In this document: one piece after another, positions 1 to 24,204 of the stretch
How the letters are laid out: every line of letters begins with the position of its first letter
Position numbering within the stretch: the first letter of the stretch is position 1
Made by a program: the position numbers and the translations under genes
IMG/VR virus record: IMGVR_UViG_3300045999_001868
Coordinates: 1-24,204 of that record
From: a virus
Strand: one strand, 5' to 3'
Length of the DNA stretch: 24,204 nucleotides
The notes under the pieces: generated by a model
What the model was told of the DNA's origin: nothing
What the model saw: only the letters and a program-made list of their open reading frames with translations
Database searches by the model: none

Positions 1-311
1 GAACACTGGAACCTTGTACTCTTGTCATAAGAGTTGGTCCAGGCAAACATCATCCCAAGTTCATCTTCAAGTTTGATCATTGGATCAATAGGATTTTTTG
101 GAACAATGTGATAGATGCCCTGTGCAATGTTGGCTTCATGATTTGCTCTATACAACTCTTTGGTGATTACAAAACCACTATTTTGAAGGATAGAGTAGGT
201 GTTAGATATCACATCTCTATGTGATATAACTGTGTAGCTTTTACCATGGTTAGGTAAAAGTGCGTTTTCCAGGTAATTCCTGGTAGTCTCTGATGGCTTT
301 TTATAACCCAT
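1..311 (-). CDS. Partial phage protein, DUF932-like, 3' end outside window
   Basis: An open frame starts at an ATG at 309-311 on the minus strand and runs without a stop through the left window edge, giving 103 codons. It begins MGYKKPSETTRNYLENALLP. The stretch near the edge, LGMMFAWTNSYDKSTRFQC, resembles the NSYD core of DUF932-type phage and plasmid proteins, which are of unknown function; this is a recalled family resemblance, not a proof. A TAnnTTTG promoter box lies 23 bases upstream of the ATG, so the gene probably starts its own transcript. The preceding gene, DNA polymerase, is 91 bp away, an unusually large gap for this window. The protein could also be an unrelated phage hypothetical. 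Confidence 0.6.
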   Translation of the reverse strand, partial: MGYKKPSETTRNYLENALLPNHGKSYTVISHRDVISNTYSILQNSGFVITKELYRANHEANIAQGIYHIVPKNPIDPMIKLEDELGMMFAWTNSYDKSTRFQC

Positions 312-333
312 ATTTAAACTGTTAAAATTTAAA

Positions 334-341
334 CAAATATA
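334..341 (-). promoter_or_regulatory. Bacteroidota-type -7 promoter box TATATTTG
   Basis: The minus strand reads TATATTTG, a perfect match to the Bacteroidota -7 element TAnnTTTG, 23 bases before the ATG at 311. It lies in one of the few real intergenic gaps (312-402). No clear -33 TTTG is seen, only a T-rich stretch. The same gap holds two AT-only inverted repeats: AAACTT/AAGTTT near 350 and AATTGA/TCAATT near 390-404. These could be weak terminators after the polymerase gene or operators. Confidence 0.5.
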
Positions 342-402
342 CTAAGAATAAACTTAAAAAGTTTACTCTCAGTACAATTTGTTTCAAGAAATTGAAAATC
401 AA

Positions 403-2394
403 TTAGAACAATGCTAACTGATTGGATGGAACTGTTAGGATATTATTTATCTCAGACTCTATGTCTTCAAGATAATATCCCGTGTTGATATCATAATCTT
501 CCCATTTAGGTTTAACAACCATCTTGTTGTACAATGTCTGAAGCCATTTGCCGGATTCAAGTTGTATCTCTCTTCCGTCAACTTCATTCACTTTGGTTAT
601 CTTAACACCTTTCTTGGAGATATAATATCTGTTTACTTTTTGAAGGTTGTCTTCTGTAAAAGCACCGTCTTTAATATACCGGGCCACCTGTTTCCATTCA
701 CCTTTTGATTTGGCTCCAATACAATAATCAAGAATGTTCTTATTGCTTTGGATATAATCATGCGGCAGGATACCATTAATGAAATAAGCATACACACCTT
801 TAGCAACTACAAGTTTGGATTTGTTTTTATGAAGCTGTAATTCATGAAAATCAAACCGACCCTTAGTCTTTACAGGGGCATACATAAACTTATCACCATT
901 CACCTTATAGAGATAATGGGGATTCTCATCCCTGATTTCTCTCCATGCTGTAATATCAGTCTCTTTGTAATTGTTTACTGCAATGTAATTGTTTACATCT
1001 GCTAGCACAATCTGCTGATATGTATCATGCTCAAGCTGAAGACTGGTGATTTGTTCCCACTCTTTACAGATTTCCATATAGTCATCATAATACTGTCTAG
1101 GTATTCTTGTCTCTAGACCATCTGTATTCTGCATAAGAGCAACTGCATTAGGTATCCGGGTCATTATCATCTCATAAAGCATCATGAGACTAAGCTGGCC
1201 ATTAACAGTGATACGCATACAGAACTCCGGATCATAGAAGAAACTATCTGCATCATTACTCAAACCATATGTACTATTAAGAATGATCTTATACACATAG
1301 TTCATTGGGTCCTTCTTTGGGATTTTCTTTCTCTCATTGAAGAACCATTCATACTGATCACAGAATTCTTCTTTAGGGAAGTGGGCCGGTGCCCATTTAT
1401 TCCTGATTGCCAGGTTAGGATAGAAGCTTACCACATCTGAAGTAATAATCACATGATCATCATCAGATTTGTAAACTCCGGAACTCCTGGCACCATGAAC
1501 TCCGCCTAGACCAAAGTCTGTCTTCACACCCTTGTAATTAACCGTGTGCTTAAAAGAACCTTTCAGATTATCTCCCTTCAGTTTAACTTTCCTGAATGTA
1601 TCAAGAAGATGGTTAAACTCTGGAGATGTAAATTTGATATACGGGAGAATGATATCATTAAGTTTAATCACATCCCTGCGGGTCCTCATGTTTTTGATTT
1701 CCCTTTTTTCCATGTTGAGCTTCTGAGATAAATAAAAAGCAAACAACTCTTTACTTATCCTTGGCTCAGAGGCACTATACAGATTGATACCATACTTATC
1801 TGTCAATGCTTTTCTCAGTTTGATTTGAGAGGAAGACCTTTTGAAGATCTCTTTAGTAGACCGTACATCATTAAGACAATACTCAATAATGAGATCTATT
1901 TCCTCCATGGTTTTGATTTCAGTGCTGTGATGGATTGGCATTTCAAGAATGTTTTCCCAATCCATGCTGTACTGAATCCATTTCAAACTGGATCTCTTGG
2001 CCGGATTATCCCAGTGGTTTAACTTGAATATGTCTATTTGACCTACATCAAGCTTCCATTGTGGATACTGCTGCCATTCCTTTTTGTCTTGTTTACTAAT
2101 GCATTCCTGTGCATACTTGTAAATCTGTGCACTCTTACCACAAGCATCATAGCCGGCCCACTTACGGTGATTGGCCAATATATGTTGGGTAACTTGTGAG
2201 TCAAAGCTGAGACCATTGAAAGATATATGCCATTCTCTCTTTTGCTTGTTCTGTTCCAGGAACATTATAAACTCATTGAAATCATCTCTTAGGTTGTGCA
2301 CCACAAAGACTTTCTTCTCATTGGTTTTATAATGCTCAAAGCATGCAACAAAGCAATTGCTAAGAGTCTCATAATCCATTATCCAGTGTGTCAT
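403..2394 (-). CDS. Family B DNA polymerase with 3'-5' exonuclease and C-terminal clamp motif
   Basis: This is the replicative DNA polymerase (663 aa). The exonuclease motifs are in order: DYE (D7, E9), FNGLSFD (N60-D65) and YCLND (Y172, D176). The polymerase motifs follow: motif A DVVSFYPNL (D320, Y325), motif B KIILNSTYG (K369-G377) and motif C QNTDG (N423, D425). In motif C the usual YxDTD is changed so that only the second, metal-binding Asp remains. The protein ends NQLALF, a match to the bacterial beta-clamp binding pentamer QLxLF. I chose the ATG at 2394 because the longer frame from 2436 would translate straight through a strong terminator hairpin at 2403-2432. No terminal-protein region is obvious. 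The family assignment is secure; use of the host clamp is an inference. Confidence 0.93.
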   Translation of the reverse strand: MTHWIMDYETLSNCFVACFEHYKTNEKKVFVVHNLRDDFNEFIMFLEQNKQKREWHISFNGLSFDSQVTQHILANHRKWAGYDACGKSAQIYKYAQECISKQDKKEWQQYPQWKLDVGQIDIFKLNHWDNPAKRSSLKWIQYSMDWENILEMPIHHSTEIKTMEEIDLIIEYCLNDVRSTKEIFKRSSSQIKLRKALTDKYGINLYSASEPRISKELFAFYLSQKLNMEKREIKNMRTRRDVIKLNDIILPYIKFTSPEFNHLLDTFRKVKLKGDNLKGSFKHTVNYKGVKTDFGLGGVHGARSSGVYKSDDDHVIITSDVVSFYPNLAIRNKWAPAHFPKEEFCDQYEWFFNERKKIPKKDPMNYVYKIILNSTYGLSNDADSFFYDPEFCMRITVNGQLSLMMLYEMIMTRIPNAVALMQNTDGLETRIPRQYYDDYMEICKEWEQITSLQLEHDTYQQIVLADVNNYIAVNNYKETDITAWREIRDENPHYLYKVNGDKFMYAPVKTKGRFDFHELQLHKNKSKLVVAKGVYAYFINGILPHDYIQSNKNILDYCIGAKSKGEWKQVARYIKDGAFTEDNLQKVNRYYISKKGVKITKVNEVDGREIQLESGKWLQTLYNKMVVKPKWEDYDINTGYYLEDIESEINNILTVPSNQLALF

Positions 2395-2402
2395 ATCAGT
2401 TG

Positions 2403-2432
2403 AAAAAAATGGGGCAGATTTTAACCTGCCCC
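2403..2432 (-). terminator. Rho-independent terminator just upstream of the polymerase gene
   Basis: The minus strand folds into a 7-bp GC-rich stem (GGGGCAG/CTGCCCC) with an 8-nt loop, followed by A and seven T. It ends the unit of the 141-aa gene. The T tract stops only 8 nt before the polymerase ATG at 2394, so polymerase mRNA must come from read-through or carry this hairpin in its leader. Confidence 0.85.
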
Positions 2433-2447
2433 ACACGAAATGGAAAC

Positions 2448-2455
2448 CAAACTTA
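2448..2455 (-). promoter_or_regulatory. Possible -7 promoter box TAAGTTTG upstream of the polymerase
   Basis: The minus strand reads TAAGTTTG, matching TAnnTTTG, just after the stop of the 141-aa gene and before the terminator hairpin. If used, the transcript would start near 2442 and carry the hairpin at its very 5' end. No -33 element is evident, so this is a weak call. Confidence 0.3.
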
Positions 2456-2459
2456 TGCC

Positions 2460-2885
2460 TTATGCGGGCATAATTATCTTTGGAGTTGCTTGATTGACAT
2501 CTGTTGCATTAACATCTACCATGTACTGTTTGAAATCAAATGACTGTGCATTGATAGCAAACAAATGGATGAAGGCTTCTATATCAGCTTTATCTGTGAT
2601 ATAGTGCTCTCCAAATGTTTCAACCAAAACTCTCTGTTCTTTAACAACTTTACCGGTTGATGGGTTTGGTGCCTTTAATCTTACGGGCTCACCATTCTCA
2701 TCTAACTTAGGCAGCATATGAAAAGATTCTTTTTTAACCTTTGATATAACTGCCAGTATTCCAGAACTGGGGTCATACATTGCCTCTACATAGGGGCATT
2801 CAAGACTTGCGGGGACTAAGCCAAATGACTTAGCATTTCTAAAAGCTGAATGAATCAGCATCATGTTGGATCCAATTGTACTCAT
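2460..2885 (-). CDS. Conserved-looking phage protein of unknown function (141 aa)
   Basis: I do not recognise the family. The protein is soluble, with no signal peptide or membrane span, and begins MSTIGSNMMLIHSAFRNAKS. Its start overlaps the stop of the upstream gene by ATGA, so it can be translationally coupled. It also has a TATCTTTG promoter box inside the end of that upstream gene, 21 bases before its ATG, and a strong terminator 28 bases beyond its stop. It could therefore be expressed as a separate short transcript at a higher level than its neighbours, as expected for an abundant protein such as a structural or DNA-binding factor. That role is inference from layout only. Confidence 0.8.
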   Translation of the reverse strand: MSTIGSNMMLIHSAFRNAKSFGLVPASLECPYVEAMYDPSSGILAVISKVKKESFHMLPKLDENGEPVRLKAPNPSTGKVVKEQRVLVETFGEHYITDKADIEAFIHLFAINAQSFDFKQYMVDVNATDVNQATPKIIMPA

Positions 2886-3475
2886 GTTGGTTTTTCGTTT
2901 TGGTTCAAAGATATGCCAACATCACTCAATAATTCAACCACTTCAGAAAGTTTTTCATAAAGTGTTTCCTTATTCATGTTAGGCTTGTTACATAACTCAT
3001 ACACAGATTCTATTACAGATACAGGAACATTAAGTTCTTTTGCATACTCTGCATGATAGATATCTGGGAATAAAAATGCTGTAACAAAGCTTGCAATCTT
3101 ACCACTCTTTCCAAAGAAATCTTCAATGGTATCCTTTGAAATTGAACTGAATTGTGAATACTTACCTTTTACAAACATCTCAAAGTCCTTCTTAAAAGGA
3201 GAGAAGTCAAATACATAAAGATGTGTATCATCACTCAGCTTGTGATACTCTTCAAACAAAATGTTATTCTTTAGGCCGGCTTCAAATGTTTTGAACTTAT
3301 CATTCATTTCTACATTATATACACATAGAAACTTAATGTCCTCTACACCATACACTCCATCCCAACAGATATAAGTCTCTGCCGGGGTGAAGGGTACATT
3401 CTTTTTAATTCTAAGAAGCGGGTAAAGAAATACTTTACTCTTTTGAAAATATTCAGTGTAAACTCCGTTTGTCAT
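2882..3475 (-). CDS. Unknown phage protein (197 aa)
   Basis: The family is not recognised. The N-terminal half is rich in aromatic and beta-type sequence (for example TYICWDGVYGVEDIKFLCVY); the C-terminal half is helical (ELNVPVSVIESVYELCNK onward). There are no membrane spans. It overlaps the PD-(D/E)XK nuclease gene upstream and the 141-aa gene downstream by 4-nt ATGA junctions, so it belongs to a coupled run with the nuclease. A DNA-processing role is possible from context but nothing in the sequence proves it. Confidence 0.8.
   Translation of the reverse strand: MTNGVYTEYFQKSKVFLYPLLRIKKNVPFTPAETYICWDGVYGVEDIKFLCVYNVEMNDKFKTFEAGLKNNILFEEYHKLSDDTHLYVFDFSPFKKDFEMFVKGKYSQFSSISKDTIEDFFGKSGKIASFVTAFLFPDIYHAEYAKELNVPVSVIESVYELCNKPNMNKETLYEKLSEVVELLSDVGISLNQNEKPT
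2906..2913 (-). promoter_or_regulatory. Internal -7 promoter box TATCTTTG
   Basis: TATCTTTG lies on the minus strand inside the last codons of the 197-aa gene, 21 bases upstream of the ATG at 2885. A GTTG is spaced 21 nt upstream of it, where the Bacteroidota -33 element should be. With the terminator at 2403-2432 it would frame a one-gene unit. Confidence 0.5.
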
Positions 3476-4473
3476 AGTACAATCCTTTGTGTTAGAAACA
3501 TGTACGGCAGGCTGTAATTTCTCTGTTCATAATGATACTGAGCCATATCAAGTGCAGTTATTAAACTTACACTCCAACTGGTCAGAGTTTCATCTGCTAC
3601 ATCAAATACATAAACCTGATTGTACTTGTCAATAACCACAAATTTGCACATTATCTGGTAATCTTTTTCATCTTCAGTAAGATTTTCAAAAACAAGTCTT
3701 CCATATATGGCCATCTGCAGCCAATAGTTATAGAAGTCAATGGTCTCTTTGAAGTCTGAAATAGTTTTAGAAGTTGTCTTCAGATCACATATCACCACCT
3801 CTTTTCTTTCATCATCAATCTTGTAATAATCCACAATACCTTTTAGGCCAAATGAATAATCTTTCAGTTTCTGAATCATTAAGGGTTTTTCAACAAAGCT
3901 TTTGGCACCATCAAGTTCAAAGTCTGTCTGAGAGGCATTGAATAACTCCATTACATCTTTGTTTTCTTTGATGATATCAACCTGCTCTTGGCACTTTGTT
4001 AATGTATCCTGATCAATAACATCAAGCTTACTTGTATTCAGATACTTCCAGTAAACATCATTATCCTGGGTCTGGATCTTTTCAAGTCTCTTTGAATCTT
4101 CCTTCAATGTCTGATAAAGATTCTCTGATTCTAATGCATCTAGTATTAACTTCTGATGATTGGGATCCGTGGATAGTAATGACTCAGGTTTAAATGGCTG
4201 GTCCTTTAATAAATAAAGTACCTTCTTAACCGAATCAGTGGGAACTTTTGAAGGAATGATGTTAAACTTATTCTTTAAGTTACCTGGTTCAAATAACAGA
4301 CAATGAATAAGTTTGCCTTCTATTAGATGCTTATCTGTTGACTCTTCTCTCTTACCAAGAACATAGTCCCGGTAGAAGAGAGTTGGAGAAAACATGAGCT
4401 TGTTTATGGATGAATAACTAAACTGGAATTCTTTGGAATAGAACTCCTCTTCTTTTGTGAAATCTCTTTTCAT
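3472..4473 (-). CDS. PD-(D/E)XK superfamily nuclease, exonuclease/Cas4-like
   Basis: This is probably a DNA exonuclease that makes single-stranded ends for recombination. The N-terminus has YSSINKLMFSPTLFYRDYV and EGKLIHCLLFEP (about residues 19-64), typical of DUF3799-type phage PD-(D/E)XK proteins. The catalytic core reads GIVDYY (D215), then DLKT (D230, K232), followed by the QxxxY motif LQMAIYG (Q253, Y257). All expected catalytic residues are present in 333 aa, a normal length. It is coupled by ATGA overlaps to both neighbours. The Sak4-like ATPase and SSB-like protein elsewhere in the window are the partners such nucleases usually work with. The superfamily is secure; the direction of cutting and the partner are inferred. 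Confidence 0.88.
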   Translation of the reverse strand: MKRDFTKEEEFYSKEFQFSYSSINKLMFSPTLFYRDYVLGKREESTDKHLIEGKLIHCLLFEPGNLKNKFNIIPSKVPTDSVKKVLYLLKDQPFKPESLLSTDPNHQKLILDALESENLYQTLKEDSKRLEKIQTQDNDVYWKYLNTSKLDVIDQDTLTKCQEQVDIIKENKDVMELFNASQTDFELDGAKSFVEKPLMIQKLKDYSFGLKGIVDYYKIDDERKEVVICDLKTTSKTISDFKETIDFYNYWLQMAIYGRLVFENLTEDEKDYQIMCKFVVIDKYNQVYVFDVADETLTSWSVSLITALDMAQYHYEQRNYSLPYMFLTQRIVL

Positions 4474-4670
4474 TTTAATACTGGTAATCCTAATTGTTGT
4501 GCAGCATAGTTAATATGCTTGCTTGTTGTTATGGACCAATGACCAAGAGGTCTAACATATTTGTTTTTAACCTCTGCCACTTTTGTCTCATAGGAGTATA
4601 TAAACTTATCTGTCTCAGTAATGAGCATGCATAAGTTCACTTTGTACCTTGGGAATTTTTTAATTATCAT
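4470..4670 (-). CDS. Small unknown protein (66 aa)
   Basis: A small basic protein of unknown function (MIIKKFPRYKVNLCMLITET at the start). Its stop overlaps the ATG of the nuclease gene as ATGA, which supports it being real and expressed with the nuclease. Its own ATG lies 10 nt downstream of the UUCG-capped hairpin at 4680-4728. No domain, membrane span or zinc motif is visible. Confidence 0.65.
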   Translation of the reverse strand: MIIKKFPRYKVNLCMLITETDKFIYSYETKVAEVKNKYVRPLGHWSITTSKHINYAAQQLGLPVLK

Positions 4671-4679
4671 AACTTAAAG

Positions 4680-4728
4680 TTAAGGAGTGGGTGAGCCGAA
4701 GCCCACCCATACTATGGCTACTCCTTAA
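4680..4728 (-). terminator. Two-part hairpin with UUCG loop between operons
   Basis: On the minus strand an outer 9-bp stem (4720-4728 with 4680-4688) encloses an inner 8-bp GC-rich stem (4701-4708 with 4689-4696). The loop is C(UUCG)G, and an 11-nt one-sided bulge lies between the stems. No T tract follows, only CTTTAAGTT, so it may be a terminator, an mRNA-end stabiliser or a processing site. It separates the MoxR/vWA cassette from the nuclease run. Confidence 0.6.
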
Positions 4729-4734
4729 ATACCA

Positions 4735-5874
4735 TTACTCACCAAGAGTCATCAATTGATACTTTGGTGAAAGTTTGATTGCATTGATATCAATAGTAAA
4801 TGCTCTTTCATTACTGTTGTAACCAAGCATACTATCCACAACATGATTGAAGTACAAAGCCACTGATTCCCTAAATGCAAATTCAGTTAATGCTTTATCC
4901 GCACTTAGTCTACCTATAAAATAATTATAAGCATGTGGTTGATTCAAGGCTGGTCCTGTGAAGTATGCTGAAAATGCTTTCCTAAGAACTTTAAATGCGG
5001 CACTGTTATATCCTCTTGTTTCCTTTAGTCTAGAACCAAAGTAATAACAAAGCATTGCAATCTTATCATAGGAAGTTTTCATGTTTGAATTGGCCATAAT
5101 ACTTACAGCTAACTCACGGTCCTCATTACTTGCTTCAATCATCTTCACCAGGTTCCTGTAGTCCTCTTCATTCAATGTGGTCATATGCTTATCAGCAAAT
5201 GAATACATGTGAGAATCAAGTACAAGGTTACCTCTAGTGATTATGTCATTCAATTCCTTAGCATTTTCATCAGTGATATAAACAATGTTGCTGTAATCAG
5301 TGATGCTGTGTCTAAAATCATTAAACTTAGAACCAAGTTTTGAATGAGTAAATCCATAAGTTGGTATCATGTTGATTATAAGCAGATCATCCTTGTTTGT
5401 ATTTACAAGAAACTTCATGATCTTCTCATATGCTAGATGATCAAATAAGTCTTTAACCAATTGATTATTCTGTAATCTATCCAACATCACATTATACTTG
5501 TTGACTATTCTTTCATAACCACTTCTGGTTAAGAAACCGGAAAGACTGTTGATTGAAATAATCTGGTAGTCTGCTTGACTACTATCTTTAACAATCTTAC
5601 AACCATGTTTCTGTTTCAAAATATCAAACTTGTCTCTTGGAAGATTGATATCAGAATGCCTATAAAAAGACTTGCCGTTTATCTCAGTCTCATCTGGAGT
5701 CTTAAGTTTAGACATACTATTTGTAAAGTATGAAGTTTGCTCAAACTTAAAAGCATAGTTAGACTTTGATACCAAAGACCCCATATGTTCTATTTCTATG
5801 CGGTCTTCTGTTATAGCGGTTAAACCGTTAAGATTATCTAAATTGAATGTAATATTAAATACTCTGCTTGCCAT
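4735..5874 (-). CDS. Unknown protein B of a paralogous pair in the MoxR/vWA cassette (379 aa)
   Basis: The family is not recognised. Residues about 67-107 align without gaps to residues 68-108 of the preceding gene's product (pattern K-x-F, then KxxH-x-x-x-V-x-D-x-x-x-AD). A second shared block, LVKMIEASNEDRELAVSIM at 242-260, aligns with 226-246 of that protein and with the start of the 129-aa protein at 9346-9735. The block looks like a helical HEAT-type repeat. The gene overlaps its paralog by 20 bp and is the last gene before the UUCG hairpin. There is no signal peptide or membrane span. It is probably a partner or substrate of the MoxR/vWA machine; this is inference from order and shared motif. 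Confidence 0.8.
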   Translation of the reverse strand: MASRVFNITFNLDNLNGLTAITEDRIEIEHMGSLVSKSNYAFKFEQTSYFTNSMSKLKTPDETEINGKSFYRHSDINLPRDKFDILKQKHGCKIVKDSSQADYQIISINSLSGFLTRSGYERIVNKYNVMLDRLQNNQLVKDLFDHLAYEKIMKFLVNTNKDDLLIINMIPTYGFTHSKLGSKFNDFRHSITDYSNIVYITDENAKELNDIITRGNLVLDSHMYSFADKHMTTLNEEDYRNLVKMIEASNEDRELAVSIMANSNMKTSYDKIAMLCYYFGSRLKETRGYNSAAFKVLRKAFSAYFTGPALNQPHAYNYFIGRLSADKALTEFAFRESVALYFNHVVDSMLGYNSNERAFTIDINAIKLSPKYQLMTLGE

Positions 5875-6910
5875 AATACTTTTTGTACTGAGGTTTTAAC
5901 TCAACTTTAAAAATATAGAGATCTCTATTTTCAATCCTGATCTCTTTTCTAACAATACGTTCCAGATACTTGAATGATATATTGTCCAGTTTATTATGTT
6001 CTTCTAACCATTTAATCATATCAAGTGCTTCTTTGTATTTGAAATTACTATATCCAGATGTTTCCATCCAATACTGCACATCTTTGTTTTTATTAAAGAC
6101 ATACATTCTTGAATAGCTTTCTTGAGCAAATTCCCAAAGCAAATGAAAATTACAAGTGTAATCAATTGTTGGAATAATCTTACCAGCAATCTCTCTATCA
6201 TCAACATTGGAAGAATTCATGTATCTGATCAGATCTTTAACAAGCTCTTCTGTTAAGGTAATCTTGTTAGCAGAGGCATTTACAATAGTCTCAGCATCTA
6301 TAACACCATAGTTACCCAGTTCAATCTGATAAGCAAGATTCAAGGCCAAACCTGTAATCATGTACCTATCATACATAGCACTATCTGTATCACACATGTA
6401 AGATCTATTGCCCAATGCTGTTACCTTATCATCAAATAAAATACCTACACCACTTGATTGAATCCAATTATCAAGAAAGCTTGTTCCAGTTTTAGTTTTC
6501 TTTAGAATCTCATAGTTCCATACATTTGCTAACATTGCTGTTGTAAGAATAGCATCACCGTTTCTAAAGTCCCTATAGAACTCATCATGTGTGATTATAA
6601 AATCAGCTGTCTCATAATCATTTGTTACAGTAATCTTATGTTCTTTAAGAGCGGCCTTAATTCTATCCTGAGATACAGGACACAATGGAAGAATGAATGC
6701 TTTCTTCTTGCTTCTGAAAGTTGTGTCATCAAGAGTGTTTGTTTCAAGTGCACTCTTTATTTTTTTATAAACATCATCATTAGATGTAACCATTACTTTT
6801 TCAACACTATCTCCGGAAGAAGAAAGTACCCCATATTCAGGGGTACCTTCCAATCCGTAGTGTTTCAAAGCAGCAGTATCATAAATCTGATAAACTGACT
6901 TTGTTGCCAT
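5855..6910 (-). CDS. Unknown protein A of a paralogous pair in the MoxR/vWA cassette (351 aa)
   Basis: The family is not recognised, but it is related to the next gene's product (4735-5874). Residues 68-108 carry the shared KxF...KEHKITVTNDYETADFIITH block. Residues 216-246 carry the shared TLxEE...SSNVDDREIAGKI block, which is also found in the 129-aa protein at 9346-9735. It starts one base before the MoxR ATPase stop (TAATG junction), which implies coupled translation and roughly equal amounts. No enzyme motif or membrane span is seen. The large central insert without similarity to its paralog suggests divergence in binding partner. Confidence 0.8.
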   Translation of the reverse strand: MATKSVYQIYDTAALKHYGLEGTPEYGVLSSSGDSVEKVMVTSNDDVYKKIKSALETNTLDDTTFRSKKKAFILPLCPVSQDRIKAALKEHKITVTNDYETADFIITHDEFYRDFRNGDAILTTAMLANVWNYEILKKTKTGTSFLDNWIQSSGVGILFDDKVTALGNRSYMCDTDSAMYDRYMITGLALNLAYQIELGNYGVIDAETIVNASANKITLTEELVKDLIRYMNSSNVDDREIAGKIIPTIDYTCNFHLLWEFAQESYSRMYVFNKNKDVQYWMETSGYSNFKYKEALDMIKWLEEHNKLDNISFKYLERIVRKEIRIENRDLYIFKVELKPQYKKYYGKQSI

Positions 6911-8175
6911 TACTTAATTGTCATCTTGATGATGCTTGGATCCATCATCATTTTATTGAACTTCTGCTTGTTGCCATTGAAGATTGTTCTTACAACAAGA
7001 TATTTCAAATCATTGGTGAAATAATCTTTGGTGCAAAGAGTGATCAACCGGCTTGTGATCTTCTCTGAAATAGTGTTGTCTTTAGAATACACTACTGCAA
7101 AGTTTGCTAACCTCGTTGCCAGGGTTGATGCAATATCTGCACGATATGTATCACCCTTACCCACACAAGATTCCAACTGAGCCAAGATTGTTTGCTCATT
7201 ATCAGCAAGCAACAGATCCTTTGGAGTTACCAGTTTATCAAGTTTGTTGTTGATAAAGGTGGTAAACATACTTGCAAATGCATCACCAACAGAACCTTCA
7301 CCAATCATCTGAATCATTGACAGATTAGATTCAAAATCTGCAAAGCTTGAGATGGAGTTAAAGAATGTAGTGATGGATCTTGAGTTAGTTTCCTGAGTCA
7401 CAAGTTCAGGATGCAGAAGCAGGAAGTTGATACAACGGGTATCAATGCCGGCTTCTTCTGCCCATCTGGCCCATACATTAACATCATACTTCAGATTAGC
7501 AGTGATGTATCTGGTTTTCTGTGCAGCGTCAATGCTGTTAACCATATAGTCACCATTGTCTGGATTTGCTGTTAGGATAATGTGCCAGTCTTTTGGAAGA
7601 GACCATGAGATGTAAGTCTGACGGTCAATCAATTCCATGACGGCCTGGATGAATCTGGTATCTGCACGGTTCCAGTCATCCAACAATAGAATGCCACCTT
7701 CTTTTTTATCTGCAATCCATTCTGGAGCACAGTATGACATCCTGTTCTTACCGGTCATTTTGTATCCGTTCTTCAGATACTCAGCAACGGCAAGTTCATC
7801 AACCCACAAACCAATCTTCTTTACCTGGCCTTCACCAAGCTTTGCCATGTCATTAGAAGCAGCAGCTCTCTGTGCAGCAGTAAAGTTCAACTCATCAGCC
7901 TGTGCCACTCTCTGTTCCTTATACATTTGGAACTGACGAACTGGAAAACCAACCAGGTCACCAAGCTCTTCAATCTGAGCCAAGTTCAACTTTACAAAGT
8001 TGAGATTATTTTCTTTGGCTATTTCAATAACAGTTGAAGTTTTACCAATACCAGATTCTCCAAGTACCTCAATGGATACGGGATTTTTACCTTGTGCTTG
8101 CAAGAAGCGGTTGTTCTTAATAATGTGATTCACGAAGCCTTTCAGCTCATCAATGTTTAAATTTACGTTTGCCAT
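6910..8175 (-). CDS. MoxR-like AAA+ ATPase (AAA_5 type)
   Basis: An AAA+ ATPase of 421 aa. Walker A is GESGIGKT (39-46), Walker B ILLLDDWNRA (162-171), sensor 1 TANP (202-205), and a basic QKTRY follows at 219-223. The long insertion between Walker A and B and the DDWNRA box are typical of the MoxR/AAA_5 group. These ATPases remodel proteins together with a von Willebrand A (vWA) partner. The vWA metallopeptidase encoded 7 bp upstream (8183-9343) is the expected partner. The stop overlaps the start of paralog A as TAATG. The substrate is unknown; the paralogous proteins downstream are candidates. Confidence 0.9.
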   Translation of the reverse strand: MANVNLNIDELKGFVNHIIKNNRFLQAQGKNPVSIEVLGESGIGKTSTVIEIAKENNLNFVKLNLAQIEELGDLVGFPVRQFQMYKEQRVAQADELNFTAAQRAAASNDMAKLGEGQVKKIGLWVDELAVAEYLKNGYKMTGKNRMSYCAPEWIADKKEGGILLLDDWNRADTRFIQAVMELIDRQTYISWSLPKDWHIILTANPDNGDYMVNSIDAAQKTRYITANLKYDVNVWARWAEEAGIDTRCINFLLLHPELVTQETNSRSITTFFNSISSFADFESNLSMIQMIGEGSVGDAFASMFTTFINNKLDKLVTPKDLLLADNEQTILAQLESCVGKGDTYRADIASTLATRLANFAVVYSKDNTISEKITSRLITLCTKDYFTNDLKYLVVRTIFNGNKQKFNKMMMDPSIIKMTIK

Positions 8176-8182
8176 AGTTTTT

Positions 8183-9343
8183 TTAATTTAATTTTATTGT
8201 TCTTCCGGGTAAGTAATCTACCATGTTTGACTGACTGCTAAGAACCCAAAGGGTATTCTTAGGACAATCATGAGGTGCAGAGCACTCACCATCTGTTAAA
8301 TATATAAGAGCAGTATAACGCCCATGTTCATTAAAGTGGTCAATAACAGGTTGGAAATCAGTCCCACCTCTACCTTTGATTTGAAATTCCTTTTTAGGAT
8401 TGAAATCTTCTACAGAGTTTAGTCTTGAATCACACTGGGCAATAGTAATCTTATGCCCGGTCTTATGCATATGGTGCAATTCATTCAAGAATTCTTCCAA
8501 CTCTTTGTTGTTCACAGACCCTGAAGTATCTATACCTACAAGAATGTGATTTTTAAACTTAATCTTAAGACCAGGATTTTCAATATATCTCTTATTGAAT
8601 TTCCTCCTAAGCTTTTTAGTGTAAGTAATACATGAATTACCTACAAATCTTCTGAGATAACCCTTCCAATCAAACTTTGGTGGTTCAACATGAAAGAGTC
8701 TTTCCATAATTTGTGCAAGTTCACCAGGTACAGTACCTCTTCTTTTCTCAGTTTGTTCTGCAGTTTCTTTGAGCTGATGCTCAATTTGCTTCTGAACCAA
8801 CTTCTTGTCTGCCTCAGATAACTCATCAAAGTCTTGCCATCCAGGATGACAGTAAGGACTGTTACCATCCATTTGATTCAATAAAGAATCTAAAGATGGT
8901 GAAGTACCGTCTTGCTGAGCTTGCTGTAGCAAATCATAATAAGTGTCAGTACCTGCTTTTGGAGGAAGATTCAACTCAGGGAATGTGTTTAGTGTCAACC
9001 CACCATCTGGAAGAAAGTCTGCACCAATGTACTGATTGATTTCCAAATCTGCCGCTATGTTGAATAGCTTCTTATCAGGATACAAATCACCAGTCATAAG
9101 ATGCCCAAAGGAAATATGCAGGAGCTCATGCTTGATCAAACCTATTCTATGCTTCTCACCGAGACTCATAAAATAATCTGGATTGATTACAAGCTGTGCA
9201 CCAATACCATGTTTCTTTACACCTGCAGTAGGAATAGTTTTGATATAGGACTTATTCAAGCCTATAAGGAAGAGACCATAGAATGGCTCATCCAGAATTA
9301 AAATTTTGGAGGTCCTTGAAACCTCATCTATAACATGTTGCAT
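8183..9343 (-). CDS. vWA-domain metallopeptidase-like protein (DUF2201 type)
   Basis: A two-domain protein of 386 aa. The N-terminal metallopeptidase-like domain has HELLHISFGH (HExxH at 72-76, third His at 81), followed by a NIAADLEIN segment typical of DUF2201_N. The C-terminal vWA domain has a complete MIDAS: DTSGS (D272, S274, S276), T328 in GRGGTD, and D351 in LTDGE. Such proteins pair with MoxR ATPases, and one is encoded immediately downstream. I chose the ATG at 9343, two bases after the preceding stop, over a TTG at 9352. Whether the zinc site is an active protease or only a fold relic cannot be told from sequence. It acts in the cytoplasm, as no signal is present. Confidence 0.87.
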   Translation of the reverse strand: MQHVIDEVSRTSKILILDEPFYGLFLIGLNKSYIKTIPTAGVKKHGIGAQLVINPDYFMSLGEKHRIGLIKHELLHISFGHLMTGDLYPDKKLFNIAADLEINQYIGADFLPDGGLTLNTFPELNLPPKAGTDTYYDLLQQAQQDGTSPSLDSLLNQMDGNSPYCHPGWQDFDELSEADKKLVQKQIEHQLKETAEQTEKRRGTVPGELAQIMERLFHVEPPKFDWKGYLRRFVGNSCITYTKKLRRKFNKRYIENPGLKIKFKNHILVGIDTSGSVNNKELEEFLNELHHMHKTGHKITIAQCDSRLNSVEDFNPKKEFQIKGRGGTDFQPVIDHFNEHGRYTALIYLTDGECSAPHDCPKNTLWVLSSQSNMVDYLPGRTIKLN

Positions 9344-9345
9344 TG

Positions 9346-9735
9346 TTACCAATTAAATTTAACATCAAGATCTTCTATAAAGCTTTTGCTTATAGTGTTT
9401 GTTGGTAGCCATAAGGGAAATACATACTTAGTTACGTAGTGTTCAAAGCATTCTTTAAAGTTTTCAGGAAGATCCTTACACTCTTTTATTCTCTGATAAT
9501 AGATTGTGAGTCTAAGACTTATTCCATTTTTAAAAGAGATATCTTCTCTGTCTTTAAAGTTTTTTATGAATTCAACTCTTTTATCTAAGCTCATGCATTT
9601 TGCAATAAGTACCGGGAACTCTACATGAAGATCCATATTTCTTATAGTCTCAACAGCCAAATCAAAGTCATCTTGTGACGCATTCAGCATTTTGAGAAGG
9701 TTTTTAAATTCTTCTAGGGTAATACTATTGTTCAT
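9346..9735 (-). CDS. Small protein sharing the helical motif of the MoxR/vWA cassette (129 aa)
   Basis: There is no known family. The N-terminus, SITLEEFKNLLKMLNAS followed by QDDFDLAVETI (residues 4-31), matches blocks in both proteins of the paralogous pair at 4735-6910 (pattern TLxEE...L[LV]KxIxxS..DRELAxxI). This makes it the third member of a motif-sharing set around the MoxR ATPase. The start is taken as the ATG at 9735; a TTG lies 6 bases earlier. It overlaps the RusA gene by 11 bp and stops two bases before the vWA gene. It may be an adaptor or a target for the ATPase; this is inference. Confidence 0.75.
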   Translation of the reverse strand: MNNSITLEEFKNLLKMLNASQDDFDLAVETIRNMDLHVEFPVLIAKCMSLDKRVEFIKNFKDREDISFKNGISLRLTIYYQRIKECKDLPENFKECFEHYVTKYVFPLWLPTNTISKSFIEDLDVKFNW

Positions 9736-10132
9736 TTTCAATTGACATGTGCTGGATATTCTTACAATCCAACAACTCTATCATTACACCGGGGTTATTC
9801 TTATCATACACATACTCAATGAATACAGGAATAATTACATCTGCATTATCATCATCAATCCAACCATAGTTAACCATATCATCCTGAACTGTTTGTGCGG
9901 GATTGATATAGTCAAACTTATGCCGGCTGTTTCTAATGAATGTTAATCCTATTCTCACTGGCAGAGTACAATTTGCAATTGCTTTCTTGAATTCATCAGC
10001 ATACTGTTCATAGTATGCTTTTGAAGTCTTTCTGTAGTTAACTACAGTTTTGCTTGCAATAAAATACTTACCGGTCCACCGTCTACCATTCTTGCTACTT
10101 GGAACATTACCTGGTATAAACCATCTATTCAT
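9725..10132 (-). CDS. rusA: RusA-like Holliday junction resolvase
   Basis: A small endonuclease (135 aa) that cuts recombination junctions. The N-terminal FIPGNVPSSKNGRRWTG and the acidic core match the RusA family: D74 in FDYIN, D84-D85 in VQDDMVNYGW and D93-D95 in IDDDNADVI are the expected metal-binding positions. The length is normal for RusA. It starts within an ATGA overlap with the primase stop, so the two are translated together. It probably resolves branched or concatemeric phage DNA before packaging. The overall arrangement fits RusA well; exact catalytic residues are assigned by motif only. Confidence 0.82.
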   Translation of the reverse strand: MNRWFIPGNVPSSKNGRRWTGKYFIASKTVVNYRKTSKAYYEQYADEFKKAIANCTLPVRIGLTFIRNSRHKFDYINPAQTVQDDMVNYGWIDDDNADVIIPVFIEYVYDKNNPGVMIELLDCKNIQHMSIENEQ

Positions 10133-11100
10133 GTTTCTATTTTTAAAATTGATTTTAACAAAGGCTTAAGATGCTCATGAGTCTTTTGTAATCCAAAGTT
10201 CTTTACAGCATCTGATATATCCTTATCCAAAGATAAGAAACTACCGTCAATGCTATACACTTCATTGTATCTTGTAATAGCCTTCATACCTGCTTCATCA
10301 TTGTCAAAAAGAGTCACCACTCTTTTATACTTCTGAAGCAAATGATTTACAATGAGAGGTTTTAGAATACTATTCTCACTATCTGGAGCAATTGCTTCTA
10401 CGTTATAACCAATACTCTTCAGGCACATGGCATCTTTTAAAGATGAACATATGACAAGATAAGGTTGATTATATTTCAATTGATCTATACCCTGGACATG
10501 GGAAGATATCTTTAAGAACTTCTTCTTTCTGTTATAGGGCTGATAGATCTTGTATATCTCACCATATTTAGTGAAATAGCCATAGATGTAATCACTCTTT
10601 ACTGTAATTCTTTCAGAACCTTTTGTCATCTCATAGTATTCTATGGGCCTGACATTGTATTCTTTAAGAATCTTTGAACCAATGTTAAATCTTAGCCAGA
10701 ATTTAGCATCATGCTCAAACCAACTTCTTTCAGAAAAATAATTTACCACCCAGTTTTCCTCTGGTTTCAGAGTAACTGCTGTGGCACCATTCTTTTTAAT
10801 GAAAGCATTGTAATCATTTATCATTTTATTTACAGCATCACCATAATTAATCTGAAATAGATGCATTATCAAATCAATCTTACTACCTTGCTTGCCAGTT
10901 GAAAAGTCTTTGAACTTGTATTGCATTACAGACTTGTCAACATAGATGTACATGCTTGGTGTTTTCTCAGATGGATTAAATATTGACCTGATCTTTTCTC
11001 TCTGGCCAGTAAGTGGTGTAGTTAAACCCAAATAGTATTGGAAGACCCAATAGCTTGGAACTTGTGATTCATGAACAATTAAGTTTTTTGTACTTAACAT
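10129..11100 (-). CDS. DnaG-type primase with TOPRIM domain
   Basis: This is probably the phage primase (323 aa). The N-terminal part (FNPSEKTPSMYIY, KFKDFSTGKQGSKIDLIMHL) resembles the DnaG/CHC2 core, but the zinc-binding cysteines are missing. The TOPRIM domain has VICSSLKDAMCL (216-227), LFDNDEAG (264-271, D266 and D268) and DKDISD (292-297). In TOPRIM motif 1 the usual catalytic Glu (EGxxD) appears as Ser219. The gene starts 4 nt after a strong terminator, so it is expressed by read-through or as a minor transcript. Its first codons share a 14-base element with two other genes. A nuclease-type TOPRIM function is a less likely alternative. Confidence 0.8.
   Translation of the reverse strand: MLSTKNLIVHESQVPSYWVFQYYLGLTTPLTGQREKIRSIFNPSEKTPSMYIYVDKSVMQYKFKDFSTGKQGSKIDLIMHLFQINYGDAVNKMINDYNAFIKKNGATAVTLKPEENWVVNYFSERSWFEHDAKFWLRFNIGSKILKEYNVRPIEYYEMTKGSERITVKSDYIYGYFTKYGEIYKIYQPYNRKKKFLKISSHVQGIDQLKYNQPYLVICSSLKDAMCLKSIGYNVEAIAPDSENSILKPLIVNHLLQKYKRVVTLFDNDEAGMKAITRYNEVYSIDGSFLSLDKDISDAVKNFGLQKTHEHLKPLLKSILKIET
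11087..11100 (-). repeat. Shared start-codon element, copy 1 (primase)
   Basis: The minus strand reads ATGTTAAGTACAAA at the primase start. The same 14 bases begin the gene at 11814, and a copy with one difference begins the gene at 13054. It encodes MLSTK. Confidence 0.6.
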
Positions 11101-11104
11101 AATT

Positions 11105-11135
11105 AAAAAGAGAGAGGGATGTTACTCCCTCTCTC
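11105..11135 (-). terminator. Strong rho-independent terminator after the SSB-like gene
   Basis: The minus strand has a perfect 10-bp stem (GAGAGAGGGA/TCCCTCTCTC, 11126-11135 with 11110-11119), a GTAACA loop and a run of five T (11109-11105). It lies in the 42-bp gap between the SSB-like stop and the primase ATG, so it should cut primase expression relative to SSB. Confidence 0.88.
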
Positions 11136-11142
11136 CTAAAAA

Positions 11143-11814
11143 TTATAAATCAAAATCAGAACCAGTAGTCTCACCAAAAGGATTGAAGTCATCAACCGGG
11201 GCTGATGCTTTCTTTTGAAGAGGCTTGATATGTTCTTCTTTGTTAAACTTAAGAAGTCTTGATGTTTCAACACCAATTGCTTCCACAGGTACTCCATCTT
11301 TGGATGCTCTTGGGAGGAACAAATCATAGTTAACATAACCTTCTTTGTTTTCCCACTCACGGCCACCAACACAAGCATTAATAAATGCACTGTTACCAAG
11401 AAGCCTATTGCATGATACAATAAACTCCTCAATTGTCTGGGCTTCAATTGCATCTAGCTCAGCTCTCTTACCAAGGGTTTCAGAAAGCATTACCATGGCC
11501 TTTAGGATTTCAGTATCTCTACTGATAGTTCTACCGGTGGGCAGAGTTGTGTCCTTAAAAGGATAAGGACTCATCCTAACCCTACCAACCTGACCTTCAT
11601 AACGGGGGCCGGCAGGATTGCTCTGGTCTTTCAGAAAACCTTCAAAGTCTCCGCCTACTGGCTGACTTTCTACATGCAGCATTACATTGAATGCTTCCTT
11701 GTCATAAGGAGTTTGTTCTAGAGTGATAGAATTGATCTTCACAACTTGGTTACCAACACTGATAACGGGTTTAGCTTTACCACTTCCTGTGGTGATGTCT
11801 TTTGTACTTAACAT
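11143..11814 (-). CDS. Putative single-stranded DNA-binding protein with acidic tail
   Basis: A 223-aa protein ending DDFNPFGETTGSDFDL, an acidic tail with aromatic residues like the partner-binding tails of bacterial SSB (DDDIPF) and phage ssDNA-binding proteins. The N-terminal 150 residues look beta-rich and could form an OB fold, but no family was recognised directly. It lies one gene after a Sak4-like ATPase, the usual SSB neighbour, and just before a strong terminator, which suits an abundant protein. It shares the first 14 bases, and so the MLSTK start, with the primase gene. The SSB role is a reasonable inference, not proven. Confidence 0.6.
   Translation of the reverse strand: MLSTKDITTGSGKAKPVISVGNQVVKINSITLEQTPYDKEAFNVMLHVESQPVGGDFEGFLKDQSNPAGPRYEGQVGRVRMSPYPFKDTTLPTGRTISRDTEILKAMVMLSETLGKRAELDAIEAQTIEEFIVSCNRLLGNSAFINACVGGREWENKEGYVNYDLFLPRASKDGVPVEAIGVETSRLLKFNKEEHIKPLQKKASAPVDDFNPFGETTGSDFDL
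11801..11814 (-). repeat. Shared start-codon element, copy 2 (SSB-like gene)
   Basis: ATGTTAAGTACAAA on the minus strand, identical to the primase start over 14 bases. Confidence 0.6.
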
Positions 11815-11827
11815 AAACTTTAATTAA

Positions 11828-12514
11828 TTATTCATTTTCATACTTCAAGATAGCCTGTCTGACATACTCCAAATCATTTCCAATAAATGCTTGGTCAAAC
11901 ATTCCAATAGGAGCCTTACATGTATTTTCACCATTGTTCTGGGTTTCAAATACATAGTTCAGGGTGCCATCTTCTTTCTTTATAATGCGGGCAAATAATA
12001 CAATTGAAAAGAGACCCTCTAAGGTGAGAGCATTATCAATCATTTTACCCACGGTCTTAGCCTTCACTCTTCTGTGGCCATTAACATCTGTTGATTCCTC
12101 TGCATGAGTGAGGAAGAATACAGTGAGATCTTCACGGAAGTCTTTAGGCATCTTGGCAACTTGTGCCAGGTTTGTTGCTATCTGAGTAAATTTATCATAG
12201 CCCTTCTCAAGAGCCTTGTCAAAATACTCAAAGCTTGACATGTACTGCCAGTCATCAACAACAATAGTTTTGATCTGTGGCATGTTGTCATTCACATGCT
12301 TCATTGCTTTCATGATACCGGGTGCTGTTGAAGCATTGGTCATGTTACCATTGGGATTCTCTCTTGAGATCAATGTGTACATGCTCTTCCAACCTTTGAA
12401 CGGCAGTGGTTTGTTAGCAATGTTGATGATGAATGTTTCTGTTGGGTTTAGAGTTCTGATGGAAGTTGACTTCCCAGAACCTGATTCTGCAATTACTAAT
12501 ACTGATTGAGCCAT
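11828..12514 (-). CDS. Sak4-like RecA-fold ATPase (AAA_24 type)
   Basis: A 228-aa ATPase with Walker A AESGSGKST (9-17) close to the N-terminus and Walker B TIVVDDWQYM (83-92). A FFLTHAEES segment follows, like the motif 3 region of Sak4/AAA_24 proteins. Sak4 is a RecA-related single-strand annealing factor of phages that works with an SSB; the SSB-like gene follows 13 bp downstream. The size and compact layout are normal for the family. Its place between DnaB and SSB supports a role in recombination-dependent replication. A general NTPase of the same fold remains possible. Confidence 0.83.
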   Translation of the reverse strand: MAQSVLVIAESGSGKSTSIRTLNPTETFIINIANKPLPFKGWKSMYTLISRENPNGNMTNASTAPGIMKAMKHVNDNMPQIKTIVVDDWQYMSSFEYFDKALEKGYDKFTQIATNLAQVAKMPKDFREDLTVFFLTHAEESTDVNGHRRVKAKTVGKMIDNALTLEGLFSIVLFARIIKKEDGTLNYVFETQNNGENTCKAPIGMFDQAFIGNDLEYVRQAILKYENE

Positions 12515-12517
12515 TGG

Positions 12518-13054
12518 TTATTTAATTTTCTGTTCTATTTTCTTAAGTGTTTCTGCTATACTGATTAGTGCTTCAATTGCAGATCTGTGAGAGAATACTT
12601 CATCCGGGTTAGGTAAGCTTATTTGCTCTGGATTAGGTAAATCAGTGATATCAAAGATACTACTTTTATTTCGTCTTGTGTTAATATCATTGATAATTTT
12701 TAGCTCAGAAACAGGGACAATATGTCTCTGAAATCCAGAGTTACTTTCAATCAACTCATACTCTTCACGCCAGTGAGGATTATGTTTGTGTAGATAAAGA
12801 GTTCTCTTGGGATCTTCTGTTTCATAATCAATACTCACAAATTCTGTGTAGATATCAACTCCCTTCTCAAGTTCACTTGGAAAGAAACTGACATGTAATT
12901 CATCCTTACCAGATGGTCTATAAGCCATCTTAGGAATATATAATGCATCCTGGAGTTCATTGTTTATGAAATACTCCTGATGCTCTTCTTTCAATTTTTC
13001 AATCTTCTCTTTTCTTAATTGTGGTGTTAGAGATTCTTTCTTTGTACTTATCAT
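12518..13054 (-). CDS. Unknown protein in the replication core (178 aa)
   Basis: The family is not recognised. The first 30 residues are highly charged and helical (LRKEKIEKLKEEHQEYF), the centre is mixed, and the last 25 residues form another likely helix (EALISIAETLKKIEQKIK). It is soluble. It sits between the DnaB-type helicase (2-bp gap) and the Sak4 gene (3-bp gap), so it is part of the replication operon. In layout it could act as a helicase loader or accessory factor, but nothing in the sequence shows this. Its start carries the third copy of the ATGwTAAGTACAAA element. Confidence 0.75.
   Translation of the reverse strand: MISTKKESLTPQLRKEKIEKLKEEHQEYFINNELQDALYIPKMAYRPSGKDELHVSFFPSELEKGVDIYTEFVSIDYETEDPKRTLYLHKHNPHWREEYELIESNSGFQRHIVPVSELKIINDINTRRNKSSIFDITDLPNPEQISLPNPDEVFSHRSAIEALISIAETLKKIEQKIK
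13041..13054 (-). repeat. Shared start-codon element, copy 3
   Basis: ATGATAAGTACAAA on the minus strand, one base different from the primase and SSB-like gene starts; it encodes MISTK. Confidence 0.55.
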
Positions 13055-13056
13055 AA

Positions 13057-14007
13057 TTATCTTGTAGATGTTTGCGGTGTAGGCATTTCTGATATCTCCA
13101 TTCTTTCAAAGTTGGCTTTAAAGAAACTCATTCTTGTATCACCATTCCTTGCTTTCAGGAAGTGAAGTACCAGTGTTTTGTCATCATCTATTATGTACCT
13201 ATCTGGTCCATAATATTTGATTCTCTGTTTTGCGGGTCTGTTAATACCAACAAGAGTATCTGCATGCTGCAGCATAGCATCTGAACCAAAGATATCTGAT
13301 TCAAGAATGTAGTTGCCATACTTACCATCTATTGCTCTTTCCGGATTGTCAATATTTCTATTGAGCTGGGACAGAACAACAAACATACATGGATACTGTC
13401 TTTTGGTTTGAGTAAAGAACTCACCTAACTCAAACAGCATATCTAAACTGCTTGTCTGGTATGGTGCTCTCTTTACTAACATTGTGTGATCTAAAGTGAT
13501 AATAGTCTTCTTGCCATTATGTTCTTCCATATACATATCAATCTGCTCACGCATTTGATTTACTGTCATTGGTGTACTGATAATGTCAACTGGATATTTC
13601 ACCCTTTGTTTTGCATACTCATGGCATTTGATTAGGACATCAGGACTTATCTGTGAACCGGCACTGCACAGTTCCTTATAAGTCTTACCGGTGATGGAAG
13701 AAAATTCTCTGAGAGCTGAAGTTCTTCCAACCATCTCAAATTGAAACTCAAGAACTCTGAAGTCATCATGCGGGTTTAGTGTAAAAGATTCTCTTACAAT
13801 CTGATCCTTCAATAATGTCTTACCTGAACCTGGTCTTCCGCCAACTACAGTTAGAGTATTCCATTCTAAACCATCTGTTGTAGCATCATTAAACTTAGGC
13901 CAGGGTGTATAGATTGATTTCTCTTCACCCTTGGCCCGGTTATGCATGTACTTCAGTGCTTCAGTAAATGATCTGTACTGACCATCCCATGCTTTAGTTG
14001 GTTTCAT
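13057..14007 (-). CDS. DnaB-type replicative helicase (RecA domain only)
   Basis: This is the fork helicase. Walker A is GGRPGSGKT (56-64), the Walker B region TLDHTMLVK (171-179) and motif H3 VVLSQLNR (210-217). The C-terminal LHFLKARNGDT segment carries the usual basic finger. At 316 aa it lacks the DnaB N-terminal domain, so it may assemble differently or need a separate loader or primase contact; a RadA/KaiC-type ATPase is a less likely alternative. It is first in the core run helicase, unknown, Sak4, SSB-like. The gap to the exported-protein gene upstream is only 5 bp. Confidence 0.87.
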   Translation of the reverse strand: MKPTKAWDGQYRSFTEALKYMHNRAKGEEKSIYTPWPKFNDATTDGLEWNTLTVVGGRPGSGKTLLKDQIVRESFTLNPHDDFRVLEFQFEMVGRTSALREFSSITGKTYKELCSAGSQISPDVLIKCHEYAKQRVKYPVDIISTPMTVNQMREQIDMYMEEHNGKKTIITLDHTMLVKRAPYQTSSLDMLFELGEFFTQTKRQYPCMFVVLSQLNRNIDNPERAIDGKYGNYILESDIFGSDAMLQHADTLVGINRPAKQRIKYYGPDRYIIDDDKTLVLHFLKARNGDTRMSFFKANFERMEISEMPTPQTSTR

Positions 14008-14012
14008 TAAAC

Positions 14013-14483
14013 TTACTCTGCTGGAGTTAAATCTGATTCAATAAATTCAAAAGCCCTACTGCTTCCTGTCATGTTAAACTGGTAGATAGTTTTTCCACAA
14101 TGGTCATCATCTACTCTGATTTTAAATACAGAAGTATTCTTAAAGTAAGGAAGCATAATAGACTCTGATAGGTTTCCTGATAAGTAAATCTTCTTCTTGT
14201 CTGTTGATGTTACCCCTATGTTTGAAAAAGGTTCCCATCCACTAACTGTTTTGTAAGTATACTCTACTATAGGGTTTTCTGTGCAAGTGTAACCCGTATA
14301 TAGAAGAAGCAAAACACCTCCATCAGGCATCTTTATCATTTTGAGAAACTCTTTTCCTGTAGAACTATGACAAATAGCTACTCTATAAGGATTATCAAAT
14401 CCGTTTTCTACTGTTTTAGTTGTCCATTGTGCTTTACTTTCACTAAGTAAAGACATTAAAATTAAAAATATGTACTTTTTCAT
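14013..14483 (-). CDS. Exported phage protein with signal peptide
   Basis: The N-terminus MKKYIFLILMSLLSESKAQW is a clear signal peptide: two Lys, a hydrophobic core, and a likely cut after SKA at residue 18. The mature part (about 138 aa) is beta-rich with three Cys (C38, C67, C129) and a C-terminal GSSRAFEFIESDL segment. No lipoprotein Cys follows the cut, so it should be periplasmic. A periplasmic protein inside a replication cluster is unexpected; blocking superinfection or changing the host envelope are common roles of such genes, but the function here is unknown. Confidence 0.78.
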   Translation of the reverse strand: MKKYIFLILMSLLSESKAQWTTKTVENGFDNPYRVAICHSSTGKEFLKMIKMPDGGVLLLLYTGYTCTENPIVEYTYKTVSGWEPFSNIGVTSTDKKKIYLSGNLSESIMLPYFKNTSVFKIRVDDDHCGKTIYQFNMTGSSRAFEFIESDLTPAE

Positions 14484-14485
14484 TG

Positions 14486-14782
14486 TTATTTCTTTTTAAA
14501 TTCTTCAAACCATTCTATAATATATTTATCATCTACAGATTCAAAGTTCAAGGGTCTAACATTAGGGTCATTAGTTATTCTTTTCCAAATATTCCCATAC
14601 TTTCTTAGTTGATGATTTTCAATAAAATCATAGAATGAAATTAAATCTTCCTCACTATACATTCTTTCAGCTTGCCATTTAGCACCATCTTTAAACGCTT
14701 TTATTTGGGGGAAACCTTTATTTTCTTCTGTAGAATCATAAGCAATTCTCTCAGCAGCTTCTTCTAATGTTTCTTGTTTCAT
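14486..14782 (-). CDS. Small phage hypothetical (98 aa)
   Basis: A helical, charged protein beginning MKQETLEEAAERIAYDSTE, with the segment KDGAKWQAERMYSEEDLISF. This style of short protein is common in phages of Bacteroidota (family resemblance recalled). No function is known. It shares a TAATG junction with the 135-aa gene upstream and ends 2 bp before the exported-protein gene. Confidence 0.75.
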   Translation of the reverse strand: MKQETLEEAAERIAYDSTEENKGFPQIKAFKDGAKWQAERMYSEEDLISFYDFIENHQLRKYGNIWKRITNDPNVRPLNFESVDDKYIIEWFEEFKKK

Positions 14783-15189
14783 TATTCGTAGTCTTTAATG
14801 TCATACATCCATTTATCCTGGTACACATCAAGTATCTCAATGTCAGCTTTACTTTTATATGCCTGAAGAGCACTTAAATAAGCTTCCCTTGACTTAAGAG
14901 GATAGTCAGTAATGTTGTTGGTAGATAACTCTTTGATTTTGATTCTAACAACATCACATAATGGGATATACCCGGTTAGTTCTGCTTTGAATAAGTCTTT
15001 GTCTGTTTCAAACTCAAAATTAAAATCCGGATTAGGTTCATACATATCCGGTTCAGATATTCCTTTTAGAAATATAGAGATTATATTGGCCCAGTGCTCT
15101 GTTGGGCACCGTGCTGCAATACTTCCTTTAACATAGACTCTCCATTCATCTATGTTGTTTACTGTGGCTTTTCTTACTGATACTGTCAT
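14782..15189 (-). CDS. Unknown protein (135 aa)
   Basis: The family is not recognised. It is a mixed alpha/beta, soluble protein, with a repeated acid-aromatic pattern (NPDFNFEFETDKDLF) in the middle. ATGA overlap with the upstream gene and TAATG junction with the downstream gene place it in a coupled run of small accessory genes between the winged-helix protein and the helicase. Confidence 0.72.
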   Translation of the reverse strand: MTVSVRKATVNNIDEWRVYVKGSIAARCPTEHWANIISIFLKGISEPDMYEPNPDFNFEFETDKDLFKAELTGYIPLCDVVRIKIKELSTNNITDYPLKSREAYLSALQAYKSKADIEILDVYQDKWMYDIKDYE

Positions 15190-15563
15190 TTTTTAAAAAT
15201 AAATAGTTTGTTGTTGACATTCTTGAGTTCCCATTCAATACCACACTTGCACTTCTTTGTCTTTGAATCTACATTCTTGATATATTGTTCTACTGCATCA
15301 TCTTCATCATCTGCATCCTCTGTCTCTTGTGAAAACCAAATTACATTTTTACAAATACATCTGTGGTCTACGTCAATCTCATAAATAGTTCTTATGTTAT
15401 TGCAGTATGGCTCTACTGGAATGCCTTCTTCTTCTGCTGCTTCCAACTCTTCTAATCTTTTAACCTCAGCTTGAATAAGTCTGATCTGCTCCCAGTTACC
15501 AAATTCTAGAGGAACTATGTTCCCATTATCATAAAACTTTCCATTAAGTAGTTTTAATGCCAT
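15186..15563 (-). CDS. Unknown protein with paired CxC motifs (125 aa)
   Basis: The N-terminal half contains an acidic helix (RLEELEAAEEEGIP). The C-terminal half has C69-I-C71 and C105-K-C107-G, which could form a four-Cys zinc site, separated by an acidic loop (EDADDEDDA). No family is recognised. It overlaps the downstream gene by ATGA and the upstream membrane-protein gene by TAATG. Confidence 0.7.
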   Translation of the reverse strand: MALKLLNGKFYDNGNIVPLEFGNWEQIRLIQAEVKRLEELEAAEEEGIPVEPYCNNIRTIYEIDVDHRCICKNVIWFSQETEDADDEDDAVEQYIKNVDSKTKKCKCGIEWELKNVNNKLFIFKK

Positions 15564-15763
15564 TATTTTTTTCTTTCATCTATATAACTAATCACAAAAC
15601 CTACAGCTACTACTAGATTCATACCTAATGATGCTAATATCTCTGTAAGATCATGATAAACATTCAAATTTAGGTGAACGTGACCCACTACCCAAAATGG
15701 AATGGACAAGTTTTGACTTATCCAAACCACTAGGTAGCGTAACAAGCGGGTCAGTTCATTCAC
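15563..15763 (-). CDS. Small two-span membrane protein
   Basis: The 66 residues hold two hydrophobic stretches: about 8-32 (LVVWISQ...WVVGHV) and 42-61 (ILASLGMNLVVAVGFVISY), with a charged tail DERKK. The start is a GTG, since the nearby ATG frame closes after two codons. A TATCTTTG box ends 6 bases upstream. Its size and topology would suit a holin or a membrane-acting small protein, but it is not near lysis genes and no endolysin is seen in the window. Confidence 0.6.
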   Translation of the reverse strand: MNELTRLLRYLVVWISQNLSIPFWVVGHVHLNLNVYHDLTEILASLGMNLVVAVGFVISYIDERKK

Positions 15764-15767
15764 TATC

Positions 15768-16115
15768 TCAAAGATAGCTATTTTTTCTTTTTGGGATGTG
15801 GTAGTTCTTCTCTAACCATCCTTCAAAAGATAAGAAATGTGACCTATATGTATCATGATATCTCTTAAAAATATCTGACCAAACATAGTCACCTTCAATG
15901 TGCAAGATTTCAATCTCAAAGGTACCATCCTTATCAATCAAATCAAATTCAACAACCAAAGATTCACCATCTTTTGTTTTGTATTTAGCTTCAATCTCTA
16001 AAGTTATATCTTCAGGATCAAGCTTGTGTGATACTGTTGCGGTGGTATTAGAAGATTCTATCTTATACTCCAAATACCAATCACCTTCTCTTTTATATAA
16101 TGCTCCCGTCATCAT
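15768..16115 (-). CDS. Unknown protein (115 aa)
   Basis: The family is not recognised. The N-terminal two thirds are beta-rich (DWYLEYKIESSNTTATVSHK, SLVVEFDLIDKDGTFEIEIL); the C-terminus is helical with aromatic residues (HFLSFEGWLEKNYH). There is no membrane span. Two consecutive ATGs (16115 and 16112) are possible starts; both lie inside the 3' end of the upstream gene. Confidence 0.7.
   Translation of the reverse strand: MMTGALYKREGDWYLEYKIESSNTTATVSHKLDPEDITLEIEAKYKTKDGESLVVEFDLIDKDGTFEIEILHIEGDYVWSDIFKRYHDTYRSHFLSFEGWLEKNYHIPKRKNSYL
15769..15776 (-). promoter_or_regulatory. Possible -7 box TATCTTTG inside a small inverted repeat
   Basis: The minus strand has CTATCT-TTG-AGATAG (15764-15778), which contains TATCTTTG 6 bases before the GTG at 15763. 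It overlaps the stop of the 115-aa gene. It could be a promoter for a near-leaderless message, or chance; no -33 element is seen. Confidence 0.25.
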
Positions 16116-16368
16116 TAACTAATTTTGCAAATACAGGAGCCTGCCATAAAGGATACTCTCTATACAATTCCGGATATGTGTATTCATCAATGATAACAAA
16201 GTTAATCACCTTGTCAACCTTTTTGTAATCACCCGGATATAAAGGAAGACTTGTTAAGCCATGTCTGTTTGGACATTCAGATAACTCAACAAACATTTCC
16301 TCATCTACTACAATAACTTCACCTCTTTTTGGAACATTAGCTTCCTCAAAGTCTCTATGTCTAATCAT
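16093..16368 (-). CDS. Unknown small protein (91 aa)
   Basis: The start is set at the ATG at 16368 because it forms an ATGA overlap with the upstream stop; a longer frame from 16401 begins at a non-ATG codon and would overlap by 37 bp. The product is rich in acidic and aromatic residues (VIVVDEEMFVELSECPNRHG, DEYTYPELYREYPLW). No family is recognised. Confidence 0.7.
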   Translation of the reverse strand: MIRHRDFEEANVPKRGEVIVVDEEMFVELSECPNRHGLTSLPLYPGDYKKVDKVINFVIIDEYTYPELYREYPLWQAPVFAKLVNDDGSII

Positions 16369-16598
16369 AACTTTTCTAATTCTTCTTGTACTTCTAACCA
16401 ATAGTCACCATTTACAATGATGCCTATCACATCTCTATTTGACTCAATGATTTCCTTAAGAGCAAGTAATGCACATTTTTTGGCTTTTTCTTTTTCAGCA
16501 TTTGGACTATACCTACCTGTTTCATCACATGTTCCGTCAGCAAATTCTCTAAACATGTTCACTAAATCTTTTGCTTTTTCTTTTGGTGCTAGAATCAT
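16365..16598 (-). CDS. Small helical phage hypothetical (77 aa)
   Basis: A mostly helical protein of the kind often seen in Bacteroidota phages: the start MILAPKEKAKDLVNMFREF and the core EKAKKCALLALKEIIESN. Function unknown. ATGA overlaps on both sides make it part of a coupled run following the winged-helix gene. Confidence 0.75.
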   Translation of the reverse strand: MILAPKEKAKDLVNMFREFADGTCDETGRYSPNAEKEKAKKCALLALKEIIESNRDVIGIIVNGDYWLEVQEELEKL

Positions 16599-17197
16599 AC
16601 TACTTTCTCATTAAATGTTTTAACTTCTTCTTTAAATCCATCTTTAACCATGTCACAATAATCAGCAAGTTCAGAATGTTTTATCTTATTCTTATCTTGC
16701 TTAGATATAAAGTACTGGCTTGTCATCATATAGAGATAGTCCTTGTCTTTATACTCATTGACATAAAGCTTTGTTGCTTCAATTACCTGGTCCCAGGTAT
16801 AGTCATATGTGTCAAAGAACCATCTGAAAGAATCCTCAAGAGCTTTAGCATTTTGCCTTGCAGGTTTTCCTGATGGAAGTTTACCCGCTGGAAAGATTGC
16901 TCTATACTCTTCAATTCTTTTAAGAAAGTCATTACCCATTAGATTAATGCTTGTCTTCTTCTTTGACTTTATAAAGTAAGACTCTAATGATTCAACACTT
17001 TCTAAACCTAATTGAGTTAGGCTAACTTTCTTTGCCGGCTTATCATGAAGAACATAACCTTTTGTTATGAGCTCCCTGATATCTGTATCAAAGGTGGGAA
17101 CTAACCGTGGGGATATCTTCTCCTTGAGGCATAATAGAATCATAAGTTGATTCGGTGTTAACCCCAGACTCAATATTAGCTGAAAGAATTTGAACAT
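16595..17197 (-). CDS. Winged-helix-like protein of phage replication regions
   Basis: I chose the ATG at 17197 (MFKFFQLILSLGLTPNQ), which gives a 200-aa protein; a longer frame begins with GTG at 17275. Residues about 11-70 have the shape of a winged helix (LGLTPNQLMILLCLKEKI, then IRELITKGYV and SLTQLG). The C-terminal half, with FPAGKLPSGKPARQNAKALE and WFFDTYDYTWDQVIEATKLY, resembles proteins found near phage replication genes (recalled resemblance). The first 110 bases overlap the DnaA-like gene in another frame, a long overlap for this genome. A DNA-binding replication or regulatory role is inferred. Confidence 0.75.
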   Translation of the reverse strand: MFKFFQLILSLGLTPNQLMILLCLKEKISPRLVPTFDTDIRELITKGYVLHDKPAKKVSLTQLGLESVESLESYFIKSKKKTSINLMGNDFLKRIEEYRAIFPAGKLPSGKPARQNAKALEDSFRWFFDTYDYTWDQVIEATKLYVNEYKDKDYLYMMTSQYFISKQDKNKIKHSELADYCDMVKDGFKEEVKTFNEKVV

Positions 17198-17642
17198 AGT
17201 TTTTTGTTTTGGATTTAAGTTGTAACAGGATTGTATTGAAATACTTATCCTTTGTGTATATATAATCTTCCGCACACTTTATCAAATTGATAATGCTGGA
17301 ATGATCTCTGTTGAGATATCTGCCAATAGCACTCTTGCTATAGCCTTGCTCATAAGCAAGCAAACAAAAAGCTGTCTTGTGAATAATGAATTCCTTTATT
17401 CTGGTATCAACACGCATGTTTTTAATACCAACAGTTTTAGGTTCATTATGATGTAACACCTCCATTACAAGAGATTCAATCACTTCAAGTCTTAATCTTA
17501 TAATGTGTGGATTTGGGATATAGACATTAAATCTAATACCATACTTCTCAAGCATTATGTCTTTGAAGGTTTCAATAACATTAACTACTTCCTGTTCTAT
17601 ATCTCTCTTTGACATTTGATCTAAAGATTTCAAATTTACCAT
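17088..17642 (-). CDS. DnaA domain IV-like DNA-binding protein
   Basis: A 184-aa protein whose centre matches the C-terminal DNA-binding domain of DnaA: a helix-turn-helix GYSKSAIGRYLNRDHSSIIN (residues 100-119), where RDHSS corresponds to the DnaA signature RDHTT, followed by a helix (LIKCAEDYIY). There is no Walker motif, so the AAA+ part of DnaA is missing. It could bind DnaA boxes in a phage origin or compete with host DnaA. It overlaps the UDG gene by 7 bp upstream and the winged-helix gene by 110 bp downstream, between other replication functions. The domain call is good; the biological role is inference. Confidence 0.75.
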   Translation of the reverse strand: MVNLKSLDQMSKRDIEQEVVNVIETFKDIMLEKYGIRFNVYIPNPHIIRLRLEVIESLVMEVLHHNEPKTVGIKNMRVDTRIKEFIIHKTAFCLLAYEQGYSKSAIGRYLNRDHSSIINLIKCAEDYIYTKDKYFNTILLQLKSKTKNYVQILSANIESGVNTESTYDSIMPQGEDIPTVSSHL

Positions 17643-18343
17643 ATGATTGTTGTTTTTCCTTGTGACTCAAGATGTTTATTTACTCTGTTAAACACATCAT
17701 CATGCTTCCATTTACCGCCATTATATGCGGCAGATGCAGGATGTGAAACAAAGAATAAATGTTGCTGGTCCAGATCATCTTTCCATTCCTCTGCTTTCTT
17801 ACCCATACAAACAACAGCCAGATCTTTATGACTATTGTTTATTTGTTCAAATAAGTAAGTAATGAATGGTTTCCAGATTACATAGTGAGAACCTATGTGA
17901 TCTATTCTAACTGTAAGAGCAGTGTTAAGCATCAGAACACCTTGATTTGACCATCTGGCCAGGTTACAGTCTTTATCTTTATAGTCTCCATAGAGAGCAT
18001 TAAAGATGTGCTGCAAAGATTTTTCTGCTTTACCTTTCTTACTACATGAGAATGAGATCCCATCTGCTACACCAAATTGTGGATAAGGATCCTGGCCAAT
18101 AATGATAGCCTTTAAATCCTGATAAGGACATTCAATGAATGCATTAAAGATATCCTTGAAGATTGGACTAAATCTATTTCCTTCTGATGCTTCTTTTGAA
18201 AGAAACTTCAGAACCTTTTCAAAGTCATCACTCTCTAACCATGGGACCAGTATAGGGCCCCAGTCAGATGATGACTCTATTTTTTCTATGTACCTGCTTC
18301 TCTTGTCAGATATCAGATCATCTATTGAATTAATATTTTTCAT
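17636..18343 (-). CDS. ung: Uracil-DNA glycosylase, family 1
   Basis: This enzyme removes uracil from DNA (235 aa, normal length). It has the water-activating motif GQDPYP (83-88, D85), the uracil-binding LMLNTALTVR segment and the minor-groove loop HPASAAYNGG (from H201), which stands in for the usual HPSPLS. The region before it, VADGISFSCS, is also typical. The start codon touches a plus-strand promoter box for the divergent gene 17 bp away. It probably keeps phage DNA free of uracil. No dUTPase is seen in the window. Confidence 0.93.
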   Translation of the reverse strand: MKNINSIDDLISDKRSRYIEKIESSSDWGPILVPWLESDDFEKVLKFLSKEASEGNRFSPIFKDIFNAFIECPYQDLKAIIIGQDPYPQFGVADGISFSCSKKGKAEKSLQHIFNALYGDYKDKDCNLARWSNQGVLMLNTALTVRIDHIGSHYVIWKPFITYLFEQINNSHKDLAVVCMGKKAEEWKDDLDQQHLFFVSHPASAAYNGGKWKHDDVFNRVNKHLESQGKTTIIW

Positions 18344-18350
18344 ATCTTTG
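18343..18350 (+). promoter_or_regulatory. -7 promoter box TATCTTTG for the plus-strand gene
   Basis: TATCTTTG on the plus strand matches TAnnTTTG and ends 11 bases before the ATG at 18361. Its first base is also the first base of the UDG start codon on the other strand, so the message would be almost leaderless. A -33 element at normal spacing is not clear. Confidence 0.4.
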
Positions 18351-18360
18351 TTTAAAAATT

Positions 18361-18783
18361 ATGTCAGAGTTTGTAGAAACAATTGATTCTTGGGACTATA
18401 CCAAGAACATTAAAGACCTTGAAGTAAACACCGGATATATCAGTGGTATTGAGAACATCCTTATCTTTTACATCACTAATATTGTTGAAGACCCATCAAC
18501 CTTGGCCGTAACATTTAATAAGTTCAATGCAATTCTAAAGAATGAAGTGAAAGAAGAAGATAAGATTGAGCTTTCTGATATAGAAAGACACATGTATATC
18601 CTCTTCTCTCTGCTTCAACTCTTCAAAATAAAAGCATATGAACAAAAACTAAACGTCAAGATTGAATCCAATGTGACTAAAGAACAACTTCAGGAATATC
18701 TGATGGATGTAATGAAGGGTGATGATGCAACTGCAAAAGAGAAACTTGATAACATCATGTCTCTCATGAAGAGATCATCTTAA
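18361..18783 (+). CDS. Only plus-strand gene: small acidic helical protein (140 aa)
   Basis: Function unknown. It is predicted to be largely helical and acidic (NEVKEEDKIELSDIERHMYI, MDVMKGDDATAKEKLDNIMS), with no membrane span or known motif. It is the only convincing plus-strand gene in the window. Its start is 17 bp from the divergent UDG start and its last 9 bases overlap the 3' end of the convergent NinB-like gene, so it is a one-gene insertion against the direction of transcription. It has its own promoter box. It may be a regulator or anti-host factor made at a different time; that is inference from orientation only. Confidence 0.8.
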   Translation: MSEFVETIDSWDYTKNIKDLEVNTGYISGIENILIFYITNIVEDPSTLAVTFNKFNAILKNEVKEEDKIELSDIERHMYILFSLLQLFKIKAYEQKLNVKIESNVTKEQLQEYLMDVMKGDDATAKEKLDNIMSLMKRSS

Positions 18784-19158
18784 ATTCATTCCTGAAAAAT
18801 CACCTATTTCTATACATGCTTGTATAGCTAGGCTAAGTTCTGATTTATCACATTTGGCCAGAGATTTACAATACTCTAAGCCATCTTTTATGAAACAAAG
18901 GCCGGCTTTTCTTTTAACCTGCAATTTCATTTCATCAAATGTATAACCAATTTCATTTGCCAATTCTCTAATCATGGCATGAACTCTGGCTAGTTGAGCA
19001 TGGGTACCTTTATCAGTTGAGACAGAGATGAATATTTCCACATGTGCATTGTCTGGTATATTCTTTAGAAAGTTTTTAACTCTTGTCTCTTGTGCTTTTA
19101 AAGGGTAGCTTAGCTCACCATCTACTACTGTAAGGTTTACAAATATGCTGTCTTTCAT
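18775..19158 (-). CDS. NinB-like recombination protein (putative)
   Basis: A 127-aa protein. The centre, HAQLARVHAMIRELANEIGY followed by TFDEMKLQVKRKAGL, resembles NinB/Orf-type phage recombination mediators, in which an H/Q-rich helix precedes an E-x-x-K-x-x-xK motif. The similarity is recalled by eye and moderate. The ATG at 19158 forms an ATGA overlap with the upstream stop and is preferred to a GTG 6 bases earlier. NinB proteins bind single-stranded DNA or SSB and help RecA-type recombination, which would suit the Sak4 and SSB-like proteins in this window. Confidence 0.6.
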   Translation of the reverse strand: MKDSIFVNLTVVDGELSYPLKAQETRVKNFLKNIPDNAHVEIFISVSTDKGTHAQLARVHAMIRELANEIGYTFDEMKLQVKRKAGLCFIKDGLEYCKSLAKCDKSELSLAIQACIEIGDFSGMNLR

Positions 19159-19337
19159 TCCCACAAGTGTGAGTCAGGATGTTCATCCTGTGGATCAGAT
19201 ATTATGGTATTGAATTTAATTTCTTTCTTACCCATAGTATCTGATTTAGGTTGATCAATCCTCAAGTTACAACTTAGACTCAAATTTTCTTTTTCTTTTA
19301 CTTTCTTAATTTCTTGTGCTTGTTTGTTATTTTCCAT
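19155..19337 (-). CDS. Small charged protein (60 aa)
   Basis: Function unknown. It is rich in Lys, Glu and Asp, with a likely helix at the start (NNKQAQEIKKVKEKENLSL) and a likely disordered remainder. Support comes from its ATGA overlap with the NinB-like gene and a TATCTTTG promoter box 20 bases before its ATG. It probably leads a short two-gene unit with the NinB-like gene. Confidence 0.6.
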   Translation of the reverse strand: MENNKQAQEIKKVKEKENLSLSCNLRIDQPKSDTMGKKEIKFNTIISDPQDEHPDSHLWE

Positions 19338-19356
19338 TGTATGATTGATTGCACTC

Positions 19357-19364
19357 CAAAGATA
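19357..19364 (-). promoter_or_regulatory. -7 promoter box TATCTTTG
   Basis: TATCTTTG on the minus strand lies in the 27-bp gap after the zinc-ribbon gene, 20 bases before the ATG at 19337. A TTGG lies 22 nt upstream of the box, close to the usual -33 spacing. It would drive the 60-aa and NinB-like genes. Confidence 0.5.
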
Positions 19365-19571
19365 CTATTTAAACCTTAATGCTCTTCCAATCATTACAAA
19401 TTCTTGACCACAAGATGTACAAGAATACTCCGTGGCATTTGGATGTACCAAGCCTAACTTCATACAGTTAGGACATGGTATATCACTTGGATAATAAGTT
19501 GGCTTTTCATCTTGCTCTGAGTTGTACTCACGCTCTTGATTTTCTAATGCTAAGTCTTTTGATTTTCCCAT
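19365..19571 (-). CDS. Small zinc-ribbon protein (68 aa)
   Basis: It has two CxxC knuckles, CPNC (C33, C36) and CTSC (C51, C54), spaced as in a classic four-Cys zinc ribbon. The N-terminal 30 residues are charged and probably disordered. Such small ribbons bind nucleic acid or protein; the partner is unknown. It begins 1 bp after the SF2 helicase stop, so the two are likely co-translated. Confidence 0.75.
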   Translation of the reverse strand: MGKSKDLALENQEREYNSEQDEKPTYYPSDIPCPNCMKLGLVHPNATEYSCTSCGQEFVMIGRALRFK

Positions 19572-19572
19572 T

Positions 19573-20673
19573 TTAGTCTGTTAAAGGATTATAAATTTTA
19601 ATTTTGTCTTGATCAAGATCTTTCAAAGCATCTTCCACCCATTTCTCATCAACAGTATTCTTATAGCAAAGAATGTGACAAGTTGACTTCTCATTTGGAT
19701 TGAGCCTGAGCAATCTACCAATTCTTTGAGAAGTCTTTCTCTCATTCCCATATGCATGCATGATTATGCCGGCCTTAAGATTTGGGATAGTGATACCTTC
19801 ATTTAACTGAAGTACACAAGAGAGTTTATTGATCCTGCCATCACTGAATAATTCCAGGTTATGGGCAGACATTGGGTTACCGGAATGATAGCTGTGTGTA
19901 CAGATCTTATCTGCTTGCTTCTGTGTATTTGCAAATACAATACACTTGGTGGATACATTCTGGAGCAAAGACTTTACATAATCTTCCTTGGTTTTATAAT
20001 CCATAAGAGCTTTCATTCTCATGATGGATGCAAACTGTTTGTTCTTTGGAGTATTTGCATTGTTCAATCTGTTTGTCAGATAAACATAGTCTTCAGCCTC
20101 AGATGTGTACCACTTGTTACCGGTCTTTGCCTCCTTCATCATTGTCTTTACCTTAGAAAGTTCAAGCATGTGCACTACTATCTGATAATCATTCAGGATA
20201 GATTGTTCTGTTGCTTCATCAACAGAGAACTTAAATACAATGGGGCAATATTTCTGCACCATTCTATACTTCTCAGTTGTCTTCCTTATAGGAGGAGTAC
20301 CGGTGAGTCCCAATATCTTACCTTTAAACATAGATAAGAAAGGTTCATGGGATTCTAGTAAGCTGTGGCATTCATCCAGATAAACTATATCATAGTCATC
20401 CGGGTTATGCTTTGTTATAGAGATGTAAGTGCTATATGTAATGTGATCACTTAATCTAGTAAGATTCATTTTGTCAAGTTCATCTGTCCATGACTTCTGA
20501 ACTGCAATTGTAGGAGTAACAACAAGAACTCTGATTAATGGGTTGTAGTTTTTCTGCAGATGCTGAATAGCAATTCTGGTTTTACCTACACCCATAGAGA
20601 TTCCTAAGCCACACCTTTTGTAATTTTCTGTTTTCTTTAAAGCTTGTGATTGAATTATTTCTCTATTGGTCAT
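19573..20673 (-). CDS. SF2 DNA/RNA helicase (DEAD/H-like)
   Basis: A compact superfamily 2 helicase (366 aa). Motif I is GVGKT (28-32), motif Ia VVTPT (51-55), motif II DECH (100-103), motif III TGTP (124-127) and motif VI QRIGRLLR (316-323). The start is set at the ATG at 20673: the frame extends upstream to 20766, but that part runs through the neighbouring membrane-protein gene and reads like shadow sequence (WYSSNFCKYCWFYYS). Helicases of this size in phages often act in branch migration, like T4 UvsW, or in origin remodelling. The exact role is unknown. Confidence 0.88.
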   Translation of the reverse strand: MTNREIIQSQALKKTENYKRCGLGISMGVGKTRIAIQHLQKNYNPLIRVLVVTPTIAVQKSWTDELDKMNLTRLSDHITYSTYISITKHNPDDYDIVYLDECHSLLESHEPFLSMFKGKILGLTGTPPIRKTTEKYRMVQKYCPIVFKFSVDEATEQSILNDYQIVVHMLELSKVKTMMKEAKTGNKWYTSEAEDYVYLTNRLNNANTPKNKQFASIMRMKALMDYKTKEDYVKSLLQNVSTKCIVFANTQKQADKICTHSYHSGNPMSAHNLELFSDGRINKLSCVLQLNEGITIPNLKAGIIMHAYGNERKTSQRIGRLLRLNPNEKSTCHILCYKNTVDEKWVEDALKDLDQDKIKIYNPLTD

Positions 20674-20684
20674 TTTATTTTTAA

Positions 20685-20891
20685 TTAAGGAACGATACCT
20701 GATATGACTAAATGAATAATAAAACCAACAATACTTGCAAAAATTACTACTGTACCAATAAGCCAAGTAAAGAAAACAATTGCATTAGGTGCTTTAAGAA
20801 GTTGAAATTTAGACCAACTACCAGATTCTACTTTGATTTTGTATGTACTGTACACATACAGCAAAATAAATAATGTTGAAAATGTTATCAT
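20685..20891 (-). CDS. Small two-span membrane protein (68 aa)
   Basis: Two hydrophobic segments are visible: MITFSTLFILLYVYS near the start and IVFFTWLIGTVVIFASIVGF in the second half, with a basic linker (YKIKVESGSWSKFQLLK). The start is the ATG at 20891, because an upstream GTG at 20915 lies inside the tRNA gene. Function unknown; it probably sits in the inner membrane. It lies between tRNA-Arg and the SF2 helicase gene. Confidence 0.65.
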   Translation of the reverse strand: MITFSTLFILLYVYSTYKIKVESGSWSKFQLLKAPNAIVFFTWLIGTVVIFASIVGFIIHLVISGIVP

Positions 20892-20906
20892 GATTTTAAA
20901 TATTAG

Positions 20907-20980
20907 TGATTCCACCAGGATTTGAACCTGGAACCTACAGCTTAGAAGGCTGTTGCTCTATCCAATTGAGCTATGGAATC
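20907..20980 (-). tRNA. tRNA-Arg (anticodon UCU)
   Basis: This is a standard 74-nt cloverleaf. The acceptor is GATTCCA/TGGAATC, the D stem GCTC/GAGC, the anticodon stem ACAGC/GCTGT with loop CTTCTAA, and the T arm CCAGG-TTCAAAT-CCTGG, with discriminator A. The anticodon TCT reads AGA codons, which suit an AT-rich phage. CCA is not encoded. It begins right at the end of the structured RNA region and was probably made from the same transcript. Confidence 0.95.
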
Positions 20981-21274
20981 ATGGTCCCGTTTTCTCCTCA
21001 CATTTAGCCCAACCACCAGTGAGACAATGATTGGATTTTGATTACAGAAGCTGTTTCCAGCCGTTACCACGGGCAAACTGAATCAGTGGTCAGGACAGGA
21101 CTCGAACCTGTAAGGCACTACCCATTGTAGCCACCTGACCATATTGCTTGTCTTTCCAAGCTGTCACTATTTTCCGGTTGTCTGACTATTGTTTAGCCAC
21201 TCATTCTCTCATACCGTTTGAGGGGAGCATCTACCTGACTACTTGCATCCATTCCATATACAGGGGAAAATACT
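20981..21274 (-). ncRNA. Structured non-coding RNA region with pseudoknot, upstream of tRNA-Arg
   Basis: This is the only stretch of about 300 bp without a gene. No open frame of note is present on either strand. The minus-strand RNA has many local folds: GCTTG/CAAGC (21161-21157 with 21150-21146), GCTG-GAAA-CAGC with a GNRA loop (21061-21050), and CCGT/ACGG (21072-21061). There is also a likely H-type pseudoknot: stem 1 pairs 21034-21028 with 21015-21009, and stem 2 pairs 21023-21019, inside its loop, with 21001-20997. It contains the anticodon-less tRNA-like fold at 21087-21140. A promoter box lies at 21280-21287. The class is not recognised; the edges are estimates. Confidence 0.55.
21087..21140 (-). 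ncRNA. tRNA-like structure lacking the anticodon arm (54 nt)
   Basis: A perfect 7-bp acceptor stem (GGTCAGG/CCTGACC) is followed by a D-arm-like segment closed by GGC/GCC, with a D-loop-type AATGGGTA. A perfect T arm ACAGG-TTCGAGT-CCTGT and discriminator A complete it. Only two bases separate the D arm from the T arm, so there is no anticodon stem or loop. The T-loop bases (TTCGA) and the D-loop GG needed to form the tRNA elbow are kept. It resembles the tRNA-like domain of tmRNA or other tRNA mimics in layout, though it is contiguous, unlike tmRNA. It could also be a tRNA that lost its anticodon arm. Confidence 0.7.
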
Positions 21275-21279
21275 TTGTG

Positions 21280-21287
21280 CAAAATTA
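21280..21287 (-). promoter_or_regulatory. -7 promoter box TAATTTTG for the RNA unit
   Basis: TAATTTTG on the minus strand matches TAnnTTTG and overlaps the stop codon of the Myb-like gene. Transcription would start near 21274 and cover the structured RNA and tRNA-Arg. No -33 element is clear. Confidence 0.4.
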
Positions 21288-21647
21288 GAGATTCATTAGA
21301 ATCTCTATTGCTTTTTTCTTGTAATTCCTGTTCATCTTAACAAGATTAGACATTGCTATCTGGAAGATATCTTCCTCTGATAACTTAGTACTAAAGTCTC
21401 TTCTTGCATTCTTTTGGTTATGCATGGTTGCTACACCACCCTTACTAACCACAGTTATTGCAAGATTGTTATCTTTAAGGTTAGTGTAGTACCGGCCAGA
21501 GACCGCACCTACAGTTCTGTCTAAGCTCTTTGCTGTTTCTTCAAAGGCCACTCTAAGATTGCTTGGATAAGAGTTCACATTGTTCAAAAGAACTTTGTCA
21601 TCCTCTTTACTCCAGGATTTTCTTTCAATTGTCTTGTTCATCTTCAT
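21285..21647 (-). CDS. Myb/SANT-like DNA-binding protein (120 aa)
   Basis: Residues about 9-57 form a Myb/SANT-type three-helix domain: SWSKEDDKVLLNNV, then AFEETAKSLDRTVGAVSGRY with the conserved RT-x-x-AVS-x-RYY ending. The tail is basic and helical (MNRNYKKKAIEILMNL). Proteins of this kind bind DNA and are common in phages of Bacteroidota. It may be a transcription regulator for the adjacent RNA unit or for late genes; the target is unknown. The ATG overlaps the 3' end of the upstream gene by 23 bp; a second ATG lies two codons in. Confidence 0.78.
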   Translation of the reverse strand: MKMNKTIERKSWSKEDDKVLLNNVNSYPSNLRVAFEETAKSLDRTVGAVSGRYYTNLKDNNLAITVVSKGGVATMHNQKNARRDFSTKLSEEDIFQIAMSNLVKMNRNYKKKAIEILMNL

Positions 21648-21939
21648 TTGATTTTTCTTCTTTTACTTGTCTAATGATGCCTTTGATGATTGATAATGGA
21701 TTTTCAGAAATCCATTGTTCTGTTTTCTCAACCAATGATACGGTTGTGAGGAACAGTAACTCTTTGTAGGAGAGTTGATGTGCAATCTCTTCAGCAAGTT
21801 TACTTTGTTTGTGATGTTTACTGGCAAGGTTTGTGCACATAGCACTAACCTTCTCTGATAATTCTTGTACTTGGGATTCAGACATGTCTAAAGCTTCTGC
21901 AAGTTTGTCTGCATCATGATTAAATGTTATTTTATTCAT
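21625..21939 (-). CDS. Small helical unknown protein (104 aa)
   Basis: The family is not recognised. It is predicted to be mostly helical and acidic, starting MNKITFNHDADKLAEALDMS; the stretch MSESQVQELSEKVSAM could pack as a coiled coil or a helix-turn-helix. The C-terminus is very acidic (EEKSNEDEQDN). It lies between the HNH nuclease (4-bp gap) and the Myb-like gene (overlap), so it belongs to the same message. Confidence 0.75.
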   Translation of the reverse strand: MNKITFNHDADKLAEALDMSESQVQELSEKVSAMCTNLASKHHKQSKLAEEIAHQLSYKELLFLTTVSLVEKTEQWISENPLSIIKGIIRQVKEEKSNEDEQDN

Positions 21940-21943
21940 TGTT

Positions 21944-22186
21944 TTATATTCTTGTTTCTGAGTAACCTAATTCTTTTGCATCTTCTGGATGTGTTTCAAT
22001 CCACTCATGGCAATTCCTACACACAGGAAGCCAGGTAGAAGTATCTAAATGATACTTCCCCCTGCCCTTCTTGTGGTGTACATCAGTTGCCACTTTAGTG
22101 CATTTGTAAATTTTTGCATGGCACATAGGGTTATTGGACAGATACTCTTTCCTTTGTTTGGAATAAGCACTGTTAACCTTGGACAT
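21944..22186 (-). CDS. HNH endonuclease (small)
   Basis: An 80-aa HNH protein. Zinc ligands are C22, C29, C56 and C59, and the catalytic ATDVHHKKGRG segment holds H37-H38. The C-terminal LPVCRNCHEWIETHP completes the beta-beta-alpha-metal fold. I chose the ATG at 22186, one base after the upstream stop; a GTG at 22207 would add seven residues. Free-standing HNH proteins may be homing enzymes or packaging or recombination nucleases. No intron or homing target is visible, so the role is open. Confidence 0.82.
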   Translation of the reverse strand: MSKVNSAYSKQRKEYLSNNPMCHAKIYKCTKVATDVHHKKGRGKYHLDTSTWLPVCRNCHEWIETHPEDAKELGYSETRI

Positions 22187-22187
22187 T

Positions 22188-22724
22188 TTAGATGATACCT
22201 TTTTCACTTTGAGGTTTTAAATCTAAAAAGTTTGCGGGTAGTAAACCTTTGGACATGAAAAACAAAATTAAATCTTCATAGTTTATTCCAAGATCCTTGA
22301 ATGTAAGTTTGTTTATATATTCCGGATCTACTTCATCAACTGGTATCTCTAATATCTCTCTACCAAAGGGACTATTAGAGAACACACTGAAGATCTGATT
22401 AAATTTCTTTGCACAGATAACCTGCTTCCATTTGTTTACTTCATCCTGAGCTCTTTGCCAGACCTTTTTGATCCGTCTTTTCTTGTCCCAGTGAAGTTCA
22501 TTAACTTGTTCAGGTGTGTAAACATTCAGACCGTGCAATACTCTCTTGAATAGAAAGTGCTGATAAGGATTGAGCTTTGTATAGTCAAGTTTCTGACTAT
22601 CTTTCTCTGCATAGAGTTGATATTCTGAAAGAATACCTAAATACTCATACCTTTCTGCTCTCTGAGAGAGTTTCTGAATTTGAAGTTGTTTTTGGATTTG
22701 TTGTTGTTGAATTTCTGTAAGCAT
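22188..22724 (-). CDS. Unknown protein with Gln-rich coiled-coil N-terminus (178 aa)
   Basis: The first 25 residues are Gln-rich and helical (MLTEIQQQQIQKQLQIQKLS). The middle is basic and aromatic (KKRRIKKVWQRAQDEVNKWK) and could bind nucleic acid. No known family. It follows the terminator at 22753-22782 and precedes the HNH gene directly. It is probably expressed by read-through from the upstream unit or from an unseen promoter. Confidence 0.75.
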   Translation of the reverse strand: MLTEIQQQQIQKQLQIQKLSQRAERYEYLGILSEYQLYAEKDSQKLDYTKLNPYQHFLFKRVLHGLNVYTPEQVNELHWDKKRRIKKVWQRAQDEVNKWKQVICAKKFNQIFSVFSNSPFGREILEIPVDEVDPEYINKLTFKDLGINYEDLILFFMSKGLLPANFLDLKPQSEKGII

Positions 22725-22752
22725 ATGTTTAATTGATTTAGTTTCTGTATAA

Positions 22753-22782
22753 AGAAAAGGGGGATTTGACTCCCCCTTTTCT
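22753..22782 (-). terminator. Terminator hairpin after the acidic 182-aa gene
   Basis: A perfect 12-bp stem on the minus strand (AGAAAAGGGGGA/TCCCCCTTTTCT) with a 6-nt GTCAAA loop, followed by TTTAT. It lies 6 bases beyond the stop of the 182-aa gene. Confidence 0.8.
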
Positions 22783-22788
22783 GATTGT

Positions 22789-23337
22789 TTAGCTTAACTC
22801 AAATGATGAATCATCATCTACAATGACATCAAGATTGTTCTCAGGCTCCGGATCTTCATCACCCATGAGATCATTACTTATCTCTCTAAATACATCATTA
22901 CTGATTGCATTAGGAGCATAGTTAGCATTGGCCTCACGGATTGCATCACCATTTGTGTGAGCAATTGTTTCATCCTCAGCATTAGGATCATGTGTAAAGA
23001 AAGTTTTCCTATAAATAGGTTGACCATGATAGCAGCAGATGATACCAGTTGTACCGGCAATCTTCAAGTCACGGTCTGGATCATTCTTAGTGAATGGTTC
23101 AAGACTTTCTTTAATAACAATCTTACCTGTCAGCTCAGTCATTTCATCAAAGCCGGCTTCCTTGAGATCATCAATGGTGCCGTGGATGAGAGTGCTGAGT
23201 TCACTCTTCTTTACCCAGTTGTTTGTTCCAAAAGTAATTCTCTTTTGAATTACTCTAACGTGTCCAAAGGTTGGGTTGGTTTTAGACATACGGATGTTGT
23301 TCCCCGTTTCATCAGGGATGATTTGAACTTTTTGCAT
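22789..23337 (-). CDS. Unknown abundant-type phage protein with acidic tail (182 aa)
   Basis: The family is not firmly recognised, though the start (SKTNPTFGHVRVIQKRITFG) resembles a conserved protein of crAss-like phages. The N-terminal two thirds look beta-rich. The C-terminus is strongly acidic and ends DDDSSFELS, like an SSB-type tail. It is followed at once by a strong terminator, as for the SSB-like gene at 11143-11814. It could be a second ssDNA-binding or nucleic-acid-coating protein; this is inferred from the tail and the terminator only. Confidence 0.75.
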   Translation of the reverse strand: MQKVQIIPDETGNNIRMSKTNPTFGHVRVIQKRITFGTNNWVKKSELSTLIHGTIDDLKEAGFDEMTELTGKIVIKESLEPFTKNDPDRDLKIAGTTGIICCYHGQPIYRKTFFTHDPNAEDETIAHTNGDAIREANANYAPNAISNDVFREISNDLMGDEDPEPENNLDVIVDDDSSFELS

Positions 23338-23371
23338 TTTGTTGGTTATTTAAAAGGGTTAATTGTTTCTG

Positions 23372-23665
23372 TTAATCATCAGATCTATAAAAGTCCTCAT
23401 CTACTAACTTCTCAATCTCATCAATCTCATGTAGTTCTGGTGTGAAGTCTTCTTCTGCTAAGAGTATTTCATACACTTCATCAGAGAAATCATCATCATC
23501 CAGACATGGTTTGCTGTTACTGTAAAGACTTTGGAAGGGATTATTATAGTCAGATGTGAATGCAGAAGCAATACCATTTAAGTCTTGTATCTCTTCATCA
23601 TTAAGAATCAGAAAATGCTCAAGGGAAAGTTCAATTGTCCGGCCAGATGGCAACTGAAATAACAT
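23372..23665 (-). CDS. Acidic unknown protein (97 aa)
   Basis: The ATG at 23665 is chosen; a TTG at 23677 would add four residues. It begins MLFQLPSGRTIELSLEHFLI and then becomes very acidic (DDDDFSDEVYEILLAEED). Its high negative charge is typical of DNA mimics and of many phage anti-host proteins, but also of adaptor proteins. The start sits inside an operator-like inverted repeat. Function unknown. Confidence 0.7.
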   Translation of the reverse strand: MLFQLPSGRTIELSLEHFLILNDEEIQDLNGIASAFTSDYNNPFQSLYSNSKPCLDDDDFSDEVYEILLAEEDFTPELHEIDEIEKLVDEDFYRSDD

Positions 23666-23701
23666 TTTATCTAACAAATATTGATGTAAAATTAGATAAA
23701 A
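23665..23701. promoter_or_regulatory. Operator-like inverted repeat around a promoter
   Basis: TTTTATCTAA (23665-23674) and TTAGATAAAA (23692-23701) form a perfect 10-bp inverted repeat with a 17-bp spacer. The spacer includes AATATTTG on the minus strand, close to the TAnnTTTG -7 box. The left arm touches the ATG at 23665. A repressor binding here would block the promoter. Confidence 0.5.
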
Positions 23702-23746
23702 CAGTTGCTGTTCCTAAACAATTAACTTCTAAATAGTATTGTTTCT

Positions 23747-23779
23747 AAAAAATATAGTGTAGTCTTATAGCTATGACTA
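23747..23779 (-). terminator. Weak terminator candidate after the truncated gene
   Basis: The minus strand has TAGTC/GACTA (23775-23779 with 23760-23764) with two extra pairs after a mismatch, then CACTATA and six T (23752-23747). The stem is short, so this is tentative. It lies directly after the stop at 23780. Confidence 0.3.
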
Positions 23780-24204
23780 CTAAATTGTGTAAAGAACTTT
23801 GAGTTCATCATCTATATCACTCAAACGTAGTTTTGCAAGCCTTGGAATATCAGAAGGTTTTACCTTCTTCACATAATTGGTAAAACAAGTTTCATTGTGA
23901 TGAGAAAGATTACGCTCAGAGTCATGATAGAATAAACAAACTTTTGTTCTGCCATAATAGGGATTATATCCTGAATTCCAGGAGTCATCACCCATAACAA
24001 AGCCAAAGACATATGGCTCATTATTTATCATTACTAATAAACCCATTTCAGAAAGTATATCAATATTAAACTTAACATCAATATGATTTTTTGGTGCTTG
24101 CACCATAATCAAATCATGTAAGTTTAAGATCTCAACTTTCTCCGGATCATCTGTTAAGACATCAGTTATATATCTAAGTGGATAAGAATTTATGTTTCTT
24201 AGTA
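23780..24204 (-). CDS. Unknown protein, 5' end beyond the window
   Basis: The frame is open to the right window edge with no stop. The stretch upstream of the first ATG (24106) reads as sensible protein (INSYPLRYITDVLTDDPEKV), so the true start is probably outside. At least 140 residues are visible, mixed alpha/beta and soluble, with an aromatic-glycine segment (GDDSWNSGYNPYYGRTKV). It ends in TAG, which supports TAG as a normal stop codon in this phage. No family is recognised. Confidence 0.7.
   Translation of the reverse strand, partial: LRNINSYPLRYITDVLTDDPEKVEILNLHDLIMVQAPKNHIDVKFNIDILSEMGLLVMINNEPYVFGFVMGDDSWNSGYNPYYGRTKVCLFYHDSERNLSHHNETCFTNYVKKVKPSDIPRLAKLRLSDIDDELKVLYTI

Follow-up and report, generated by a model that had tools for sequence, protein, structure and literature searches.

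A MoxR-vWA gene block with fast-evolving partner proteins and a candidate RNA regulator in the replication operon of uncultured aquatic crAss-like phages

Gene block and genomic setting

The window analysed here is a 24,204-nucleotide stretch of viral DNA (IMG/VR record IMGVR_UViG_3300045999_001868, positions 1 to 24,204). Five open reading frames occupy positions 4735-9735 on its minus strand, as described in the first-pass annotation:

4735-5874, minus strand: unkA, of the same type of architecture as unkB and the fastest-evolving of the block's long proteins
5855-6910, minus strand: unkB, with an N-terminal region, a weak BRCT-like domain and a HEAT/ARM-like helical domain
6910-8175, minus strand: MoxR-like AAA+ ATPase (the motor), recognised by a PHROG match, sub-threshold Pfam matches and alignment
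8183-9343, minus strand: vWA protein with an N-terminal putative metallopeptidase domain (DUF2201_N plus DUF2201, COG3864-like); coordinates are for the ATG start, an alternative TTG start extending the gene to 9352
9346-9735, minus strand: g131, a small protein that is essentially a single copy of the helical domain also found in unkA and unkB

The tight linkage claimed for these genes was evident in the window, where g131 overlaps the RusA gene by 11 bp, gaps of 2 and 7 bp separate g131 from the vWA gene and the vWA gene from moxR, and overlaps of 1 and 20 bp join moxR to unkB and unkB to unkA. Separation of the five genes in relatives had been named as evidence against their forming a unit; the gene order was intact in every locus of the first scan that was long enough to score, and the block was kept in all 59 loci of the second. 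A g131-family gene lies immediately upstream of the vWA gene in 137 loci. The block is surrounded by genes for DnaG, RusA, a family-B polymerase and a DnaB-like helicase, in agreement with its earlier description as part of a replication operon.

The source phage is a crAss-like phage of an uncultured aquatic clade with genomes of about 115 kb. This assignment, also made earlier, is supported by the crAss-like-type terminase, portal and capsid carried by a complete relative (not by the 24 kb window itself). The terminase of this relative matches chiefly crAss-like records, and its capsid matches Leptolyngbya phage Lbo-JY46, csAssE-Sib, Cellulophaga phages and crAssphage cr6_1. A search with PF03237 returned no terminase in ten long relatives, and the terminase was later detected via PHROGs.

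The motor, the vWA protein and their partners

The MoxR-like protein matches a PHROG ATPase family (2e-35) and stays under the Pfam gathering scores (AAA_5, 19.7 versus 22; AAA_3, 16.2 versus 27); its closest solved sequence is Midasin (E 2e-4). The Walker, sensor and arginine residues of AAA+ proteins are present in the alignment, including a Walker A motif GESGIGKTS and conserved TANPDN and QKTRY motifs. The Walker B motif reads LLLDDWNRAD, with an Asp-Asp pair, in 15 of 15 aligned proteins, the usual Walker B pair being Asp-Glu.

The gene adjoins that of the vWA protein in both scans. The latter exceeds the Pfam cut-offs for DUF2201 (60.2 bits; cut-off 26.4) and for the DUF2201_N putative metallopeptidase (58.1 bits; cut-off 23.2), and matches PHROG 1314 at 2.5e-66. 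Its sequence contains two diagnostic motifs:

8516-8530, minus strand: MIDAS DTSGS motif of the vWA domain
9116-9130, minus strand: HELLH motif of the putative metallopeptidase domain

Among 11 aligned relatives, the HExxH motif, a downstream AADLEIN and the MIDAS elements DTSGS, GGT and TDGE are all conserved, with a single exception (DTSAS). The protein thus belongs by sequence to the COG3864/DUF2201 vWA-metallopeptidase family, with a putative peptidase activity. Both the earlier view of the two genes as a known type of pair and the report of HExxH and an intact MIDAS were upheld by these searches and alignments. Phage records often carry the misleading name 'HNH endonuclease' for the vWA partner, a label that is corrected here.

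The remaining three proteins had been described as motif-sharing partners, and hhalign identified what they share as a helical domain (E 5e-9, 4e-6 and 1e-5; cross-domain controls above 0.1). In one complete genome and the window, no ORF other than g131, unkA and unkB has this domain at E below 0.1. AlphaFold2 models of unkB and unkA (pLDDT 90.4 and 91.0) predict the same architecture for both, with a weak BRCT-like domain followed by a HEAT/ARM-like domain:

4957-5181, minus strand: unkA residues 232-306, helical domain common to g131 and unkB (structure comparison, hhalign)
5182-5691, minus strand: unkA residues 62-231, BRCT-like domain with an insertion (VIA-align)
5876-6262, minus strand: unkB residues 217-345, helical domain (structure comparison, hhalign)
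6263-6724, minus strand: unkB residues 63-216, BRCT-like domain with an insertion (structure comparison; weak Pfam BRCT)

With regard to the BRCT-like domains, the best 16 VIA-align matches of unkA 62-231 are all BRCT or BRCT-like (Dbf4) with Z 4.4-6.0, and the fold is weaker in unkB 63-216 (Z about 3); Z-scores below 8, as all of these are, may reflect merely a common arrangement. Pfam BRCT matches unkB weakly in 7 of 42 members (best E 0.0083, not above the cut-off), as the joint best weak family, and is absent among the matches listed for unkA. The two domains resemble each other weakly in sequence (E 6.7e-4, probability 27%). Their predicted folds recall the BRCT domains of PARP1, REV1, Sir4 and BRCA1, weakly so for unkB, but they differ by a long insertion, the lack of the typical glycine pair and scores under the confident range.

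BFVD yielded four full-length structural matches to unkB (probability 1.00, E 5e-8 to 2e-6, sequence identity 10-13%): A0A8S5QMV2 from crAss-like ctYsL76, A0A8S5TL70 and A0A8S5TKB2 from podovirus ctz6O13, and A0A6J5LXR8. The two proteins of ctz6O13 suggest an unkA/unkB-like paralogue pair elsewhere. PDB structure searches gave no match at E below 0.001, and enzyme-like best structure matches were discounted at TM-scores near 0.1. The unkB sequence had no match among solved structures and no homologue in named phages (tblastn at E up to 1), and the helical-domain consensus did not match named phages.

The vWA protein might instead be chiefly a MoxR-activated metalloprotease that cleaves a regulator, with unkA and unkB as its substrates or inhibitors and not adaptors. 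HExxH is kept in the aligned relatives and occurs together with AxDxxxN in six of seven distant-phage vWA proteins by a pattern check, as expected of such an enzyme, whereas the ordered folds of unkA and unkB, and the helical domain that they have in common, would not be expected of degradable inhibitors. In addition, no solved or tested vWA homologue was found, the sequence matching no solved structure beyond chance, and we regard this explanation as very improbable.

Conservation differs markedly along the block. Mean pairwise identity is 86.3% for MoxR and 86.8% for the DnaB-like helicase, 77% for the vWA protein, 75% for polB, 55% for unkB and 35% for unkA; dN/dS is 0.06 for MoxR, 0.10 for vWA, 0.23 for unkB and 0.28 for unkA, and unkA, unkB and g131 have the highest values of the measured genes. 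The motor is conserved to the level of the helicase, and the three partners are fast-evolving. In one metagenomic contig (L143, IMGVR_UViG_3300003409_000026), which could be an assembly chimera, the unkB-unkA block appears by sequence to have been swapped for a divergent pair with MoxR and vWA retained: outside unkB, unkA and the RNA element described below, this contig is 92-100% identical to L057, L069 and L075, and inside them 91-99% identical to L050 and L053. A second candidate for a whole-pair exchange, L156, was rejected, its signal lying in unkB only and not in unkA.

Such turnover is also what a counter-defence or host-takeover machine would display, in which the motor would clear away or inactivate host proteins and the targets, chosen by unkA and unkB, would differ between hosts, accounting for the rapid change and exchange of these two proteins; MoxR-vWA pairs are moreover included in bacterial conflict systems (PMC7159879). 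However, the place of the block in the replication operon is invariable across relatives, the motor is as conserved as the helicase, and PADLOC gave one weak match only, to the P-loop region. Counter-defence genes are usually found in variable regions. This explanation is rather unlikely, yet it is the strongest of the alternatives.

Somewhat less probable still is a chaperone comparable to RavA-ViaA, NorQ-NorD or the MoxR-vWA pair of an archaeal virus, which would insert metal or help a phage complex, for example the virion or the giant polymerase-like proteins, to assemble or mature. Characterised MoxR-vWA pairs act in this way (PMC9976466, PMC13036017, PMC3893208), an archaeal phage-tail case is cited in PMC7159879, and N4-like phages retain such a pair among their core genes (PMC4193335); the complete relative also encodes very long ORFs of 4988, 2057 and 1698 aa. 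On the other hand, the operon lies among replication and not structural genes, matches to vWA, MoxR and unkB are absent from six named crAss-like phages tested, and chaperone clients would leave the rapid turnover of the partners unexplained. The idea that phage MoxR-vWA pairs generally go with injected giant RNA polymerases was set aside, as the jumbo phage and cyanophage carriers do not fit.

The RNA element 3′ of unkA

The first-pass annotation had the block closed off by a UUCG hairpin, which lies within a larger element:

4680-4728, minus strand: conserved structured RNA element, with an outer helix AAGGAG/CTCCTT, a bulge with an antisense segment and an inner UUCG hairpin
4711-4718, minus strand: antisense segment GCCATAGT, complementary to the moxR start (complementarity analysis)
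8171-8178, minus strand: predicted pairing site ACTATGGC over the moxR start codon (complementarity analysis)

The hairpin is real (-26.1 kcal/mol, z -2.2; no proper U-tract in the window), but as a simple boundary it did not hold up: in 28 of 57 scorable relatives it is absent and unkA overlaps the next gene, and where present it looks regulatory. A simple terminator is not a sufficient explanation, given that the sequence of the bulge changes in step with the moxR leader. A complementary moxR leader occurs in 22 of 24 genomes with the element and in 0 of 42 without it, a signal that was diluted when all loci were pooled and resolved when they were split by element presence. The outer helix covaries, and compensatory changes connect the exposed segment of the element with the moxR start; covarying pairing with a target, as expected of antisense regulatory RNAs, was found. 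The tree shows at least 4 gains or losses of the element. In the window itself, the pairing with moxR is short (8 nt), and it comes 37th in a ranking of possible sites. An Rfam search returned tRNA only. Taken as sequence evidence, these patterns suggest that the element may be a regulatory RNA directed at moxR, exerting antisense control of MoxR.

Proposed mechanism and known systems

The best explanation, which we hold with slightly less than even confidence, is a replication-operon AAA+ remodelling machine with a MoxR motor, a vWA partner, exchangeable unkA/unkB adaptors and RNA-damped MoxR. The ATPase would be the motor of this dedicated phage machine, and by analogy with other MoxR-vWA pairs the MIDAS face of the vWA protein would dock on the MoxR ring, while metal binding or peptide cleavage may be the task of its HExxH domain. 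The helical domain shared by unkA and unkB, which stands alone in g131, would dock on the resulting complex, leaving the BRCT-like and N-terminal parts of unkA and unkB to grip the client as target-recognition adaptors that evolve fast and are exchangeable as a pair, while the motor remains. The likeliest clients would be complexes that replicate or recombine phage DNA, or host proteins located on it, the replication clients being proposed solely from gene location. In many of these phages, the hairpin 3′ of unkA is predicted to be able to pair with the moxR start codon; the RNA at the operon end would then probably act on moxR by antisense pairing and damp the synthesis of MoxR. The complete scheme, with a conserved AAA+/vWA motor, clients picked by a fast-evolving, exchangeable BRCT-like/HEAT-like adaptor pair and motor dosage set by an antisense RNA at the operon end, is more tentative, and we put it at about one chance in three.

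With adaptors that can be identified, conservation that is graded from gene to gene, an apparently natural exchange of adaptors and a candidate RNA regulator all accompanying the pair here, its clients and mechanism become testable. Should replication complexes or host proteins prove to be what the adaptors recognise, this widespread group of uncultured phages would possess a remodelling machine with replaceable specificity; if the RNA acts as predicted, there would be built-in antisense dosage control within a phage operon.

MoxR-vWA pairs are already known in phages, as in N4 gp24/gp25, and the mechanism here is one that we infer; what is new is the recognition of the 'UUCG hairpin' as a conserved structured RNA with an exposed segment that, in most genomes bearing it, is complementary to the moxR start codon. 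The N4 genes are core genes of N4-like phages with middle transcripts (PMC4193335, PMC2784036), and they and their N4-like (Schitoviridae) homologues, such as LIT1 gp33/gp35, likewise encode an AAA ATPase and a vWFA protein near replication genes. The vWA protein of the window is clearly homologous to theirs (89-94% of the query aligned, 26-29% identity), whereas the ATPase is similar only distantly and the adaptors are absent from the N4 system; LIT1 differs in its order (ATPase, spacer gene, vWA) and has no match to unkA, unkB or g131. Alteromonas phage AD45-P1 (gp51-gp52) and Moorella phage MTATph1 each have a COG3864-type vWA gene next to that of a MoxR-type ATPase, and in each a further unknown protein is encoded downstream that does not match the unkA or unkB profiles. 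Proteins flanking MoxR-vWA pairs in other phages gave no match to these profiles or to BRCT.

In cells, RavA-ViaA, NorQ-NorD and CbbQ-CbbO likewise combine a MoxR-class AAA+ ring with a vWA protein to act on dedicated clients (PMC3893208, PMC9976466, PMC4660213), but their clients are known, and no BRCT-like/HEAT-like adaptor pair was found described for them. PADLOC gave no match to unkA or unkB, the name VMAP is absent among the Pfam matches listed for them, and no named conflict system was linked to the block by a strong PADLOC or NCBIfam match. The vWA-MoxR-VMAP ternary conflict systems also have vWA and MoxR encoded together with a third component that confers specificity (PMC7159879), whereas the third component of the phage has a different predicted architecture and the whole block is phage-borne and placed in a replication operon.

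The replication block and its carriers

The window is a 24 kb piece of an uncultured tailed phage, and all genes under discussion are carried by its minus strand.

Replication-block features in transcription order
10129-11100, minus: DnaG-like primase, first of the block
9725-10132, minus: RusA-like protein
9346-9735, minus: g131, an unnamed partner protein
8183-9343, minus: vWA protein
6910-8175, minus: MoxR-like ATPase (moxR)
5855-6910, minus: unkB, an unnamed partner protein
4735-5874, minus: unkA, an unnamed partner protein
4680-4728, minus: hairpin (RNA element)
between hairpin and nuclease, minus: 66-aa ORF
3472-4473, minus: PD-(D/E)XK nuclease, followed by two small genes
403-2436, minus: family-B DNA polymerase, after the two small genes (tblastn matches to phage DNA polymerases)

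The overlaps and gaps between block genes reported in the first-pass annotation agree with these coordinates. A strong terminator-like hairpin (11105-11137, minus; 12 pairs, then TTTAATT) lies directly 3′ of a 223-aa gene in the SSB position, ahead of the primase gene. In addition, the protein encoded at 17088-17642 (minus) contains AIGRYLNRDHSSIINLI, a stretch that by eye looks like the DnaA DNA-binding domain, and is possibly a replication initiator. A tRNA-Arg (anticodon TCT; 20906-20980, minus) was found within the replication region by ARAGORN and Rfam.

An ATPase-based scan of viral contigs yielded 426 relatives, the best 80 of which were retained, and the order dnaG-rusA-(g131)-vWA-moxR-unkB-unkA-PDDEXK-polB was the same in every sufficiently long locus. 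In a second, unkB-based scan, the order vWA-moxR-unkB-PDDEXK was found in 59 of 59 informative loci; hence separation of the block genes in relatives, which had been put forward as one test of the cassette, was seen in no scorable locus of either scan. Small inserts occur in the rusA/vWA and vWA/moxR intervals of relatives. Some relatives have a 128-129-aa gene starting MGRYY(S/T)GDIEGKF in the latter interval (L122:6131-6517, L143:6312-6701, and L132:6309-6695), and in some, two additional small genes (starting MEKKQQDR or MENKNEEK, and MAHP(M/S)) occupy the rusA/g131-like interval (L012:7662-8398 and L040:7672-8402).

The proposed crAss-like affiliation is supported by a complete relative of 117,829 bp, in which terminase, portal, and capsid are all crAss-like in type; its terminase is ~25% identical to Crassvirales members, and its capsid is nearest to that of Leptolyngbya phage Lbo-JY46. 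This genome also has very long ORFs (4988, 2057, and 1698 aa); the 4988-aa ORF (L160:848-15814, contig G003) has neighbours of 2057, 1698, 1502, and 1422 aa. Since no vWA, MoxR, or unkB match was found in six named crAss-like phages, the block marks the aquatic clade of this phage among the phages tested. It is also present in phage-like contigs of two MAGs, which give no host assignment.

The ATPase, the vWA protein, and their partners

In Pfam, the vWA protein scores above the cut-offs of both DUF2201_N (putative metallopeptidase) and DUF2201 (vWA-like). Its HExxH motif and intact MIDAS, both noted from the sequence at the outset, are kept together with AADLEIN across 11 aligned relatives (with a single DTSAS exception), and most of the distant homologues from other phages show patterns of these types. 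Both PHROGs and many phage records give the family (PHROG 1314) the label "HNH endonuclease"; Pfam detected no HNH domain in the protein but vWA and metallopeptidase-like domains, and the label is probably a misleading transferred name.

With regard to the ATPase, the original MoxR-type assignment stands in part: the AAA+ module is complete, but scores fall below the Pfam gathering thresholds of MoxR-type models. Midasin is a MoxR relative, and Midasin chains are the nearest solved sequences. The name "MoxR-like" therefore reflects the full module, an Asp-Asp Walker B, the sub-threshold scores, and Midasin proximity.

The suggestion of motif-sharing partners was borne out by a helical domain common to g131, unkA, and unkB. 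Profile alignments gave E 5e-9 (prob 96) for g131 against unkA, E 1e-5 for g131 against unkB, and E 4e-6 for unkA against unkB, with BRCT-versus-helical controls at E > 0.1. When profiles were searched against every six-frame ORF from the window and from one complete relative, these three proteins alone contained the domain at E < 0.1. Models of unkB (pLDDT 90.4) and unkA (pLDDT 91.0) have an identical element order. For unkA, the top 16 structural matches of residues 62-231 were all BRCT or BRCT-like (Z 4.4-6.0), and residues 232-306 gave HEAT/ARM-like matches; for unkB, the HEAT/ARM-like part came first (Z ~5) and BRCT next (Z ~3). Independently of the structure search, Pfam BRCT was the joint best weak family for unkB members (E 0.0083; 7/42). 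Because structural and Pfam scores are below confident thresholds, BRCT-like here denotes a probable fold and does not imply family membership. Four full-length matches to unkB (prob 1.00) in a viral predicted-structure library, namely one protein from a named crAss-like virus, two proteins from a single podovirus, and one from an uncultured phage, make unkA and unkB look like divergent paralogues within a wider, unnamed phage family.

The RNA element and the moxR leader

The element recurs in relatives with room between unkA and the following gene. Its outer helix covaries (AAGGAG/CTCCTT, AGGGGT/ACCCCT, AAGGGT/ACCCTT, and AGGGAG/CTCCCT), whereas the inner hairpin is free in sequence. Between them, on the 5′ side, lies an unpaired conserved segment (the seed, GCCATAATTG), which is the reverse complement, over 8-13 nt, of the moxR start region (the leader, CAATTATGGC) of the same genome. 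Compensatory seed/leader variants were found in the window and L001/L002 (GCCATAGT/ACTATGGC), L046 (TGCCATAATTAA/TTAATTATGGCA), L007 (TGCCATAATTGAT/ATCAATTATGGCA), and L050 (AGCCATAATTGT/ACAATTATGGCT). The window's own pairing covers just 8 nt, and its hybrid energy places it 37th, so the case is comparative. Among 66 genomes on the tree, 22 have the element and a complementary leader, two the element alone, and none the leader alone, with at least 4 gains or losses of the element. In each of four independent comparisons, the leader either changed along with the element or stayed the same, and in none did it change against the element; four pairs are too few to reach significance in a sign test. 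In a swap test, own pairing averaged 9.96 nt against 9.40 when permuted (13/2000). In L122, an element-without-leader exception, the inserted gene fills the slot after vWA and bears a moxR-type leader (AATTATGG) at its own start. From these comparisons we infer that the element is a candidate for antisense control, in either direction, of MoxR translation.

Turnover of the putative adaptors and a possible motor

Mean pairwise identity across 32 loci with all genes was 86.3% for MoxR, 86.8% for DnaB, 77.4% for vWA, 74.7% for polB, 54.7% for unkB, and 35.2% for unkA; median dN/dS in close pairs was 0.06 (MoxR), 0.10 (vWA), 0.23 (unkB), 0.28 (unkA), and 0.34 (g131, from few pairs). It is proposed that the ATPase would be a frozen motor and the vWA protein a conserved bridge, with unkA and unkB as fast, exchangeable adaptors that have a domain in common and would serve as replaceable recognition parts. 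The block's location within the operon points towards clients in phage DNA replication/recombination, or host proteins there. The main rival is a counter-defence function, because adaptor turnover would fit host targets too.

On either flank, locus L143 shares 92-100% identity with L057/L069/L075, but from the unkB start to just beyond the RNA element it shares 91-99% with L050/L053; outside this segment, L050/L053 are about 55-85% identical to it. The unkB-unkA pair and the element thus appear, by sequence comparison, to have moved together into the L143 lineage, whose MoxR-vWA now stands beside adaptors 54% (unkB) and 40% (unkA) identical to the previous ones. The moxR leader was not exchanged and the seed is now ACCATA, making L143 the other element-without-leader exception. 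Since the exchange was seen on one contig, a chimera is possible, although less likely because both breakpoints fall at gene edges. A weaker signal, for unkB alone, was found in L156: at L156:9500-11100, unkB and the moxR end, but not unkA, are closer to the L116/L056 group than the remainder of the locus. Partial recombination signals of this type also occur in L141 and L144.

A limited literature search found no prior description of the adaptors or of the domain they have in common, and none of the pair exchange or the RNA element. MoxR-vWA pairs in phages are already known, and the N4 pair, gp24/gp25, comprises core genes of unknown function (PMC4193335). MoxR-class rings and their vWA partners work on dedicated clients (PMC9976466, PMC3893208, PMC7159879), and the anatomy of the block fits such a motor with replaceable recognition parts.

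Follow-up and report, generated by a model that had tools for sequence, protein, structure and literature searches.

The stretch of DNA analysed here (the window, 24,204 nt) carries on its minus strand an ordinary tRNA-Arg gene, which is preceded by several RNA modules. Among these is a 54-nt tRNA-like RNA without an anticodon arm, abbreviated TLS below for the class as well as for the window copy. The positions of all features are collected in Table 1. Genes for a DNA polymerase, a primase, a DnaB-like helicase and a helicase lie near the TLS. The helicase, which is common to 23 IMG/VR loci, matches proteins of Flavobacterium phages, Bacteroides phages and uncultured gut phages, and from these matches we infer that the window phage is Crassvirales-like.

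Table 1. Features of the region between the tRNA-Arg gene and the promoter box
Feature	Position	Strand	Basis or remark
tRNA-Arg (TCT), ordinary neighbour	20906..20980	minus	ARAGORN, Rfam
3' segment, TLS to tRNA-Arg	20981..21086	minus	sequence only
GNRA hairpin in 3' segment	21050-21061	minus	as above
Candidate H-type pseudoknot	21028-21034/21009-21015 + 21019-21023/20997-21001	minus	as above
TLS, 54 nt	21087..21140	minus	tool scans, fold, same 54-mer in L390/L391/L395
TLS acceptor	21134-21140/21088-21094	minus	7/7 pairs
TLS D-like arm	21114-21133	minus	GGG-containing loop
TLS two-base joint replacing anticodon arm	21112-21113	minus	
TLS T arm	21095-21111	minus	stem 5/5, standard loop TTCGAGT
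TLS A73	21087	minus	
Leader hairpin UGACAGC-UU-GGAAAGAC-AA-GC	21146..21166	minus	ends 5 nt before TLS; >120 IMG/VR stretches
Domain X (ATTTTCCCC...GGAAAATAG), ~105 nt, structured	21167..21271	minus	9 homologous loci
TAATTTTG, Bacteroidota-type -7 box at upstream ORF end	21280..21287	minus	consensus match

The sequence-only reading had treated 294 nt of this region as one structured RNA. This view was not upheld, and the region is instead composed of separate modules, namely domain X with the UGACA hairpin, the TLS, and the 3' leader of the tRNA-Arg, each of which occurs independently elsewhere. The stretch 21146-21271 is a separate conserved module that had been overlooked. Nested folding of the whole 304-nt region was no better than that of shuffled sequences (z 0.49). 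The promoter box that had been placed just upstream is real: TAATTTTG fits the Bacteroidota -7 consensus TAnnTTTG and may drive transcription of the entire unit. A homology search with the upstream 120-aa ORF returned no relatives. In the 3' segment, the crossing helices CCAATCA/TGGTTGG and CTCAC/GTGAG can form, and a pseudoknot is plausible there; no homologue of segment 20981-21086 was found. Crossing helices are also possible in the tRNA-Arg leader of the related contig L002 (3839-3911), the sequence of which is different. It was further observed that the conserved loop of domain X (21230-21243) includes AGTCAGG, the usual 7-base 5' acceptor strand of TLS, so that base pairing between this loop and the TLS 3' acceptor strand is conceivable.

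L002 is the nearest relative (protein 92% identical) and carries a different odd tRNA-like gene and a tRNA-Arg at the same site. The 3' half of the TLS and the hairpin motif were both absent from L002 and from six other records of the phage family, implying that the cassette was either gained or repeatedly lost. Gain is favoured because the exact 54-mer recurs elsewhere, and the cassette appears to move between phages. An ordinary tRNA at this site in related phages had been named as a sign of decay. No relative has a tRNA derived from the TLS gene: close relatives are without the gene, and the L390-type phages described below retain the same arm-less form. In L002, the stretch 3665-3752 is called as tRNA-Leu(TAG) by ARAGORN, but its D arm deviates from the norm, as does its junction with the anticodon stem, and the stretch may itself be a TLS. 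An additional element, GTGTTGTTCCCTTGAGAAAGGAATG...ACAACAC followed by a short hairpin, recurs between phage tRNAs (L002:3755-3838, L101, L212, L213, L216, L399), with no Rfam match seen in the loci scanned.

The 54-nt RNA and its recurrence

Read on the minus strand (21140-21087), the 54-mer is GGTCAGG-TGGCTACAATGGGTAGTGCC-TT-ACAGG TTCGAGT CCTGT-CCTGACC-A. This reading bears out the anticodon-less tRNA-like fold reported previously, with seven of seven acceptor pairs, five of five T-stem pairs, 2 nt between the arms and A73. It can be observed that the acceptor stem, the D and T arms and the elbow nucleotides of a canonical tRNA are present, whereas the anticodon arm is reduced to two bases and the RF00005/ARAGORN threshold is not reached. 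The 54-mer is unable to decode. ARAGORN made the tRNA-Arg its sole call. The suggested covariance-model search of Rfam was run as well, and at the gathering threshold only the tRNA-Arg was matched in the window, the TLS remaining unmatched; in a permissive scan the top match of the 54-mer was tRNA-Sec (14.4 bits, E 5.3). The fold is not attributed to chance because the same 54-mer is present in another phage lineage and the pairing of acceptor and T arm is kept across the family. The window copy is the shortest form of a phage TLS class.

Two scans, one for short forms and the other for the D-arm sequence TGGCTACAATGGGTAGTGCC alone, both retrieved the contigs L390, L391 and L395. Their copy, AGTCAGGTGGCTACAATGGGTAGTGCCTTACAGGTTCGAATCCTGTCCTGACTA, is identical to the window 54-mer at 51 of 54 positions, and the three differences from window to L390 type are G1 to A, C72 to T and one T-loop base. 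G1-C72 is accordingly replaced by A1-U72, which constitutes one compensatory pair of the kind that the sequence-only reading had hoped to see in the acceptor. Being near-copies of each other, the three contigs amount to a single lineage, and the exact 54-mer is therefore known from two lineages only. In the L390 lineage, a phage with terminase-like and glycosyltransferase genes, the TLS is intergenic and begins 6 nt after the Bacteroidota promoter box TAACTTTG. On its 3' side a second, imperfect tRNA-like stretch is followed by an intrinsic terminator, and no tRNAs were called on the three contigs. Furthermore, a pattern leaving the acceptor free retrieved a second arm-less subfamily on eight contigs (AGTCAGG TGGCGGAAGGGTAAACGC ACTA-NNNNN-AGCA ACAGG...). 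In three of the eight, AGTAAGG/CCTTACT stands in place of AGTCAGG/CCTGACT, acceptor pair 4 being changed on both sides.

Arms and centres of the class across phages

The IMG/VR search pattern was GTCAGGTGGCN{3,9}GGYARNCGC, and counts for the class are lower bounds: at least 138 distinct TLS copies on at least 98 contigs were obtained from all fetched loci. The carriers are mainly Bacteroidota phages, judged by promoter type, with Crassvirales-like phages among them. The layout comprises conserved acceptor, D and T arms and, between the D and T arms, a hypervariable centre of 2 to ~230 nt. Pairing was tested in 125 members for which the 5' acceptor strand, D arm and T-loop start served as the only anchors, with the 3' side left free. 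In this set all seven acceptor pairs were formed in 110 members and all five T-stem pairs in 118, and A73 was found in 104. The pairs that are free to vary (1-72, 49-65, 50-64, 51-63) were paired more than in any of 300 shuffles. Because most acceptor pairs never vary, acceptor covariation rests on few pairs; the D-like arm showed none.

Such retention of the stems, A73 and elbow across 125 members argues against a decaying tRNA that lost its anticodon arm by deletion and persists among clustered phage tRNAs by chance alone. Decay would suit the position of the TLS beside the tRNA-Arg and the other odd tRNA-like gene at the same site in L002, and phage tRNA arrays do include degenerate tRNAs. 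It is nevertheless improbable, given that the 54-mer recurs with a compensatory pair in another lineage, where it stands alone with its own promoter and terminator, and that the second, independent arm-less subfamily has a compensatory acceptor change of its own. Promoters are found more widely in the class: 15 of the 138 TLS have TAnnTTTG at a distance of 3-9 nt on their 5' side, compared with 1% of control positions and one of 92 ordinary tRNAs.

An anticodon arm was fitted by ARAGORN in 32 of 118 TLS, against 26 (range 21-32) with shuffled centres. Anticodon arms are no commoner than after shuffling, so most of the class is without a real one; a few true tRNAs share the class arms. When introns were allowed, 106 of the 118 were fitted, compared with 86-100 for shuffled centres, as might be expected of split or intron-bearing tRNAs that acquire the anticodon arm by splicing or in trans. 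The excess is small, however, the window copy has two bases only, and neither a splicing motif nor a conserved insertion site was seen, so that this origin is scarcely credible.

The centres differ even where the flanks are alike. Between L158/L211 and L237, the flanks are 91% identical for 250 nt to either side, with conserved arms, whereas the centres (64/66 nt and 40 nt) are 42-44% identical, which is near unrelated. Likewise, L172 and L195 have 94% identical flanks and near unrelated centres of 70 and 57 nt. Judged from these pairs, the centre acts as an exchangeable cassette. Conserved arms with interchangeable centres between such flanks would be expected of a natural tRNA scaffold with RNA cargo that varies, whether regulatory, antisense or decoy, in which case the window copy would be an empty scaffold. 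A minority of centres also fit crossing helices better than shuffles do (24 against 6.5 expected). Against the cargo, the nested structure of the centres does not exceed that of shuffles, no target was found, and both the window and the L390 lineage are without cargo, which leaves this explanation doubtful.

A Bacteroidota host origin of the scaffold was rejected: in a sample of 296 genomes from this phylum, taken around a Sediminibacterium genome, a single genome contained the pattern, namely the Sediminibacterium genome, in which a TLS is present. BLAST against annotated phages returned pieces of ordinary tRNAs only, with no isolate holding most of a TLS. The 735-kb phage LR756501 was also dismissed as a carrier, the fetched region containing an ordinary tRNA-Leu and other tRNAs. 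Comparison across phages supports well a real TLS class that is conserved, mobile and structure-constrained, with promoters and a cassette-like centre.

Leader hairpin and domain X

The leader hairpin has the consensus UGACAGC-NN-GGAAAGAC-NN-GC, the window copy reading TGACAGC-TT-GGAAAGAC-AA-GC. The search motif TGACAGCNNGGAAAGACNNGC matched more than 120 IMG/VR stretches (a lower bound; for example L047, L058, L102 and L121). Pair 8-17 is standard in 109 of 109 distinct copies, in the forms GC, TA, CG, AT and TG, compared with 43% when shuffled, and pair 7-18 is also standard in all 109. The carriers are phages of widely differing base composition, in which the hairpin precedes many gene types and lies on their sense strand. 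It was likewise seen 18-36 nt before the start codons of protein genes, and L029 (4125-4512, minus) contains five copies in tandem, four of them spaced 78 nt. The hairpin module is a second unnamed RNA family, strongly covarying across very diverse phages. Possible roles are those of a signal for processing or antitermination, or of a ribozyme component; the general Rfam models gave no ribozyme match for the module.

Domain X has nine other copies in IMG/VR, always joined to the leader hairpin and then followed by different tRNAs or TLS, and in domain X with the hairpin both-sided changes occur at six of 30 consensus pairs. Several domains, domain X among them, are found ahead of the leader hairpin. 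A domain shared upstream of all leader hairpins was considered and rejected, since several unrelated clusters were obtained, in which a helix ending at -1 was only slightly enriched. TLS retrieved through the hairpin alone, with the acceptor sequence free, have many different acceptors, their seven pairs being imposed by the search construction.

Of the 32 hairpins that are followed by a tRNA or TLS within 40 nt, 24 have its 5' end 4-5 nt further on, whereas any tRNA or TLS start falls within 40 nt of random positions in 3 of 885. The window TLS might thus only mark processing sites, the TLS and the leader hairpin together recruiting RNase P and 3' enzymes to a polycistronic non-coding transcript with the 54-mer as a by-product. 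The arrangement of L152 (1-3500; ~4 kb without convincing genes), where approximately nine TLS are interspersed with tRNAs and with ornate spacers, agrees with such marking. Nevertheless, free-standing promoter-TLS units without a nearby tRNA exist in L390, L391 and L395, and the hypervariable centres would be left unexplained; by-product status is therefore rather unlikely.

One possible identity of the hairpin was discarded, and a second appears unlikely. No hairpin copy with fewer than 4 mismatches was present in the HK022 genome, which removes the HK022 put antiterminator RNA as parent. Theta ribozymes, which are HDV-like, located at tRNA 3' ends in Bacteroidota phages and have a probable role in processing (PMC10879173), resemble the hairpin module as structured RNAs beside tRNAs in these phages; the module lies on the wrong side, however, 4-5 nt upstream of tRNA or TLS 5' ends.

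Proposed role and relation to known RNAs

The 54-mer is probably a functional, free-standing phage small RNA, that is, a minimal TLS processed by tRNA enzymes and binding a partner that recognises acceptor and elbow. In the window, it would be transcribed from the TAATTTTG promoter within the unit domain X - leader hairpin - TLS - 3' leader - tRNA-Arg, while in other phages the TLS would start at its own promoter. Subsequently, host tRNA enzymes would excise it by RNase P cleavage at 21140/21141 and 3' trimming or RNase Z, followed by CCA addition. RNase P and CCA-adding enzymes need no more than an acceptor with a T arm and a D-T elbow, and recognition by some synthetases is independent of the anticodon. 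The TLS may then occupy or recruit a factor specific for acceptor and elbow, which is the most likely kind of partner because nothing else is left in the 54-mer. Candidates are RNase P, the CCA enzyme, EF-Tu, an anticodon-ignoring synthetase or a tRNA-targeting defence nuclease. We infer processing, a binding partner and a benefit to the phage in this sense. The chief competing readings are the marking of processing sites and the cargo scaffold, empty in the window. If the proposed role is true, phages make a common RNA class which annotation discards as failed tRNAs. The TLS would then be a natural tRNA scaffold and a direct probe of host factors that read only acceptor and elbow, and the question would arise why phages need many TLS with different centres.

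More tentatively, the class may form a phage cassette system of anticodon-less tRNA mimics, with a constant acceptor-elbow scaffold, an exchangeable centre, often its own promoter and arms-race-like evolution, the window copy being the bare scaffold. The RNAs could then act as decoy or specificity RNAs against host tRNA-targeting defences or tRNA enzymes.

The window and the fetched loci were scanned with all 4227 Rfam families, under the gathering threshold as well as permissive ones, and matches were obtained only to tRNA and, in L111, to tmRNA. No covariance-model match to GOLLD or ROOL was obtained with these families, none to bacterial Y RNA (YrlA), and, for the window, none to tmRNA with an mRNA-like domain. 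The earlier proposal of a tRNA-mimicking phage RNA of no known class is supported by the lack of an Rfam match, the compensatory acceptor change and the promoters in relatives. A description of the TLS class was not found in the literature, where coverage of subscription papers and bioRxiv was incomplete; on the basis of Rfam 15 and this incomplete search, the class is previously undescribed.

Canonical tRNA (RF00005), with the type II Leu/Ser D arm, shares with the TLS a 7-bp acceptor, GG in the D loop, a TTCRA T arm and A73, but in the TLS the anticodon arm is missing and the centre is hypervariable. tmRNA (RF00023) similarly has a tRNA-like domain without an anticodon stem, and a further likeness lies in the candidate pseudoknots of the TLS gene neighbourhood and, statistically, of some relatives. 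In contrast to tmRNA, the halves of the window TLS are adjacent, with 22 nt between acceptor and T arm, and no tag frame is evident. In the synthetic tRNA scaffold for recombinant RNA, the anticodon arm is exchanged for arbitrary RNA and the acceptor and elbow are retained; that scaffold is engineered, whereas the TLS is natural and occurs in phages, with promoters of its own. Viruses that mimic tRNA without decoding are represented by the 3' tRNA-like structures of plant viruses and the tRNA-miRNA transcripts of MHV68. The former are the 3' ends of RNA viruses and the latter are herpesvirus pol III transcripts, whereas the phage TLS is a free-standing RNA of DNA phages. In GC-rich phages (L095:2800-2860, L027, L063, L069), arm-less tRNA-like RNAs were also observed that differ in D arm and acceptor, implying that loss of the anticodon arm is not limited to the GTCAGG family.
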